Origin: Shewanella sp. MTB7
GTDB taxonomy: Bacteria > Pseudomonadota > Gammaproteobacteria > Enterobacterales > Shewanellaceae
Length of the DNA stretch: 64,000 bases
Direction: 5' to 3'
NCBI RefSeq assembly: GCF_027571385.1
Contig: NZ_CP085636.1
Span: forward strand, 5,070,501-5,134,500
Both the position numbers and the translations under genes were made by a program. Positions 1 through 64,000 of the stretch are shown one piece after another; the stretch's first letter is position 1; each line of letters begins with the position of its first letter. The notes below the pieces were generated by a model. It saw only the letters and a program-made list of their open reading frames with translations. It searched no databases and was not told the DNA's origin.

Positions 1-87
1 TTCGCTCTCCCACCAATGTTGTTGTTAACAAATGTAAAGAACCAGCCCATTAAGTTAATTTTAATACAGTAAGAATAGAGTATGCAC

Positions 88-106
88 GCAAATGATAATC
101 AATCCC
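88..106 (+). promoter_or_regulatory. Fur-box-like operator upstream of the TonB receptor
   Basis: The 19-mer GCAAATGATAATCAATCCC matches the classical Fur consensus at 14 of 19 positions, including the whole central AATGATAATCA. It lies about 50 bp upstream of the receptor start. This suggests iron repression of the receptor. The match was made by eye. Confidence 0.65.
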
Positions 107-156
107 ATTAACAATAATGTAGATGATTCGCAGTTCATATCCTATACGGAGCTCTT

Positions 157-2346
157 ATGTCACACAGCACTACGCTATCCTTAAGTCTAATTTCAACGGC
201 ACTACTTACCGCACTTTCGCCTCAGGTTATGGCCCAAGAGCTTAACTCTCAATCGACCATGGAACAGATCAGCATCTTCGGTAAACACAACCCTATTAAC
301 ACCGTACCTGGCAGCGCGCATCTGCTAACTGAAGCTGATCTTGAAACGTTCAGATACACCGACATCATGCGCACTCTCTCCTCAGTGCCAGGCATCTATA
401 TTCAGGAAGAGGATGGTTATGGTCTGCGCCCTAACATAGGAATGCGTGGTACAGGGCAGAATCGCTCTGAAAAGATAACTATTATGGAAGACGGTGTTCT
501 GGCAGCTCCTGCTCCTTATGCCTCACCTGCAGCCTACTATTTTCCAACTTCAGGCAGAATGCAGTCGATTGAGGTACTCAAAGGCAGCTCAACAGTTAAG
601 TATGGACCTCGCACCACAGGCGGTGTGATCAATATGCTCTCTCGTCAAATTCCAGAAGAGGAGCTTGCGGGTAAGATAGATGTCGCTGCAGGCCAAAATG
701 GCTTTGCCAAAATACATGCCTATGCGGGTGGACAAGGTGAACGAATTGGCGCAGTCGCCGAAGTGTATCGCTACCAAGCCGATGGTTTTAAAGATATCAA
801 TGGTGTCGGAGGCAATACTGGTTTCGAGAAAAGCGATGCCCTTGCCAAAATCAGCATTCGCTCAGAAGAAGGGGCTAAATATGGGCAAATTGTCGAGTTT
901 AAGCTTAAATACTCAGACGAAGTCTCAAATGAAACCTATATGGGGCTCACCGATGCTGATTTCGAAGCGACACCTTATGCACGTTACTCTGCCTCACAAA
1001 AAGATGTGATGAATACTGAGCACAAACAGTTTCAGATCAATCATCTCATTGACTTCAGTGATAGCCTGACCTTAGGCACAACGGCTTACTACAATGGGTT
1101 TGCCCGTAACTGGTATAAAGCAGACAGAGTCGGCGGAGACAGCCTTAAAAAAGGCGGGATCGAAAATGCATCAGCATTTGATAAGAATCCAAACTCTGCT
1201 CCCATTGATGTGCGCGTAAAGGCCAATAATCGCAGCTATGTCTCTCAAGGAATACAAACTGAACTTAACTGGTTTTTAGATAGCCATGAGATCGCCTTTG
1301 GTGCTCGCTACCACGAGGATTCGATGGATAGATTCCAGTGGACAGATCAATATAACATCGATGCAAATCAAGTCATGACCTTGACGGAGAGCGGTATTCC
1401 CGGTACCGATTCAAACCGTATCGACAGCGCCGAGGCCATAGCCCTTTACGTGCAAGATAAAATCCAGTTAGGCAACTTCAACATCACAGCGGGAGTTCGC
1501 TATGAAGATGTCACTACCAATCGACTCGATTGGGGCAAAGATAACGTACAGCGTGATGGAAAACCCATTGAAGACATCAGTAACAGCTTTTCAACTTTGC
1601 TTCCTTCACTCTCTGCCACTTATCAGGTCAATGATAACTGGCTAGTATTAGCTGGCGTTCAAAAAGGCTTCTCACCTGCCGCGCCTGGCAATGCAGATAG
1701 AGAAGAGGAAAACAGCTGGAACTACGAGGCGGGTACACGTTTCAACGCTGGTGAGTTCAACTCAGAAGCGATATTCTTCTATAGCGACTACAGCAATATG
1801 CACGGTAACTGTACCGCAGCTCAAGGCTGTGATGAAGAGAACCTCGACAACCAATATAATGCAGGTGAAGTGGCAGTATCTGGACTTGAATTGAGCTTAG
1901 GCTACCAATTTAACGCTGCAGGAGATATCAGCTTTCCAGTAAAGTTGGCGTATACCTACACCAATGCTGAATTCCTAAATAACTTTGAATCTGAATTTGA
2001 TGCTTGGGGTGATGTGACTAAAGGCGACAAACTTCCCTACCTAGCGGAAAACATCCTCTTCGCCTCAGCGGGCGTTACAGGTGACAGTTGGGAACTAACT
2101 TTAGCTGCACGCTATACCGGTGATATCCGTACTAAAGCCGGTCAAGGTGATATCGCTCAAGATGATCTCATCAAATCAAAAACCATTGTCGATCTATCGG
2201 GACGTTACTTTATCAGTGAAGCGCAAGAGGTTTACCTCACTGCAGAGAACCTTTTTGATGAGAAATATATCACCACAAGAATTCATGGCTCTAACTTTGC
2301 GGGTAAACCACTGACTATTTCAGTGGGCTATGCGTACAAATTCTAA
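157..2346 (+). CDS. TonB-dependent siderophore receptor, FecA-like
   Basis: Outer-membrane receptor that would import a ferric chelate using TonB energy. The 729-residue product has a signal peptide ending near VMA-QE, a TonB-box-like stretch (EQISIFG, about residues 36-42), a plug domain (about 45-165, with GLRPNIGMRGT and an IEVLKG motif) and a long beta-barrel ending in aromatic YAYKF. The plug segment resembles FecA, but there is no N-terminal STN signalling domain, so it should not act through a surface-signalling sigma factor. A Fur-like box precedes it and an iron-type porin and reductase genes follow. The ligand cannot be told from sequence; ferric citrate or another carboxylate siderophore is a guess. 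Confidence 0.9.
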   Translation: MSHSTTLSLSLISTALLTALSPQVMAQELNSQSTMEQISIFGKHNPINTVPGSAHLLTEADLETFRYTDIMRTLSSVPGIYIQEEDGYGLRPNIGMRGTGQNRSEKITIMEDGVLAAPAPYASPAAYYFPTSGRMQSIEVLKGSSTVKYGPRTTGGVINMLSRQIPEEELAGKIDVAAGQNGFAKIHAYAGGQGERIGAVAEVYRYQADGFKDINGVGGNTGFEKSDALAKISIRSEEGAKYGQIVEFKLKYSDEVSNETYMGLTDADFEATPYARYSASQKDVMNTEHKQFQINHLIDFSDSLTLGTTAYYNGFARNWYKADRVGGDSLKKGGIENASAFDKNPNSAPIDVRVKANNRSYVSQGIQTELNWFLDSHEIAFGARYHEDSMDRFQWTDQYNIDANQVMTLTESGIPGTDSNRIDSAEAIALYVQDKIQLGNFNITAGVRYEDVTTNRLDWGKDNVQRDGKPIEDISNSFSTLLPSLSATYQVNDNWLVLAGVQKGFSPAAPGNADREEENSWNYEAGTRFNAGEFNSEAIFFYSDYSNMHGNCTAAQGCDEENLDNQYNAGEVAVSGLELSLGYQFNAAGDISFPVKLAYTYTNAEFLNNFESEFDAWGDVTKGDKLPYLAENILFASAGVTGDSWELTLAARYTGDIRTKAGQGDIAQDDLIKSKTIVDLSGRYFISEAQEVYLTAENLFDEKYITTRIHGSNFAGKPLTISVGYAYKF

Positions 2347-2407
2347 TCACAACAAATAAGTTTCACATAAAGATTAGAATAATTTTGCCAGATATTGTCT
2401 TCAAGAA

Positions 2408-2440
2408 AAGGTGAGCCTTCTAGTTCACCTTATTCTCTTT
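2408..2440 (+). terminator. Possible weak terminator after the receptor gene
   Basis: AAGGTGA and TCACCTT form a 7-bp stem with a 10-nt loop, followed by a T-rich tail (TATTCTCTTT). It lies about 60 bp after the receptor stop. The tail is interrupted, so termination may be partial. Confidence 0.4.
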
Positions 2441-2560
2441 CATTAGAAAACACTCATTATAAAACAGAGTCTTACTCTCTCTCCCAGCCCATCAACACTT
2501 ACACAAATAAACTCACCTTCAATTTACCTTTAATTCACAAACATTGATCTTAATCAAAAA

Positions 2561-2585
2561 CATAATGATAACGATTTGCATTATC
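2561..2585 (+). promoter_or_regulatory. Overlapping Fur-box-like sites upstream of the porin gene
   Basis: Two overlapping 19-mers, at 2561-2579 and 2567-2585, match the Fur consensus at about 14 and 15 of 19 positions (core ATAATGATAACGATT...CATTATC). They sit about 60-85 bp upstream of the start codon. Overlapping sites six bases apart are typical of strong Fur operators. Confidence 0.65.
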
Positions 2586-2645
2586 GGCAAACATTGTTAG
2601 AATTTAACAAAATTTAATAACCTTTGCACAACACTCGGGAAAAGA

Positions 2646-3833
2646 ATGATGATGAAGAAAACATTACTTGCAACAGCCTTAGTTGGCCTATTTGCCAGCC
2701 AAACGGCTTTCGCTTCTGATGAGACCCAAGAGCTACGTAAAATCATTGAGCAACAGCAACAAGTACTTCAAGACTTAGAACGACGTCTTGAAGCAACAGA
2801 AACTCGCGTCGAGCGAACTGCCGACGTAGTTGAAGAAGTTGCAGAGTCTAATAGTGCGACGACCATTGGTGGCTATGGTGAACTTCATTACAACAACATT
2901 ACCGATAACAAGACAGGGAAAGACAAGAAAGAGGTTGACTTTCATCGCTTTGTTCTTTTCTTTGGTCATGAATTTACTGAAAATACCCGTTTCTTTTCAG
3001 AACTAGAAGTTGAACATGCACTATCTGGTAATGATAAGCCTGGTGAAGTAGAGCTTGAACAAGCTTACATTGAGCATGATTTTAACAACATGTTTACCGG
3101 TAAAGCGGGTCTATTCCTGATCCCAGTTGGTATCATCAATGAGACTCACGAGCCACCAACATTCTATGGAGTTGAACGTAACCCTGTCGAGAAAAATATC
3201 ATCCCATCAACTTGGTGGGAAGCGGGTCTAGCACTTAATGTTAAAGCAGCTCCTGGCTTAGCTTTCGACGGCGCCATTACCAGTGGCCTTGAAGTTGCCA
3301 CAACGGGTAGCAAGGCATATAACATCCGTAGCGGTCGCCAAAAAGTAGCCAAAGCCAATGCTTCTGATCTTGCTTATACCGCACGCGCAAAATACACAGC
3401 TATACCGGGACTTGAACTTGCAGCAACAGCTCAATACCAGTCTGACATCACTCAAGGTGTAGGCGGTGTTGATACAGCATCGGCAACTTTGCTGACCGCT
3501 CACGTCATTTACAGCATTCAAGCATTCACCGTTAAAGCCCTATATGCACAGTGGGATATCGACGGAGCAGAAGCTAAAGCACTTGGACGTAATGATCAAA
3601 ATGGTTGGTACATCGAGCCATCATACCGTATCAATAACAGCTTTGGATTGTTTGCTCGTTACAACGAGTATGACAATGAAGCTGGTAATAGTGATGACAC
3701 TAAAATCACTCAAACCAATGTCGGTGTGAACTATTGGTTACATGAAAATGTCGTCTTTAAAGCTGACTATGAAACAGTGGGTGGCGCTAAAGATGCTGAC
3801 GGTTTCAACCTCGGCGTAGGCTACCAGTTCTAA
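2646..3833 (+). CDS. Outer-membrane porin-like protein, probably iron regulated
   Basis: The 395-residue product has a signal peptide (ends ...QTAFA-SDE), a short predicted coiled coil (about residues 28-66, heptad-rich Q/E/L) and then a beta-barrel ending GVGYQF, the C-terminal phenylalanine expected of outer-membrane proteins. The barrel part resembles phosphate-selective (OprP/OprO-like) porins. The N-terminal coiled coil could make trimers or touch peptidoglycan. GGGAAAAGA precedes the first of three consecutive ATG codons. Fur-like sites upstream and the neighbouring receptor suggest a role in iron limitation rather than phosphate uptake. Substrate unknown. Confidence 0.75.
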   Translation: MMMKKTLLATALVGLFASQTAFASDETQELRKIIEQQQQVLQDLERRLEATETRVERTADVVEEVAESNSATTIGGYGELHYNNITDNKTGKDKKEVDFHRFVLFFGHEFTENTRFFSELEVEHALSGNDKPGEVELEQAYIEHDFNNMFTGKAGLFLIPVGIINETHEPPTFYGVERNPVEKNIIPSTWWEAGLALNVKAAPGLAFDGAITSGLEVATTGSKAYNIRSGRQKVAKANASDLAYTARAKYTAIPGLELAATAQYQSDITQGVGGVDTASATLLTAHVIYSIQAFTVKALYAQWDIDGAEAKALGRNDQNGWYIEPSYRINNSFGLFARYNEYDNEAGNSDDTKITQTNVGVNYWLHENVVFKADYETVGGAKDADGFNLGVGYQF

Positions 3834-3865
3834 TCTACAAAATAAGTTCCTAGGTGCTAGGTTCT

Positions 3866-3900
3866 AGGTGCTAAAAGCCGTAGCTTTTAGCACCTTTCTC
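3866..3900 (+). terminator. Rho-independent terminator after the porin gene
   Basis: AGGTGCTAAAAGC (3866-3878), loop CGTA, then GCTTTTAGCACCT (3883-3895), followed by TTCTCATTTTTT. A strong 13-bp stem with a T-rich tail. It separates the porin from the FMN-binding gene. Confidence 0.8.
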
Positions 3901-3956
3901 ATTTTTTACCTAAACTCAGACAGTTAGGATCTGAAACTTTATTTATTGCTGAGCAT

Positions 3957-4478
3957 ATGATGAAATTAATTCAAACATTAGCCATTGCTATCACATTAAG
4001 TTTAAGTTTTGCAGTGCTCGCTAATAGCCAGTATCAAGCACCAAAAGCGTTTATCAGCCAAGCCTTCAACGCTCCCACTCCTAAGGCTAAGGTATTCTGG
4101 ATCGACGATGAGGCTCAACAGGTCATTGAAAAGATCTTGTCCCATAAATTTAAGAAACTGCGGATCCGCTACTGGCAGCAGGAGGGAGAAACCGTCTGGA
4201 TATTAGATGAGATAGGTAAAGAAGCCCCGATCACTGTCGGTATTCATGTGAAACAAAAACAGATAGCCCAAACTAAAGTACTTGTTTATCGTGAAAGCCG
4301 TGGTGATGAAGTACGCCACGATTTTTTTACCGATCAATTCAAAGCCGCCAAGCTCAATAAAGAGCTCAAGCTCGACAGACATATCGACGGTATTACCGGT
4401 GCTACCTTGTCAGTCAGAGCACTAACTAAACTTTCACGTATTGCGCTCTGGTTGGATTCACGAGTAACAAGAAGCTAG
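3957..4478 (+). CDS. Periplasmic FMN-binding domain protein
   Basis: A 173-residue exported protein with a signal peptide (cleavage near VLA-NS) and one FMN_bind domain. Near the C-terminus is DGITGAT (about residues 144-150), the motif in which ApbE attaches FMN to the final threonine through a phosphoester bond, as in NqrC and RnfG. A covalent flavin in the periplasm is therefore expected. The next gene encodes a PepSY-type membrane protein; FMN_bind and PepSY partners are known from flavin-based extracytosolic electron transfer. With the receptor upstream, a role in reducing imported ferric chelates is a reasonable inference. No apbE is seen here. Confidence 0.8.
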   Translation: MMKLIQTLAIAITLSLSFAVLANSQYQAPKAFISQAFNAPTPKAKVFWIDDEAQQVIEKILSHKFKKLRIRYWQQEGETVWILDEIGKEAPITVGIHVKQKQIAQTKVLVYRESRGDEVRHDFFTDQFKAAKLNKELKLDRHIDGITGATLSVRALTKLSRIALWLDSRVTRS

Positions 4479-4560
4479 TGATGAAACTCTGACTCTAACT
4501 ATCGTTACCTGATATGCTTGTTATGATTTCCACCTGACAGAGTTAATAACAAGAATAATA

Positions 4561-5361
4561 ATGGCCCATAAACATCTCCCTTCCAGCAGAAACCGTGTCA
4601 GCTTAATGCTTAAAAGACTGCTTAGGCCTTGGCATCAATGGTTGGGGATTTTCAGTGCCCTTTTCGTCTTGCTCCTTGCCATAACGGGCATATTGATCAA
4701 CCACAGTCATCATCTTGCTATCGATATTAGCCATGTCAAACAAGCTTGGCTGCTGGATAATTATGGCATTACACCGCCAGCTCAGATAAATATTTACCAA
4801 ACATCACCACTACAGCTCGCCAGTTCAGACAATCTTGTCTGGGTAGATAAGCATCTGGCACTCGAAGCCAACTCTACCATTAACGGCATCGTCCCCTTTG
4901 GCGGTATGTTCATCGCTATTGATAGCGATAACCTATACCTCATCTCTGCTGAGGGAGCATTACTTGAAAAGCAAGATCTGAGCACAGGCTTACCTTCAGG
5001 GCTAACATCTTTAGCCAATGATGGTCATATCTGGATAAACACTGATAGTGGCAGCTATATGGCCGATGAAGACCTTATTGAGTGGACTCAGGCCATGCCC
5101 TTTGTCCCACTGACTTGGGTTCAACCCTTAACGGAAGTGAGTAATAGCTCAGTAATAACGGCAACTCAAGAGATCTCACTATTAGCACGCTCACACCACC
5201 TAACCTGGGAACGCGTCCTGCTCGATATTCACAGTGGCCGTTTCTTTGGTGTTTTAGGGCCCTGGTTTATGGATCTGGTTGCCCTTGCTCTGATATTTAT
5301 GTCACTGTCTGGAGTGTATTTGTGGCTGCAGCACAAACCAAAACGAATTAAACGAAAGTAA
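4561..5361 (+). CDS. PepSY-associated membrane protein, putative flavin/ferric reductase component
   Basis: 266 residues. One membrane segment near 28-50 begins with the PepSY_TM signature (RPWHQWLGIFSALFVLLLAITG), a periplasmic domain of about 180 residues follows, and a second membrane segment (about 238-258) ends in a basic tail KPKRIKRK. Histidines in and next to the first segment (HQW, NHSHH) could bind heme. Such proteins pass electrons across the membrane to periplasmic flavoproteins; the FMN-binding protein just upstream is the likely partner. About 80 bp separate the two, so co-transcription is plausible. Confidence 0.7.
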   Translation: MAHKHLPSSRNRVSLMLKRLLRPWHQWLGIFSALFVLLLAITGILINHSHHLAIDISHVKQAWLLDNYGITPPAQINIYQTSPLQLASSDNLVWVDKHLALEANSTINGIVPFGGMFIAIDSDNLYLISAEGALLEKQDLSTGLPSGLTSLANDGHIWINTDSGSYMADEDLIEWTQAMPFVPLTWVQPLTEVSNSSVITATQEISLLARSHHLTWERVLLDIHSGRFFGVLGPWFMDLVALALIFMSLSGVYLWLQHKPKRIKRK

Positions 5362-5377
5362 ATTCGTTTAATTCGTT
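5342..5377 (+). terminator. Hairpin overlapping the PepSY stop codon
   Basis: A 15-bp perfect stem: AACGAATTAAACGAA (5342-5356), loop AGTAAA (which holds the stop codon TAA), then TTCGTTTAATTCGTT. The left arm encodes the last residues of the protein. There is no proper T-run after it, so it may terminate weakly or protect the 3' end. Confidence 0.5.
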
Positions 5378-5504
5378 AAACCTAGGGTTCATTGTAACAA
5401 CTTGAAAGCTCTATCTCTTGAACCTATAGTAACGAGCTCACGAGCATTCTCTCAGGCACAGAGTGCCGTCCTAGCTGCATTTAGCAAGACAAAGCCCGTT
5501 CTAT

Positions 5505-6401
5505 CTACATCAATATTAATTGCGCCAGTTTTTCTCTCAACCAGATATGCGCGGGATTAAACTCATTACGTTTATGCCACATCATATTGTGTAATACTGG
5601 CTTACTTTTAAAAGGAGGGGCAATACATTGAAGGTTGAATATTTCGGCGTATTTATCTGCCATGCTACTACAAGTAGTACCGATACAATCGCTCTCTGAT
5701 ATCAGTGCCATCATGGCGATGAGTGAGTGACACTCACAACTGATTTTACGCTCACGGATCACCTCTTCAGTAAAAAAATCCAGTGCAGTAAGATCCGAAC
5801 GACGCACTTTAATGATGATATGTTTCTCTCGGTAAAACTGATCTTTATCTATGGAGTCATGGATACGTGGATGATTCTTACGACAGAGCAGTGAAATACC
5901 TTCGCGATAAAAGAGTTGATTTGTATAGGAGAGGCTTGGCAACTGCCCAATATCGATAGCTAAATCGGCTTTTTGTAGACTCAACTGCTGCTGCAACTGC
6001 TCCTCGTCAGTCGGAGTCAGCTTAAACTCAATATCACACCTGCCCATCTCTGTGTCCAGTTCAACCAAAGGTTGCAGCAGACTCATCATGGGTTCATTAA
6101 CATAAACCACAAATGAACGTGGTGTTTGCTTATCAAACCCCGACACATTACTTAATGCGCTATTGACCATGTTATAAGCAGGAGAAACTTGATTGGCAAA
6201 TTGAATTGCCGCATTGGTCGGTGATATCCCTCGCCCTTCTCGCACAAAGAGCTCCACCCCAAGCGTTTTTTGTAACCGCTTCAATGCTGCACTGACGCCT
6301 GGTTGGGTCAAGCCTAAAGCGTCCGCGGCTAAAGTGATAGACCGCTGTTGATAGACCTCTAAAAAGATCGCCAGTAAGTTAAAATCGAACCTTTTATCCA
6401 T
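5505..6401 (-). CDS. LysR-family transcriptional regulator
   Basis: About 298 residues with the N-terminal LysR winged helix (FNLLAIFLEVYQQRSITLAADALGLTQPGVSAALKRLQ...) and a periplasmic-binding-like effector domain. The start at 6401 (MDKRFDFNLL) is chosen because GGGGGAGTT precedes that ATG and the family begins there; an extended start at 6452 adds an atypical hydrophobic stretch. It is divergent from the alkyl-sulfatase gene, the same arrangement as sdsB/sdsA in Pseudomonas, so it may activate that gene in response to alkyl sulfates or their products. This is inferred from position only. Confidence 0.85.
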   Translation of the reverse strand: MDKRFDFNLLAIFLEVYQQRSITLAADALGLTQPGVSAALKRLQKTLGVELFVREGRGISPTNAAIQFANQVSPAYNMVNSALSNVSGFDKQTPRSFVVYVNEPMMSLLQPLVELDTEMGRCDIEFKLTPTDEEQLQQQLSLQKADLAIDIGQLPSLSYTNQLFYREGISLLCRKNHPRIHDSIDKDQFYREKHIIIKVRRSDLTALDFFTEEVIRERKISCECHSLIAMMALISESDCIGTTCSSMADKYAEIFNLQCIAPPFKSKPVLHNMMWHKRNEFNPAHIWLREKLAQLILM

Positions 6402-6584
6402 AACTCCCCCAACCAATACTAAGGCTTTAATAATACATAAACCTATCAACATATAAATAAATTAACACAGGAATAAGTTAACACATACAGAATAGTTATG
6501 TTTTATCTAAAGCTGAGTTTATTGGTTAGAAAAAGTTCCAAGCCTATCCTATCACCAAGATTTCAAGACAAAGCAATCATGGCT

Positions 6585-6851
6585 ATACCAATCAGAATAA
6601 AGATTTGATCGCTCAGCGAGAGTTAATCGGTCCTGAGGCAAGGCAACGAGTGAAGAGCATAGTTATTCTACGGTTAAGCTCGTTAACACAGCATCAGAAC
6701 CGCTAAAACTCGCCTGTTAAGGAGTGTTTTTGGCTGCCTACTTCAGCGTTGAATGAATTCATAAGGGAACAACCATTATGTCATTCATTCGCCATGAATT
6801 AGTTTGCCAAAAAACACTCTGAGTAGATCAACTTCTTATGCTGATTGGTAT
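6585..6851. repeat. MITE-like repeat, copy 1 (267 bp)
   Basis: Begins ATACCAATCAGAATAAAG and ends CTTATGCTGATTGGTAT, nearly perfect terminal inverted repeats that extend imperfectly inward to about 35 bp (TTGATCGCTCAG against CTGAGTAGATCAA). The interior also carries a second inverted pair (AGTGTTTTTGGC and GCCAAAAAACACT). Related copies lie at 36903-37216 and 43649-43914. No long ORF or transposase lies inside. This copy fills the divergent region between the LysR and sulfatase genes and ends 63 bp before the sulfatase start. Confidence 0.85.
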
Positions 6852-6914
6852 CACTCCCAAGGAGAGCCGACACGTTTTGTCTTTACCCATTTTTAAATCT
6901 CTAAGGTGATTATT

Positions 6915-8966
6915 ATGAAAAACAAGATGATGAACAAAACCATTCTTGCAACAAGCATCGTTAGTCTGCTCTCTTTTAATCTTGCAGCTCATTCCCACGA
7001 TGAGGTTGAAAAACGCAACCATGAACATGAGCATATCAATGCCACTGAGATGGCAGCATACAAGGGAAAAGCAGCAACAATTCATACCACAGCCGCCAAT
7101 AAAGCGCTGGCTATGCGCTTGCCATTTGCTGATATGACCGCATTTGAACAACAAAAGCGTGGCCTCATTGCCGCTTTTGGCGATCACGACGCAGGTAAAG
7201 CAAGGTTACAATTTAGCGATATGATGCAAGACATCGAGCCAACAGCCTTCCCCGATACAGTGAACCCCTCTATCTTCCGTCAAGGCTTAATGAACTACCA
7301 AGCAGAAGGCTTGTATCAAGTGGTTGATGGCGTTTATCAAATTCGTGGTAATGATATTGCAAATATCACTATCTTTAAAACAGATAATGGTTATGTGATC
7401 AACGATCCTGGCTTACTCGATGAGACCACTCAGCTTGCATGGGAGTTTGCTAAGCAGCATCTGCCTGCGCCTCATACCATCCACGCAGTGATCTACTCTC
7501 ATCCCCATGGCGATCATTTCGGTGGTGTACGCGGCTTAAGTACAGACTTTAGTGATGATGTGAAAATTGTTGCCCCAGAGGGATTTGTACAAGCCTTAGC
7601 CGATGAAAATATGTTGGCAGGAAATGCCATGTCACGCCGCTCCAACTACCAATATGGAGTCACACTCGGTAAAGATGCTCATGGGGCGGTAGATAACGCC
7701 ATCGGGTTAACCACGGGCATCGTCGGTGATCTAACCTTGATCACGCCAACACTGGATATATCTGATAAAACAGAAACCCACACCATAGATGGTGTTAAGT
7801 TTGAGTTTACCAATGTCCCTGGCGCTGAAGCCCCCGTTGAAATTATCACTTGGGTCGAGAAGTACAACACCTTGTTTACTGGTGAGCTTACCTATCATGG
7901 CATGCACAATATTTATACTTTCCGCGGTGCAAAAGTACGTGATTCATTAGCTTGGAGTAAATACCTCACCGACATGAAGCTTGCTTACGGTGACCGTATC
8001 GAAGCGTTAACCTCTTCTCACTCAGCGCCGGTATGGAATACAGCAGACATCAATGAGTACATCACCCTACAGCGTGATAACTACGGCTTTATTCATAATC
8101 AAGCTCTGCGTTTAGCCAATCATGGCACTACGATCAATGATGTAGGGCGTGAGATCGACAAGATAATCCCAGAAGCCCAGTTTAATACTTGGCACACCAA
8201 TGGCTACCACGGCTCATACTCACATAATGCCCGCGCCGTCGTTAACCTCTATTTGGGCTACCATGACTTAAACCCTGTCAACACCAACCCACTAACGAGC
8301 CAAGACAAATCTTGTGTTTATGTGGAAACCGCTGGAATCAACACCTTAATGAGAGGCGCGCAAGCACGCTTTGATAAGGGCGAGTACCAGGCCGCTTCTC
8401 AGCTCGTTAACGATATCGTACTGTGTGACCCCAATAACCAAGCTGCACGTAACCTGTTAGCCGACTCTTTTGAGCAGCAGGGCTATCAGTCGGAGACCAT
8501 GGCATGGCGCAACTCTTACTTGTCAGGGGCTTACGAGCTACGGACCAATACCATCCATGAGTCGATTAAACAGAACTCGGCAGACATAGTGGCTAATAGT
8601 CCGACACTGAACATCCTCGATTACCTTGCGGTACGGTTAAATGCACCAAAGGCAATTAAGGCTAACTTAACCCTGAGCTTTAATCTTGTGCATCCAGACA
8701 GTAACGAGTTTTTCTATTCAGAGATCTCAAACGGCAATATGGCCAACGTCAGTACGGAGCAAGAAGTAAAAAGTGCTGATGCCACCTTCTACATCAACAA
8801 AATCGATCTCGCTAAGGTGATGACAGGTCAAACAACACTCGCTGAGCTGTTAAAGGGCCAACAAGCCAATATCAAAGGTCAACAGGACTTTATCCAAAAA
8901 ATCATGCCAAACCTAGATACCTTCAGCCCGCTGTTTGAAATCCTACCAATCGCAGAACAGCAATAG
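6915..8966 (+). CDS. Secreted alkyl sulfatase-like metallo-beta-lactamase-fold hydrolase (SdsA/YjcS family)
   Basis: 683 residues from ATG 6915 (AAGGTGA just upstream; a GTG nine bases earlier is less likely). A signal peptide is followed by a His-rich linker (HSHDEVEKRNHEHEH). The metallo-beta-lactamase domain carries SHPHGDHFGG (H196, H198, D200, H201), which binds two zinc ions. The family segment NGYHGSYSHNARAVVNLYLG follows, then a TPR-like dimerisation part and a C-terminal SCP2-like domain that binds hydrophobic tails. SdsA1 of Pseudomonas has about 658 residues and releases sulfate from alkyl sulfates such as SDS. Here the enzyme would act in the periplasm or outside the cell. Confidence 0.85.
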   Translation: MKNKMMNKTILATSIVSLLSFNLAAHSHDEVEKRNHEHEHINATEMAAYKGKAATIHTTAANKALAMRLPFADMTAFEQQKRGLIAAFGDHDAGKARLQFSDMMQDIEPTAFPDTVNPSIFRQGLMNYQAEGLYQVVDGVYQIRGNDIANITIFKTDNGYVINDPGLLDETTQLAWEFAKQHLPAPHTIHAVIYSHPHGDHFGGVRGLSTDFSDDVKIVAPEGFVQALADENMLAGNAMSRRSNYQYGVTLGKDAHGAVDNAIGLTTGIVGDLTLITPTLDISDKTETHTIDGVKFEFTNVPGAEAPVEIITWVEKYNTLFTGELTYHGMHNIYTFRGAKVRDSLAWSKYLTDMKLAYGDRIEALTSSHSAPVWNTADINEYITLQRDNYGFIHNQALRLANHGTTINDVGREIDKIIPEAQFNTWHTNGYHGSYSHNARAVVNLYLGYHDLNPVNTNPLTSQDKSCVYVETAGINTLMRGAQARFDKGEYQAASQLVNDIVLCDPNNQAARNLLADSFEQQGYQSETMAWRNSYLSGAYELRTNTIHESIKQNSADIVANSPTLNILDYLAVRLNAPKAIKANLTLSFNLVHPDSNEFFYSEISNGNMANVSTEQEVKSADATFYINKIDLAKVMTGQTTLAELLKGQQANIKGQQDFIQKIMPNLDTFSPLFEILPIAEQQ

Positions 8967-8980
8967 ACCATTCTCTTGGT

Positions 8981-9000
8981 TCTTGGGGAATGCCCCAAGA
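8981..9000 (+). other. Intercistronic hairpin after the sulfatase gene
   Basis: TCTTGGGG, loop AATG, CCCCAAGA: an 8-bp stem 15 bp after the stop codon without a T-run. It could lower read-through or stabilise the upstream message. Confidence 0.5.
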
Positions 9001-9065
9001 GCCAGTAACAAATCACTCCCCTTCCTTTTTTAGAGGCAACCGCCTTTCTCTACTGAGCCTACAAT

Positions 9066-9857
9066 ATGAAAAAATTATCCTTAATCAGCACTCTCAACCT
9101 CATTACTCCCTTGAGTTTGGTAGCACTGTTTTTTACGCCAACCGGTTTTGCTCAGCAGTGGGATGGTGAAACTCAAGATATGTCTGACCCACTCGCGGTA
9201 TACACTCAAGCGGGTGTGGGCGTTGCTAACCAAGGGATTAACTTAAAAATAGGCAACGCCTATGACACCGGAGATATAGATACCATGGCGATGAACATCG
9301 TCGAACTAAAAGGCGTAGGCGGTGACAGCCTTGGTCTAGATGGTAATAACTCTATCAACAACTTACGTTTTCGTAACTTCAACTTAGACAAAACCAATGG
9401 CCGCGGCTCGCAAGTTGATGTGAACTGGGACTTTAATACCAACCTAGGAAGTGCATCTTACAGTTTTATTCAAGCACTGCCGGCATTGGGTCCACTTCAA
9501 CTTTATCCACTTGCAGGCATAGGCGTCACTCTTACCGATACTGCAGTCATTAGAGGCGATGAAAATCCAGTTGGTAGCGTGGGATACGCCATTCCATCAA
9601 GCTTTGCAGTGGTGGGGACTTATGCAAAAATTGCCATCACAGATAAAATCTGGCTTAACTATAACCCCATGTATATGACCACGTTAAACAGCAACCAATA
9701 TATGTCGGATATGATGGATGGTTTTTACCACGAAGTGGTGGCCAGTTATCAGATAAATCCCAGACAAAATATTCGATTCTTCGTTAACTATGCAGCAACT
9801 GAATTTAATAAAGATAACAATATTGACTGGCGAATTGAGTTTAACCACCAGTTTTAA
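9066..9857 (+). CDS. Predicted outer-membrane beta-barrel protein
   Basis: 263 residues, signal peptide ending TGFA-QQW, then alternating amphipathic strands and a terminal FNHQF. The C-terminal phenylalanine and strand pattern point to an outer-membrane barrel. I do not recognise the family. It follows the sulfatase gene by 99 bp and could be co-transcribed with it, perhaps helping entry or exit of amphipathic substrates; that is inference. A long hairpin follows the gene. Confidence 0.65.
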   Translation: MKKLSLISTLNLITPLSLVALFFTPTGFAQQWDGETQDMSDPLAVYTQAGVGVANQGINLKIGNAYDTGDIDTMAMNIVELKGVGGDSLGLDGNNSINNLRFRNFNLDKTNGRGSQVDVNWDFNTNLGSASYSFIQALPALGPLQLYPLAGIGVTLTDTAVIRGDENPVGSVGYAIPSSFAVVGTYAKIAITDKIWLNYNPMYMTTLNSNQYMSDMMDGFYHEVVASYQINPRQNIRFFVNYAATEFNKDNNIDWRIEFNHQF

Positions 9858-9871
9858 TCATAAACTATCAT

Positions 9872-9921
9872 AGAGATGCTCAAAATGCCCATCTAACGCT
9901 ATAGGCATTTTGAGCATCTCT
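9872..9921 (+). terminator. Long hairpin after the outer-membrane protein gene
   Basis: An 18-bp perfect stem (AGAGATGCTCAAAATGCC at 9872-9889, complement at 9904-9921) with a 14-nt loop. No clear T-run follows, so factor-independent termination is uncertain, but the stem is very stable. Confidence 0.55.
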
Positions 9922-10053
9922 GTTACAGAAAACCGATCTGATTAACCCAATTATCAATGTCGATCTCTTGATAAAATTCTAAATTTCTGGTTTAATCGAA
10001 ATATAAAGTTGTTTCGATAGCGACAAATTAGGCACGACATCAAAGGCATTATT

Positions 10054-11514
10054 ATGAGTAACATGAACGTTCAGTTAGTGGATAAACAGATCACCGATGA
10101 ATTGTGTGAATGGTCAATTATGCACGGTATTGCCTTTAAAAATAGTGATGGCACCGCAAGGCACTGTCCATTCAGTATTGCACCTATTTCTATGAAACGA
10201 CATGTTTATCAGCATTTATTGAAAGTGACTCCCTTACTCACCAAATTGATCAGCCGGGTGTCTGAAGATCATTTATTTCTGCAGTCATCATTGAGTAAGA
10301 TGGCGAAAGCAGATCCATTTTTCGAACGTTTAATGATGCTACATCACCAGATCCATGGGATTAAAGGTCAGCCATTATCTCCGGCTCGCCAGCCGCTGCT
10401 GCTGATGAGAACCGATTATATGGATGACCGTCAGCAAGGAGCTAAAGTCATTGAATTCAATGGTATTGCAGCAGGTATGGGGCCATTTGGTAAACGGATC
10501 ACTCAGTTGCACCAATTTATGCAAAACCAATGGCCAGAGATCTATCATGACTGGGCTGAATCTCTTGAGGCAATCTCTGCCGACAACAACTGCCTTGAAC
10601 AATTAGCTGACGCTATTGTTCACTCTGCACGTAAAATACAAGCAGATTTCAATGAAACAGACCAAGCCACTTTCTTGATGATTGTGCAGCGGCATGAAGA
10701 CAATGTTTACGATCAGCACCTGCTTGAAGTTGAACTTAGAAAACAAGGCATTAGAACCGTTAGACGAACCTTTGATGAGCTGGCATCTCAAGTGTATACA
10801 GGTGAAAGAGAAAGGCTAATGCTTAGAGGGGTCGGCACTGTTGACGTGGTTTACCTACGTGCTGGTTATCAATATATGGACTATTTTGCTCCCCAATTGC
10901 GTGAAGATATCTGCTGTCAAACATTAAGCCAAACACGAGCCTTTATCGAGCAACATAATGTTGCTGTTAACGCGACAGTAAGCCAGCAGCTAGCAACCAG
11001 CAAAACAATGCAGATGATATTGACTATGATGCCTGAACAGGAGTTTGCCCCTTGGGGGCTTTCTCTAGAGGAAGTGAGGCTAGTGAAAACCGTATTGGCT
11101 GAAATGTTACCTATCAATCAAGATGTTATCTCATGGTTTGCATCCGAAGCAGATCAAAATGAATGGGTTTTAAAAAACCAAGGGGAAGGTGGAGGTCATT
11201 GTATCTTTGGCAATGAGATCAGTGACAAGCTTAGTCAACTGAAAGTTGGTCAGTATGATGCCTGGGCACTAATGAAACGCTTGCATCCACACGAGCGTGA
11301 ACGTCCAACCATTGCAGTACGTGATGGTGAACAGATAAAAGTCGATGACTTAGTCAGTGAAATTGGTTTGTTTACTGCTTTTTTTAATGGTGAACCAGTG
11401 ACTGAATTGGATGGTTATGCGGGTTACCTAGTACGAAGCAAGCCAGCAAAAGAGAATGAGGGCGGTGTACACAGTGGTCAAGGAATTTTAGATTCTATCA
11501 CCTTGGTTGATTAG
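10054..11514 (+). CDS. Glutathione synthetase, eukaryotic-type (ATP-grasp) homologue
   Basis: 486 residues, the size of eukaryotic glutathione synthetases (about 474) and much longer than bacterial GshB (about 316). Signatures of the eukaryotic type include VDVVYLRAGYQYMDY, the glycine-rich ATP loop VLKNQGEGGGHCIFGNEI, and the C-terminal lid with LVRSKPAKENEGGV. The family joins gamma-glutamylcysteine (or a related dipeptide) to glycine. No glutamate-cysteine ligase lies nearby, so the true substrate is open: glutathione, or another peptide ligation. AAAGG precedes the ATG. Hairpins bracket the gene, suggesting it is transcribed alone. Confidence 0.8.
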   Translation: MSNMNVQLVDKQITDELCEWSIMHGIAFKNSDGTARHCPFSIAPISMKRHVYQHLLKVTPLLTKLISRVSEDHLFLQSSLSKMAKADPFFERLMMLHHQIHGIKGQPLSPARQPLLLMRTDYMDDRQQGAKVIEFNGIAAGMGPFGKRITQLHQFMQNQWPEIYHDWAESLEAISADNNCLEQLADAIVHSARKIQADFNETDQATFLMIVQRHEDNVYDQHLLEVELRKQGIRTVRRTFDELASQVYTGERERLMLRGVGTVDVVYLRAGYQYMDYFAPQLREDICCQTLSQTRAFIEQHNVAVNATVSQQLATSKTMQMILTMMPEQEFAPWGLSLEEVRLVKTVLAEMLPINQDVISWFASEADQNEWVLKNQGEGGGHCIFGNEISDKLSQLKVGQYDAWALMKRLHPHERERPTIAVRDGEQIKVDDLVSEIGLFTAFFNGEPVTELDGYAGYLVRSKPAKENEGGVHSGQGILDSITLVD

Positions 11515-11527
11515 ATATCATTTGAAC

Positions 11528-11561
11528 AGACTACCAGAACTTCAGGAAGCTCTGGTAGTCT
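11528..11561 (+). terminator. Hairpin after the glutathione synthetase-like gene
   Basis: AGACTACCAGA and TCTGGTAGTCT form an 11-bp stem 14 bp after the stop; the inner ACTTC/AAGC part extends it. Only a short T-poor tail follows. A second hairpin (TTTGGGAA/TTTCCCAAA) lies at 11591-11610, between the convergent genes. Confidence 0.5.
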
Positions 11562-11660
11562 ACTTCATGCAACGGCTTTGCTGACTTCTATTTGGGAAGG
11601 TTTTCCCAAATCTTGCCCAAATACAGTATCCCTAAAAATATGCTCAATATACGAGATTAT

Positions 11661-13019
11661 TTAAATATCCTTAATACTTATTTGGCTATTTATTTTTTCA
11701 GTAGTGGAAAAATTAGCTGAACTGGTTGTCTCTAATGTTAACCCTCTTGTTTCTGGGGCCATCAATACTGAAATAACTAAGCCAAACAGAGATATTGCCG
11801 CACCGACTAATAAGGTAGATGAAATACCATAACTCGCCATAAATAAAGGTAAACCATAAGTAGAAACTATGGTGCCAATACGGCTAAAAGACATCACAGC
11901 ACCAATAGCTGACGCTCTAATTTCTGTTGGGAAAAGCTCATTGGGATAGAGCCACTGTAAAATACCAGGGCCTCCAGAGAAGAAGGCATAAACAGCAAAA
12001 GCTCCTACAATTAACCATATACTGGGATTAGGTACGGTTCCAAGAAGTGCCAGAGAAGCAGTCATTATACCGAAACTACCGATTAACAGTGGTCGACGAC
12101 CAATTGAGTTCAGCCAATACATGGCAGGGATGCAACCAGCCATAAAAAATATACTGATAACGATATTACCGATAGCCGAGTCTTTTCCTTCTGAAAAACC
12201 TAATTGGTCAATTATTTGAGGTCCAAATGTATATATAGCAAACATAGGAATGACCTGACAAGTCCATATCGTACCAATAAATATAATTCGCTTTAAATAT
12301 ATAGGTTCAAAAAGCTTACTGTATTTTGTTTCTTCAGCCGCTTCAAAACTAATATCAACATTTGGGCCAAAGAACTTATGCATTATTTCACGGCATTCAT
12401 CAACCCGACCTTTTTTAAGTAACCACCGTGGAGACTCTGGTAGATGATAACGACCAAATAGAATTATGATACAGGGAATAATGGCACTACCAAACATCCA
12501 TCTCCAACCATCTTGAACATCGTAAAGGAGGTAGCCAACCATATTGGCTGCGGTAGCACCTATGTACCACATTGCTGCGATGAAACCCATAGTGAATGCC
12601 CGCTGTTTCGTCGGTGAAAATTCGGCAACCATAGAGGTAGCAATGGGGTAATCAGCACCAATAACGATACCAATTAAGAAACGTAAAACAACCAGTTCAA
12701 TGGGCGATGAAATAAACATAGTCGCAAATGAAAGTACAGCAATGGCTATGATATTAATCATGAACATTTTTTTACGACCAAATATATCAGCTACGTAACC
12801 AAATAGGGCGGTACCAATAAATAGACCCGCTAATGTGGCTGCACCAACTAACCCTATCCATTGGGTATCTAACTCTAGTTCAGGGGTCAGCTGCTGGAGT
12901 GCAAGTCCAATAATGACTAATACATAGCCATCTAAAAATGGCCCACCGCTACCCCAAAGCATTATTTTTCTATGCAGTGGAGTGAATTCCATATTATCGA
13001 AGTTTGTTCTTGGTTTCAT
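11661..13019 (-). CDS. MFS transporter, metabolite:proton symporter type
   Basis: About 452 residues with 12 predicted membrane segments in two six-helix halves. The first helix has FLDGYVLVIIGLALQQL and loop 2-3 has the MFS signature GYVADIFGRKKMF; a second GRRPLL motif lies in the other half. It resembles metabolite or sugar:H+ symporters. The ATG at 13019 is preferred over a TTG five codons upstream because it is preceded by TGGTGGTAATTAGC. It lies downstream of fixX on the same strand but 325 bp away, beyond a palindrome, so it probably has its own promoter. The substrate is unknown; a carnitine-related compound is only a positional guess. Confidence 0.8.
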   Translation of the reverse strand: MKPRTNFDNMEFTPLHRKIMLWGSGGPFLDGYVLVIIGLALQQLTPELELDTQWIGLVGAATLAGLFIGTALFGYVADIFGRKKMFMINIIAIAVLSFATMFISSPIELVVLRFLIGIVIGADYPIATSMVAEFSPTKQRAFTMGFIAAMWYIGATAANMVGYLLYDVQDGWRWMFGSAIIPCIIILFGRYHLPESPRWLLKKGRVDECREIMHKFFGPNVDISFEAAEETKYSKLFEPIYLKRIIFIGTIWTCQVIPMFAIYTFGPQIIDQLGFSEGKDSAIGNIVISIFFMAGCIPAMYWLNSIGRRPLLIGSFGIMTASLALLGTVPNPSIWLIVGAFAVYAFFSGGPGILQWLYPNELFPTEIRASAIGAVMSFSRIGTIVSTYGLPLFMASYGISSTLLVGAAISLFGLVISVLMAPETRGLTLETTSSANFSTTEKINSQISIKDI

Positions 13020-13276
13020 GCTAATTACCACCAAATATATTTATTAAAATCTATGTGATTGCGCCAATGGATATATTAACGAACTGAATACACACAACAA
13101 GTCACATTAATACTACGCACTATAAATATAAAAACGGTGATAAAGACAATATTTCAGATAATTTAAAAGTGAAAATTAAACATTTGAGATCTAAAACACC
13201 ATATTTAAATTTACAACTTTATTTTCATTCAGCCAAATAACAAATAGAATTAATTACATTTAAATTTCACAACGAG

Positions 13277-13304
13277 AAATAGTTGAAATTAATTTCAACT
13301 ATTT
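13277..13304. terminator. 28-bp perfect palindrome between fixX and the MFS gene
   Basis: AAATAGTTGAAATT followed directly by its complement, then GTTTTTAATC on the plus strand. It lies 40 bp beyond the fixX stop. It may end fix transcription or be a dyad operator; the T-run is on the plus side, so a minus-strand terminator is not certain. The rest of 13020-13343 is AT-rich with no gene seen. Confidence 0.45.
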
Positions 13305-13343
13305 GTTTTTAATCATGCGTTAATATACTATTTACTTTCGATA

Positions 13344-13631
13344 TTACCCATATCGGTATTCAACGCCAAATGTTCCTCGAGGATATTCCCATTTTTCTAA
13401 TATGGTATCACCGCATAAAAACTTACACGTACCACATTCTAAACAACCTGCAGAGTCAAATCGAATCGTTCCGTCCTCTTCAAGTTTATATAAACCTGCA
13501 GGACAAGCATTTATGAGCTTACGATACTCATTCATATTAGGGTTATCTTTTAAGATAATATGTGAATGCCCTTCGTCTACGTAGAATTTATTGACGCTCA
13601 ATTTAACATCTACATTAACTTTTTCGGTCAT
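13344..13631 (-). CDS. fixX: Ferredoxin-like protein FixX
   Basis: 95 residues. Cysteines in NACPAGLYK and GCLECGTCKFLCG (about residues 43-73) match the FixX ferredoxin, which carries an iron-sulfur cluster and takes electrons from the FixABC complex. The start overlaps the fixC stop by 4 bp, showing translational coupling. In carnitine-reducing enterobacteria FixABCX is thought to feed electrons to crotonobetainyl-CoA reductase. Confidence 0.93.
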   Translation of the reverse strand: MTEKVNVDVKLSVNKFYVDEGHSHIILKDNPNMNEYRKLINACPAGLYKLEEDGTIRFDSAGCLECGTCKFLCGDTILEKWEYPRGTFGVEYRYG

Positions 13632-14920
13632 ATCGAAGTGACTCCTTTAATGCCATCTTTAAGCAGGTTCATGTAACCTACCTCTTTACAATGTTTCATA
13701 ATGGTCTTACGCAGTGGTTGCGATTCGCGACCATCAACAGTAAACAAACTTTCCATTATGTCGGCAACCATCTTCGGATACTGGTTAAAGATCCGTGGAG
13801 TCTCCATAAAAGCTGGTAGGTTTTTATACAGTTTCAGATCTTTCATCAGGAAGCTCTCTTCCAAAAGAGTCTGATATGAAGATAAACCCGCTGCACTAAA
13901 ATCATTAGTTTCACGCGCGGCTAAAACTGCTTTAGCCGCCGCTTCTCCTGAGGCTATGGCAAGATCCATACCGCGAACTGTATAGCCAATATTTAAACAG
14001 AAACCTGCAGCATCTCCGGTGATCAATACGCCATCATCGACCAATTTAGGCACCATGTTCAATCCGGCTTCAGGTACCACATGACCCGAATACTCAAGTA
14101 GCTTACCACCTTCAATCAATGGCTTAATCATTGAGTGGTTTTTGAAATCTTCCAACATTTGCGGAACGGTTTTATTTGAACTGCCTATATCGTGTAATCC
14201 ACAAACGATCCCCAGTGACACTGAAGTTTTGTTGGTGTAAATAAAGCCGCCGCCCATCAAACCATTTGCAGGTGAGCCAGCGAATAACCAAGCCGCACCT
14301 TCATCATCGCAGAGATTAAATCTGTCCTGAATGACCTCTTTTGGCAGTTCAATCAACTCTTTTACGCCTACGGCCATTACGCCAGCACTAACTTTAGGCT
14401 TTATCATGCCTAGTTTTTCACCCAGCACGGGGTTAACCCCCTCAGCCAATATGACTGCCTTAGCCAGCAACTCATCACCGTCAGCTCGAACACCAATAAC
14501 TTTTCCATCTTTGGTGATCAACTCATCAACGCGAATACCGCTAATAAACTGGGCACCCACCTCTTCAGCTTTCGCCATCAACCATTGGTCAAAATCCCCT
14601 CTTAATACAGTATAAGATTCTTGAACAGAGGTTTGTGCTCGACCATTATGATAATCTAAAGTGACACCGGTATCATCGGTTAAGAAGGTCACTTTCTCTT
14701 TGGTCACTCTTCTTTCTATTGGTGCTTCTTTAGCAAAACCAGGCATAATTTTCTCTAGGCTATGGGCATAGAGTCGGCCTCCTGTCATGTTCTTACTTCC
14801 GGCAAAATTACCACGCTCAATAACGAGGACGTCCGCTCCCTCTTTTGCTAAAACATATGCGGCAACGCATCCTGCAAGCCCTGCTCCAACGATAATCGCG
14901 TCAAATACATCTTCTGACAT
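13628..14920 (-). CDS. fixC: FixC, flavoprotein-quinone oxidoreductase subunit
   Basis: 430 residues. It begins with a dinucleotide-binding fold (DAIIVGAGLAGCVAAYVLAKEGADVLVIERG, residues 6-36) and has the FAD motif GVLITGDAAGFCLN near residue 290-305. It is the ETF-quinone oxidoreductase-like subunit of the FixABCX electron bifurcation/transfer complex. It lacks its own iron-sulfur domain, which FixX supplies. The gene sits about 90 bp after fixB and overlaps fixX. Confidence 0.93.
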   Translation of the reverse strand: MSEDVFDAIIVGAGLAGCVAAYVLAKEGADVLVIERGNFAGSKNMTGGRLYAHSLEKIMPGFAKEAPIERRVTKEKVTFLTDDTGVTLDYHNGRAQTSVQESYTVLRGDFDQWLMAKAEEVGAQFISGIRVDELITKDGKVIGVRADGDELLAKAVILAEGVNPVLGEKLGMIKPKVSAGVMAVGVKELIELPKEVIQDRFNLCDDEGAAWLFAGSPANGLMGGGFIYTNKTSVSLGIVCGLHDIGSSNKTVPQMLEDFKNHSMIKPLIEGGKLLEYSGHVVPEAGLNMVPKLVDDGVLITGDAAGFCLNIGYTVRGMDLAIASGEAAAKAVLAARETNDFSAAGLSSYQTLLEESFLMKDLKLYKNLPAFMETPRIFNQYPKMVADIMESLFTVDGRESQPLRKTIMKHCKEVGYMNLLKDGIKGVTSI

Positions 14921-15010
14921 ACAAATTTACTCTTCACATAGTTTTGGTATTAACACCGGGCTTATGTTCACTCGGTATTTGCTGGAGAGGCAAAACGCCC
15001 CGCGCTTAAA

Positions 15011-15955
15011 TTAACTTTTAAAGGCGTTGATCAGTGCCGGAACCACCTTATTTAAGTCACCGACAATGCCGTAATCCACATATTGGAAAATAGGCGCATT
15101 CTTATCTTTGTTGACCGCCAGAATCGTCTGAGAGCCTAATGCACCCACCATGTGCTGGATCTGGCCAGATATCCCAAGAGCCAAATAAATTTCCGGCTTT
15201 AACATAACACCAGAGACACCGATATAACGCTCACGCTCCATCCACTTTTCTGTTTCAGCAATCGGTCGAGAACAGCCTAGCTCAGCACCTAGAGCCTCAC
15301 CGAGCTCCGCTGCCATTTGCAGATTCTCTTGTTTACCAATACCGCTACCAATTGCAATAACGCGCTTAGCCTTACCTAAGTCGACACTTTCACCTTGCTT
15401 AGCACGGCGCTCGATACACCTAATAGCAGCTTTAGGTTCAACAAATGCAACTGAAATAGCTTCACCAGTTTTTGAGGTATCGACTTCAACCGCTTCAAAT
15501 ACACCATTCCCAAGCGTCACTATCGCAATGGATGATGTGATTTTCTCTTCGCCTATGGCCAAACCGCCATAAACCATATGCTTAGCTGTGACACCGTCAG
15601 CCACAGTGACTTCAGAGACATCATTGATAACACCGGCATTAAGTTGTACACCTAATTTAGCCGCCAATGCTTTACCGCGCTTAGTGGCGCCTAGCAGCAT
15701 TAAAGTTTGAGGGTCACCATTAGAGATGATCTGAGCTATGGTAGCCGCGTAATCTTCAACTATTTTACTGGACTCTTTTTCGCCCAAATAATACACATGG
15801 CTTGCACCCAATGAGTACGCCTTGCTAATCTCATCTTCAGATCCCAGTACAAAAGCCGACACTTTTTCGCCTAACTGAACACCAGCGGCGATAACTTCAG
15901 GTAAACGGGAGGCGACATCGCTAAATACCCATACACTAGACAGTTTGCTCATCAT
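15011..15955 (-). CDS. fixB: FixB, electron transfer flavoprotein alpha subunit
   Basis: 314 residues. The C-terminal FAD domain carries the ETF-alpha pattern (VIAIGSGIGKQENLQMAAELGEALGAELGCSRPIAE, then ALGISGQIQHMVG and AVNKDKNAPIF). It pairs with FixA as a flavin-containing heterodimer. Two adjacent ATG codons (15955, 15952) follow AAGGGAAAGA; either could be used. It lies 8 bp downstream of fixA. Confidence 0.93.
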   Translation of the reverse strand: MMSKLSSVWVFSDVASRLPEVIAAGVQLGEKVSAFVLGSEDEISKAYSLGASHVYYLGEKESSKIVEDYAATIAQIISNGDPQTLMLLGATKRGKALAAKLGVQLNAGVINDVSEVTVADGVTAKHMVYGGLAIGEEKITSSIAIVTLGNGVFEAVEVDTSKTGEAISVAFVEPKAAIRCIERRAKQGESVDLGKAKRVIAIGSGIGKQENLQMAAELGEALGAELGCSRPIAETEKWMERERYIGVSGVMLKPEIYLALGISGQIQHMVGALGSQTILAVNKDKNAPIFQYVDYGIVGDLNKVVPALINAFKS

Positions 15956-15963
15956 TCTTTCCC

Positions 15964-16737
15964 TTAATTAAGTGCTTTACGCAGGTGATCTGCAAATGCA
16001 GCGATTTGTGCTTCATCATCACCATCGATAATGATCTTCTTACGATCGCTTTGTTTTGGCGCCAATACTGATACTGATTCAACCAGAACAGGTATCTCAG
16101 CAAGTTCGAGATCGTCGACACTTAACTTAGTCACCGGCTTTCTAGCGGCTGCCAAAATAGTCTTCATTGATGGGATAGATGGCTCATTGATATCGGTGGA
16201 AACTGAGATAACTGCTGGTAACGTGATCTCCAATACTTCCACTTCATCGTCTAAGGATCTTTCTACGGTAAGTTTACCGTCTTGGACTGAAATGATTTTA
16301 CTTACGGCATTGATGGTCGCGACGCCCAGTAACTCACCGAGCTGTAAACCCACTTGTTGGGCATATAAGTCACCAGAACCATCACCACAAATAATCAAGT
16401 CAAAACCATTTTTCTGCGCAGCAGCAGCTAAAACTCGAGCGGTTTGATGGGGAAGCGCCTGTTCAAATTTATCGTCAACGACCACAGTTAATTCATCGGG
16501 TCCACGAGAGAGAATATCTTTACGGGCTTTAGGATTGTCTAAAGCCTTACCGCCTATACTTAGCGCCGTAATACAACACTCACCAACCATTGCCTTGATT
16601 CCGACAGCGGCTTCTACTGCATTGAGATCAAACTGATTGATCTTCGGTGCTGCTTTACTCATGTCTAGAACACCGCCAGCTTTCACTGCGATATCTTGCT
16701 CTTCAGGAACTAATTTGTAACACGTAATAATTTTCAT
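15964..16737 (-). CDS. fixA: FixA, electron transfer flavoprotein beta subunit
   Basis: 257 residues, first gene of fixABCX. It has the ETF-beta fold, with [26 protein letters not shown] (about residues 115-140) and the recognition-loop region [20 protein letters not shown] precedes the ATG. The promoter should lie in the region shared with caiT, which contains a CRP-like site and a LysR-box array. Confidence 0.93.
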
Positions 16738-17006
16738 TATTTCTCCAGTTTAGACATTACACACTTCTAAATTTAGTTTATGGCTATATTCTCAAGGAAC
16801 TCACCGATACAACCTCAGATAATGCTTTGACGGTCAAACCGCTGCATAATTATTATTTGTTGCCAATCTAACGTATCAATAACTTCAATATATCGATTTT
16901 ATAGATACACTTATTATGCCTACATTATATTCTAAATCTGAAGTTTAAAAGCGTGCGGGTTATTAATACTTATTGCTTCATCAGATTGGACAATTATAAG
17001 ACCAGA

Positions 17007-17266
17007 ATTAGCAATGCTAATGTTATACTGGTCACACTTATTAAGAGTTGTTACTTCTAACATCTTTAGTGTTTCTAACGTTACTATTAGCAACTCTAAT
17101 AATCGTTAAGTTTAGGCATGAACCAGCCTTAACCTTAGCACTTTCAACTATAAAAGTAATAACCATATCAGCTCTGCTAATAGCACAACCCAGTACTTAT
17201 AATATTAATATTAGCCCTACTAATAAGCATCTTTAGTAGTACTAATATTACTATTAGAAATATTGT
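17007..17266. promoter_or_regulatory. Array of TTAG-N5-CTAA dyads in the fixA-caiT divergent region
   Basis: Five exact TTAG-N5-CTAA sites (17008-17020, 17066-17078, 17087-17099, 17211-17223, 17233-17245) and at least four degenerate ones (17048-17060, 17135-17147, 17168-17180, 17254-17266). Each exact site is also a T-N11-A dyad, the form bound by LysR-type regulators. Several neighbours are 18-22 bp apart centre to centre, about two helical turns. The GcvA-like LysR gene at 27230 encodes a natural candidate binder. Confidence 0.6.
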
Positions 17267-17519
17267 TTTGTATCATAAAAAATATATTTTACTCCCGTAA
17301 ATTTGGCATTAAAACGTTTATCACCACCAAGCAATAGTAACTATAAAAAAGATTAAAAACAATAAGTTAAAATAAATGTCAAAAGTAAACAACAAACAGC
17401 AACGTCTAATTACTGACAACTTTCAGTCATGTTAAAAAACGATCTCAGGACCATTTTTTGTGATGTGCATATCATTCATTTAGAGGCTATTTATTGCATT
17501 CGCCTCTATTTAAAACGTT

Positions 17520-17535
17520 CGTGATAACGATCACT
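17520..17535. promoter_or_regulatory. CRP-like binding site upstream of caiT
   Basis: CGTGATAACGATCACT has the GTGA-N6-TCAC core intact. It lies about 285 bp upstream of the caiT ATG. A weaker TGA-N8-TCA site (TTGTGATGTGCATATCAT) is about 60 bp before it. CRP is known to activate cai and fix transcription in E. coli. Confidence 0.6.
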
Positions 17536-17820
17536 GTATATGACATTAATGGCGTGCATTATTATTCCGAAAACCAAAAGACATTATTTAATAAGTCACC
17601 ATCATTAAATCATTACCTAAAGTCGATTGGTTAGAAAAAACAAAAGGTACGTTAGGTTATTTAAATTTGCGTCCTTAACCCATTCTTAATAGTTTGCCTT
17701 GAGAGTCGGAACATAACCCCTGACTGACCATAAGCTAATACTAAGTTTGAAAATACACAGATTAAAAAACTTATAAACTTTAAATTTTGTCCTCTTAAAA
17801 TAAGATTGAGATTTATTAAG

Positions 17821-19362
17821 ATGAATAAAAAAACTACCGATGTAGATTCCACTGTAGGAAAGAAGAAGGTTACTATTGACCCGAAAATCTTTTTTCCTTC
17901 ATTGCTTGCCGTCATATTACTGTCATATTTGACAGTAAGAGACTTGGATGCCGCTAATTTAGCTATCAGCGAAGTATTCCACTATCTAACTCACTCTTGG
18001 GGTTGGCTTTTTGAGTGGTACATGGTCTTCATGGGAGCCGGTTGGGCTTGGTTGACCTGGGGACCTTACGCTAACAACCGCTTAGGTCAGGAAAAACCAG
18101 AGTTTAGTACAGCAAGCTGGGTATTTCTGATGTTTGCCTCTTGTACCTCGGCAGCGGTGTTGTTCTGGGGTTCATTAGAGGTTTACTACTATGTTACCTA
18201 TCCCCCTTTTGATATTGAGCCTTTGTCTATTCAAGCCAAAGAGCTAGGACTTGCATATAGTCTATTCCATTGGGGACCTTTACCTTGGATGGGATACGGA
18301 TTCTTTACTGTGGCTTTGGGTTACTTCCTATTTGTAAAGAAAATGGATGTGGTTCGCCCCAGCGGAACCTTAGAGCCAGTTTTAGGTAAATACCACAAAG
18401 GGTTTATCGGTACCTTTATCGATAACGTCTACGTCGTGGCGTTGATTCTAGCCATGGGTACCAGTCTTGGTTTAGCCACACCTCTGGTAACTGAATGTAT
18501 CCAATGGTTATTTGGTATTCCACGTACCCCAGCCGTTGACACTATCGTTATCTCTTCATGGATTGTATTCAACGCAATTTGTGTCGCTTTTGGTCTGACT
18601 AAAGGGATTAAGATCGCTAGTGATTTAAGAAGTTATCTCAGTATTATCATGCTTGTTTGGGTATTCCTTATTGGCGCAACCAGTTTCACTGTGAACTATT
18701 TCACTGACTCTGTGGGCATCATGTTAGAACTACTTCCTCGCATGTTATTCAATACGGCTTCGGTCAGTGAAGGCAGTTTCCCACAAGACTGGACCGTATT
18801 CTACTGGGCTTGGTGGGTCGTGTATGGCATCCAGATGTGTATCTTCCTCGCTAAGATCTCTCGTGGTCGTACTGTACGTGAACTTTGTCTAACTATGGTC
18901 GCTGGTTTGACTGCTTCAACTTGGCTCCTATGGACCATTCTTGGCAGTAACACCATGAATTTGATGAATGAAAATCTCATCAATATGCCGCAACTTATCG
19001 AACAATATGGTGCCGCCAGGGCGATTATCGAAACCTGGGCAGCATTACCCTTTAGTACTGTCACCATGTGGGGCTTCTTCATTCTATGTTTCCTCGCAAC
19101 GGTCACCTTAGTTAATGCCTGTTCTTATACCTTAGCCATGTCCACTTGTAAGGGTGCTGATGCTGATAACGAGCCGCCTATTTGGGTCCGTGTTGGCTGG
19201 TCTGTACTTGTGGGTGTCATAGGTATCGTGCTGTTGTCACTAGGCGGATTGAAACCCCTACAAACAGCAATTATTGCCGGTGGAGCACCGCTAATCATAG
19301 TTAACGTCATGATTATCATCTCTTTCTTAAAAGATGCTCGCAAAAATAAATGGAACTCTTAG
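17821..19362 (+). CDS. caiT: CaiT, L-carnitine/gamma-butyrobetaine antiporter
   Basis: 513 residues from ATG 17821; a TTG five codons earlier is less likely, and CaiT homologues start near here. A BCCT-family protein with 12 predicted membrane segments. Residue-level similarity to E. coli CaiT is high throughout, for example [38 protein letters not shown] segments and the BCCT segment [25 protein letters not shown], which holds the substrate-binding tryptophans. It exchanges external L-carnitine for internal gamma-butyrobetaine, the end product of the pathway. First gene of the plus-strand cai operon. Confidence 0.96.
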
Positions 19363-19415
19363 GTGAGGCCTTTATGCCCGGCTTTGAGACAACTGATTGT
19401 AATTTAGAGGAATAA

Positions 19416-20555
19416 ATGATGGATTTTAAATTAACTGACGAGCAAGAGTTATTCGTTTCTGGTATTCGCGACTTAATGGTGAAAGAGAACTGGGAAAACT
19501 ACTTCGCAGAGTGTGATGAAAACAGTAAATACCCAGAGCGCTTTGTTAAAGAACTTGCCGAAATGGGGATCGACAGCTTGTTGCTTCCTGAAGAGTACGA
19601 TGGATTCAATGAAGGCATGGTGACGCTAACGGCAATTTGGGAAGAGCTTGGCCGATTAGGCGCACCAACCTATGTTCTGTACCAGCTACCTGGTATTGCC
19701 ACAATGCTCAGACACGGAAACCAAGATCAGATCAATAAGATCATGGCACTGCGTGGCACAGGTAAGCAGATGTGGAACTCAGCGATCACTGAGCCAAGTG
19801 CAGGTTCTGACGTGGGTAGCTTGTTAACCACTTATAAGAGAAAAGATGGCAAGGTCTATCTAACTGGCAGCAAGTGCTTCATTACCAGTGCCGCCGGCAC
19901 ACCTTATATTGTAGTTATGGCTAAAGATGCCGATTCAGAGAAGCCTATCTTTACTGAGTGGTTTGTCGATATGTCTAAGCCGGGTATCAAGATGAGCAAG
20001 CTGCCAAAGCTTGGTCTGAAGATGGACAGCTGCTGTGAGCTGCAGTTTGACGAATTCGAACTAGAAGAATCAGACATGTTCGGCATTGAAGGCAATGGCT
20101 TTATGCGCGTTAAAGAGGAGTTTGACTCTGAGCGTTTCTTAGTGGCATTGACTAACTATGGTGCCGCTTACTGTGCATACGAAGATGCAGCAAAGTATGC
20201 CAATCAGCGTGTGCAATTTGGTGAGGCTATCGGTCGCTACCAGTTGATCCAAGAAAAATTTGCTCATATGGCTATCAAGCTTAACAGCATGAAAAACATG
20301 GTTTATGAAGCAGCTTGGAAGTGCGATAACGGCACGATGACATCGGGTGACTCTGCTATGTGCAAATTTTATTGTGCAAATGCAGGCTTCGAAGTTATCG
20401 ATTCTGCCATGCAAGTTCTAGGCGGTTACGCAATCGCTGGCGAGCACAGAATCAGCCGTATGTGGCGTGATATTCGTGTAGACCGCGTATCTGGTGGCTC
20501 AGACGAGATGCAGATCTTGACCTTAGGTCGTGAAGTGTTGAAACGTTATCGCTAA
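19416..20555 (+). CDS. caiA: CaiA, crotonobetainyl-CoA reductase
   Basis: 379 residues, acyl-CoA dehydrogenase fold, very close to E. coli CaiA (380). It reduces crotonobetainyl-CoA to gamma-butyrobetainyl-CoA with electrons from FixABCX. Visible signatures include [29 protein letters not shown] and the C-terminal [31 protein letters not shown]. Two successive ATGs (19416, 19419) follow AGAGGAATAA; the family starts MDF, which favours 19419. Confidence 0.95.
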
Positions 20556-20573
20556 TTTGAGACTGCGATAAAG

Positions 20574-20608
20574 CAAACTAGGTATTGAGTTGGTGAATAC
20601 CTAGTTTG
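20574..20608 (+). other. Intercistronic hairpin between caiA and caiB
   Basis: CAAACTAGGTATT and AATACCTAGTTTG form a 13-bp perfect stem with a 9-nt loop, 18 bp after the caiA stop, without a T-run. It probably processes or stabilises the upstream message rather than terminating. Confidence 0.55.
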
Positions 20609-20708
20609 AACAGCCCGTTACACCTATTAAATTAATCCTAATTATTACTATTTTCCCGGCGCTATTGCCGTGATGAATTTTTGTTCGAATATAAGAGAGA
20701 TGGGTATC

Positions 20709-21935
20709 ATGTCAAAAAAATTGTCCACCCCTACGTTTGGTCCTCTTTCTGGTTTGAGAGTGGTGTTTTCTGGTATTGAGATTGCGGGTCCTTTCGCTGC
20801 GCAGATGCTTGCAGAATGGGGCGCTGAAGTCATTTGGATTGAAAACGTAGCTTATGCCGATACCATTCGTGTACAACCAAACTACCCTGAATTATCACGT
20901 CGTAATCTCCATGCGCTATCGCTGAATATTTTTAAAGATGAAGGCCGTGATGCATTCCTTAAATTAATGGAAACCACCGATATCTTCATTGAAGCCAGTA
21001 AAGGTCCGGCATTCGCTCGCCGTGGTATTACTGATGAAGTGCTATGGGAACAGAATAAGAAGTTAGTTATCGCTCACTTGTCTGGTTTCGGCCAGTACGG
21101 CACCGATGAATACACAAACTTGCCAGCTTACAATACGATTGCACAGGCGTTCAGTGGCTACCTAATCCAAAACGGTGACGTAGACCAACCGATGCCAGCA
21201 TTTCCGTACACTGCTGACTATTTCTCTGGGATGACAGCAACCACCTCTGCCCTCGCCGCTTTATACCGAGTGCGTGAAACCGGTATTGGTGAAAGTATTG
21301 ATATCGCTATGTATGAAGTGATGCTCCGTATGGGTCAGTATTTCATGATGGATCATTTCAATGGCGGCGAAGTTTGTCCACGTATGACCAAAGGTAAAGA
21401 TCCTTACTACGCAGGTTGTGGCTTATACAAGTGTAAAGATGGCTACATCGTGATGGAACTCGTCGGCGCCATGCAGATTGAAGAGATGTTCAAAGATATG
21501 AATATCACTCATCTTTATGGCGGTGAAGAGGTTCCAGAAGGTACACAACTTATTCACCGCGTGGAATGTCCATTCGGCCAACAAGTTGAAGACAGTTTAG
21601 ATGAATACTTAGCGCAAAAGACGATTGAAGAAGTATTGGCAAGGTTTGCTGAATTGAAAGTCGCCTGCGCAAAAGTACTGACGATTCCTGAGTTAGAAGG
21701 CAACCCACAATATATTGCTCGTGAATCGATCACACAGTGGCAAAACATTGATGGAAAAACCTGCAAAGGACCGAACGTAATGCCTAAGTTTAAGAATAAC
21801 CCAGGTCAGATTTGGCGAGGTATGCCAAAGCACGGTATGGATACCGCTGCAATTTTGGAGAACATTGGTTATTCAGCAGAACAAATTCAGAGCTTAAGTG
21901 AAAAAGGTTTAGCGAAAGTATCTGAGAGTAAGTGA
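20709..21935 (+). CDS. caiB: CaiB, gamma-butyrobetainyl-CoA:carnitine CoA-transferase
   Basis: 408 residues from ATG 20709 (GAGAGAT upstream), matching the 405-residue E. coli enzyme; an in-frame GTG at 20670 would add 13 unconserved residues. A family III CoA-transferase. The catalytic aspartate (D169 in E. coli) lies in PYTADYFSG. It moves CoA between gamma-butyrobetaine/crotonobetaine and carnitine, so the cycle does not spend ATP each turn. Sequence identity to the enterobacterial protein is high over the whole length. Confidence 0.95.
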
Positions 21936-21945
21936 GGCTAGAATA

Positions 21946-23499
21946 ATGGATATCGTTGGTAGCAAAACCTTAAGATGCATGTGGGAAGAACGTGCTCGTA
22001 AATTTAGTAATAACACAGCCTTGGTTTATGAGGATGCTGCTGGCGATGTCCTAGAATATACTTATAGTCAATTAAATAATGAAATAAATAAAACGGCGAA
22101 CTTATTTCTCAGCTTAGGTATTAAGCATGGAGATAGAGTAGCGGTGCGGTTGTATAACAGTCCACAATTTATATTCTGCTGGTTTGGATTAGCAAAAGTA
22201 GGTGCCATTATTGTGCCTGTTAATTGTCAGTACTTATTTGAAGAAAGTAAATTCATTATTAATAAATGCTCAGTAAAATCCGTCGTTATAGAAGAAGAGT
22301 TCCTACCAATCTATACCAGAATGGTTGAGGAAGAAAGTAACTCGATAAATAGTATTCTCGTCACTCGACCGACGAACTCTGAACTACCGAGCTCAATGAA
22401 CTTCGATAAATTGATAAGTGATCAACCATCAGAACTCACCAAGATGGTCACCATCAGCAGCGACGATGTTGCTGAGATATTATTTACTTCAGGTACAACC
22501 TCTCAACCAAAAGGTGTGGAGATCACTCATTGTAATTTGCAGTTTGCGGGCTATTTTACGGCGTGGCAAACCAGCCTGAGATCTGACGATGTCTATTTAA
22601 CCATGATGCCAAGTTTTCATATCGATTTTCAATGTAATGCCGCGATGGCAGCGTTCACTGTTGGCGCGAAATTGGTGATGTTAGAGAAGTACAGTGCACG
22701 CAAATTCTGGAAACAAGTCTGTGATTACAAAGCCACGATCACTCATAGTATGCCGATGATAGTTCGCACCTTGATGTTGCAACCTGTAATGCCGTTTGAA
22801 CAAAAACATTGCCTACGAGATATGTTGTTTTTTATGCATATTTCAGATCAAGAAAAACAAGACTTTGAAAGCCGATTTAACGTGCAACTCTTTAACTCCT
22901 ACGGCATGACAGAAACACTCGTCGGATTAATTGGTGATAGCCCTGCTGAAGAGCGTCATTGGCCCTCTATTGGTCGACCAGGTCTTGGATACGAAGCTAA
23001 GATTACCGATGACGAAGGCCAAGAGCTTGCTCCAAATGTTATCGGTGATCTCTGGGTAAAAGGAGTCCCCGGTCGAACGATTTTGAAAGGTTACTATCAA
23101 GACCCTAAATCGACAGCGGAGGTGCTAAGTCCAGAGGGCTGGCTTTACACCGGTGATAAAGCTTATGTCGATGACAACGGCCTATTTTATTTCGTTGATA
23201 GAAAGACAAATATGATTAAGCGTGCTGGTGAAAATATTTCCAGTACTGAAATAGAAAAAGTTTTAATGTCTCATCCTGTTATTCAAGATGCCGCAGTGAT
23301 TGGTGTGCCTGATTTAATTCGTGATGAAGCGGTAAAAGCATTTGTGATATTTAATGAAGGTCAATCATTAACGGTTGAAGAAATATTAACATACTGCGCT
23401 AATAATTTAGCGAAATTTAAAGTCCCATCTTTTGTTGAAATAAAAAAGTCTTTCCCAAGAACTTGTACTTGTAAAGTACAAAAAAAACTTCTTATGTGA
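21946..23499 (+). CDS. caiC: CaiC, carnitine-CoA ligase
   Basis: 517 residues, identical in length to E. coli CaiC. An AMP-forming acyl-CoA synthetase that primes the pathway with a betainyl-CoA. Motifs are [14 protein letters not shown] (P-loop), [15 protein letters not shown] and [15 protein letters not shown]. The C-terminal A10 region reads [14 protein letters not shown]: the usual glycine before the catalytic lysine is cysteine, but the lysine remains. It starts 11 bp after caiB. Confidence 0.94.
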
Positions 23500-23560
23500 A
23501 GTTAACCTAATTAGCTTTTTAATAAAAGAGTCCCTAGTGGCTCTATATTGGAGTATTAAC

Positions 23561-24346
23561 ATGAGTGAATCACTACACATTACACGTAATGGCGCTATTT
23601 TAGAAATTACCCTTGATAGACCAAAAGCCAATGCAATTGATGCAAAAACAAGTTTTGAAATGGGTGAAGCTTTCTTGGCATTTCGCGAAGACCCTGAACT
23701 GCGCGTTGCTATCATTACCGGTGCTGGCGAACGCTTTTTCTCTGCGGGTTGGGATCTAAAAGCGGCGGCTGAAGGTGAAGCGCCTGATGCGGATTTTGGC
23801 CCAGGTGGCTTTGCTGGTCTAACAGAGATTTTTGATCTCGATAAGCCAGTGATTGCAGCGGTTAATGGTTATGCATTTGGTGGTGGCTTCGAACTTGCGT
23901 TAGCGGCAGACATGATTGTGTGTTCTGAAAATGCCAGCTTTGCTTTACCAGAAGCCAAATTAGGCATAGTACCAGACAGTGGTGGAATGTTGCGTCTACC
24001 TAAGTTATTGCCACCAGCCATAGTCAATGAACTGATGATGACAGGTCGCGGTATGGGCGCTGAAGAAGCACTTCGTTGGGGTGTGGTAAACCGTGTGGTT
24101 GCAAGCGATAAGTTGATGGAAACAGCTCGGGAACTCGCACAGCAAATCGCGCAAGGTGCACCTTTAGCCATTGCCGCAATTAAAGAGATTTATCGCGAAA
24201 CAGCTGAACTATCAGTCGAAGAAGGTTATCGCCATATTCGTACTGGAAGTTTGAAGAACTACCCTTCAGTTTTACGTTCAGAAGACGCGACAGAGGGTCC
24301 ATTAGCCTTCTCTGAAAAGCGCGATCCTGTTTGGAAAGGTAGATAG
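23561..24346 (+). CDS. caiD: CaiD, crotonobetainyl-CoA hydratase
   Basis: 261 residues from ATG 23561 (TTGGAGTATTAAC upstream), the same length as E. coli CaiD and nearly identical in the first 50 residues. An enoyl-CoA hydratase fold protein that adds water to crotonobetainyl-CoA to give L-carnitinyl-CoA, and the reverse. The oxyanion-hole segment [15 protein letters not shown] and the active-site glutamate region ([17 protein letters not shown]) are intact. Confidence 0.96.
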
Positions 24347-24372
24347 GCTTTAAAGAAAAAATGTTTGATAAG

Positions 24373-24404
24373 ACCTGATATCCACATGAGATATCAGGTT
24401 TTAT
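24373..24404 (+). terminator. Terminator-like hairpin after caiD
   Basis: ACCTGATATC, loop CACATGA, GATATCAGGT, then TTTATCTT. A 10-bp stem with a T-rich tail. It may reduce read-through into the MaoC-like gene, caiE and the esterase gene. Confidence 0.6.
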
Positions 24405-24438
24405 CTTAACTGGTTGTCGGTAGTGAAAGGATGTACAG

Positions 24439-25290
24439 ATGGCATTGAAATTAGAGATGCAAGGGCAAACCTATGGCCCATTTATTAATGACTATACCGC
24501 TAGAGATGTCATGCTATTTGCACTGGGATGTGGTGCTGGGAGTGATGGTAAAACTGATTTAGATTATGTCTACGAAAAACAGTTAAAAGTATTGCCTATT
24601 TTTGCCGCCACTCAAATTGTGGATGCGGAAGTCACGAAAACCATTGATTATGGCTTTAATTGGGGTGGCTCTTTGCATTGGGGATTTGACCTGCATATTC
24701 ATCAACCATTACCTATCAACCCCGGCAAGCTGAGTACTAAGGTATTGCTAAAGGGATTGTTCGATCGTGGTGAAGGTCGAGGCTGTTTGGCTCAACATAT
24801 TGGAGAAACCTTTAATGAGGCTGGCACCAAACTCTTTACCAATGAGAGTTGGGATTGTGCTTTGTTTGACGGTGGTTTTGGTGGACCTAAAGCACCAAGA
24901 GATATCGTTGAAATTCCTGAACGCGCACCAGACTTTGAGATAGTAGAGTATATCCCTCTAAACCAAGCGTTGATCTATCGCTTGTCAGGAGATGATCACC
25001 CACAACATGTTGACTGGGAATATGCCCAAGAGTTTGGTCACCCTAAGCCTAATTTACACGGAGTCAGTACTGCAGGTGTAGCATGTCGTCATGTGATCCA
25101 AGCGATGTTTCCTGGAGAACCTGAACGTTTAACGCGCTTTAAAACACGGTTGACTAAGTCATTGTATCCGGGGGCCACGGTAAAAACTCAAATTTGGAAG
25201 TGGGACGATAACAGTATTCACTTCAGAGTCATGGATGCAAACGATTCTGAAATATTTTACCTAAATTTCGGTTTGGTCGAGTGGAAATAA
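24439..25290 (+). CDS. MaoC-like (R)-specific enoyl-CoA hydratase-type protein
   Basis: 283 residues with the double hot-dog layout of hydratase-2 enzymes (as in peroxisomal multifunctional enzyme 2). The C-terminal half carries YRLSGDDHPQHVDWEYA, matching the family pattern with catalytic aspartate and histidine kept, while the usual asparagine before proline is histidine. Such enzymes hydrate trans-2-enoyl-CoA to (R)-3-hydroxyacyl-CoA. E. coli cai operons have no such gene. Here it sits between caiD and caiE, so it may act on a betainyl-CoA stereoisomer or an acyl-CoA side product. The role is inferred. AAAGGATG precedes the ATG. Confidence 0.75.
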   Translation: MALKLEMQGQTYGPFINDYTARDVMLFALGCGAGSDGKTDLDYVYEKQLKVLPIFAATQIVDAEVTKTIDYGFNWGGSLHWGFDLHIHQPLPINPGKLSTKVLLKGLFDRGEGRGCLAQHIGETFNEAGTKLFTNESWDCALFDGGFGGPKAPRDIVEIPERAPDFEIVEYIPLNQALIYRLSGDDHPQHVDWEYAQEFGHPKPNLHGVSTAGVACRHVIQAMFPGEPERLTRFKTRLTKSLYPGATVKTQIWKWDDNSIHFRVMDANDSEIFYLNFGLVEWK

Positions 25291-25338
25291 ATACGACTAA
25301 TCCAAGTACCATCTAGTGGGTTGAAGAGTGAATTTGAT

Positions 25339-25941
25339 ATGCCGTGTTATGAATTTGAAGGACTAATTCCCGTTGTTGACCCAAGTGCTTATGTCCACCC
25401 AACCGCGGTATTAATTGGCGATGTGATTATTGAAGCGGGAGTATATATTGGTCCCAATACGTCACTGCGGGGTAATTATGGTCGCTTGATATTGCAACAA
25501 GGTTCCAATCTTCAAGATGGCTGCATCATGCATGGTTATTGCGACATAGATACCATTGTTGAACGAGATGGCCATATTGGTCATGGCGCAATCTTGCATG
25601 GTTGCGTGATCAAACGAAATGCACTAGTAGGCATGAATGCCGTAGTGATGGATGGCGCAGTGATTGGAGAAGACAGCATTGTTGCTGCAATGAGCTTTGT
25701 TAAAGCTGGGTTTCAAGGGGAGCCCAAGCAACTCTTAATCGGACAACCAGCAAAGGCGGTTCGCACAGTGACGGAGCAGGACTTACATTGGAAGCGGTTA
25801 AATACACTAGAGTATCAGATGTTGGTCAATCGCTCTGCAAGCTCTATGAAACCAGTGGCCCCCTTAATACGAGTTGAGATTAACAGGCCTAGGTTAAAAG
25901 GGAGCACTGAGGTTCAAACCACTGCACAGAAGACGTCATAG
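25339..25941 (+). CDS. caiE: CaiE, carnitine-operon hexapeptide-repeat protein
   Basis: 200 residues from ATG 25339 ([13 protein letters not shown]); an upstream TTG would add six residues. A left-handed beta-helix of hexapeptide repeats with segments nearly identical to E. coli CaiE ([53 protein letters not shown]). It resembles gamma-class carbonic anhydrase-like proteins. In E. coli it raises the activity of CaiB and CaiD, possibly through cofactor synthesis. The C-terminal tail is poorly conserved. Confidence 0.92.
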
Positions 25942-26069
25942 ATTTAATGATTAACCACGCCATCTGAATTCCCCAATGCTTATTATTAGACGGTAAATTA
26001 ACACAATTTAATACTGCAATAGCAAAACTATTATTGAGTTTGCTCACGGTATTAGAGAAGGAAACTAGT

Positions 26070-27020
26070 ATGCAGTTAGATCCCAAAGTGGCACTTTTTT
26101 TACAGCAATTGCGTGATTCAGGTGCTCAAGCCTATGAAGATATGACGCCTGCTGAGTCACGCCGTTTAGAGATGAATGAACTGGTTAAAGTCCAAGCCAG
26201 TCGCATGCTTGAACCCATTGCCACAATTGAACATAGCTTTATTCCAGGGCCAACAGCGGATCTTCCTATTCGAATATACCGACCAGAAAGCAGTAATACT
26301 GACACATTACAGCCCGCGCTCATTTTTATCCATGGCAGTGGCTGGGTCGTGTCTAATATTGAAACTAATGACCATTTTAGCCGAGCCTTGGCGAATCGAA
26401 CCGGATCGGTGGTGATTGCCATCAATTATCAAAAAGCCCCTGAGCATAAGTTTCCTATTCCTATGGATGATTGCTATGCATCAACACTGTGGATATTTGA
26501 ACATGCAGCGTTATTGGGGCTTGATGCTAAGCGTATTGGTATTTTTGGCGACAGTGCTGGTGGCAACCTTGCCGCTGCAGTGACCTTAAGATTGCGTGAC
26601 GAAGCTGGACCAAAACTAGCCTATCAAGTGTTGGTGTACCCAGCAGTACAATATGGTTGGCAAACACCTTCTGCTCTGGCTAATGCTGAAGGTTACCTAT
26701 TGCAACAAGCAAGTATGAAATATTACTGGAGTCATTATCTTCGTAGCGAAGCGGATGCGAAAAACCCGTACTGCTCGCCATTGGGAGCACAATCCCATAA
26801 AGACTTACCTCCAACACTTATCTACACGGCAGAATTCGATCCACTGCGTGACGATGGGTATTTTTATGCACAAAAGCTGCGAACCTGTGGTGTGTCAGTC
26901 AAATACCGATGCTATAACGGCGTGATTCATGGATTTATTAAAATGCTTGGGGTATTTGATCAAGCCGAGGAGTTTCTTCAAGAGTTAACTCAAGATCTGA
27001 GTAATATTTTAATTAAGTGA
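26070..27020 (+). CDS. Alpha/beta hydrolase, HSL-type esterase
   Basis: 316 residues from ATG 26070 (AGAAGGAAACTAGT upstream; a TTG 12 codons earlier lacks support). A hormone-sensitive-lipase-family esterase: nucleophile motif GDSAGGN, acid in EFDPLRDDG, catalytic histidine in VIHGF. The oxyanion-hole motif, usually HGGG, reads HGSGW. No signal peptide, so cytoplasmic. Being the last enzyme before the regulator in the cai cluster, it could release carnitine from acylcarnitines; this is a guess from context. Confidence 0.8.
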   Translation: MQLDPKVALFLQQLRDSGAQAYEDMTPAESRRLEMNELVKVQASRMLEPIATIEHSFIPGPTADLPIRIYRPESSNTDTLQPALIFIHGSGWVVSNIETNDHFSRALANRTGSVVIAINYQKAPEHKFPIPMDDCYASTLWIFEHAALLGLDAKRIGIFGDSAGGNLAAAVTLRLRDEAGPKLAYQVLVYPAVQYGWQTPSALANAEGYLLQQASMKYYWSHYLRSEADAKNPYCSPLGAQSHKDLPPTLIYTAEFDPLRDDGYFYAQKLRTCGVSVKYRCYNGVIHGFIKMLGVFDQAEEFLQELTQDLSNILIK

Positions 27021-27067
27021 TTAACACAGAGCCAACTAATGAGATTTAAAACATTAGTAACGATATA

Positions 27068-27103
27068 TTAAACTCACGAAACCATCGTGTTTCGTGAGTT
27101 TAA
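27068..27103 (+). terminator. Terminator at the end of the cai cluster
   Basis: TTAAACTCACGAAAC (27068-27082), loop CATCGT, GTTTCGTGAGTTTAA (27089-27103), then TCTTGTTGT. A 15-bp perfect stem that separates the esterase gene from the LysR gene, so the regulator probably has its own promoter. Confidence 0.7.
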
Positions 27104-27229
27104 TCTTGTTGTAAGAAATTTTATAACTCCATGATAATATATAATGTTTTAATGTGCGCACGATTACATTCTCAACATAAACTCTTGTGCTAATCTCATC
27201 AAAATAGTATTGGATTTATGTAGTATAAA

Positions 27230-28117
27230 ATGAATAATAATATTCCATTAAGGGCGTTGCAAATATTTGAGTCATGCGCAAGATTAGAAAGCTGCTCTCT
27301 AGCCGCTAATGAATTGAGTATTACGCAAAGTGCGGTATCGCAACAAATTAAACAACTGGAAGACTATTTTTTAGAAAAACTATTTTATCGCAATGCAGGA
27401 AAAATAAATCTAACCGATGCAGGTCTAGAACTTAGGCAACGGCTTTCCCCAGTATTTTATGACCTTAACAGTGTTTGTTCTAGCTTAGTACAGACCATGT
27501 CTGGTGAGGTTCGAGTTCACTCCTATACCTCTCTTGCAGCTCGCTGGCTAGTACCCAAAATGGAACAGCTTAGAGAACTCTATCCAGAGCTTAATATTAA
27601 TGTTGGCATGTTTCAAAATGATATTGAAATGAGTGACATGATTGCTGATATTTTTATCGTAACAAGAGAGTCTCAGGATGGTTACACTATCATTCCATTG
27701 GTTAAAGAGAAACTAATTGCATTTTGCAGCCCTAAGTACCTTGAGCTTTATAATGAGATAACCCTTGATAATTTAGATCAACATTGTTTACTGTATTCTA
27801 AACATAAAGATTATGGTGTTGATTGGGAATCTTGGTTTAGGGATAATAGTTTAGTCACGAGTTCTTCACAGAAAAAAATCATTTTCAACCACAATATGTT
27901 AGCGGTTCAAGCAGCCATTTACGGTCAAGGTATTGTATTAGGCTTAGAGCAAACATTAAAAGTCGAACTCGATTCTGGCACCTTAGTTAAATTAGATCTG
28001 CCTTCCTGTTATTCAGGATTCACCTATTATATTGCCTATAAGACCTCCAAGAAGCGAGATGCGAGGATCATGACAATTGTCGATTGGATCTATAAAAATT
28101 ACCCGAGTCTTTTATGA
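27230..28117 (+). CDS. LysR-family regulator, GcvA-like
   Basis: 295 residues. N-terminal winged helix with PLRALQIFESCARLESCSLAANELSITQSAVSQQIKQLE and an effector domain starting near residue 88 (EVRVHSYTSLAARWLVPKM), the layout of the GcvA group. It follows the cai genes on the same strand after a terminator. No caiF, the activator used by E. coli, is in the window, so this protein is the likely regulator of cai and fix. The TTAG-N5-CTAA array at 17.0-17.3 kb fits that idea. The ribosome-binding site is weak. Confidence 0.85.
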   Translation: MNNNIPLRALQIFESCARLESCSLAANELSITQSAVSQQIKQLEDYFLEKLFYRNAGKINLTDAGLELRQRLSPVFYDLNSVCSSLVQTMSGEVRVHSYTSLAARWLVPKMEQLRELYPELNINVGMFQNDIEMSDMIADIFIVTRESQDGYTIIPLVKEKLIAFCSPKYLELYNEITLDNLDQHCLLYSKHKDYGVDWESWFRDNSLVTSSSQKKIIFNHNMLAVQAAIYGQGIVLGLEQTLKVELDSGTLVKLDLPSCYSGFTYYIAYKTSKKRDARIMTIVDWIYKNYPSLL

Positions 28118-28160
28118 TTGTTTATTCTTGTGACAAGATAAAATAATATCGGTAAAAATA

Positions 28161-28190
28161 TTTGGAACTTGCTATCAGGCAAGTTCCAAA
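28161..28190. terminator. Bidirectional terminator between the LysR gene and mrcB
   Basis: TTTGGAACTTGC (28161-28172) and GCAAGTTCCAAA (28179-28190), a 12-bp stem with a 6-nt loop, between two convergent genes. A/T runs lie on both sides. Confidence 0.65.
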
Positions 28191-28200
28191 CAAAGTTAAC

Positions 28201-30582
28201 TCACCCCCCTGTAAGTTGCTGCCACCATGAAAGGGGTTCACCGCAATTCTTAGCTGGGTGATAACTGGCATCCAATGCTGGTAGTGCAATGGAGTTCACG
28301 CAGCCAGCCTGTTTCGCAACACCGGTAGTTTTGTCAAAATGGCCATTAACCACACCGCTGATTGGCGTTCTTCTTAAGCTGATCGGTGGGCGAATGCCGA
28401 GAAAGTCCAGATACACCGCCATGGCACCACTGCTGCCATAAAGACCAGTCTTGCCATTGTCATCACGGCCCACCCAAATAGCAGCGACGTTACGCTCATC
28501 GAACCCGGCAAACCAGGAATCACGAGAGTCATTACTGGTACCAGTTTTACCCGCTAACCTTGTATGTGGGAAAGTTCGTCCAAGTCTGGCTGCCGTGCCG
28601 GATTTGACCACTTGAGTCATGGCATATTGTACTAGGTAAGTCGTGCTAGGATTCAAAGCCTCACTCTGCTCCACTCGTTTGACTGGCAAGGGATTATTTT
28701 CCATATCCAATACATCTGTAACCGATGACAATCGGCGGTAATGGCCGTTATCGGCGATAGTTTGATAGACCTGAGCAACCATTAATGGTGAGCCATTAAC
28801 TGCCCCCAGCAGCATTGAAGGATACTCTGATACCTTATCTCTCCATCCCGCCTTATCAAGCGTGGTCGCCACACTACTGACACCTATCGCCATACCTAAG
28901 TTGACGGTCGGTACGTTGATCGACTTTTTAAACGCCGTTAACAGTGGCACTTCGCCTCTGAATTTTTTATCGACATTTTGCGGCGACCAACTCTTACCTT
29001 GGCCGTTGTTTAAGGTGATAGGTTGATCTTTCAATGGGGTCGCCAATGTGTATTTCGCCGGCTGATTTAGGGCAGTAGCATAGACAAAAGGTTTAATTAA
29101 TGAACCTATTGGGCGTCTTATCTCAACCGCACGATTATACCCTTTATAACCAGGTGCTTTATCGCCGACCATAGCGGCAATACCGGCTGAATACTTATCT
29201 GTTACCACCATACCGACCTGCAGATCCTGATCATTTTTCCCTAAGCGAGCCATGGTCTTCTTCACCGCTTTCTCCGCCGCTTCTTGCGCCATAGGATCGA
29301 GTGTAGTGTAAACCTTTATCCCAGACTGCTTTAACAAGGAGTCACCAAAACGTCTAGCCAACTCATGTTGTACCACCGCAAAAAACGCCGGTAACTTTTG
29401 ATGTACCGGCTTATTAGCACTTCTCAGACCCAAGGGCGATTCAACCGCGGCGGTATATTGCGCAACACTTAGCTTACCGTCCTCCATTAAAAGGCGTAGC
29501 ACTAAGTCACGACGGTTTGATGCACGCTCTGGATAACGCCATGGGTTGTAATAAGAGGGGCCCTTGATGACGGCAACAAGGAAAGCTTGCTGGGGTAAAG
29601 TGAGCTCAGCAATAGGGCGACCAAAATAGAACTGAGAAGCCAAGCCCATGCCATGAACACCACGAGACTTGTCTTGTCCCATGTACACTTCGTTAAGATA
29701 AGCCTCTAAAATTTCATCTTTTTCATAGCGGAAATCAATAATGATCGCCATCAAGGCTTCACGGATCTTACGTTCCAAGGAACGTTCACTAGAGAGGAAA
29801 AAGTTCTTCGCTAGCTGTTGAGTTAAGGTTGAGCCTCCCTGCACTGTTCGTCCGGCGCTAATGTTAACCATAGCAGCGCGAATAATAGCAAATGGACTCA
29901 CCCCATGATGTTCATAGAAGTTACGATCTTCAACCAAGATAAGTGAATCGATAATGGGTTGTGGCAGTTTATCTGTCGGCACGAACAAACGATCTTCACC
30001 ATCGCCCGTGATGATACGATCTAGCAACACAGGCTCAAGATGAAAAACAGCTAATTGTCGTTTGTCTGACGCCCTTGTTACTGAACTGACCCCCTGAGAA
30101 TCAAAAGCAATCATCACTCTCTGTTCTAGCTGAGATCCCTTTGGATGCAGAAAGGGACGACGCCAGAGATCAACCCGAGTCTTAGATGCGGAAAACTCCC
30201 CCACCTGTCTTGGATTGGCCACTTTACGATAACCCAGTAGCTTGAGCTCAGCGATCAACTGAGCATGACTCACGGCAGCCCCTGGGTACAATGCCATTGA
30301 GCGGCTAAATACCTGAGCTGGCAGATGCCATTTTTGTCCTTCAAATTTACGTGCTATCACCTGATCCAGATAGATGCCATAACTCAATACAGCCACAAAC
30401 AAAATAAGCCCTAATTTCCAGCAGATAGACCAGATACGCCGAGCTAATCCAGAGGACGGCCTCTTAGCTGTTTTCGCTGCTTTGGCTTTTGAAGCTCGTT
30501 TCTTGGGCGCTGTTTTTTTCACTGCGGCTCCAGAAACTGGTGCCTTACGGGCTGGTTTCTTTGGTGTCTCTTTATCTGTCAT
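28201..30582 (-). CDS. mrcB: Penicillin-binding protein 1B (bifunctional transglycosylase/transpeptidase)
   Basis: 793 residues. A cytoplasmic Lys/Ala-rich tail, one membrane segment (about 50-70), a UB2H-like domain and the GT51 transglycosylase (EDRNFYEHHGVSP, GGSTLTQQLAKNFFL, RKIREALMA, EAYLNEVYMGQ). The transpeptidase has SLIKPF (SXXK), KSIN (SXN) and KTGT. It builds and crosslinks peptidoglycan at the inner membrane. GGAATAAAG precedes the ATG. It starts the block conserved with E. coli (mrcB, hrpB, thpR ...). Confidence 0.95.
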   Translation of the reverse strand: MTDKETPKKPARKAPVSGAAVKKTAPKKRASKAKAAKTAKRPSSGLARRIWSICWKLGLILFVAVLSYGIYLDQVIARKFEGQKWHLPAQVFSRSMALYPGAAVSHAQLIAELKLLGYRKVANPRQVGEFSASKTRVDLWRRPFLHPKGSQLEQRVMIAFDSQGVSSVTRASDKRQLAVFHLEPVLLDRIITGDGEDRLFVPTDKLPQPIIDSLILVEDRNFYEHHGVSPFAIIRAAMVNISAGRTVQGGSTLTQQLAKNFFLSSERSLERKIREALMAIIIDFRYEKDEILEAYLNEVYMGQDKSRGVHGMGLASQFYFGRPIAELTLPQQAFLVAVIKGPSYYNPWRYPERASNRRDLVLRLLMEDGKLSVAQYTAAVESPLGLRSANKPVHQKLPAFFAVVQHELARRFGDSLLKQSGIKVYTTLDPMAQEAAEKAVKKTMARLGKNDQDLQVGMVVTDKYSAGIAAMVGDKAPGYKGYNRAVEIRRPIGSLIKPFVYATALNQPAKYTLATPLKDQPITLNNGQGKSWSPQNVDKKFRGEVPLLTAFKKSINVPTVNLGMAIGVSSVATTLDKAGWRDKVSEYPSMLLGAVNGSPLMVAQVYQTIADNGHYRRLSSVTDVLDMENNPLPVKRVEQSEALNPSTTYLVQYAMTQVVKSGTAARLGRTFPHTRLAGKTGTSNDSRDSWFAGFDERNVAAIWVGRDDNGKTGLYGSSGAMAVYLDFLGIRPPISLRRTPISGVVNGHFDKTTGVAKQAGCVNSIALPALDASYHPAKNCGEPLSWWQQLTGG

Positions 30583-30746
30583 CTTTATTCCGAATAATCT
30601 ATCATGTAGCCAAGACCATTGGTGACAAATAGCCTTGAAAAAAATACTTGGTGCGCTCCTGAAGCTGTTTCAAGGTCGCTTATCTAATCTGAAAACGAAT
30701 AACTTATCTCTTACCTTTACTACTTTTCATCACTCGTTTTCTGCCC

Positions 30747-33278
30747 TTACGAATTCTGATTTAAGGTCTTTTTCTTGGTGAAACGGGTCGGCAATGTGTT
30801 GGCCGGATCCTCAGGCCACAAATGCTTAGGGTATCGACCTTTCATCTCTTTCTTTACATCAACATAGGGTCCTTGCCAAAAACTGGCCAGATCTGCCGTC
30901 AGTGCCAGAGGCCGGTGTGCTGGGGAGAGTAATTCCATGGTCACCGTGAGCTTACCATTAGCGAGTACTGGACTTTGGGCCATCCCCAATGCTTCTTGCA
31001 GGCGTACACTTAACAGCGCTCTACCGCCATCATCATAGGTGATGCCAGCTCGAGTGCCGGTCGCCATGGGCCAATGGCAGGGAAAAAGAGCCTCCAATCG
31101 CTGTTGATCACTCCACTCGAGCTGATTAAGCAGCAGAGTATAACAGTCAAGGGACTTCAATTGTGACAAGCTTCTGACATCGCTGAGATAGGGGCCAAGC
31201 CAATCAGATAATGTATCGATAAGCTGATAGTCACTGATATCAGGCCAATTTGACCCCGTATCGAGTTTAGCCGCTAAGGCAAGCCTATTTTGCAACTGTA
31301 GTACCTTGTCATTCATGTTTAACAAACTAAGGCCTTTACTGTGGATCTGCTCGATAATGGCTGATTTGATCTGCTCGGGATCTGGTTTACTCACCGCCGT
31401 TTTACTTAAGACTATCTGGCCAATACGCTGTTGAGTTTCGGCGTAAAAACGGCCTTTAGCATCGTCCCAACCACAGTGTTCTTGTTTGGTGACCAAAAAC
31501 GCGAGTCGATGTTTAAACATCGTTGCATCAATTTGTGCCGCCAAAAACACTCGGCCGCTAGTTCGTCCTTCACTCTCCTGAAAATCGGCGATCACCAGCC
31601 AATCAACTGAAGACAAAGCATCATGTTCAGGCAAAGTCACGCCGGTACCGTTAGCCAGAAGATATCCAGAAACACCGCGATTTTTTGCGACTCTATCCGG
31701 AAACGCCAACGCAAGCAGCAAGGCGATATCTTCATTAGAGGCCTTAGCAATACAAGCAGACAATTCTGGATTAACCTTTAGTTTTTTCATCCACTGGCGC
31801 ACCTGCTGCCCCGACTCACCTTGAATCGCCTCTCTGAGATATCCACCGATATCGATGCCATGGCGTCCACGGGATCTAGACTCTAATGTTCCAGCCAAAA
31901 TACAGGCAAGCCCTGTCAGCTCATGTTCGCCTGAATGCTTAGACAAAGATTTTGCCTTAAGCAGCATGTGCGCCAATCTAGGATGACAACCAAGCTCGTA
32001 GGCTTGTCGTCCATGGGAAGTGATTTGTCGCTGTTTATTGACTACCTCAAGCATCTCTAACAGCTGCCAAGCTGCACTTTCATTGGGCTTAGATGCCGCT
32101 GTGAGCATGGGCAGTTCAGCAAGGGATTTGACTCCCCAGCAAGCAGCATCAAGTACCATAGGGATGAGATCTGAATGCACTATCTCTGGCTCATCGGCTT
32201 TGAGTAATCTGCCCTGCTCCTCTTGACTCCAAAGGCGCAGGCAATAACCAGGGGCTAAACGGCCAGCACGGCCACAACGTTGAGCTGCAGATGCCTGACT
32301 AATACGCTTTAGGGACAAACGCGTCACACCGGTTCTGGCATTGAAGCTCGCCTGTCGCTTATAGCCAGAATCGACCACCATAGTGATCCCATCTATGGTC
32401 AAACTCGACTCGGCCACGTTAGTTGACAACACCACTTTACGCTTGCCATCAGTGGCAGCGGCAATCGCTCGGTCTTGCACCCTTGGTGGTAGGCTGCCAT
32501 AGAGTGGACATATTGAAAACTGATTGAGATCCAGGCGACTGCTTAGGAACTCCTGCAGCTTCATTATTTCCCCTTGCCCAGGAAGAAATGCCAACAAAGA
32601 GCCATGACTATATTGGCTAAGCTGACAGTCATCATTGAGTAGCTCCACGATGCATCGGCCCATATGCTCAATCCAGTGATGCGGTGAACGATTCTTTTGC
32701 GGCGAAGTGCATGCACGATAAGCGAGCTCAACGGGAAAACTGCGGCCTTCACTTTTTAATGAGATAGCATTAGGCATTAACTCAGTTAACGACAAACCGG
32801 AAAGCGTAGCCGACATAGCTAAAATCTTAAGATCTTCACGAAATGAGCCTTGGATTTCAAGTGCCAGCGCAAGGCCAAGATCTGTGGTCAGATGCCGTTC
32901 ATGGATCTCATCGAAAATGATCATCTCGATCCCGCTCAACTCAGGATCTTGTTGGATCATTCGCGTTAAGATCCCTTCAGTGACGATCTCTAATCGGGTC
33001 GATGCCTGACTACGAGATTCACCACGCACCCGGTAGCCCACCTCTTCACCTACTTTGCAGCCTCGTTGGCTAGCAATGTAGTGAGCGACACTTCTGGCTG
33101 CGACACGCCTAGGCTCGAGCATTAAGATTTTGCCCTTAAGCTCATCCCAATCCAACATAGCTAAAGGTAGCGCGGTAGATTTACCAGCACCAGTGGGCGC
33201 TTCTAATATCACTTGATGATGCTGACTGAAGGCTTCTCTTAGCGGAGTAAGCAGGCTTAGTACGGGTAGCTGATCCAA
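30747..33278 (-). CDS. hrpB: ATP-dependent helicase HrpB
   Basis: 843 residues. A DEAH-box superfamily 2 helicase: APTGAGKST (Walker A), DEIHER (box II), SATLSG (III), TNVAESSLTIDGI and QRCGRAGRLAPG (VI), then the HA2 and HrpB C-terminal domains. E. coli HrpB is about 809-824 residues; its cellular role is poorly known. The start given is a TTG (MDQLPVL), which aligns with the start of E. coli HrpB; no ATG or GTG lies upstream in frame before a stop. A slightly longer non-ATG start cannot be excluded. Confidence 0.93.
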   Translation of the reverse strand: MDQLPVLSLLTPLREAFSQHHQVILEAPTGAGKSTALPLAMLDWDELKGKILMLEPRRVAARSVAHYIASQRGCKVGEEVGYRVRGESRSQASTRLEIVTEGILTRMIQQDPELSGIEMIIFDEIHERHLTTDLGLALALEIQGSFREDLKILAMSATLSGLSLTELMPNAISLKSEGRSFPVELAYRACTSPQKNRSPHHWIEHMGRCIVELLNDDCQLSQYSHGSLLAFLPGQGEIMKLQEFLSSRLDLNQFSICPLYGSLPPRVQDRAIAAATDGKRKVVLSTNVAESSLTIDGITMVVDSGYKRQASFNARTGVTRLSLKRISQASAAQRCGRAGRLAPGYCLRLWSQEEQGRLLKADEPEIVHSDLIPMVLDAACWGVKSLAELPMLTAASKPNESAAWQLLEMLEVVNKQRQITSHGRQAYELGCHPRLAHMLLKAKSLSKHSGEHELTGLACILAGTLESRSRGRHGIDIGGYLREAIQGESGQQVRQWMKKLKVNPELSACIAKASNEDIALLLALAFPDRVAKNRGVSGYLLANGTGVTLPEHDALSSVDWLVIADFQESEGRTSGRVFLAAQIDATMFKHRLAFLVTKQEHCGWDDAKGRFYAETQQRIGQIVLSKTAVSKPDPEQIKSAIIEQIHSKGLSLLNMNDKVLQLQNRLALAAKLDTGSNWPDISDYQLIDTLSDWLGPYLSDVRSLSQLKSLDCYTLLLNQLEWSDQQRLEALFPCHWPMATGTRAGITYDDGGRALLSVRLQEALGMAQSPVLANGKLTVTMELLSPAHRPLALTADLASFWQGPYVDVKKEMKGRYPKHLWPEDPANTLPTRFTKKKTLNQNS

Positions 33279-33406
33279 TGGAAATCGTATCTCAAAATCA
33301 CTTTGACCCAGTGTACTAACGATTACCCCATAAGTGAATTAGCATGTGATGATGAAATGGATTAATGATGGTATAACTGGCTTATTGGAACTGACAAGCA
33401 CTCTAA

Positions 33407-33997
33407 ATGATGAAAAGACTCTTCCTCGGTATTGCACCGACACACGCTCAACACTCTCAATTATCTACCCTGCAAGCGGAGCTGAACATTGACGGTAAAA
33501 AAGTGAGTCCGAGTAATTTCCATATGACCTTAGCGTTTCTAGGATCTCTGGACATACATAGCCAATATCAACTGCAGCATATGCTAGATACCCGACATAG
33601 CTCTTCAGCACGCTGCTGGCCAGCATTCAGTGTCACCCTAGACACACTTACCCTGTTTAGAAAACCTCAAGTGCTCTGCTTATCAGGGAAAGTCGAGGAC
33701 CCATGTCTACAACTCATCATCGATGATTGTCGTACTCTCATGCAGCAAATAGCAATGAATACAGCTGTCAGAGAAAAGACCCAGGGGGGCAACAATGTAG
33801 TTCAACAAGAGCAGCCTACAACATTTATTCCCCATATCAGTTTATTCAGAAAAGCCAAATACCTACCTGAGCAACGTCCTCCTTTTTCACTCACTTTGAC
33901 ACCAAAGAAAGTACACCTTTATGTTTCGACCAGTAGTCCCTCAGGCGTCGAATATCAAATATTGCAGTCTTGGGTCTTAACCGACAATTTTAGATAA
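33407..33997 (+). CDS. thpR: RNA 2',3'-cyclic phosphodiesterase ThpR (LigT)
   Basis: 196 residues of the 2H phosphoesterase family. The two catalytic motifs are HMTL (about residues 39-42) and HISL (about 143-146; the second has serine instead of the common threonine). It opens 2',3'-cyclic phosphates to 2'-phosphates in RNA ends. An insert rich in Q, N and G (about 120-138) lies before the second motif. Divergent from hrpB, as in E. coli synteny. Confidence 0.88.
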   Translation: MMKRLFLGIAPTHAQHSQLSTLQAELNIDGKKVSPSNFHMTLAFLGSLDIHSQYQLQHMLDTRHSSSARCWPAFSVTLDTLTLFRKPQVLCLSGKVEDPCLQLIIDDCRTLMQQIAMNTAVREKTQGGNNVVQQEQPTTFIPHISLFRKAKYLPEQRPPFSLTLTPKKVHLYVSTSSPSGVEYQILQSWVLTDNFR

Positions 33998-34021
33998 AAA
34001 AAATGCTGCCGATTAAGGCAG
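33995..34021 (-). terminator. Minus-strand terminator beside thpR
   Basis: Read on the minus strand: CTGCC, loop TTAATC, GGCAG, then CATTTTTTTTATC. The T-run points to termination of minus-strand transcription from the ToxR-like regulator gene. The stem is short (5 bp). Confidence 0.5.
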
Positions 34022-34041
34022 AAAATTGAAGAACTTTTACT

Positions 34042-34057
34042 TTATACCGATTGGTAT
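34042..34057. repeat. Solo terminal repeat of the MITE-like family
   Basis: TTATACCGATTGGTAT matches the right end of the 267-bp repeat with one mismatch, without a visible interior or partner end. It may be a decayed remnant. Confidence 0.4.
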
Positions 34058-34291
34058 TTATATTGATTCCCTCTGCCATCAGTACCCAAAATAGAGAACT
34101 AACCATGGCGCTTGTCTCATTCGGAGATAGCAGTGAATTTCAATGTCATATTGATATCATGACGCTAAATAATTAGCTACAGATAAACTTTGAAAGACAT
34201 TGAAAAACTTTGAATGGAGCTAAAATCACTTAAAAATAATAACTTAAGCCATAAGTTCATAGTTATAACAGGACTTACATCAATATTATGC

Positions 34292-35044
34292 TCATGAAAT
34301 ACCTATCTTCTCGATATCATTATCAGAATGACCATCGATCCATAACATTCGTCTTATCGTTTCAGGAGAATGACTGGAGAGCATTCCAGTCGAATTGTTC
34401 ATTTTGTTAGTCGCTGGAAAGGTAAAAAAGGAGGGCATGAAATGATAATTAAACAACAAGATGGCAATAAAACTCAGTAGCAAAAATATAACAATAAGAT
34501 TTCCTTTTTGGATCAATAATCGAGCAAATAGAGTAACCGTTTCTTTATTATCCCGTCTGGGAGATGACCCACTTAGAATCGCTGTACCATCGGAAATGTC
34601 AGACTCACCAACATGCACATCAAGCTTAGTTTTATAGAACTCCGACATAGGCCCCTCACTGAATAATCTAGGCTCCATCGTTACAGCTCGAGGTCTCTCA
34701 AGTAGTGAGTTTTGACTACAAAGCTGCAGTCCCAACTCTTTAGATAATCGATAACCACGACCATGAACGGTTTGAATTATCGACACCTCACAGCCAGCTT
34801 GCTTAAACAGCTTGCGGGTATTAGACACTAATTTAGCAAGAGACATATCCGAAACCACAGTATTGGGCCAAATATAATCCAGACACTGCTGTTTACCGCA
34901 ATGAGCAGGATAATACTCAATAAGTAATCTGAACAGCAAAAAAAAGCGCTCATCGAGTTGAACTAGCTCTCTGCCAATCAGCAACTCCAATGTTTTGGTA
35001 TTAATACTAAATTCATCAAAACGAGTATACATAAGCGGTCTCAT
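34292..35044 (-). CDS. ToxR/CadC-like membrane-bound transcriptional regulator
   Basis: 250 residues. The N-terminal OmpR-type winged helix (about 5-103) ends with the family motif IQTVHGRGYRLS. A Ser/Arg-rich linker follows, then one membrane segment (about 182-200: NLIVIFLLLSFIAILLF) and a short periplasmic tail of about 50 residues. The arrangement is that of ToxR, CadC or PsaE-type one-component sensors, but the periplasmic part is small. AAGGGA directly precedes the first ATG; a second in-frame ATG lies 12 bp downstream with better spacing. It is inserted between thpR and sfsA; the target genes are unknown. Confidence 0.8.
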   Translation of the reverse strand: MRPLMYTRFDEFSINTKTLELLIGRELVQLDERFFLLFRLLIEYYPAHCGKQQCLDYIWPNTVVSDMSLAKLVSNTRKLFKQAGCEVSIIQTVHGRGYRLSKELGLQLCSQNSLLERPRAVTMEPRLFSEGPMSEFYKTKLDVHVGESDISDGTAILSGSSPRRDNKETVTLFARLLIQKGNLIVIFLLLSFIAILLFNYHFMPSFFTFPATNKMNNSTGMLSSHSPETIRRMLWIDGHSDNDIEKIGIS

Positions 35045-35479
35045 TCCCTTGAGCTTGTCATGAATGTTCGGTAAACGAGCGATCTCTTAAATACCGGACG
35101 AATTAAATTAATTTAACAATTATGCAACAATAAGCAGCAATGGACTATCCACTATAAGTTTGATAATCCATAAAAAAAGTAGGGTTTTAGGAAGGGAATA
35201 GTCGATCCTACTAAGGAAAAAATACGACCTTATATTGAACTTTCCTCAGCACTTAGCACTTTACGTTCAACTTTATTGATCTTTATCGAACTAAACGTTA
35301 GGCATGTAGCGAGTCAGATATTGGAGAAGGAGGAATATCTCCCTTTCGTCATCTCTAACTCGCTGCGACAAACTGCGATCTACAGCACCAAGCTTATAAG
35401 TCGCGAGCTCAAGACAAAGCTAGACAGCCCCCAACTACGAGTTACCGCCCGGCACTCGTAGTTCCCAGGTAAAATCTTT
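35045..35479. other. Intergenic region between pepB and the ToxR-like gene
   Basis: No convincing gene. It holds a 10-bp inverted repeat AACTACGAGT/ACTCGTAGTT (35433-35463) just beyond the pepB stop, which could act as a weak terminator, and AT-rich sequence next to the regulator. Confidence 0.5.
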
Positions 35480-36757
35480 TTAGTCCTGCAGTAACGCAGT
35501 GATGGTCAGCATGCCATGAGTCGTGCCACCTGCCGCCCACAAAGAGTTAGGAGAGTCTGCAAAAGCCGATGACAAATCCATATGCAACCAGTTCACTTCA
35601 GGTGAAACAAAACGCCAAAGGAAACCAGCCGCATTAGATGCACCACCAGCCCCACCGCCCTTCATCGGACGACTATTGGCCGTATCGGCGTAAGCCGACG
35701 GACACATATCTCTATGCCAAGGATCTAACGGCAATGGCCAAACTCGCTCACCGACCTCTGAAGCCTTTGCTTGAACCATGGTGAGTACTTCGCTTTGTGG
35801 AGAGAAGATGGCGTTGTAGTTAGTGCCTACAGCCATCACAGCCGCTCCCGTTAAGGTTGCAGCGTCGATAACTAAAGGCGCACCGGTTTCACACGCAGCT
35901 TGCAGGCCATCGGCCAATACCAAACGTCCCTCTGCATCTGTGTTAACCACTTCCACTGAAACCCCATTCTTGTAAGTGAGAACATCACCTAGCTTATAAG
36001 CATGACCACTAATCAGGTTCTCAGCACAACAGAGAAACAGCTTAACGCGTTTATTCAATCCCTGCTTCATCGCAAGACCCAGAGCCGCAGTCACTGTCGC
36101 CGCCCCGCCCATGTCGCATTTCATGCCTAACATGCCTTCACTCGACTTGATACTGTAACCACCAGAGTCGAACGTGATCCCTTTACCCACAAGTGCAACT
36201 GATACTGGTGCATCATCACCCAAAGGGTTGTAATCGAGTTCAAGCATAGCCGGTGGACGCTCACTGCCACGACCGACGGCATGAATACCTACCCACTTTT
36301 CCTCTAACAGTTGAGCACCTTCGATAATACGGTAAGTGACCTTCTCCCCACCGATTTCAGACAACCAATGAGCAGCTAAGATGGCCAACTTTACCGGTGC
36401 AAGATTTTCCGGGGTTTCATTAATTAAATCCCGCGCAAAACTGGCACTTGAAAGACGATGTGTCAGCTCAAGCTGAGTCGCTTCATCTCCGGTCCAAATG
36501 ATTTCAGGAACAAACTTTGCTGTGGCAAAACCTTGTGCTAAAGACCATTGAGAGTGCAGATCCCACAACTCTCCCTCTAAAGACAGCCTAGCGAGTCCAA
36601 GGTTTCTCAGTTTACGAGCTGCCAGTTGGATTTGACGAAGTTCATCCCCACCTTGAAGGTGGATAACAGCCTTATTATTTTGAAAAGTGACATCTGCACT
36701 GCCCCAATGGGCCGCTGGAGCATCTTTAGTCAGGCTCACTACCATTAAATCTGTCAT
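35480..36757 (-). CDS. pepB: Aminopeptidase B-like M17 leucyl aminopeptidase
   Basis: 425 residues, close to E. coli PepB (427). The M17 catalytic domain shows GKGITFDSGGYSIK (metal-binding Asp and Lys region), KCDMGGAA and the family signature NTDAEGRLVLADGL. It is a cytosolic, metal-dependent aminopeptidase that removes N-terminal residues from peptides, probably as a hexamer. It is not part of the E. coli neighbourhood here. Divergent from sfsA with repeat copy 2 between them. Confidence 0.88.
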   Translation of the reverse strand: MTDLMVVSLTKDAPAAHWGSADVTFQNNKAVIHLQGGDELRQIQLAARKLRNLGLARLSLEGELWDLHSQWSLAQGFATAKFVPEIIWTGDEATQLELTHRLSSASFARDLINETPENLAPVKLAILAAHWLSEIGGEKVTYRIIEGAQLLEEKWVGIHAVGRGSERPPAMLELDYNPLGDDAPVSVALVGKGITFDSGGYSIKSSEGMLGMKCDMGGAATVTAALGLAMKQGLNKRVKLFLCCAENLISGHAYKLGDVLTYKNGVSVEVVNTDAEGRLVLADGLQAACETGAPLVIDAATLTGAAVMAVGTNYNAIFSPQSEVLTMVQAKASEVGERVWPLPLDPWHRDMCPSAYADTANSRPMKGGGAGGASNAAGFLWRFVSPEVNWLHMDLSSAFADSPNSLWAAGGTTHGMLTITALLQD

Positions 36758-36902
36758 GCCTATATCCTTATCTACTGATATTTCTTATAAATGGATTCGA
36801 ACATTGTCAGAAAGTGTACTGCAATGAAGCGAATACCTAAAGGTATCTCCTTGAATATCAGACTGCTTTGTTAAAAAGCAATTTATCGATAAAGAGGGAT
36901 TG

Positions 36903-37216
36903 ATACCAATCAGTATAAAGATTTGATCGCTCAGCGAGAATTTAACGGTCCTGAGGCAAGGTCATTAATTGCTCCTGCATTAACGACATTCAGAACATCC
37001 ATGTTCTTTGCAACGAGTGAAGAGCATAGTTATTCTACGGTTAAGCTCGTTAACACAGCATCAGAACCGCTAAAACTCGCCTGTAAGGCGTGTTTTTGGC
37101 TGCCTACTTCTGTGTTGAATGAACTTACAAGGGAACAACCATTCCATCATCCATTCGCCTCGAATTAGTTTGCCAAAAACACTCTGAGTAGATCAACTGC
37201 TTATACTGATTGGTAT
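36903..37216. repeat. MITE-like repeat, copy 2 (314 bp)
   Basis: Starts ATACCAATCAGTATAAAG and ends CTTATACTGATTGGTAT. It matches copies 1 and 3 along its length but carries about 49 extra bases near 36961-37009, after the shared CCTGAGGCAAG. It lies between divergent pepB and sfsA and ends 66 bp before the sfsA start. An 81-codon reading frame crosses it but is not kept in the other copies. Confidence 0.85.
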
Positions 37217-37282
37217 GAATTGACAATGACTTGAGCTTTACTGCTAATCTAACCCTACTATTCATTGCCAATGAGTTTATGC

Positions 37283-38002
37283 ATGCTTTTTACTCCGCCC
37301 TTTGAACAGGGAATACTACTCAAACGTTATAAACGCTTCCTAACCGACATACGTTTAAGTGATGGCAGTGAAGTGACCATTCACTGCCCAAACACGGGTT
37401 CTATGAGGAACTGCCTTTTTGAAGGTGAAAAAGTGTGGTTTTCAACATCTGATAATCCTAAGCGAAAATATTCAAGAACCTGGGAGCAAGCACAGTCTGA
37501 CAAAGGAGACATAATAGGTATCAATACGGGGCGTGCAAATCAACTGGCCGAAGATGCCATAAAATCGGGAATGGTCACTGAAATTCAGGGTTATAGCAAG
37601 CTCAAGCGAGAAGTAAAATACGGCAGTGAAAATAGCCGTATCGATATTCTATTGAGTGACGATGACACCCATGAATCTCCCAAGCCCCATTGTTATGTTG
37701 AAGTAAAAAGCTGCACCTTGCTGGAAGACGGTAAAGGTTACTTTCCCGATGCTGTCACCACTCGAGGACAGAAACACCTGCGAGAGTTGATGGAAATGGT
37801 CTCATTAGGTCATCGTGCAGTGCTCCTGTTCGTGGTTCAGCATACCGGTATTGAGTCGGTTCAAGCGGCAAAACACATAGATCCTGATTACGCAAACTTG
37901 CTCAATCAGGCCCATAAAGCTGGCGTAGAAATATTAGCCTATTGTGCAGAAATGTCGCCAAATCAGGCCTCCTTGATTAAATCATGCCCTGTCAAACTTT
38001 AA
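37283..38002 (+). CDS. sfsA: SfsA, sugar fermentation stimulation protein homologue
   Basis: 239 residues from ATG 37283 ([10 protein letters not shown]), which aligns with the E. coli start MEFSPPL; earlier TTG and ATG codons add six unconserved residues. Conserved segments are [15 protein letters not shown]-like [30 protein letters not shown] and [17 protein letters not shown]. The core resembles a nuclease-like fold with EVKS. In E. coli it was linked to maltose metabolism and DNA binding; the biochemical role is unclear. Confidence 0.92.
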
Positions 38003-38161
38003 TTCACCCCTAAAAGTTGAATTAATTGAGAATAGGGGACATAGTCAAAGAATATCGATAAACGGAAACAAAAAGTTTGCTTGGTTTATCTCTTTCTGAT
38101 ATAGATAGCGCCCGTAAAATACAAGCGCCCAATAAAGCAAACGATTAACAGGAGATGGGTT

Positions 38162-38605
38162 ATGCCAATAGGCACTAAAAAACTTGGCGTGCTCGCTATC
38201 GCAGGTGTAGAACCTTACCAGGAAAAGCCTGGTGAAGAGTATATGAACGCTGCTCAGCTGGGTCACTTCAGAACGATTCTGGACGCTTGGCGAAATCAAT
38301 TGCGTGAAGAGGTCGACCGTACTCTTAACCATATGCAAGATGAAGCCGCAAACTTCCCAGATCCTGTCGACCGTGCAGCTCAGGAAGAGGAGTTCAGTCT
38401 TGAACTTCGTGCTCGTGATAGAGAACGTAAGCTGATTAAAAAGATCGAGAAAACACTTCAGAAAATTGAAGAAGATGATTTCGGATTCTGTGATTCTTGC
38501 GGAATAGAAATTGGTATCCGTAGACTCGAAGCACGTCCAACAGCCGATCAATGTATCGATTGTAAGACACTTGCGGAGATCAAAGAAAAGCAGATGGCTG
38601 GTTAA
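38162..38605 (+). CDS. dksA: RNA polymerase-binding factor DksA
   Basis: 147 residues. An N-terminal coiled coil with the tip motif DPVDRA (D and A needed for polymerase secondary-channel action) and a C-terminal four-cysteine zinc finger (CDSCG...CIDC, about residues 112-137). It works with ppGpp to adjust rRNA and amino-acid promoters. Gene order dksA-gluQ-pcnB-folK is as in E. coli. Confidence 0.96.
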
Positions 38606-38624
38606 TCTGTCTTTTAATGATGCA

Positions 38625-38657
38625 AAGTAAGCGGGGCTATCATAGCTCCGCATACTT
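38625..38657 (+). terminator. Hairpin after dksA
   Basis: A nearly perfect stem of about 16 bp (AAGTAAGCGGGGCTAT against ATAGCTCCGCATACTT), 20 bp after the dksA stop. No T-run follows, so it may be a partial terminator before gluQ. Confidence 0.5.
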
Positions 38658-38746
38658 GACTCTAACGTTCAGTCGTTCTCTCTTCGTTTTTCTCTCTATA
38701 AACTTCCAACGAAATACTTCCAACTAACTCAGTCACAGGTATCGTC

Positions 38747-39649
38747 ATGTTGAGCCAACAGAAATATATCGATGCAACTAAAGCTCCGACAACCTATATT
38801 GGCCGTTTCGCTCCCTCTCCGTCTGGACCTTTACATTTTGGCTCCTTAGTCGCTGCACTGGGAAGCTACCTAAGAGCACGTTCACAAAAAGGAAAGTGGT
38901 TGGTCCGCATCGAAGATATCGATCCACCCAGAGAGATCCCTAACGCAGCCCAAAATATATTACATACCTTAATGGCCTATGGCTTAACATGGGATGGTGA
39001 AGTTCTGTACCAAAGCCAGCGTGTTGAGGCCTATCAAGCAAAAATCGAACACTTACTCTCTGAAGACCTCGCCTACTATTGCCAATGCACCCGTAAACAG
39101 ATTCAAACGATGGGTGGCACCTATGATGGTCGCTGCGGTCGACTCGAAATCCCACATACCCAAGGTGCTATCAGGATCCGCAACTCTGTGGCAGCTAACC
39201 ATTTTCGAGATCTGCACATGGGTGAAGTGATGTTAGATTCAGACTTTTCCGCTGAAGATTTCATTATCAAACGTAGTGATGGTCTCTATGCCTACCAACT
39301 TGCTGTGGTGATGGATGATGCCTATCAGGGGATCACTGAAGTGGTTCGTGGGTGCGACCTGCTTATTCCTACCGGCAGACAGATAAGCTTATTTAGCCAA
39401 TTTAAATATAACGTCCCACTCTGGTTACACCTACCTTTAGTGTGTGATGCTCCAGGGAAGAAACTCTCTAAGCAGAACCACGCCCCAGCTATCGACACTC
39501 TCAAACCTCAGGCAAGCCTAAATGCTGCACTCATTTTTTTAGGTCAACAGTCCATTCCAGAGCAAGCTGACATTCACGTTATGCTAACGCAAGCTGTGGC
39601 TCAATTTGATCTCAATACCATCCCCAAACAGGCTGAAATCATTCTTTAA
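38747..39649 (+). CDS. gluQ: Glutamyl-Q tRNA(Asp) synthetase
   Basis: 300 residues, a truncated class I glutamyl-tRNA synthetase without the anticodon domain. The HIGH-like motif is PLHFGS, the KMSKS-like motif is KKLSKQ, and the zinc site YYCQCT...YDGRC is present. It attaches glutamate to queuosine in tRNA(Asp). It lies between dksA and pcnB, as in enterobacteria. Confidence 0.94.
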   Translation: MLSQQKYIDATKAPTTYIGRFAPSPSGPLHFGSLVAALGSYLRARSQKGKWLVRIEDIDPPREIPNAAQNILHTLMAYGLTWDGEVLYQSQRVEAYQAKIEHLLSEDLAYYCQCTRKQIQTMGGTYDGRCGRLEIPHTQGAIRIRNSVAANHFRDLHMGEVMLDSDFSAEDFIIKRSDGLYAYQLAVVMDDAYQGITEVVRGCDLLIPTGRQISLFSQFKYNVPLWLHLPLVCDAPGKKLSKQNHAPAIDTLKPQASLNAALIFLGQQSIPEQADIHVMLTQAVAQFDLNTIPKQAEIIL

Positions 39650-39789
39650 GCGTTAATTCCACCATAAAAGTACTCACATGTTCAATATCTGCCACCGAGC
39701 TGGTGGTTCTATATACTCATTCTCCCTTATTTGAGTTATCATAGCGGCCTTATTGCAACCCATACTCAGTGCTATGTTCGAGGTGTCCC

Positions 39790-41187
39790 ATTTTTCGCCG
39801 TATAACCAAATTCTGTAAGCAGTTATTTGATAATAACCAAACAACTGAAGAGACCACACAAACAGGCCTGAGCTTATCGGTTGTTCCGAGACAAGACCAC
39901 TCAATATCTCGTAGTCAGATGAGCGAAAATGCCATAAAGGTACTCTATCGCCTACATAAATCAGGCTTTAAAGCTTATTTGGTAGGTGGAGGCGTACGTG
40001 ACATCTTATTGGGCTTGCAACCTAAAGATTTTGATGTGGTAACCAATGCCACACCTGAAGAGATCAAACGTCTGTTTCGTAACTGTCGACTCGTCGGTAG
40101 ACGTTTTCGATTAGCCCATATCGTCTTTGGCCGTGATGTTATTGAAGTGGCAACCCTTCGTGGTCACCATGTAGATACTGAAGAGAAAATCTCAAAAACC
40201 AATGCAGAAGGTAGATTGCTGCGTGATAACGTCTATGGCAGTATCGATGAAGATGCTGAGCGTCGTGACTTCACCATCAACGCCCTCTACTACGATATCA
40301 GTGATTTCTCGATCCACAGTTACGGTGGCGGTCTAGAAGATCTGAATTCTCGTACCATCAGAATGATTGGCGATCCTAACACGCGTTATCGTGAAGATCC
40401 TGTGCGCATGCTTAGAGCCGTACGCTTCGCGACCAAGCTTGGTATGACTGTTGAAGAGAAAACTGCGACGCCTATCTATGAACTAGCGCCGCTACTTAAA
40501 GATATTCCTGCAGCCCGTATGTATGAAGAAGTACTCAAGCTTTTCTTCAACGGTCAGGCTGAAAACAACTTTACCATGATGCGTAAGTTTGGCTTATTTC
40601 AACCTCTTTTTCCGCTTGTAGACTTGCTACTAACCGAAGACCCTAAAGGTCCTACGACTAAGATGCTGCAAGTGATCATGAAAAACACTGACGCACGTGT
40701 ACACGCTGAAAAAACGGTAACACCCGCTTTCTTCTATGCCGCTATCCTGTGGTATCCATTGACCCAACGTGCCGATGATATTGCACTCGAAAGCGGTCTA
40801 AGCTTGTATGATGCTTATTATGCGGCGATGGGGGATGTCATGGAGCAGCAGTGCCAGACCATCAGCATTCCTCGTCGTTTCAGTACGCCGGCGAAAGATA
40901 TTTGGCAGCTTCAGTTACGCTTTGATCGTAACCAAGGTACCCGCGCCTTCAAGTTTATCGAAAATCCTAAGTTCCGCGCAGCCTACGATCTGTTGCTATT
41001 AAGAGGTGATGCTGAAGGCGGTGCTGTTGCTAAATCCGCTTCATGGTGGAGAAGCTTTGTCGATGCTGGAGAGGAGCAACGTAGCGTGATCGCTCGCTCA
41101 ACCAATAAAGGGGGCAGTCGTAATCGTAACTCAAATCAGCGTAAGCGACGCAAGCCAGCCAATAAGACAGAAAAACCTGCTGAGTAA
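39790..41187 (+). CDS. pcnB: Poly(A) polymerase I, predicted AUU start
   Basis: 465 residues if started at ATT 39790. The nucleotidyltransferase core has LVGGGVRDILLG, KDFDVVTNA and RRFRLAHIVFG, followed by RRDFTINALYY and RYREDPVRMLRAVRFA; the C-terminal tail is basic. The enzyme adds poly(A) to RNA and promotes decay. No ATG lies near the family's N-terminus. IFRRITKFCKQLF aligns with E. coli MFTRVANFCRKVL, and GAGGT lies 5 bp before this ATT. E. coli pcnB is known to start at AUU. An in-frame GTG at 39769 is the alternative. Confidence 0.88.
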   Translation: MFRRITKFCKQLFDNNQTTEETTQTGLSLSVVPRQDHSISRSQMSENAIKVLYRLHKSGFKAYLVGGGVRDILLGLQPKDFDVVTNATPEEIKRLFRNCRLVGRRFRLAHIVFGRDVIEVATLRGHHVDTEEKISKTNAEGRLLRDNVYGSIDEDAERRDFTINALYYDISDFSIHSYGGGLEDLNSRTIRMIGDPNTRYREDPVRMLRAVRFATKLGMTVEEKTATPIYELAPLLKDIPAARMYEEVLKLFFNGQAENNFTMMRKFGLFQPLFPLVDLLLTEDPKGPTTKMLQVIMKNTDARVHAEKTVTPAFFYAAILWYPLTQRADDIALESGLSLYDAYYAAMGDVMEQQCQTISIPRRFSTPAKDIWQLQLRFDRNQGTRAFKFIENPKFRAAYDLLLLRGDAEGGAVAKSASWWRSFVDAGEEQRSVIARSTNKGGSRNRNSNQRKRRKPANKTEKPAE

Positions 41188-41687
41188 TGACTAAGGTTTT
41201 TGTAGCGTTAGGGGCAAACCTTACCGATCCGGTGTCTCAGTTAGATAATGCGTGTCTTGCACTGGCTGAACTCGCTGAGGTTAATCCTGTTAACGGGTTA
41301 ACCTCCCTTAACGTCTCCCCCTACTATCGCTCAGCGCCAATGGGTGAAGTTGAGCAGCCTGACTATGTCAATGCTGTTGCCAGCTTCGACACGGCTCTTT
41401 CTCCTATCGCACTGCTTGATGCATTACAAAAAATAGAGAACGAACAGGGCCGAGTGAGATTGGAACGCTGGGGCCCACGTACCTTAGATCTTGATATTTT
41501 ACTCTATGGTAAGCAAATCATAGATTCTCCTAGACTCATCATCCCTCACTATGGCATGAAGCAACGCAGCTTTGTTCTTCTACCTCTGGCTGATATTGCA
41601 CCTAGGATAACCCTGCCCTGTGGGACACCACTCAATCAATTAATTAATGTTGAATTAGCGGCTCAAATCGAACAAATAGTCAGATAA
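41187..41687 (+). CDS. folK: FolK, hydroxymethyldihydropterin pyrophosphokinase
   Basis: 166 residues. VFVALGANLTDP at the N-terminus and GPRTLDLDILLYG (about residues 92-104) are the HPPK signature. It transfers pyrophosphate from ATP to hydroxymethyl-dihydropterin in folate synthesis. The start codon shares one base with the pcnB stop (TAATG), so translation is coupled, as in E. coli. Confidence 0.95.
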   Translation: MTKVFVALGANLTDPVSQLDNACLALAELAEVNPVNGLTSLNVSPYYRSAPMGEVEQPDYVNAVASFDTALSPIALLDALQKIENEQGRVRLERWGPRTLDLDILLYGKQIIDSPRLIIPHYGMKQRSFVLLPLADIAPRITLPCGTPLNQLINVELAAQIEQIVR

Positions 41688-41874
41688 CATTGAACTCAGC
41701 CCTTAGTTAGCATATAAAGCACACTACTAAGATTAAAACTGATGCCCAAGCAAGCTCGAAATGCAGGATTCAGCATATCTAGTATTAGCTTGGGTATAGA
41801 CCTAAGTAACTGCCTCATTGTGTTGCTACTTATGTATCGTTTTTACATTAATAAACCCGATTAAGATCACCACT

Positions 41875-42669
41875 ATGTCTAAGATAACTAGCTCTACCCT
41901 GCTCAAATTTAAGCAGGAAGGTAAAAAGTTCACTGCACTAACCGCCTATGATGCCAGCTTCGCCAGTGCATTCGATAGCGAAGGAGTCGACGTTTTACTC
42001 GTCGGGGACTCCATGGGAATGGTGCTTCAAGGACATGATGATACGCTACCAGTTTCAGTAGAAGATATTGCTTACCATACTCGCTGTGTTCGCCGTGGTA
42101 TTAAGCATTCACTGCTTATTTCCGACATGCCATTTATGAGCTATGCCACCCCTGAACAAGCCATGCTCAATGCCACCACACTGATGCAGGCAGGTGCTAA
42201 CATGGTTAAGGTTGAAGGCGGACATTGGCTGCTTGAAACCGTCACTAAACTGACTGAACGTGGTATCCCTGTTTGTGCTCATTTGGGCTTAACCCCTCAA
42301 TCCGTTCACGTATTTGGTGGTTTTAAAATCCAAGGGCGAGATGCTGATAATGCTCAACGTATTCTTGATGAAGCTAAAGCATTAGAAGCTGCCGGTGCCC
42401 AGCTACTCGTGGTTGAATGTATTCCAGCAAGCTTAGCTCAAGCAATAACCGCAGCCCTGACTATTCCGGTTATAGGCATAGGTGCTGGTGCTGACACCGA
42501 TGGTCAAATCTTAGTTATGCATGATGTCCTTGGGATCTCCAGCGGCTATATTCCACGTTTTTCTAAAAACTACCTCAAGCAAACCGGTGAAATTCGTGAA
42601 GCCATCCGTGCTTACATCGATGAAGTAGAGAAAGGGATCTTCCCTGGTAGCGAGCATACATTTAGCTGA
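41875..42669 (+). CDS. panB: PanB, ketopantoate hydroxymethyltransferase
   Basis: 264 residues from ATG 41875 ([12 protein letters not shown]), matching the family length; upstream in-frame starts add unconserved residues. Conserved stretches are [30 protein letters not shown] and [11 protein letters not shown]. It adds a hydroxymethyl group to 2-oxoisovalerate in pantothenate synthesis. panC follows; panD is not in the window. Confidence 0.95.
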
Positions 42670-42726
42670 AAATAAGAGTAAAGCCACTAGTTAGCTATCT
42701 ATTAATGGCTTTTAAACTAAGTTATA

Positions 42727-42755
42727 TGCTGACTATCTACCTTCAATAGTCAGCA
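42727..42755 (+). other. Hairpin between panB and panC
   Basis: TGCTGACTAT and ATAGTCAGCA form a 10-bp stem with a 9-nt loop, 25 bp before the panC start. No T-run. A possible processing or attenuation element. Confidence 0.4.
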
Positions 42756-42780
42756 GTGATTAAGGTATTACAGTAGTAAA

Positions 42781-43626
42781 ATGATCACCACTCAAGAGAT
42801 TCAACAGATCCGAGAACAGGTTCGAGTTTGGCGTGCAAAAGGCGAGAGTATCGCGTTTGTGCCTACTATGGGAAACTTACATCTAGGCCATATCACCCTA
42901 ATTAAAGAGGCTGTTCAACGCGCTGACCATGTTGTTGCTTCCATTTTCGTTAACCCAATGCAGTTTGGACAAAATGAAGACCTCGATGCTTACCCCAAAA
43001 CCTTAGCCGCAGATACACTCGCCTTGAGTGAAGCGGGAGCAGAGTTATTGTTCACCCCAACGCCTGAGATCATCTATCCCAAAGGTACGGGTCAACAGAG
43101 CTATGTTGAAGTGCCAGAAATTGGCGATCAACTCTGTGGTGCTAGTCGCCCGGGTCACTTCCGTGGTGTAGCAACCGTTGTTTGTAAGCTATTTAATATC
43201 GTCCAGCCAGATATCGCGCTATTTGGCCGTAAAGATTTTCAACAACTGATGATCATCAAAACCATGGTAGAAGATCTTTCATTGCCAATTGAAATCATTG
43301 GGGTCGATACCATACGCGAGGTTTCTGGCTTAGCCATGAGTTCACGTAATGGTTATTTGACAGCAACACAAAAGAGTCAAGCTGCCATATTAAAACAGAC
43401 CATGGACAAGCTCTGTGCTGACGTCAAACAGGGCAATTCAATTGAATTAGCGATTAAGAAGAGTAAGCAGACTCTTATCGAAGCAGGCTTTACGCCTGAC
43501 TATCTAGAGCTTCGTAGCGCAAACGATCTGTCTAAGGTCACTGATGAGCAAAGCGAACTCGTCATCCTTGTTGCAGCCTATATGGGAAAAACTCGTCTTA
43601 TCGATAACCTCTGCTTTAAACGATAG
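42781..43626 (+). CDS. panC: PanC, pantothenate synthetase
   Basis: 281 residues. The adenylate-forming motif [12 protein letters not shown] (with HLGH as the HIGH-like element), [11 protein letters not shown], and [10 protein letters not shown] followed by [12 protein letters not shown] are all intact. It joins pantoate and beta-alanine using ATP. It follows panB by 111 bp, and repeat copy 3 begins 22 bp after the stop. Confidence 0.95.
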
Positions 43627-43648
43627 TTGTTTAGGGGCATAACTGCTT

Positions 43649-43914
43649 ATACCAATCAGTATAAAGATTTGATCGCTCAGCGAGAGTTTAGCGGTCCTGA
43701 GGCAAGGCAACGAGTGAAGAGCATAGTTATTCTACGGTTAAGCTCGTTAACACAGGATCAGAACCGCTAAAACTCGCCTGTAAGGAGTGTTTTTGGCTGC
43801 CTATTTCTGCGTTGAATGAACTCACAAGGGAACAACCATTATGTCATCCATTCGCCTTGAATTAGTTTGCCAAAAAACACTCTGAGTAGATCAACTTCTT
43901 ATACTGATTGGTAT
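43649..43914. repeat. MITE-like repeat, copy 3 (266 bp)
   Basis: Terminal ends ATACCAATCAGTATAAAG and CTTATACTGATTGGTAT; nearly identical to copy 1 in the interior. It lies directly after panC, at the left edge of the peptide-export island. The following 43915-44133 holds no gene that I can see. Confidence 0.85.
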
Positions 43915-44133
43915 TACGCCCCTACTCTCTCCTTTTCACCTCGTTACACTCAAAATTACTGTTACTTTTCAATGTACCCTGTTAAATCTAAGTTGCAAAA
44001 AACTGGTTTTATTGGTCAAGTTACGCCATAGTATTTAGAATTAGTTGATTAAGTGCTCCACAAGAGATATCAACGGTTTTTATCCTTAGGTCATTCTGAC
44101 CAACAACTGTAATTAATAAGGGCAATACATAGG

Positions 44134-44658
44134 ATGTACAGCCAATTGGCCAGAATATTCATTACAATCATAGCGCTATTTATAATGAATCAGGCACAAG
44201 CCGATATCATCTATAAGTGTGTCAAAGGCGAAAAGGTCGTATTCAGTCAAACCACCTGCCCCAAAGAGTTCAGTCAACTAAAAATAGAGTTTGATCTAGG
44301 AATAACAACCGAGACGGATTCCGATAAGCGTGAAAATAAAATCGATCCAATTAAAATATTACTCACCGATGACTCTCTCTCTATCGAGAAACAGATGCGC
44401 CTACTCGAAGCTGAGACTTATCGGTTAAATCAAGAAAATAGTTACTTCGAGATCCTAAGAACCAGTGAGTTACAAAAAGTCAGACGTCAAAAGTTTTGGC
44501 AGAAAAAAGAGACCAGTGATCCTGAATATCTTGCTGAAATAGAAACAATAAATATTTACTTTGATGAGATAATAGCTAGTAATAAAAAAATTATAATACT
44601 CCTCGATACTCGCAAATCACAAATTAAAATGGAAGTGGAAGATAAAGCAGCGCAATAA
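44134..44658 (+). CDS. Exported DUF4124-like protein
   Basis: 174 residues. A signal peptide (cleavage near AQA-DII) is followed by DIIYKCVKGEKVVFSQTTCP, the short two-cysteine DUF4124-type domain. The rest is charged and probably helical (about 85-170). Function unknown. It converges on the small precursor gene at 44691, with 32 bp between the stop codons, and may be unrelated to it. Confidence 0.65.
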   Translation: MYSQLARIFITIIALFIMNQAQADIIYKCVKGEKVVFSQTTCPKEFSQLKIEFDLGITTETDSDKRENKIDPIKILLTDDSLSIEKQMRLLEAETYRLNQENSYFEILRTSELQKVRRQKFWQKKETSDPEYLAEIETINIYFDEIIASNKKIIILLDTRKSQIKMEVEDKAAQ

Positions 44659-44690
44659 TCTTACGCTATTCCTCACTCATTCAACTTCTG

Positions 44691-44888
44691 TTAACCGCGA
44701 TCATTATGTGGCGGAACTTCACAAAACTGGTGACCAATACAGATGCCGCCATCCACGGCATTACCGCCCGATACAGACTCTAATAAAGCGTCCTCAATAA
44801 GCGTTATTCTATTATTTTGAACACTGCCAGACTCAGCTAAAGTTTGATTTGCGATGCTTGCTTTATCTTTATTCGTAGTTGTTTTCAT
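44691..44888 (-). CDS. Double-glycine-leader peptide precursor (separate copy)
   Basis: 65 residues. The leader contains RITLIEDALLESVSGG, which matches the leaders of the small peptides at 52.0-52.6 kb (IELIEEALLENVSGG). The predicted mature part of 23 residues is NAVDGGICIGHQFCEVPPHN... with two cysteines and a Pro/His tail. AAGGATG lies upstream of the ATG. The leader should be cut after GG by the C39 domain of the exporter at 47123-49303. The gene is divergent from the TPR protein and lies apart from the main operon. Confidence 0.75.
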   Translation of the reverse strand: MKTTTNKDKASIANQTLAESGSVQNNRITLIEDALLESVSGGNAVDGGICIGHQFCEVPPHNDRG

Positions 44889-45257
44889 TTTTCCATCCTT
44901 AAATTAAAACTCTGCCAAATTGGCACTGTATTTTCCCTATAACACCCGGTTCATCGCTACCCATCACATACCCAATGTGTTAACAATGGTTAGGTGCACA
45001 CTGTACGAATCACTAACCTGATGCATTTTAACAATAGAAGTAAGGATGATTTGAGGGCTTAACAAGGTTGATTACCTCGCAAAACTAGGGTTTGTTAGCT
45101 TAGTAAACTATTAACAAACAAAAGAAAAAAACTAAAAACGTCCAAAATTAAAATTGGTTGCCGAAAAGCATAACATTAAAGAATAAAGCCTAAGATTGAA
45201 CAAAAAGTTCAACATGAGCCCTGAATAACAGATTAAAATTAACAAGGATGAACCAGT
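44889..45257. other. Divergent intergenic region, precursor and TPR gene
   Basis: 369 bp, AT-rich, with purine-rich tracts near 45120-45190. It should hold both promoters, but I see no clear operator or hairpin. Confidence 0.4.
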
Positions 45258-47063
45258 ATGTTCAAAAACTATCACTATAGCTTGGTCAGCTATTTAGTGT
45301 TTTCCCTTAGTCTTCTCTTTTCCCCGGGAGTCTATGCTGAAACTTGTTTAACCAGTCGTAATGAAATTAAAGATACCAGTCAAACAATCTTAATTTGTCA
45401 GCAGCAACTAAAACAAACCGCTCATGACTCTGAACGTTTTTACTCTCTGTCCCTCTCTCTTGCAAAACTTTATCAACAATCGGGCGATCTAAACTCTGCA
45501 AAGCTAATGCTAAATCAAGTATTAGCCAAATATACCAAGATTAACCAAATAGAGCAGGTCCAGGTAAACAGGCAGTTAGGGGTTATCTACTTTCATCAGC
45601 GTGATTATGAAAAATCATTTGATACTTTTGAACAAGCACTCAGCCTATCAATCAAGCTTAAAAACAGCACGTTTATCGCACTTGGTTACAATGATCTGGC
45701 CAATATTTATCATATCTATGGCGATCTCGAAACCAGCACCAGCTTGCTCTTAAAAAGCTACGACATTCATACGGCAGAACATAATGAACTTGGCCAAGCC
45801 AGTGTGCTCAATAATTTAGGTTCCCTCTATAAAGATAAAGGTGATTACAATGAGGCCATCGTTTCATACAGGAATGCTTACACTATCTACACTCGATTAG
45901 GCCGAGAGCTTCAAGCTGCTTTAACACTTTCAAACCTAGGTGAAACCTTTCAATTAAATGGTGATCCTGTTAAGGCTATTGAACTATTAAGTCAATCTGT
46001 TGAGAGCCTAAAACAGCTCAATTCATTTAGATTCCTAGCTGAGATCTACATTTTACTGGCTCAAATATCGGTTGACAATGTTTCAGCTGAGCAAGCTCAG
46101 TACTGGCTAGATCAATCCAGACTCACCACCAACTTAATTCAATCCTCGGAAAAAAACCCTAAATACTGGTTTGTTCAAGGCTTAGTATGGGAGAAAAAAG
46201 ACCAACTTGATAAGGCTGCTGAAAACTATGAAAAAGCATTCCAACAGGTTAATCAGTATAAGGAGTATCCTTTTCAAAAACAGCTCTACACGGCAATGGC
46301 TGAACTCAATGAACAAGTACAAGACTACGAGGCATCCAGTAAGTATTGGCGCATCTATGCGGATACTCTTAACTCGCAGTTGACACTGAAAAATACCATT
46401 CACTCAAAGAATATTCGCAGCACCTTTACTTTTGAACCAAGCGAGTCATCAGGCTTAAATACCACGATAATACTTATTCTTATTTTATCGGTGTTACTTG
46501 TTTGTCTCACCTTGTATATTTTTCTTTCGAGAAAAACCAAATTGACTCCGACATACAAAGAGGAATCTGCTAACGGGAATGGTTCAATAAAACAACTTGA
46601 AAAAGTCCCCTTTGGTAGCAGTGCTGCCACCGACACTGATGCTGTTCAAGCAGAATCTCGAATTTCGACTCTGAGCCTAAGTGAGAGTGAACAAGCAGAG
46701 CAGATCCGACATCAGTTGATTGAGTTAATGCACTTAGCGCTACAGATGTGGGAGGAATCGACGCAAACCAGCAAGCTCGAACTCGCTCAACAGAGTAAAA
46801 TATGGAGTGTGGGAATTGACGATGGACGCATAAGAGCCCGAGCCATGGAGCGGTACTTCGGTCTAAATACCTTACCGCAAAAACCCAGGTGGCGCTCTGT
46901 TGTACGAACCTGTAATTACGTTTTACAAAAGTGTCAGGGTAAAAGTCTTTATCGAGAGGAGCTAGAGGGTAAGCTAAAACATTTTCAGGATATGGTAAAA
47001 AGAAAAGCCATTATCGACAGTAAAAGCCCTGGGAACGATGAAGAGATCTGTGACCACCATTAA
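45258..47063 (+). CDS. TPR-repeat membrane protein with cytoplasmic C-terminal domain
   Basis: 601 residues. A signal peptide (ends VYA-ETC), about seven TPR-like repeats (roughly 60-370; for example ALGYNDLANIYHIYGDLETS and ASVLNNLGSLYKDKGDYNEA), one membrane segment (about 403-424) and a cytoplasmic tail. In the tail, residues 480-565 form a compact domain with IWSVGIDDGRIRARAMERYFGL and PRWRSVVRTCNYVLQKC. I have the impression that similar tails occur in other marine gammaproteobacterial TPR proteins; they look like a small regulatory or DNA-binding domain. It could sense periplasmic peptide and signal inward. AAGGATG lies 7 bp before the ATG. Confidence 0.6.
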   Translation: MFKNYHYSLVSYLVFSLSLLFSPGVYAETCLTSRNEIKDTSQTILICQQQLKQTAHDSERFYSLSLSLAKLYQQSGDLNSAKLMLNQVLAKYTKINQIEQVQVNRQLGVIYFHQRDYEKSFDTFEQALSLSIKLKNSTFIALGYNDLANIYHIYGDLETSTSLLLKSYDIHTAEHNELGQASVLNNLGSLYKDKGDYNEAIVSYRNAYTIYTRLGRELQAALTLSNLGETFQLNGDPVKAIELLSQSVESLKQLNSFRFLAEIYILLAQISVDNVSAEQAQYWLDQSRLTTNLIQSSEKNPKYWFVQGLVWEKKDQLDKAAENYEKAFQQVNQYKEYPFQKQLYTAMAELNEQVQDYEASSKYWRIYADTLNSQLTLKNTIHSKNIRSTFTFEPSESSGLNTTIILILILSVLLVCLTLYIFLSRKTKLTPTYKEESANGNGSIKQLEKVPFGSSAATDTDAVQAESRISTLSLSESEQAEQIRHQLIELMHLALQMWEESTQTSKLELAQQSKIWSVGIDDGRIRARAMERYFGLNTLPQKPRWRSVVRTCNYVLQKCQGKSLYREELEGKLKHFQDMVKRKAIIDSKSPGNDEEICDHH

Positions 47064-47070
47064 CAAAACG

Positions 47071-47104
47071 CCCTTGTTTTATATCAATCTAGATAAAACA
47101 AGGG
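47071..47104. terminator. Bidirectional terminator between the TPR and exporter genes
   Basis: CCCTTGTTTTAT (47071-47082) and ATAAAACAAGGG (47093-47104), a 12-bp stem with a 10-nt loop, between two convergent genes. It should end the peptide-export operon. Confidence 0.75.
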
Positions 47105-47122
47105 AGTTAATACCGTAAACAA

Positions 47123-49303
47123 TTATCTAGCACTCGATGCTACCGGCATAGTATGTGTTGGTAGGTTATCCACTCTTCTCGCTTTACCGTAGTCTTCTTT
47201 ATTCACCTCGATACACTCGCCTTTGACAAACTTAACAATTCTATCAGCAGACATAATCGTTTGCGGCCTATGAGCAATCATTACTCGAGTAATATTCAAC
47301 TTACGTATCGAATTATTCACATGCTGCTCAGCGTGTAGATCTAAACTCGATGTTGCTTCATCTAAAAATAGAATTTTAGGGCGCTTATACAAGGCTCTGG
47401 CTAAAAGTAATCTCTGCACTTGCCCACCAGAAAGTGATGAGCCCATATCACCTATCAGCGAACGGTATCCCATAGGTAGCACCAATATATCCTTATGTAT
47501 CCCGGCTAATTGGGCGCACTCCTCTGCCCAATTCTTATCCGGATCTTGGCTGAAAAAGCTAATATTTTCCATTATGGTACCTGACAACAGCTGATCGTTT
47601 TGCAACACACTGGCAATTTGGCTTCTGAAATTGAGCAGTCCTGTCTTTCTAATATCTTGATCATCAACCATCACCGCACCAGATGTAGGTTTGAGTAAGC
47701 CTAACATCACCTTCATCAAGGTGCTTTTACCACAACCTGACGGCCCCACTATAGCCACTGATTCACCTGGTTTCACAGAGAGGTTAATCTCACTCAGGAC
47801 ATCTGGCTCTTCATCAGAATAACTAAAACAGATCTTATTCATCAACAAGGATCCAGTCACATTAAACTCTTCATCGACTTCACCTAAATCAGCCTCCTCT
47901 TGAGTCAGAGTGATGTCACCAAGACGCTCTAGGTGCAATGAACACATCTTAAATTCAATATACTTATCGATTAAGTTACTTATTTTCTGTTCGAACTGAG
48001 TTTTATAAGAGACAAAAGCCAGTAGCATCCCCACAGTGAGCAGATTATCCATCACCATAGAGGCACCGTAATAGATGACTAAAATATTCTCTAACCCAAA
48101 AATCAACATACTAGTCCAACTAAAAAGCACACGTAAACGCTCCACTTTAATCGAAGTATTTGCCGTATCAACATTATAGTTATCAAATAGATTCAGTCGG
48201 TCACTCTCTTTAGTGAACAGCTTAATGCTTTGTATCCCTCTAACTGACTCCATAAAGTTACTGTCTTTCTTTGCCGTACACACAATATTCTCACGGCTGA
48301 CACTTCTCAGTTTTTTATAAGAGATTGAACGAACAATCAAATATAAACCTGATGCAGCTAATACCAACAGCATCAAATCGACATTATAGATATACATCAT
48401 CACCAACAGGCCTATCACAATTAATCCATCAACCAAGCTCTCAATCAAGGTTGTGGTTAACAGGTTTTTGAGAGAATCCAATGAGCGAAATCGTGAAACA
48501 ACATCACCTATATGTCGCTTTTCAAAGAAATCCATCGGCAACTTAAACAGATGCCGAACAAGATTTGAGTTCATCTGCAATGACAGCTGGTTTCCCAGTA
48601 ACATTATCACCAAAGAGCGCAGCGCCGTAGAGAGCGCCTGTAAGAGCAACACACCACCAAATCCGAATGCCAGTATACTCATCAGACTGTAATCATTAGA
48701 AATGAGCACATCATCAACGGTGAGCTGCATATAAATAGGCGTAACTAAGATAAAACTCTGTAACAACATAGAGAACAGGAATACGGTCAAGAGAGATCGT
48801 TTCCAGCCAACAAGGTTTGACCAAAAAGAGGTGAGTGTGGCTTTAGGTGGCTCCTCCTGAACTTTAAAGTTACCAGATGGGGTAAACTCCATCGCCACCC
48901 CAGTAAAGCAAGTCGAAAGCTCCTCTTTGGTACAGATACGCTCACCCAGTGCGGGGTCATGCAAGTGATATCGATTACCAGAGACCTTCTTTAACACCAC
49001 GAAGTGATCTAAATTCCAATGCAAAATACAGGGTGTTTTGAGCTGATTAACAACATCAAGATCACACTTAAGCGCTCTGTGAGTTAACCCCACCTTGCCA
49101 GCAATGTCTGTCATCCCTTTTAAGGTAGAACCCTTCATCGACACGCGATGCAGTTGGCGTAACTGGAACATGTCAGTATTGTGGCCATAATAACTCGCGA
49201 TCATCGCCATGCAGGCAAGTCCACACTCAGCCGATTCTGTTTGTTGAATAACGGGTAATACATGACCGCCTGAAAAATTGATTCTATCGATAAGAGATGA
49301 CAT
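47123..49303 (-). CDS. Peptidase-containing ABC exporter (C39, bacteriocin/RiPP type)
   Basis: 726 residues. The N-terminal C39 peptidase has Q21, C27 (TESAECGLAC), H100 (NLDHFVVL) and D116 (LHDPALG), a complete catalytic set. Membrane segments follow (about 165-440), then an ATPase with GPSGCGKST, LSGGQVQRL and ILFLDEATSSLD. Such exporters cut double-glycine leaders and secrete the peptide with an HlyD-type adaptor and TolC. The ATG directly follows the adaptor stop codon. The substrates are almost certainly the small GG-leader genes upstream. Confidence 0.92.
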   Translation of the reverse strand: MSSLIDRINFSGGHVLPVIQQTESAECGLACMAMIASYYGHNTDMFQLRQLHRVSMKGSTLKGMTDIAGKVGLTHRALKCDLDVVNQLKTPCILHWNLDHFVVLKKVSGNRYHLHDPALGERICTKEELSTCFTGVAMEFTPSGNFKVQEEPPKATLTSFWSNLVGWKRSLLTVFLFSMLLQSFILVTPIYMQLTVDDVLISNDYSLMSILAFGFGGVLLLQALSTALRSLVIMLLGNQLSLQMNSNLVRHLFKLPMDFFEKRHIGDVVSRFRSLDSLKNLLTTTLIESLVDGLIVIGLLVMMYIYNVDLMLLVLAASGLYLIVRSISYKKLRSVSRENIVCTAKKDSNFMESVRGIQSIKLFTKESDRLNLFDNYNVDTANTSIKVERLRVLFSWTSMLIFGLENILVIYYGASMVMDNLLTVGMLLAFVSYKTQFEQKISNLIDKYIEFKMCSLHLERLGDITLTQEEADLGEVDEEFNVTGSLLMNKICFSYSDEEPDVLSEINLSVKPGESVAIVGPSGCGKSTLMKVMLGLLKPTSGAVMVDDQDIRKTGLLNFRSQIASVLQNDQLLSGTIMENISFFSQDPDKNWAEECAQLAGIHKDILVLPMGYRSLIGDMGSSLSGGQVQRLLLARALYKRPKILFLDEATSSLDLHAEQHVNNSIRKLNITRVMIAHRPQTIMSADRIVKFVKGECIEVNKEDYGKARRVDNLPTHTMPVASSAR

Positions 49304-50563
49304 TTATCTGTTCCTCAAGCTATAAATTGGTTCCAAAACCCACTGAACTAAGCTGCGATTCTCCAGTTTTACACTCGCCTCCAACTCCATTCCTACGCCC
49401 AATGTGATCTCTTCACCTTGAGCGCTCACTGACTGCGAATCTAAGCCAACGATCACCTTGTAGACCGCTCCAGCTAACTCAACACTGGTTTCCAGTTCCT
49501 CCGGAAGAGAGATCACTTTAGACACGCTCAACACCTTACCGGTCTGCAGACCAAAATGTTGATATGGGAAAGCGCTGTAGCGCATAGACACCTCTTGAGC
49601 TGGCTTAATAAAGCCGATAGACGTCGCCGGTACGTAAAGCTCAGCTTGAAGCTGTGAATCTTGTGGGATTAGGCTCACCATCACGTTACCAGGACGAACA
49701 AACTCCCCTACATGGGTCAGCTGATTGCCTATCACCCCATTTAATGGTGCATAGACCCGGTAATCGATATTGGATGAAACCTCAGTGATCCTTTGCTTAT
49801 TCTCAATCAAGTTGCGCTTCAGGCGATTGAGCTTCTCTTTGAAGTGGCCAGGTTTAAGTTCAAGTTCATTGTTAAGCTCAACCAACAGGGATTGAGTCGA
49901 ATTTAACTTCATCAGTAGATCATTTCGCTTAGACTGCAGCGATAAATGCTCCTCAATCACTTGGTCCAACTGAGCTTGATTGGTATGACCCGCCTTTAAT
50001 AACTTTTCATTACGAGCCAGACCAGCAGAGGATAACTCAACTCTTTGATCGTAAATGGCTAGCTGCTCATTGATCTGTCTAATCTCAGTGGCTTTCGATG
50101 AAACTTTGCTTTTAATTAAAGCAACCTCTAAGCCTAATGCCTCCTCTGCGATGGTAATGTCTCGCGCCAAGGAAGACTGCAGCTCCATCTGTTGAGCTAA
50201 GATGCTTTGATCTAAGTTTTGGTCAAAAGAACTGTGTCTATCTGTCGAGATCACATAAAGAAGATCACCTTTGTTTACCGAATCTCCTTGCTGAACTAGT
50301 TGTTCTATAATTTGGCCCTCTCGCCTCGCACTGACCTTAACTAATCCCTTATCAACCGTAATCACACCAAATACGTCAGCGTATTTGGTGTAAGAACCAA
50401 CAAAAAGAAAAACCAATAAGCCGGAGACAACCAGAAACATTAACACAGCTATCCACTGATACTCCTTAGGTTGCCTTAGAAAAACGGTCCCTAGAGAGTG
50501 GGTATCACCTTTCTCTAAAACCTCTTTTCTAAATAGCTGTTTAGATGGACTTAGCTCTTCCAT
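49304..50563 (-). CDS. HlyD-family membrane fusion protein (peptide export adaptor)
   Basis: 419 residues. One N-terminal membrane segment (about 38-60), a beta-barrel/lipoyl part (KVSARREGQIIEQLVQQGDSVNKGDLLYVIS) split by a long coiled coil (about 115-250), then YAPLNGVIGNQLTHVGEFVRPG. It links the ABC exporter in the inner membrane to an outer-membrane channel such as TolC, which is not in the window. TAGGAG precedes the ATG. It is cotranscribed with the exporter. Confidence 0.92.
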   Translation of the reverse strand: MEELSPSKQLFRKEVLEKGDTHSLGTVFLRQPKEYQWIAVLMFLVVSGLLVFLFVGSYTKYADVFGVITVDKGLVKVSARREGQIIEQLVQQGDSVNKGDLLYVISTDRHSSFDQNLDQSILAQQMELQSSLARDITIAEEALGLEVALIKSKVSSKATEIRQINEQLAIYDQRVELSSAGLARNEKLLKAGHTNQAQLDQVIEEHLSLQSKRNDLLMKLNSTQSLLVELNNELELKPGHFKEKLNRLKRNLIENKQRITEVSSNIDYRVYAPLNGVIGNQLTHVGEFVRPGNVMVSLIPQDSQLQAELYVPATSIGFIKPAQEVSMRYSAFPYQHFGLQTGKVLSVSKVISLPEELETSVELAGAVYKVIVGLDSQSVSAQGEEITLGVGMELEASVKLENRSLVQWVLEPIYSLRNR

Positions 50564-50591
50564 GACAGGCTCCTATAACCATATGTTTAAA

Positions 50592-51158
50592 TTAAGCCGC
50601 ATCAGAAAGTTCTGCATGACGTCGAGCTAACTCTTGTAGCAATGACTCACTACGTTTAAGCTCTGTGTTTAATGCCATCTCACATAAACTTTTAGATGTA
50701 TAACGCTGAGGATATTGCTTATACCAGCGCATAAATGTGTGTTCACCTAGCTGATCATAAATAAACTCATACTGCCAACGCTTCTTATTCATTAATGCTG
50801 TTTTACGCTCAGATAGAGAATAGCCATCTAGCTCACTCTCAGCCGAAGCAACACCTTCTGCTGTCATAGGAGAGTGATGAATATAGCCACCAAAAAAATC
50901 CTTACAGAACTGACCGTAGTCACGGGTAAATAACATAAAGTTATGCCACATTTCATCCAACACCACTAATGCACGGTCGATAACAACAGGCTGATCAATT
51001 CCTTGTTCACGCGCTTCTGCAGCCATCCATAACCAACGTTTTACATCTTCAAATATCTCTACTGCTTCAGCTTCTTCAACGCCATAGAGCTTAATAAAAC
51101 GATCGGTAACATTTTTATTCTGGTAAGCGAGTACAGCTTCTATCTTTGACTTTTTCAT
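50592..51158 (-). CDS. Island protein B, GRDP-like motif (modification, immunity or chaperone candidate)
   Basis: 188 residues, cytoplasmic, no signal peptide. Central motif LDEMWHNFMLFTRDYGQFCKDFFGGYIHH (about 67-95) with conserved W71, H72, C85, H94 and H95. It resembles the glycine-rich domain protein-like (DUF1399) signature of plants and bacteria, which may bind metal. It is paralogous to the 189-residue protein at 51412 along its whole length (KKRWQYEF.YDQLG also shared). GGAGG precedes the ATG. Its location between a precursor gene and the adaptor suggests a role in peptide maturation or protection; the function is unknown. Confidence 0.6.
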   Translation of the reverse strand: MKKSKIEAVLAYQNKNVTDRFIKLYGVEEAEAVEIFEDVKRWLWMAAEAREQGIDQPVVIDRALVVLDEMWHNFMLFTRDYGQFCKDFFGGYIHHSPMTAEGVASAESELDGYSLSERKTALMNKKRWQYEFIYDQLGEHTFMRWYKQYPQRYTSKSLCEMALNTELKRSESLLQELARRHAELSDAA

Positions 51159-51188
51159 ATAGCCTCCGAACAGGTTATTTAGGGGGAA

Positions 51189-51377
51189 TCACTCAGAAAT
51201 ACAAATAGGCATACATATAGGGTCACAACGACCCGGCAAACAAATATCAGAGCACGAGGAAGCTAGTCCGCCAGCAACGTTATTCAATAACTGCTCCTCA
51301 ATGAGTACAAACTTCTCATCCTGTGCTTGTTGGCTGCCAACATGACTTGGTTGATTATCTACAGTTAATTTTTTCAT
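51189..51377 (-). CDS. Cysteine-rich double-glycine-leader precursor
   Basis: 62 residues from ATG 51377 (AGGAG upstream). The leader ends FVLIEEQLLNNVAGG; the mature part of 25 residues begins LASS and contains CSDICLPGRCDPICMPIC (five cysteines, with three CX3C pairs). It lies between the two GRDP-like genes. It is clearly the same leader family as the three 41-42-residue peptides upstream, but with a different core pattern that includes prolines and a glycine. Confidence 0.82.
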   Translation of the reverse strand: MKKLTVDNQPSHVGSQQAQDEKFVLIEEQLLNNVAGGLASSCSDICLPGRCDPICMPICISE

Positions 51378-51411
51378 AGTGAGCTCCTGCATAATGAGGT
51401 TTCTGTACGCC

Positions 51412-51981
51412 TTAGACAGCAATGGTTTGCTTAGTAAATTGGCTCAGTTCAGGGGTAAGCACCGTCTCGTCACCTAATCGTTCTTGACGATTCAAAGCCA
51501 GATTTAATAAAGCACTAGGGGTATATTTTTTAGGGTATTCCCTGTACCAGAGCAGAAACTCCTCTTTACCTAACTGGTCATACACAAACTCATATTGCCA
51601 ACGCTTTTTTTCCAACATCTCCTGAGCAATCACCTGTGGCTCCTTGCCCTCCATTGAATCTCTGAACTCCTTTTCCATCGACTTAGTCATTGGCATATGG
51701 TTAATATAATGACCAAAAAAATGTTTACAAAATTTGATGTAATCGTTAGAGCAGAGAATAAAGTTGTGCCACATCTCATCGATAACGATAAGGGGAGTAT
51801 CGATAGATAACTGAATATCTATGCCCAGATTACGTCTTTGGTAACAGAGCCACAGCCATTTTTTTGCACTATTGAAGATGACGCTTGTATCCGCTTTATC
51901 TATGCCATAAATCTCCATAAAGCGCTTCTCTACTGCCGGATTACTGTAGGCCAGTACCTCACTTAATGTTGTTTTCTCCAT
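51412..51981 (-). CDS. Island protein A, GRDP-like motif paralogue
   Basis: 189 residues from ATG 51981 (AAGGAG upstream; a longer frame starts at 52032 without support). It carries IDEMWHNFILCSNDYIKFCKHFFGHYINH (about 67-95); compared with its paralogue at 50592 the pair H94-H95 is N94-H95, while H72 and C85 remain. It shares KKWLWL near residue 41 and KKRWQYEFVYDQLG. It is located directly downstream of the three small peptide genes. Role unknown: a modifying enzyme, leader-binding factor or immunity protein are all possible. Confidence 0.6.
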   Translation of the reverse strand: MEKTTLSEVLAYSNPAVEKRFMEIYGIDKADTSVIFNSAKKWLWLCYQRRNLGIDIQLSIDTPLIVIDEMWHNFILCSNDYIKFCKHFFGHYINHMPMTKSMEKEFRDSMEGKEPQVIAQEMLEKKRWQYEFVYDQLGKEEFLLWYREYPKKYTPSALLNLALNRQERLGDETVLTPELSQFTKQTIAV

Positions 51982-52048
51982 GATATATCTCCTTGTAAGG
52001 CAGGATGCTCGGAACACTGCAGTTCCGAGCATTAGCCTAATACTCTAT

Positions 52049-52177
52049 TTAGTCATCGAAACAAAGTGATAGACAAAACTCGAGACAAAGCTCCAAGCAA
52101 AATGCTTCCGCACGTCCACCAGATACGTTTTCTAACAATGCTTCTTCAATTAGTTCAATCTTGTTATTTGTGTTCAT
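52049..52177 (-). CDS. Small peptide precursor 1, CX3CX3CX3C core
   Basis: 42 residues. Leader MNTNNKIELIEEALLENVSGG (21 residues), then a 21-residue core beginning RAEA and containing FCLELCLEFCLSLCF, ending DD. Four cysteines are spaced exactly every fourth residue. TAGGATT lies upstream of the ATG. It is almost identical to the peptide at 52234, so the pair arose by tandem duplication. A double-glycine cleavage site fits the C39 exporter of the same operon. Confidence 0.85.
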   Translation of the reverse strand: MNTNNKIELIEEALLENVSGGRAEAFCLELCLEFCLSLCFDD

Positions 52178-52233
52178 GGGTAAATCCTATTTAATTTATT
52201 AAATGTTTAATTCAATTTGTAGTTAATATTAAT

Positions 52234-52362
52234 TTAGTCATCAAAACAAAGTGATAAGCAAAACTCAAAACAAAGCTCCAAGCAAAATGCTTCCGCACGT
52301 CCACCAGATACATTTTCTAACAGTGCTTCTTCAATTAGTTCAATTTTATTATTTGCGTTCAT
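52234..52362 (-). CDS. Small peptide precursor 2, CX3CX3CX3C core
   Basis: 42 residues. Same leader as precursor 1 except NAN for NTN; the core contains FCLELCFEFCLSLCF, one residue different (Leu to Phe). The start codon lies 185 bp upstream of the equivalent codon of precursor 1. AAGGAATTTACCC precedes the ATG. Most other base changes between the two copies are silent, a sign of selection on the protein. Confidence 0.85.
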   Translation of the reverse strand: MNANNKIELIEEALLENVSGGRAEAFCLELCFEFCLSLCFDD

Positions 52363-52438
52363 GGGTAAATTCCTTATTTAAGTTTATTTATTTGTATTTT
52401 AATTTGCGTTTAACGAGCATTGAGATAGCTAAACTCTA

Positions 52439-52564
52439 TTAATCAGGTTGAAAAATACATTGGATGCAACTAAGACAGCTGATACAGAATTCCTGCTCTC
52501 GTCCACCAGATACATTTTCTAACAAGGTTTCTTCAATTAGCTCGATTTTGTCATTTGTTTCCAT
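52439..52564 (-). CDS. Small peptide precursor 3, CX2CX2CX2C core
   Basis: 41 residues. Leader ends IELIEETLLENVSGG, nearly the same as precursors 1 and 2; the core begins REQEF and contains CISCLSCIQC, ending IFQPD. The four cysteines are spaced every third residue instead of every fourth. GAGGATT lies upstream of the ATG. First gene of the presumed operon. Confidence 0.85.
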   Translation of the reverse strand: METNDKIELIEETLLENVSGGREQEFCISCLSCIQCIFQPD

Positions 52565-53106
52565 GGTTAAATCCTCATTTCAATTTATATATAGTTAGTT
52601 ATTTATGCCGTAAAGTGTTTATTTCCCTAAAACCTGTTTCACTAACCTGCTCTCATGTCATGTTTTGGTTTGAGAAGTTAAGTCCCTATATAGGTCGTCA
52701 ACTCTTATCTATATACACGTCAATCAAACTTGCTTTTGAATCAGCCCTTCTGGGATTGAACAACTTCGGGGCTGACTTCATTTAGCGATATTAAAACCAT
52801 GATGGGTAGGAGCATTAAGGGGTATTCACAGGAATATACGGGGTGTAACGACGGGGTCTTTTAAAAGTTAATTTACTGATAAAATTTAAATTTTTAGTGA
52901 ATCCGTCCTAAAACGCCCCGCTAAAAAATTGCCATTGACGATTATTATTGGCGTTAAATAAGGGGGGTTTATTGATTAATTGAGGATAAATAGAGAAGTG
53001 TTTAACATTTGATAGCGGAAATGAGCTAATTAATGAGCTTAGTGATTAAATTTATATGAAGAAAAGAGAAAATATGACCGAAATTAACTGGCCACTGTTG
53101 TAGTGC
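52565..53106. other. Intergenic region upstream of the peptide operon
   Basis: AT-rich, no convincing gene. It must hold the operon promoter on the minus strand. A 7-bp inverted repeat, TCAGCCC (52741-52747) and GGGCTGA (52769-52775), with a 21-nt spacer lies about 180-210 bp before the first peptide gene. Confidence 0.4.
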
Positions 53107-53140
53107 AAAGCTTGGGGCTAAAGATTTTCCCCAAGCTTTT
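53107..53140. terminator. Terminator after yadH
   Basis: AAAGCTTGGGG (53107-53117) and CCCCAAGCTTTT (53129-53140), an 11-bp stem with an 11-nt loop, 30 bp beyond the yadH stop on the minus strand. It separates yadGH from the peptide operon. Confidence 0.7.
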
Positions 53141-53169
53141 GAAGTCATACGCTACCTAGAAAATGAAAA

Positions 53170-53946
53170 TTAACTTCTTAAGCCAATTCCACGGCTAATT
53201 AAGTAATAAGCCAACGCCCACAAACTGACACAAAATCCAACCATCACAGCGATCGAGAGTGGAATGCTGATATCCGCATAGCCTAAGAAACCATAGCGAA
53301 ATACATTAATCATATAGACCACAGGATTAAGCTGGGACACCCCTTGCCAAAAATCAGGCAACAGAGATAAGGAGTAAAATACGCCCCCAAGATAAGTCAG
53401 TGGCGTCAGTACAAAAGTAGGGACAATACTGATGTCATCATAGCTTTTGGCAAATATCGCATTGATTAAACCGCCTAATGAAAACAAGATTGAAGTTAGT
53501 AATACCGTCACAGCAACCAATCCAGCATGTTGTAAGCGAATATCAACGAAAAACATGGCCACAAACGTCACAATAGCACCGACACATAAACCTCGAGCGA
53601 CACCACCGCCCACATAACCAGCAATAATCACATAATGTGGTACTGGTGCGACGATTAACTCTTCTAGATTACGCTGAAACTTAGCGCTAAAAAATGAGGA
53701 AGCTACATTAGAGTAAGACGCGGTGATCACAGACATCATGATAAGGCCAGGAGCGATAAACTCCATATAAGAAACCCCTCCCATCTCACCAATACGTTTA
53801 CCCACTAAATTGCCGAAAATAAGAAAATAGAGCGTCATGCTTATCGCCGGAGGCACTAACGTTTGTACCCAGATACGCGTAAAACGATTAATCTCTTTGG
53901 TTAAGATACTCTTAAATGCTATTGCATATAGGGCTCTCATATTCAT
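53170..53946 (-). CDS. yadH: ABC-2 type transporter permease, YadH-like
   Basis: 258 residues with six predicted membrane segments and the ABC-2 signature region (LGGVFYSLSLLPDFWQGVSQLNPVVYMINVFRYGFLG). It pairs with the ATPase just upstream, whose stop overlaps its start by 4 bp. Gene order yadH-yadG-hpt matches E. coli. The substrate is unknown; it is probably an exporter. Confidence 0.88.
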   Translation of the reverse strand: MNMRALYAIAFKSILTKEINRFTRIWVQTLVPPAISMTLYFLIFGNLVGKRIGEMGGVSYMEFIAPGLIMMSVITASYSNVASSFFSAKFQRNLEELIVAPVPHYVIIAGYVGGGVARGLCVGAIVTFVAMFFVDIRLQHAGLVAVTVLLTSILFSLGGLINAIFAKSYDDISIVPTFVLTPLTYLGGVFYSLSLLPDFWQGVSQLNPVVYMINVFRYGFLGYADISIPLSIAVMVGFCVSLWALAYYLISRGIGLRS

Positions 53947-54953
53947 GCTGATGCCCCTTTATCAACCGCTACATTGTTAACTGACGCTTGTAGTTCACCA
54001 CTCTTATTTGTCTGAATAGCGCCTCTTTTCACCAACTCCACAAACAACTCCTCTAAACGGTTCGCTTTATTGCGCATAGATAGAACCTCAATACCTTGCT
54101 CACTCAACTGAGCAAAAACATGGTTAATACTCTGCTCTTTGGCAACATCTATCTCTAAAGTATGGGCAAAAGTTAAACGACAGGGAAAGCCTTCGAGCTC
54201 TGGGACTTGGCTCAAATCAGCACCGAGATCTAAAATAAAGGTTTCAAGATTCAAACGACTAAGCAGTGACTTCATACTGGTACATTCAACCAAGACTCCC
54301 TTGTCAATAATACCAATATTACGGCACAGCATCTCAGCTTCCTCCAGGTAGTGAGTGGTCAAGATAATCGTCACTCCCTGTTGATTTAGCTCAGTCAAAA
54401 AGGTCCACATAGAACGTCGAAGCTCAATGTCTACACCTGCTGTAGGTTCATCTAGGATGAGTAATTTTGGTTCATGCATCAAGGCACGAGCAATCATAAG
54501 GCGGCGTTTCATACCACCAGAAAGCGCCATGGCTGGACTATCTCGTTTCTCCCATAAATCCAACTGAGTCAGGTACCTCTTCGCACGCTCCATAGCAACA
54601 GATCGTGAAACGCCATAATAGCCCGCTTGGTTAACGACTATCTGTAGTACCTTTTCAAACTGATTAAAATTAAATTCCTGTGGCACTAGGCCAATGCACA
54701 ATTTTGCCAGTTCAAGTTCATGGTCAATATCATGCTCAAACACTGACACTTTGCCCGATGTTTTTTGTACCAGTGAGCTGATCACGCCAATCGTCGTTGA
54801 CTTACCTGCACCATTGGGACCAAGAAGCGCAAAAAAGTCACCTTTCTCAACCGCTAAACTGACCCCTTTGACCGCTTCAACACCACCTTTATACGTTTTT
54901 CTTAGATCAGTGATCTCAAGGGCGTAAATAGGGGCATTCTCTTTATTTGCCAT
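53943..54953 (-). CDS. yadG: ABC transporter ATP-binding protein, YadG-like
   Basis: 336 residues. Walker A GPNGAGKST, signature LSGGMKRRL, Walker B LLILDEPTAGVD, H-loop TTHYLEEAE, then a C-terminal domain of the drug or lipid exporter type. AGGATTCAC precedes the ATG. It is slightly longer than E. coli YadG (308) at the C-terminus. Confidence 0.9.
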   Translation of the reverse strand: MANKENAPIYALEITDLRKTYKGGVEAVKGVSLAVEKGDFFALLGPNGAGKSTTIGVISSLVQKTSGKVSVFEHDIDHELELAKLCIGLVPQEFNFNQFEKVLQIVVNQAGYYGVSRSVAMERAKRYLTQLDLWEKRDSPAMALSGGMKRRLMIARALMHEPKLLILDEPTAGVDIELRRSMWTFLTELNQQGVTIILTTHYLEEAEMLCRNIGIIDKGVLVECTSMKSLLSRLNLETFILDLGADLSQVPELEGFPCRLTFAHTLEIDVAKEQSINHVFAQLSEQGIEVLSMRNKANRLEELFVELVKRGAIQTNKSGELQASVNNVAVDKGASA

Positions 54954-55079
54954 GTGAATCCTAATGTCGATATGTCACCGAGAAGAAAAATCTGAATATG
55001 TTCTATTGAGTAAACTGCTGGTATTAGACGAAAATAATAATAGTTCGCTAACCATCAGGCTATATTGGAACATATGATT

Positions 55080-55109
55080 AAAAAAAAACCCGCCTGCGGC
55101 GGGGTTTTT
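55080..55109. terminator. Strong terminator after hpt
   Basis: On the minus strand AAAAACCCCGCC, loop GCA, GGCGGG and a run of nine Ts. It is 22 bp past the hpt stop and may also work in the other direction. Confidence 0.9.
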
Positions 55110-55130
55110 CAAATTAATTAAATAAGTAAC

Positions 55131-55661
55131 TTAATCTAATGGAATCACTTTAGCGATATAGGGTAGATTACGATACTGCTCAGCATAATCGATACCGTAT
55201 CCGACAATAAACTCATCAGGAATGGTAAAACCAATAAAATCGACATGAACATCAACTTCACGACGCTCAGGTTTATCAAGTAGAGTACAAAGTGCGAGGC
55301 TTTTAGGTTCACGTAAGCTCAGCATCTCACGGATCTTATTCAGTGTATTACCAGAGTCGATAAGATCTTCGACGATCAATACGTCTCGTCCTTTAATATC
55401 AGACTGTACATCTTTGAGAATTTTAACTTCACGAGTACTCGTCATAGCGTTGCCGTAACTAGAAACAGACATAAAGTCGATCTCTACATGGCCTTTTATA
55501 CGACGACAAAGATCCGCCATAAATACCACGGAACCCTTAAGCAAACCAACCATGAGTAGGCGTTCGCTATCGGCATAGTGTGCATTGATCTGTTCAGCTA
55601 ACAGATCCAGTTTCTGGTCAATCTCTTCAACAGAGATCATCTCTTCAATCGTGTGTTTCAT
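55131..55661 (-). CDS. hpt: Hypoxanthine phosphoribosyltransferase
   Basis: 176 residues from ATG 55661 (MKHTIEEM, which aligns with E. coli MKHTVEVM); a GTG three codons upstream is the alternative. The PRPP-binding motif [14 protein letters not shown] is intact, as is the C-terminal [17 protein letters not shown]. It salvages hypoxanthine to IMP. The strong terminator follows. Confidence 0.95.
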
Positions 55662-55713
55662 AGTGCTCACAGCATAGCCTTATAAGATATCTTACTTGAT
55701 GCGATCTTTGGTA

Positions 55714-56352
55714 TTATTTTTGCTCATAACCCCAGCGATTTGATAATTCATGTTCCACGCCCAGATGATCAAGAATCCGAGCGACCATGAAGTTTACCAG
55801 ATCTTGAATCGATTTGGGATCATGATAAAAGCCAGGGGAAGCTGGCATGATGGTTACCCCTAGCCGAGAAAGTGATAACATATGCTCTAAATGTATAGAA
55901 CTAAAGGGAGTTTCTCTCGGAACCAAGATTAATTGTCCGCGCTCTTTAATGACCACATCGGCAGCCCGTTCTAACAAACTATTGCTCATACCTGTCGCGA
56001 CGGAGGCCAAAGTCCCCGTACTGCATGGGCAAATCACCATCTGTTTTGGCGCTGCAGAGCCCGAAGCTGGCGGTGAAAACCACTCATCCTTACCTAACAA
56101 ATGAAACTCACCAGTAAACTCCACGCCTAATCCAGCAAAAAATGCCAAGATTTGCTCTTTAGCCTTATCACTGTTGCCGCTCAGTTTTAGGCCTTGTTCG
56201 GTGGCTAACACCACTCGGGCGGCGCTGGATATCATTAAGAACACCTGATAATCAGCAACTAATAAACACTCAAGTAACTTAAGCCCATAAGGAGCGCCAG
56301 AAGCGCCAGTCCAAGCTAAGCTAATGGATTTAGTTTTTTTTGGGTAATTCAT
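55714..56352 (-). CDS. ubiX: Flavin prenyltransferase UbiX
   Basis: 212 residues. A Rossmann-like flavodoxin fold beginning [17 protein letters not shown], with [26 protein letters not shown] and [16 protein letters not shown] typical of UbiX. It makes prenylated FMN for the UbiD decarboxylase of ubiquinone synthesis. It follows mpl on the same strand, 220 bp away. Confidence 0.93.
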
Positions 56353-56572
56353 AAAATCTCATCAAATATCAAAAAATAGTTTCAAGCTATAAGTACTGAG
56401 CTTTAAGCCAAATCTGAAAAAGCGGCGAGTCACGAGTTCAAGATTGAACTAAGACAGCAGCAACAAAAACAAGACCGTCATACTCAACTTTACTGTTACT
56501 AATGAGTGGCATCTAGCTCTCATCTTGATTGCTCGTAACTCGTGTCATATCGCTTATAACTCGTAACTGCTC

Positions 56573-57991
56573 TTAACTCTTAGCGTTTAACTGCTTCAAT
56601 AGCTTCTGATGCAAACCGCCGAAACCACCATTACTCATTACAATAATGGTATCACCGCACTGAGCTTTACCCACTACCGCGTCAATGATCTCATCGATGT
56701 CATATAGCACATTAACCGGCAATGTTGCTTTTTTCATCGCTGCGGCCAAATCCCAATCTATATTATCTGCTTGATAAAGGTATGCTTCATTAGCAAGGGA
56801 CATAGAACCCGCTAAGGTATCTTTATGGACACCACTCTTCATGGTATTTGAGCGCGGCTCCAGAATAATCGTTATTTTAGCTTCACCGACTTTAGCTCGA
56901 GTGCCCTGTAACGTCGTAGCTATGGCCGTCGGATGATGGGCAAAATCATCATAAACGTCAATCCCATTCACAGTGCCAATAAGCTCCATTCGACGCTTAG
57001 GCGACTGAAAGTTAACTAATGCTTCTATAGCTGATTGTGGTTTTACGCCGACATGGCGTGCAGCAGCAATCGCCATTGTGGCATTCTCAACATTATGCTG
57101 GCCGATCAAGCTCCAATCTAGGATCCCCTGAGATTTACCCTCGAAAAACAACTCAAATTGATGACCATCATCGGCAATCAGGCGCGTTGCCCAATCTCCT
57201 TGAACTGCATTTGGCTGAGATTGAAATTGGGTATTAAGTTCAGTATTAGAGTGAGAATAAGTCTCCTGTTCACTCCAACATCCCATCTCAATCACCTCAG
57301 CAACGACTTTACTCTGCCTAGGCCAGATGATTTTCCCTTCGCTCGGCACGGTACGGATAACGTGATTAAACTGACGCTGAATCGCTTTTAAATCATCGAA
57401 GATATCCGCATGATCAAACTCTAGATTATTGATAACTAAGGTGCGAGGCTGATAATGAACAAACTTAGAGCGCTTATCAAAAAAAGCACTGTCGTATTCG
57501 TCTGCTTCCACCACGAAAAAGGACGAGTTGCCCAAACGGGCCGATACCCCGAAGTTTTGTGGCACACCGCCAATCAAAAATCCAGGCTCATAACCACAAT
57601 CCTCTAATATCCACGCTAACATGCTTGCCGTTGACGTCTTGCCATGGGTGCCGGAAACAGCCAATACCCAACGATCTTTGAGAATCTGCTCCGCCAAAAA
57701 TTGTGGGCCGGAAGTGTATCTAATACCACGATTTAGCACTGCTTCGACACATGGATTACCACGGCTCATGGCATTACCTATGACCACTAAATCAGGGCCA
57801 TCATCTTCATTTTTGCCAAGTTGACTAGGATCAAAGCCTTGGATCAATTCGATACCTTGTTCTTCAAGCTGAGTGCTCATCGGTGGATAAACATTAGCGT
57901 CGCTACCGGTAACCTTATGCCCTTGTGATCGAGCCAAGAGTGCGAGGCCCCCCATAAAGGTGCCACAAATACCAAGAATATGTACATGCAT
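56573..57991 (-). CDS. mpl: Mpl, murein tripeptide ligase
   Basis: 472 residues. A Mur ligase: HILGICGTFMGGLALLARSQGHKVTGSD at the N-terminus, SGTHGKTSTASML (ATP loop), EADEYDSAFFDKRSKFVHY and DDFAHHPTAI. It joins recycled L-Ala-gamma-D-Glu-meso-DAP to UDP-MurNAc. It is close to E. coli Mpl along its length. Confidence 0.95.
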   Translation of the reverse strand: MHVHILGICGTFMGGLALLARSQGHKVTGSDANVYPPMSTQLEEQGIELIQGFDPSQLGKNEDDGPDLVVIGNAMSRGNPCVEAVLNRGIRYTSGPQFLAEQILKDRWVLAVSGTHGKTSTASMLAWILEDCGYEPGFLIGGVPQNFGVSARLGNSSFFVVEADEYDSAFFDKRSKFVHYQPRTLVINNLEFDHADIFDDLKAIQRQFNHVIRTVPSEGKIIWPRQSKVVAEVIEMGCWSEQETYSHSNTELNTQFQSQPNAVQGDWATRLIADDGHQFELFFEGKSQGILDWSLIGQHNVENATMAIAAARHVGVKPQSAIEALVNFQSPKRRMELIGTVNGIDVYDDFAHHPTAIATTLQGTRAKVGEAKITIILEPRSNTMKSGVHKDTLAGSMSLANEAYLYQADNIDWDLAAAMKKATLPVNVLYDIDEIIDAVVGKAQCGDTIIVMSNGGFGGLHQKLLKQLNAKS

Positions 57992-58122
57992 CGGGTAAGT
58001 ACTCTGATGAGGAATAATCTGAAGGGTATTCTAACGGCATGGAAGTCCAATGTCAGTTATCTATGGTTTAAATAACCTTAATTCTGGATAAGCCATGATC
58101 TGTTACCTAGGGACTGGTTTAA

Positions 58123-58650
58123 TTAACAGCCTTCGGTGTCTATAAAAAAACTTTCTGTAGTACCAGTGTGATTATAACTGGCGTAGCATTTATCTGCGAT
58201 GAGCGTCCCAGTGCCATAACCTATGCGAGAATTACCATTATCTTCATAAACACTAAGGTCACCATAGGAAACAAAACGATTAGTATTGGTTTTAGTTTCA
58301 GACACAGCCCCTGATAGACCAAAAAAGGTTTCTAAGAAGTACATATTAGGATTGGTTGCTTCACTTTTGTTTTCAGGATAGCCACGCCAAAACTCATAAT
58401 TCCCATAATCAGTTTCAATCGTAACTTGATCTCCTAGCTGTCCTTTTATTTGCGCTTGAAGATGCAATAACGTTGTCATTGACTTCATGTCACCTAAAAA
58501 ACTCTTAACAGCACTCACTTTTGCATCTTGGCTTAAGTTAATAAATTTGGGAGCTGCAACGACAGCTAAAACCCCCAAAATGATAATAACAACCACCAAC
58601 TCAATCAAGGTGAATCCACTGGGTTTACCTGAGAATTTAGACGAATACAT
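58123..58650 (-). CDS. Type IV prepilin-like protein (MshA-like), copy 1
   Basis: 175 residues from ATG 58650. The prepilin cleavage motif SGFTLIELVVVIIILGVLAVVAAPKF follows a short leader; the conserved Glu5 is present. Two cysteines near the C-terminus (KCYAS...DTEGC) would close the D-loop of a pilin. The N-terminal 30 residues match the neighbouring prepilin almost exactly, but the rest is different. No pilus assembly genes are in the window. Confidence 0.8.
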   Translation of the reverse strand: MYSSKFSGKPSGFTLIELVVVIIILGVLAVVAAPKFINLSQDAKVSAVKSFLGDMKSMTTLLHLQAQIKGQLGDQVTIETDYGNYEFWRGYPENKSEATNPNMYFLETFFGLSGAVSETKTNTNRFVSYGDLSVYEDNGNSRIGYGTGTLIADKCYASYNHTGTTESFFIDTEGC

Positions 58651-58737
58651 CAAAAAACCAAACCAATAATTATTTTAACCTATTAAATCCACCTTTAACA
58701 TCAAAGTCAATTTCATTCACATTCGACTGCGGATCAA

Positions 58738-59229
58738 TTAACAATCATCAGTGACTAGCTCATAGATGACGCTACCACCAGCAACACCGGGATAGTACAC
58801 AGATAAAAAACATTGAGTTGCAGCTGAGGCTGGATTATCGGTAAAAGAGATTAAGAAATGAGGCAATGTTGGACCGGTGCCACCATAGTGCTTACTAATT
58901 GTCAGTTCATCATCTAATCCAGCATACTCCTTAGCCGAAACAACGAATTTTATTAAACCGTAATAACCAATTAAATCCGCTGTACCATCGTTATCCATAT
59001 CGATATTCGCTGATGAAGCATCTACTAACTCTTGACCTTGTATAACAGCTTTACTGTAACTGAAACTATTTGCTGTTGATAACGCTCCTTTAGCTCCCTC
59101 TAGAGCAGCCACCTTTGCGTCTTTATTTATAGAGATAAATTTAGGCGCTGCAACAACAGCTAAAACGCCCAAAATGATAATAACGACCACTAACTCGATT
59201 AATGTAAATCCATTGTGATGACGGAACAA
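58738..59229 (-). CDS. Type IV prepilin-like protein (MshA-like), copy 2, TTG start
   Basis: 163 residues. Short leader MFRHHNG, then FTLIELVVVIIILGVLAVVAAPKFI with Glu5, and a C-terminal cysteine pair (TQCFLS...VTDDC). The start is TTG, preceded by GGAGGAGCGAGA, a strong and well-spaced ribosome-binding site; no in-frame ATG precedes the cleavage motif. It lies 87 bp upstream of the other prepilin gene and is probably cotranscribed with it. Confidence 0.8.
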   Translation of the reverse strand: MFRHHNGFTLIELVVVIIILGVLAVVAAPKFISINKDAKVAALEGAKGALSTANSFSYSKAVIQGQELVDASSANIDMDNDGTADLIGYYGLIKFVVSAKEYAGLDDELTISKHYGGTGPTLPHFLISFTDNPASAATQCFLSVYYPGVAGGSVIYELVTDDC

Positions 59230-59393
59230 TCTCGCTCCTCCTACCTAAAATAATCGCGATAGTCAATATTAAAATAGCGATTAAAAATAATCACTATTTA
59301 TCAATACTACAATATTTACTCTTAGATAGTAATAGAAAAGGAAGCTGTTATTTAGGCAGAGACAAAGGACGAAATTTTAGGGTGGAACTTTCA

Positions 59394-60452
59394 TTAATCA
59401 TCTTTATACAACTCTTGAATCGCTTTAATCTCCGAGGTGCTGGCAACAAAAACATCAACTAGATCAGGATCAAAGTGAATGCCAGATTGCTCCTTAATAT
59501 AAGCCATAGAATCATCAAGGGTCCAAGCCTCCTTGTAAGGTCGTGAGGTCGTTAGCGCATCAAATACATCGGCAATACACATATTCTGCCTTCAATGGGA
59601 ATTGCTTGTCCCTTAAGTCCTTTACTGTACCCCGAACCATCCCACTTTTCGTGATGATGAATAGCAATCGATCTTGCCATCTGAATCATCATAGAGGGAT
59701 GCTCATCAAATAATTGCCTCACACTATCAACATGTTTTTTCATTAGAGAAAATTCATCATCATTAAGCTTACCAGGCTTTGTTAAAATATCTGAAGCGAT
59801 CATGATTTTACCTATGTCATGCATTGGTGCCGCTTTCTCTATCATAAAGGCAACTTGTTCGTTTAAACCCAGTTTACGCGCTAAAAGGCCAGAGTACTTA
59901 CCTACTCTAAGAATATGCTTACCTGTGGTTTCATCATGTAACTCAGCAACTATCGCCAGTTTATTAATCAGGAACTCTGTAGCTTGTTCCAGTTCTAACG
60001 TACGCAACTGCACTCGCTTCTCGAGCTCATCATTCAAGCGAGATTGTAGTCGATGCGCTTTGATAATGTTGAGCTGGTTCACCACTCGCAGCTTAAGTTC
60101 ATACTCATTAAACGGTTTGCTTATAAAATCATTTGCGCCACCTTTTAATGCCTTAATATGTGATTTTTGATCGCTAAGACCGCTGACAACGATAACTGGC
60201 AACGCCTCTGAGCTATAGTCAGTCCGAATCAGATCCAGCACTTGATAACCACTAAGGTATGGCATTTCCAAGTCAAGGATCACCAACATTACATTCAAGT
60301 TCAGCCATCACCTTACGAGGATCGGTGACACTAGTAATGCTTAAATCCATATCAATTGTTTTAAGTATCTCATTCATAACAAGAACATTAGTGACGGAAT
60401 CATCACAAATAAGAACTGTCACCTTACCTAACTCACCAGCATTTACACTCAT
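59394..60452 (-). pseudogene. HD-GYP response regulator broken by two frameshifts
   Basis: Three consecutive frames together make one receiver plus HD-GYP protein. The receiver N-terminus (VTVLICDDSVTNVLVMNEIL, start 60452, TAGGGAA upstream) changes frame near 60285-60296, consistent with one extra base, into VILDLEMPYLSGYQ. The HD-GYP part (HILRVGKYSG, MHDIGKI, HHHEKWDGSGY) changes frame again near 59580, consistent with one lost base, into CIADVFDALTTSRPYKEAW. Intact relatives are phosphorelay-controlled c-di-GMP phosphodiesterases. The region is otherwise well conserved, so it is either a recent pseudogene or two sequencing errors. Confidence 0.75.
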
Positions 60453-60593
60453 GTTGCAATTCCCTATCAACGTACACAAGACAGATTGATAGCTTAAGAA
60501 ACTATTAGTCCTATTTTAAATAGTCCTATTTTAAAAGTAGCGTCACTCCTAAGACATAACAAACTTATGCTTGATAAATCTTGTATCTTAATC

Positions 60594-62633
60594 TTACAAA
60601 CTCTGCTTCTTACTCTGATGCATCTTAAACTCTACTGTTTCAATCAATTTCTCGGCATCGACTTCAGAGATCATGCCATCGTGAGTGAGATTCTGGATCA
60701 TTTTACGCTCAGTATTAAGTAGTATCCTTAAGGCAAGATAAGACTCCACACGCTCGACCAAATGCGGTGATTGCTCTTTAAAATCGATTAATGTTTTTTT
60801 GGCGAACTGATTAACCAACTCAACTTGACCTAATGCAAATTCAAGCTGTTCCGGTTCTAATGACAGACTCGGCGCCAGCTCTTTTATATACTCACTCGCT
60901 TCAAATAAACCTCTTGCTGTCTCGAACATAATCACGTGTTGTCGATAGCTTGCAGCCCTCGCATAGGTACCAATAACAGGCACTGTACTGCATCTAACCG
61001 ACCACTCAGGAATCATCCAATGCTTGATTATTGAAGTTCTCGGCCAGATCTGGGGCGTCCCATCTAAGGCTTTCTCGATTGCTGCAACTAAAATGTGGGT
61101 GGCATTTTGACTCAAAAGTCCCTTGGAAAATTGATTCCAATAAAACTGGCGTTCAGATTCCAATAACTTTCGCAGATATTCGACTTGAGTATCAATCTTC
61201 TCCTCCTCCACAAAATCCTTACCTACAGAGACGATATTCTTATCCACAAGAGGCCAGTTCACAGATTTCAGATACTCATCCTTCTGCAACTGCCCCCTCA
61301 CTTTAACCATCTCATTAGATATTTTATGTTGTACCTTAGCAAAGGTCTGCTGCTTAGCTTTAGGCAGTTTATCTAGCCCCAATTTAGCCATCACGAAACG
61401 CATGGAGCTACCATTGACCACTATGGTTAACACCACAATTCCTGCTGTTAGAAAAAGCACCTGATCCCTAAGTTGAATATCCAAAGCCTCATTGGTCGCC
61501 ACAATCAGGGCTAACGCCAGAGAAACAGCCCCACGTAAACCTCCCCATATCAAGACGATAGATTTTTCCTTAGTCAAGCCCACGCCTATTCTGGCAAGAA
61601 TGGGCATCAAACCTAAAATCACGCTCGCTCTTATAATCAGTATTCCTAAAAAAATAACGGCGAGGTATTCCCAGTTAGCCAGATCCGCCAAGCCTAATCT
61701 CGTTGACACCACTAGTCCCACCAAAATAAAAATAAGCGTATTAAACAAAAATGAGAGGGTATGCCAGAAATGATGCAGATGTTCCATTACCTCTGGTGAG
61801 AATCGCGTTCGACCAGGACCGGCATAAATAAGCGCTAAGGTCACGACACTCACTACACCTGATGCGTGAAAAATATGCTCACTAACATAGAAAACCAAAT
61901 AGGGTAAAACTAAGGTCAGCGCGATTTCAATCATGCTGTCATTAAACAATGAACCAATAAATGCTAGGCTAATCACGGCAACCAGAGCACCGATTATCCC
62001 CCCGATAGCAACAACACGGACAAACTCAATGATCACCTCGCTAGCCTTAAACTCTGGCTGAACTTGAGTCGCTAAAGAGAGAAACAGGGTAAAAAGAACG
62101 ATAGCCGTACCGTCATTGAGCAAAGACTCTCCCTCAATCAAGGTTTGTAATCTAGCCCTAGAACACATCTCTTTTAACAGAGAGACGACAGCGACAGGAT
62201 CCGTGGCACTGACAATGGCACCAAACATCAATGCTGCACCTATCGACCAGTTCCATGGCAGGACAGTTAGGCTCAATAATGCAGTAATTAAGGTACAGAT
62301 CACCATGCCAGGAATAGCCAACACGGCAATTTGTGAAAACATGCGTTTAAAGAGATGAACTTCGAGTGAGAATGCTGACTCAAATACTAACGCAGGAAGA
62401 AAAATAAACATGATAAGATTCGCATCTAGCTGACTGGCAAGCACAAATGATTGCTTAAGCTCGTTGATCACAGGAGTTTGAGTCTCAAAACTTAAAGACC
62501 CACCAATCAACATTCCCAAAGTTAACAGGGCTACCGAATAAGGAATAGCAGTATTTTTCAATAGTCTGCGCAACATGATGCCCAGTAATATCGCAACGAC
62601 AAAAAAAACCAATAACAGCAGGGTTGTCTGCAT
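60594..62633 (-). CDS. CPA1-family sodium/proton antiporter
   Basis: 679 residues. About 12 membrane segments in the first 430 residues with the CPA1 signature FGAIVSATDPVAVVSLLKEM and IEGESLLNDGTAIVLF. A long cytoplasmic C-terminal part of about 250 residues is mostly helical. It exchanges Na+ (or K+) for H+ across the inner membrane and controls pH or salt. GAGGT precedes the ATG. Confidence 0.9.
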   Translation of the reverse strand: MQTTLLLLVFFVVAILLGIMLRRLLKNTAIPYSVALLTLGMLIGGSLSFETQTPVINELKQSFVLASQLDANLIMFIFLPALVFESAFSLEVHLFKRMFSQIAVLAIPGMVICTLITALLSLTVLPWNWSIGAALMFGAIVSATDPVAVVSLLKEMCSRARLQTLIEGESLLNDGTAIVLFTLFLSLATQVQPEFKASEVIIEFVRVVAIGGIIGALVAVISLAFIGSLFNDSMIEIALTLVLPYLVFYVSEHIFHASGVVSVVTLALIYAGPGRTRFSPEVMEHLHHFWHTLSFLFNTLIFILVGLVVSTRLGLADLANWEYLAVIFLGILIIRASVILGLMPILARIGVGLTKEKSIVLIWGGLRGAVSLALALIVATNEALDIQLRDQVLFLTAGIVVLTIVVNGSSMRFVMAKLGLDKLPKAKQQTFAKVQHKISNEMVKVRGQLQKDEYLKSVNWPLVDKNIVSVGKDFVEEEKIDTQVEYLRKLLESERQFYWNQFSKGLLSQNATHILVAAIEKALDGTPQIWPRTSIIKHWMIPEWSVRCSTVPVIGTYARAASYRQHVIMFETARGLFEASEYIKELAPSLSLEPEQLEFALGQVELVNQFAKKTLIDFKEQSPHLVERVESYLALRILLNTERKMIQNLTHDGMISEVDAEKLIETVEFKMHQSKKQSL

Positions 62634-62857
62634 AACATAACCTCATACTTCAACCACACTATTAAAAATAGTCGTTAATCCACAATTATCCAATTGAAGC
62701 TAGAACTGAATGATACCCATCAGGTTTTATATAAAAATCTTAACCCTTTTTCAATTCTGCACCGTTTGTACCCATATCAAACGATCTGATAGAGTCATCA
62801 AGCACAGAAAAGCTGCTCTAATCATTAACCCCTTTTTAATCAAGTTTTGGAGTTGTT

Positions 62858-63577
62858 ATGAAATATTCACTTTTACAAAGCATACTGGCAAGCACGTTCA
62901 TTAGCGCGAGTTTATTTGCTGCACCTGCTTTACAAGCCAACGAAGCAGATTTCCCACACCTTGAAACTGTGGGAGTAAGCCAGTTAATTGTCGCGGCAGA
63001 CATGGCAGAGATCAACGTCGAAGTCACCATCAAAGATAAAACGGCTAAAGGGGCTAAAGCGCTTTCAGATAAGGCGGTTGCCAAGTTTATCGAACGCCTG
63101 AAAGCTGCTGGAATAGCCCAGACAGATATACAAAGTGCTAATTTGAATCTCCAGCCTCAATATCACTACCAAAAAGATAAGCCTGCCGAGCTCACTGGCT
63201 ACAACGCTAGCAGGCAAATTACCGTCACAGTAAAAGAGCTATCACGCCTTAACAATATCTTAGATTCAGCACTGGAAGAGGGGATCAATCGCATCAATAA
63301 TATTGCCCTTAAAACCAGTAAAGAGAGTGAGTATATTGCTAAAGCACGACAAGCCGCCATTATCGACGCCCAAAGCAAAGCCAAGTCTCTGGCCCAAGGT
63401 TTCGGTGTAAAAATCGATAGTGTATGGGACATACGTTACTTCGCACAACATCCTGTCCAGCCTGTCATGCTAAGAATGAATGCAGCAAGTTCAAGTTTTG
63501 ACGCCGCTGAAACTTATCAACAAGGGCAAGTCACCTTTACGGACAGAATAGAAGTCGTGTTCAAATTGAAGAATTAA
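62858..63577 (+). CDS. Periplasmic SIMPL-domain protein (YggE-like)
   Basis: 239 residues. A signal peptide (ends PALQA-NEA), then a SIMPL/DUF541 domain (ETVGVSQLIVAADMAEINVEVTIKDKTAKGAKAL ... GYNASRQITVTVKELSRLNNILDSALEEGINRINNIAL). E. coli YggE of this family lowers oxidative stress, by an unknown mechanism. TTTTGGAGTTGTT precedes the ATG. It is followed by a strong terminator. Confidence 0.85.
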   Translation: MKYSLLQSILASTFISASLFAAPALQANEADFPHLETVGVSQLIVAADMAEINVEVTIKDKTAKGAKALSDKAVAKFIERLKAAGIAQTDIQSANLNLQPQYHYQKDKPAELTGYNASRQITVTVKELSRLNNILDSALEEGINRINNIALKTSKESEYIAKARQAAIIDAQSKAKSLAQGFGVKIDSVWDIRYFAQHPVQPVMLRMNAASSSFDAAETYQQGQVTFTDRIEVVFKLKN

Positions 63578-63623
63578 ACTTTCAGCTTGGTAGAGTAAAA
63601 CCACTTTTGAATCGCTAAATAGT

Positions 63624-63652
63624 AAAAAGCCTGCGCAAATGCGCAGGCTTTT
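63624..63652. terminator. Bidirectional terminator
   Basis: AAAAAGCCTGCGC, loop AAAT, GCGCAGGCTTTT: a 12-13-bp stem flanked by A and T runs, between two convergent genes. Confidence 0.9.
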
Positions 63653-63696
63653 AGGGTAATCAAAACAGAGCTCAACATACAGCCCTTTAGCGACTT

Positions 63697-64000
63697 CTAT
63701 TTAAAGAAAGTCACCGAATTTTGTCCCTTCACGCCATTCAACACCACAAACTCACCTTTGGCTAAAGTCAGGCCTTGAGCATTAGTAACATCACTAAAGC
63801 TGTATGCCGCTTCAATGCGATTACTGCGGGTAGACATCACTAAAATCTGCTCCGCACTTTGGCTTAACAAATAGGCCTTATCTTGCTCAATAACCAGACC
63901 TGTCACCATAGGGTATTTGTCAGCAGCATTAAGGATCTTAGCTTCGCTGTTCAACTCAAAATCTTGGTTACTGAAACGAGACACAACAAAGTTGTTGCGC
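63697..64000 (-). CDS. C-terminal part of an unidentified protein (runs off the window)
   Basis: The open frame continues to the window end, so the true start is outside. The last 100 residues (TGLVIEQDKAYLLSQSAEQILVMSTRSNRIEAAYSF...GVKGQNSVTFFK) look like short beta-strand repeats of a propeller-type domain. I do not recognise the family with certainty; an SdiA-regulated or NHL-like periplasmic protein is possible. Confidence 0.6.
   Translation of the reverse strand, partial: RNNFVVSRFSNQDFELNSEAKILNAADKYPMVTGLVIEQDKAYLLSQSAEQILVMSTRSNRIEAAYSFSDVTNAQGLTLAKGEFVVLNGVKGQNSVTFFK

Follow-up and report, generated by a model that had tools for sequence, protein, structure and literature searches.

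A candidate export cassette for very short cysteine-rich peptides in Shewanella sp. MTB7

We analyzed a 64-kb stretch of the genome of Shewanella sp. MTB7 (the window; positions 5,070,501 to 5,134,500 of contig NZ_CP085636.1). In this marine bacterium, the window contains a cassette that probably serves to produce tiny cysteine-rich peptides, cleave them, and export them (Table 1). Judging from sequence comparisons, we read the little-studied PF27765 family, which has two members in the cassette, as peptide-maturation (RiPP) proteins. If PF27765 proteins modify cysteine-rich peptides, then they give access to a natural-product family that mining for RiPPs by known maturases would miss. The cassette offers a compact test bed in a Shewanella host such as S. 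woodyi: it combines several precursors and a defined exporter with two paralogues whose cores are matched and a regulator whose binding sites are predicted.

Table 1. Features of the cassette, by position in the window
Feature	Position	Strand	Details
Precursor 5	44691..44888	-	Divergent from regulator gene; core NAVDGGICIGHQFCEVPPHNDRG; ORF and profile match
Three CC units (four-unit frame), about 11-bp phase	45038..45081	-	Upstream of precursor 5; second-best match, score 18.7
TPR-membrane-ChiS-family regulator	45258..47063	+	601 aa; TPR (Pfam); hydrophobic stretch at about residues 404-422
ChiS-family DNA-binding domain of regulator	46695..46976	+	Residues 480-573; PDB 7kpo
C39 peptidase-ABC exporter	47123..49303	-	726 aa; Peptidase_C39, ABC_membrane, ABC_tran
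HlyD-type periplasmic adaptor	49304..50563	-	Pfam and NCBIfam profile searches
PF27765-type protein b	50592..51158	-	188 aa; P0001 identical (100%), labelled PF27765.1
Precursor 4	51189..51377	-	62 aa from its ATG; core LASSCSDICLPGRCDPICMPICISE; ORF and profile match
PF27765-type protein a	51412..51981	-	189 aa from an ATG behind an AGGAG site; model pLDDT 93
Precursor 3	52049..52177	-	42 aa; near-copy of precursor 2; Cys gaps 3-3-3
Precursor 2	52234..52362	-	42 aa; core Cys gaps 3-3-3; ORF and profile match
Precursor 1	52439..52564	-	41 aa; core REQEFCISCLSCIQCIFQPD; Cys gaps 2-2-2; ORF and profile match
Four CC units, 11-bp phase	52803..52846	-	Upstream of core operon; best match in the window, score 23.1

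The exporter and its precursors

A first-pass annotation, made from the sequence of the window, had described a complete C39 exporter beside an HlyD adaptor, and profile searches confirmed both. The exporter matches Peptidase_C39 from Pfam (E = 3.1e-36) as well as ABC_membrane and ABC_tran. Its catalytic residues (C27, H100, and D116), Q21, and the Walker A, LSGGQ, and Walker B motifs are all in place. This is the arrangement expected for double-glycine export: a C39 domain with Cys, His, and Asp is fused to an ABC exporter, and precursors with GG or GA leaders adjoin the exporter (the latter in 11 of 11 loci of this type). The nearest NCBIfam model is TIGR03796 (NHLP bacteriocin exporter), but the score of 491 bits is far below the curated cut-off of 853 bits, and no lanthipeptide cyclase was found in the genome.

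The annotation had also described four same-strand small genes with a shared double-glycine leader and a fifth at 44,691, each with its own ribosome-binding site. By eye, there is an AGGA/GAGG-like site 5' of each of the five genes. A profile of leader and core, whose 15 training rows include the three core-operon precursors at 52,049-52,564 and exclude precursors 4 and 5, recovered all five. Within the 6.37-Mb genome it has exactly five matches with E ≤ 0.01 (E from 2.5e-23 to 7.7e-4), and these are the five precursors, so they are not chance ORFs. The leader is conserved as K..LIE..LL and ends in GG (or GA). The cores in the window have 20-25 amino acids with four or five cysteines, and there are several per locus; the gaps between cysteines include 3-3-3, 2-2-2, and 3-2-2. 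The core of the peptide at 44,691 differs from those of the other precursors (..GHQFCE..; the HQFC peptide), which the annotation had not mentioned.

We compared 11 loci with this type of exporter: eight from Shewanella, including the window's, and one each from Alteromonas, Paraglaciecola, and Teredinibacter. Leader peptides are present at all 11 (the locus from S. marina is split over two contigs), so the co-occurrence of leader and exporter is conserved. Of 99 related genomes, six gave strong matches to the leader (E < 1e-6); these are the six with the cassette, and all six have PF27765 genes. This comparative evidence gives good support to the proposal that the cassette is dedicated to exporting very short cysteine-rich peptides.

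Comparison to known systems

The annotation had listed lanthipeptide synthetase, radical SAM, YcaO, and cyclodehydratase genes as absent from the window. The genome has 28 matches to radical SAM, the nearest of which is about 192 kb from the window, and a single YcaO site, at 2.51 Mb. A LanC-like protein (PF05147) was not found anywhere in the genome; as a control, the same profile was found in 1 of 14 genomes. The enzymes that would define a lanthipeptide or a radical-SAM or YcaO RiPP are thus missing from the cluster, and we rejected these assignments.

MNIO enzymes (PF05114) modify another group of cysteine-peptide RiPPs, which includes chryseobasin and bufferins. These resemble the cassette in having cysteine-rich precursors with a partner protein, but none of the three MNIO matches in the genome is in the window, and our searches showed no similarity between MNIO and PF27765.

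A C39 exporter and an HlyD adaptor together with GG leaders is the layout of class II microcins. The cassette shares the GG (or GA) leader, the peptidase-ABC exporter, and HlyD with class II microcins and other double-glycine bacteriocins. Unlike class II microcins, it has several short cores with four or five cysteines, two PF27765 proteins, and a TPR-ChiS regulator. No immunity gene was recognized among the cassette's genes by Pfam or NCBIfam, although the PF27765 proteins could provide immunity. One study states in general terms that C39 exporter loci in Shewanella contain small double-glycine ORFs (PMC3223724).

PF27765 proteins and adjacent peptides

The two cytoplasmic proteins are paralogues, as had been claimed (45% identity over 164 amino acids). 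PF27765.1 is the precomputed Pfam label of protein b, and all 120 of the relatives listed, of 306 in total, carry it. Neither protein had a significant match in the Pfam library that we searched, which does not include the PF27765 profile itself. A sequence search against PDB gave no match (best E = 0.86), nor did a search of PDB with the fold of the predicted structure. The protein appears to be small and all-helical, and the alignment of the family has a near-invariant D-E-M-W-H ... H-H set, which could be an active site or a metal site. The annotation had called these proteins GRDP-like. The GRDP-like profile (PF07173) does not match them, but it was equally silent in 14 control genomes, and one relative (P0061) does have that name in its source record. 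In the titles and beginnings of abstracts listed by our searches of freely available papers, we found no link between PF27765 or GRDP and such peptides.

In 44 of 59 loci, the PF27765 gene has a cysteine-rich small ORF within 250 nucleotides and on the same strand; for other long ORFs, the count is 141 of 639 (P = 7e-16). (Two of our entries, L024 and L036, are the same contig from S. hanedai, and only L036 is in this set.) Outside of the Shewanella/Alteromonas/Teredinibacter type, the proportions are 36/50 and 115/531 (P = 1e-12), or 33/50 and 56/531 if the leader pattern is required. These peptides were seen in five phyla. The test found no adjacent cysteine-rich ORF at the other 15 of the 59 loci. 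Small ORFs on the opposite strand are also enriched if they have two cysteines (22/59 vs. 137/639, P = 0.006) or three (11/59 vs. 50/639, P = 0.009), so long intergenic spaces may explain part of the signal; opposite-strand ORFs with the leader pattern are not significantly enriched (10/59 vs. 68/639, P = 0.11). Just 6 of the 50 distant loci have a match to the window's C39 domain within the DNA that was fetched.

Some PF27765 genes lie near genes for other enzymes. One locus encodes a grasp-with-spasm ATP-grasp maturase (above the cut-off); a methyltransferase and a P450 are present at one locus that we scanned, with homologues at five more; and TauD is encoded at two loci. The annotation had suggested that any maturation must either rely on the two cytoplasmic proteins or take place by oxidation. 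The adjacency across phyla strengthens this idea, and we infer the modification itself.

The two paralogues seem to be matched to different cores. Among the 11 related loci, and ignoring their kinship, a core with gaps of 3-3-3 (C-x3-C-x3-C-x3-C) is present at 7/7 loci with an a-type protein and at 0/4 loci without one. (Clades were taken from a tree without the S. woodyi row, and the paralogues from S. woodyi were sorted by BLAST.) At the NIFS-20-20 locus, the b-type protein is present and the b-type core is absent.

A regulator and phased CC arrays

The regulator and the phased arrays are additions to the first-pass annotation. The regulator's C-terminal domain matches the solved domain of ChiS (E = 1.6e-16 over 94 amino acids), and it shares this DNA-binding domain with the family of ChiS from V. 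cholerae. TPR is among the domains that are joined to it (PMC8092284, legend of Fig. 5). In the window, the regulator is associated with a precursor peptide as well as with a peptide-export operon, a link that the excerpted text of that paper does not mention. The regulator and the HQFC precursor are divergent neighbors at all 10 loci that we read directly, and they have adjacent locus tags at the eleventh.

Upstream of the two units, CC dinucleotides recur with a lag of 11 bp (z = 12.2, or 11.1 on repeat; z = 8.6 and 9.1 for the two kinds of region taken separately). Arrays of four units were found in 11/17 regions, versus 106/3400 shuffled regions; they are present in 8/9 core regions but in just 3/8 regions upstream of the HQFC peptide, and by this stricter test, the region upstream of precursor 5 in the window lacks a full array. 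(Both analyses exclude two regions from nanhaiensis.) We also trained an array model on 15 of the 19 regions, leaving out those two and the window's two but retaining close relatives (hanedai and woodyi). The window's two promoter regions rank first and second within the 64 kb, with a narrow margin between the second and third matches (18.7 vs. 18.1). GG, the strand control, has a peak of its own at a lag of 10 (z = 7.6), although it has none at 22 (z = -0.9); the array may therefore be less strand-bound than our description implies. Because precursor 5 is divergent from the regulator, and because both precursor units are preceded by CC units with an 11-bp phase, we conclude that the fifth precursor belongs to the export system.

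Proposed mechanism and alternatives

We propose that the cassette yields several very short cysteine-rich peptides. In the cytoplasm, PF27765 proteins would bind the conserved leader and then act on the core, with each paralogue serving its own cysteine pattern. The C39 domain would cleave after GG (or GA), and the core would leave via the ABC exporter, HlyD, and an outer-membrane channel that is encoded elsewhere. The membrane-bound regulator, with TPRs that are probably periplasmic and a cytoplasmic ChiS-type domain, would bind the arrays upstream of the core operon and of the divergent partner peptide. Since the regulator would act on both units and is divergent from the HQFC peptide, that peptide may be the signal, and its gene's position suggests that the TPR domain may sense it. 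The products might be used for antagonism or for binding metals. We think that this scheme as a whole is somewhat more probable than its negation. More tentatively, and with a little less than even confidence, we suggest that an undescribed RiPP class, spanning multiple phyla and acting on cysteine-rich cores, has PF27765 proteins as its class-defining maturases: they would bind a short K..LI...L leader and install a cysteine-centered modification, with paralogues tuned to the spacing of cysteines, and the window's products would include effectors as well as a signal that the TPR-ChiS regulator reads.

Alternatively, the products might be microcin-like bacteriocins, either unmodified or with disulfides, that are cut and exported by the C39 transporter, with PF27765 proteins as immunity proteins that match the type of core. 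The microcin layout fits, the match between paralogue and core would be expected for immunity too, and one relative (P0154) is named Bacteriocin by its source. But PF27765 accompanies unlike peptides; an ATP-grasp maturase, a P450 with a methyltransferase, TauD, or (in Bacteroidota) a TonB receptor would be odd neighbors for an immunity gene; and the near-invariant residues could form an active or metal site. We consider this reading unlikely. PF27765 proteins might also act as chaperones, and the products might be plain disulfide peptides. It is rather improbable that the short peptides are simply pheromones for the TPR-ChiS regulator, with extra core genes that only boost the dose: signaling would account for the conserved divergent pair and for phased CC upstream of both units, but it leaves the PF27765 proteins and the variable core genes unexplained. 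We are most doubtful that the secreted peptides serve as extracellular chelators of copper, zinc, or iron, as no metal transporter or metal regulator was found among the cassette genes that were scanned. The regular spacing of the cysteines does suit binding of metals, as do several loci from Bacteroidota in which a ..HCSNCGHC..-like peptide is followed by a PF27765 gene, with a TonB receptor or a homologue of it coming next.

A conserved cassette for the probable export of cysteine-rich peptides

The cassette, predicted to export cysteine-rich peptides through a C39 transporter, is real and conserved. The first-pass annotation had proposed a C39 exporter, an HlyD adaptor, two cytoplasmic paralogues, four small genes on the same strand, and a fifth at 44691, and this gene set was borne out. 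The paralogues, a and b, are both PF27765-type proteins. The Shine-Dalgarno sequences place the start of paralogue a best at 51981 and that of precursor 4 at 51377. The peptide cores encoded by the window's core operon have 20-25 residues, with four or five cysteines each. The MTB7 genome is a single contig of 6.37 Mb. In the literature that we searched (titles and the openings of abstracts), we found no description of this cassette.

Features of the cassette and its surroundings (window positions)
Feature	Position	Strand	Comment
174-aa gene	44134-44658		no Pfam family
Precursor 5 (HQFC peptide)	44691-44888	-	
CC unit-model match, second	45038-45081	-	score 18.7, upstream of precursor 5
TPR regulator	45258-47063	+	601 aa
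C39 exporter	47123-49303	-	
HlyD adaptor	49304-50563	-	
Paralogue b	50592-51158	-	
Paralogue a	51412-51981	-	
Palindrome CCTATATAGG	52685-52694		between CC array and first core gene
CC unit-model match, best	52803-52846	-	score 23.1, upstream of core operon
Two-gene ABC transporter	53170-54953		
CC unit-model match, third	59605-59648	+	score 18.1

We searched 99 related genomes with paralogue a and with a profile of the leader and core. Paralogue a had matches with E ≤ 1e-3 in 17 genomes, several of them weak and distant. The profile matched in 9 genomes: strongly (E < 1e-6) in six (G000, which is MTB7 itself; G001, S. marina; G014, G022, G026, and G047), and weakly in G019 and G021, each time less than 2 kb from other PF27765 genes. 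In G053, the matching reading frame contains internal stops. The six genomes with strong matches share the gene order PF27765, HlyD, exporter; in S. marina, the core leader sits on a separate contig and is cut at the contig end. These six genomes, together with S. nanhaiensis, S. corallii, Alteromonas ponticola, Paraglaciecola marina, and Teredinibacter, provide 11 cassette loci. Leader peptides, which were expected to be conserved beside this type of exporter, are present in all 11 loci compared. Among 5.77 billion proteins, the core profile found 39 at E ≤ 0.01. Those with a named organism were from Shewanella, Alteromonas, Paraglaciecola, or Thalassocella, and were annotated as hypothetical, except for one "Bacteriocin."

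The cassettes' PF27765 proteins fall into two clades, a (support 100/98) and b (98/94). All 7 loci that have an a protein encode cores with cysteine gaps of 3-3-3, compared with 0 of the 4 that lack one (P = 0.003, Fisher exact test, ignoring shared descent); the incomplete core of S. marina lies outside the locus that was counted. In NIFS-20-20, a b protein is present without a visible b-type core.

PF27765 genes often adjoin small cysteine-rich peptides

The precomputed label PF27765.1 is on all 120 relatives listed (of 306). Across 117 members, we found no consistent Pfam family: the families listed (25 of 49) had at most four members each. Eleven positions are invariant across the 117 sequences (F23, F38, D70, M72, W73, H74, F76, Y83, H97, P99, and W147), and E71, C87, and H96 are among those that are nearly invariant. 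The predicted structure is all-helical, with high confidence.

For each PF27765 gene, we looked up to 250 nt away on the same strand for a small ORF carrying two or more cysteines among its final 30 residues, and did the same for the remaining long ORFs of these loci as controls; these definitions were fixed after a first look. Such ORFs adjoin PF27765 in 44 of 59 loci, versus 141 of 639 controls. Requiring three cysteines gave 33/59 versus 63/639, and requiring a leader pattern gave 41/59 versus 68/639. Leaving out the nine loci of the Shewanella/Alteromonas/Teredinibacter type, the counts were 36/50 versus 115/531, 25/50 versus 52/531, and 33/50 versus 56/531, respectively. Small ORFs on the opposite strand were also in excess with two cysteines (P = 0.006) and with three (P = 0.009), though not with the leader pattern (P = 0.11). 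Adjoining peptides were found in Pseudomonadota, Bacteroidota, Bdellovibrionota, Cyanobacteriota, and one genome of Planctomycetota; none was found at the single Myxococcota locus. Most likely, the cassette is a RiPP-like system in which the PF27765 protein acts on the peptide. The GG control and the weaker CC array ahead of precursor 5 (both below) lower our confidence in the overall explanation very slightly.

We also scanned 20 chosen neighbors (of 137 operon neighbors listed) against Pfam. These included a TonB receptor, two S9-type hydrolases, a methyltransferase, a P450, three TauD, a MatE, a PLP decarboxylase, a fatty-acid desaturase, an S49 peptidase, and a DUF6817 protein, with ATP-grasp-like and DUF4374-like matches (one each) below the cutoff; at least 5 of the 20 had no Pfam family. 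NCBIfam identifies the ATP-grasp-like protein as a grasp-with-spasm maturase (336 bits, cutoff 230).

Several of the fetched loci have recurring arrangements. Seven loci from Bacteroidota (L062, L064, L075, L079, L080, L081, and L087) encode a peptide of 33-39 amino acids whose end resembles ..HCSNCGHC.. or HCCGGSHCC, a PF27765 protein, and a conserved protein of about 300 amino acids with no assigned family. Homologs of the TonB receptor of L062 are present in all of these except L079, and these loci are candidate metallophore clusters. In six Pseudoalteromonas loci (L048, L051, L052, L054, L055, and L060), genes for a methyltransferase and a cytochrome P450 come after PF27765, as identified with Pfam in L048 and by homology in the other five; L051, L052, and L060 encode peptides of the form MNK(S/A)KIINSLVNKNLE..RFCGCVIC... 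L056 (the same as L030, S. abyssi) and L067 (a Rickettsiaceae MAG) share the order unknown protein of about 245 amino acids (50% identity), DUF6817-type protein (51% identity), PF27765, and their PF27765 proteins are sisters in the tree (support 100/99). This likeness between distant hosts could reflect transfer or mis-binning. At L029 9000-10919 (in G019), an interrupted PF27765 frame precedes a hydrolase-like gene and a cysteine-rich double-glycine precursor that is intact.

The fifth precursor and the neighboring regulator

Precursor 5 has a conserved core, C-x3-QFC, that is unlike the core-operon peptides. In 10 of 10 loci that we read, this HQFC precursor is divergent from an adjacent gene for the TPR regulator, and on the Thalassocella/Teredinibacter contig, the two have adjacent locus tags. 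The pair seems to move as a unit, because in Alteromonas and Paraglaciecola it flanks the operon at the opposite end. The C-terminal part of the regulator matches the structure of the ChiS DNA-binding domain (7KPO, E = 1.6e-16), and hydrophobicity peaks over residues 404-422. According to a figure legend (PMC8092284), TPR is one partner domain of the ChiS DNA-binding domain.

Upstream of these transcription units, CC dinucleotides recur at a spacing of 11 bp (z = 12.2 at lag 11 and 6.7 at lag 22; 11.1 and 7.1 in a repeat run), across 17 regions that are from related species and hence are not independent. At lag 11, z was 8.6 for the 8 HQFC regions and 9.1 for the 9 core regions. The intended control, GG dinucleotides on the same strand, also peaks (z = 7.6 at lag 10), with no peak at lag 22. 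Arrays of four CC units were found in 11 of 17 regions (8/9 core and 3/8 HQFC), versus 106 of 3,400 shuffled regions; the window's HQFC region has just three units. We trained a model of the unit on 15 regions, excluding the window's own, and scanned both strands of the 64 kb (table). We infer that the TPR regulator binds the phased CC arrays. The third match in the scan may be due to chance or may be a further target of the regulator. The palindrome CCTATATAGG is also found in S. hanedai; the S. woodyi region showed no such palindrome.

Genomic site and other peptide genes

The cassette is flanked by panC and the 174-aa gene, which we labeled DUF4124, on one side and by the two-gene ABC transporter on the other in MTB7, S. 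hanedai, S. woodyi, S. nanhaiensis, and S. waksmanii. This transporter is probably not part of the peptide system, because in 4 of the 30 panC loci that we fetched, panC is convergent with the permease gene (0.5-1.4 kb apart), and those four genomes have no match to the leader or to PF27765. In the remaining 26 loci, three of which bear the cassette, the permease gene was not seen within the 3.8 kb fetched.

Elsewhere in the MTB7 genome, a second C39/HlyD pair lies at about 2.018-2.037 Mb (L032, with the C39 gene at 7491-9644 of that locus). On the opposite strand from this pair, a 64-aa ORF (L032 11313-11507) has a leader-like start ending in ..VNGG and a glycine-rich core, and is closer to a classical class II microcin. 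MTB7 also has three MNIO genes (PF05114), at 1.323, 3.839, and 6.155 Mb, all outside the window.
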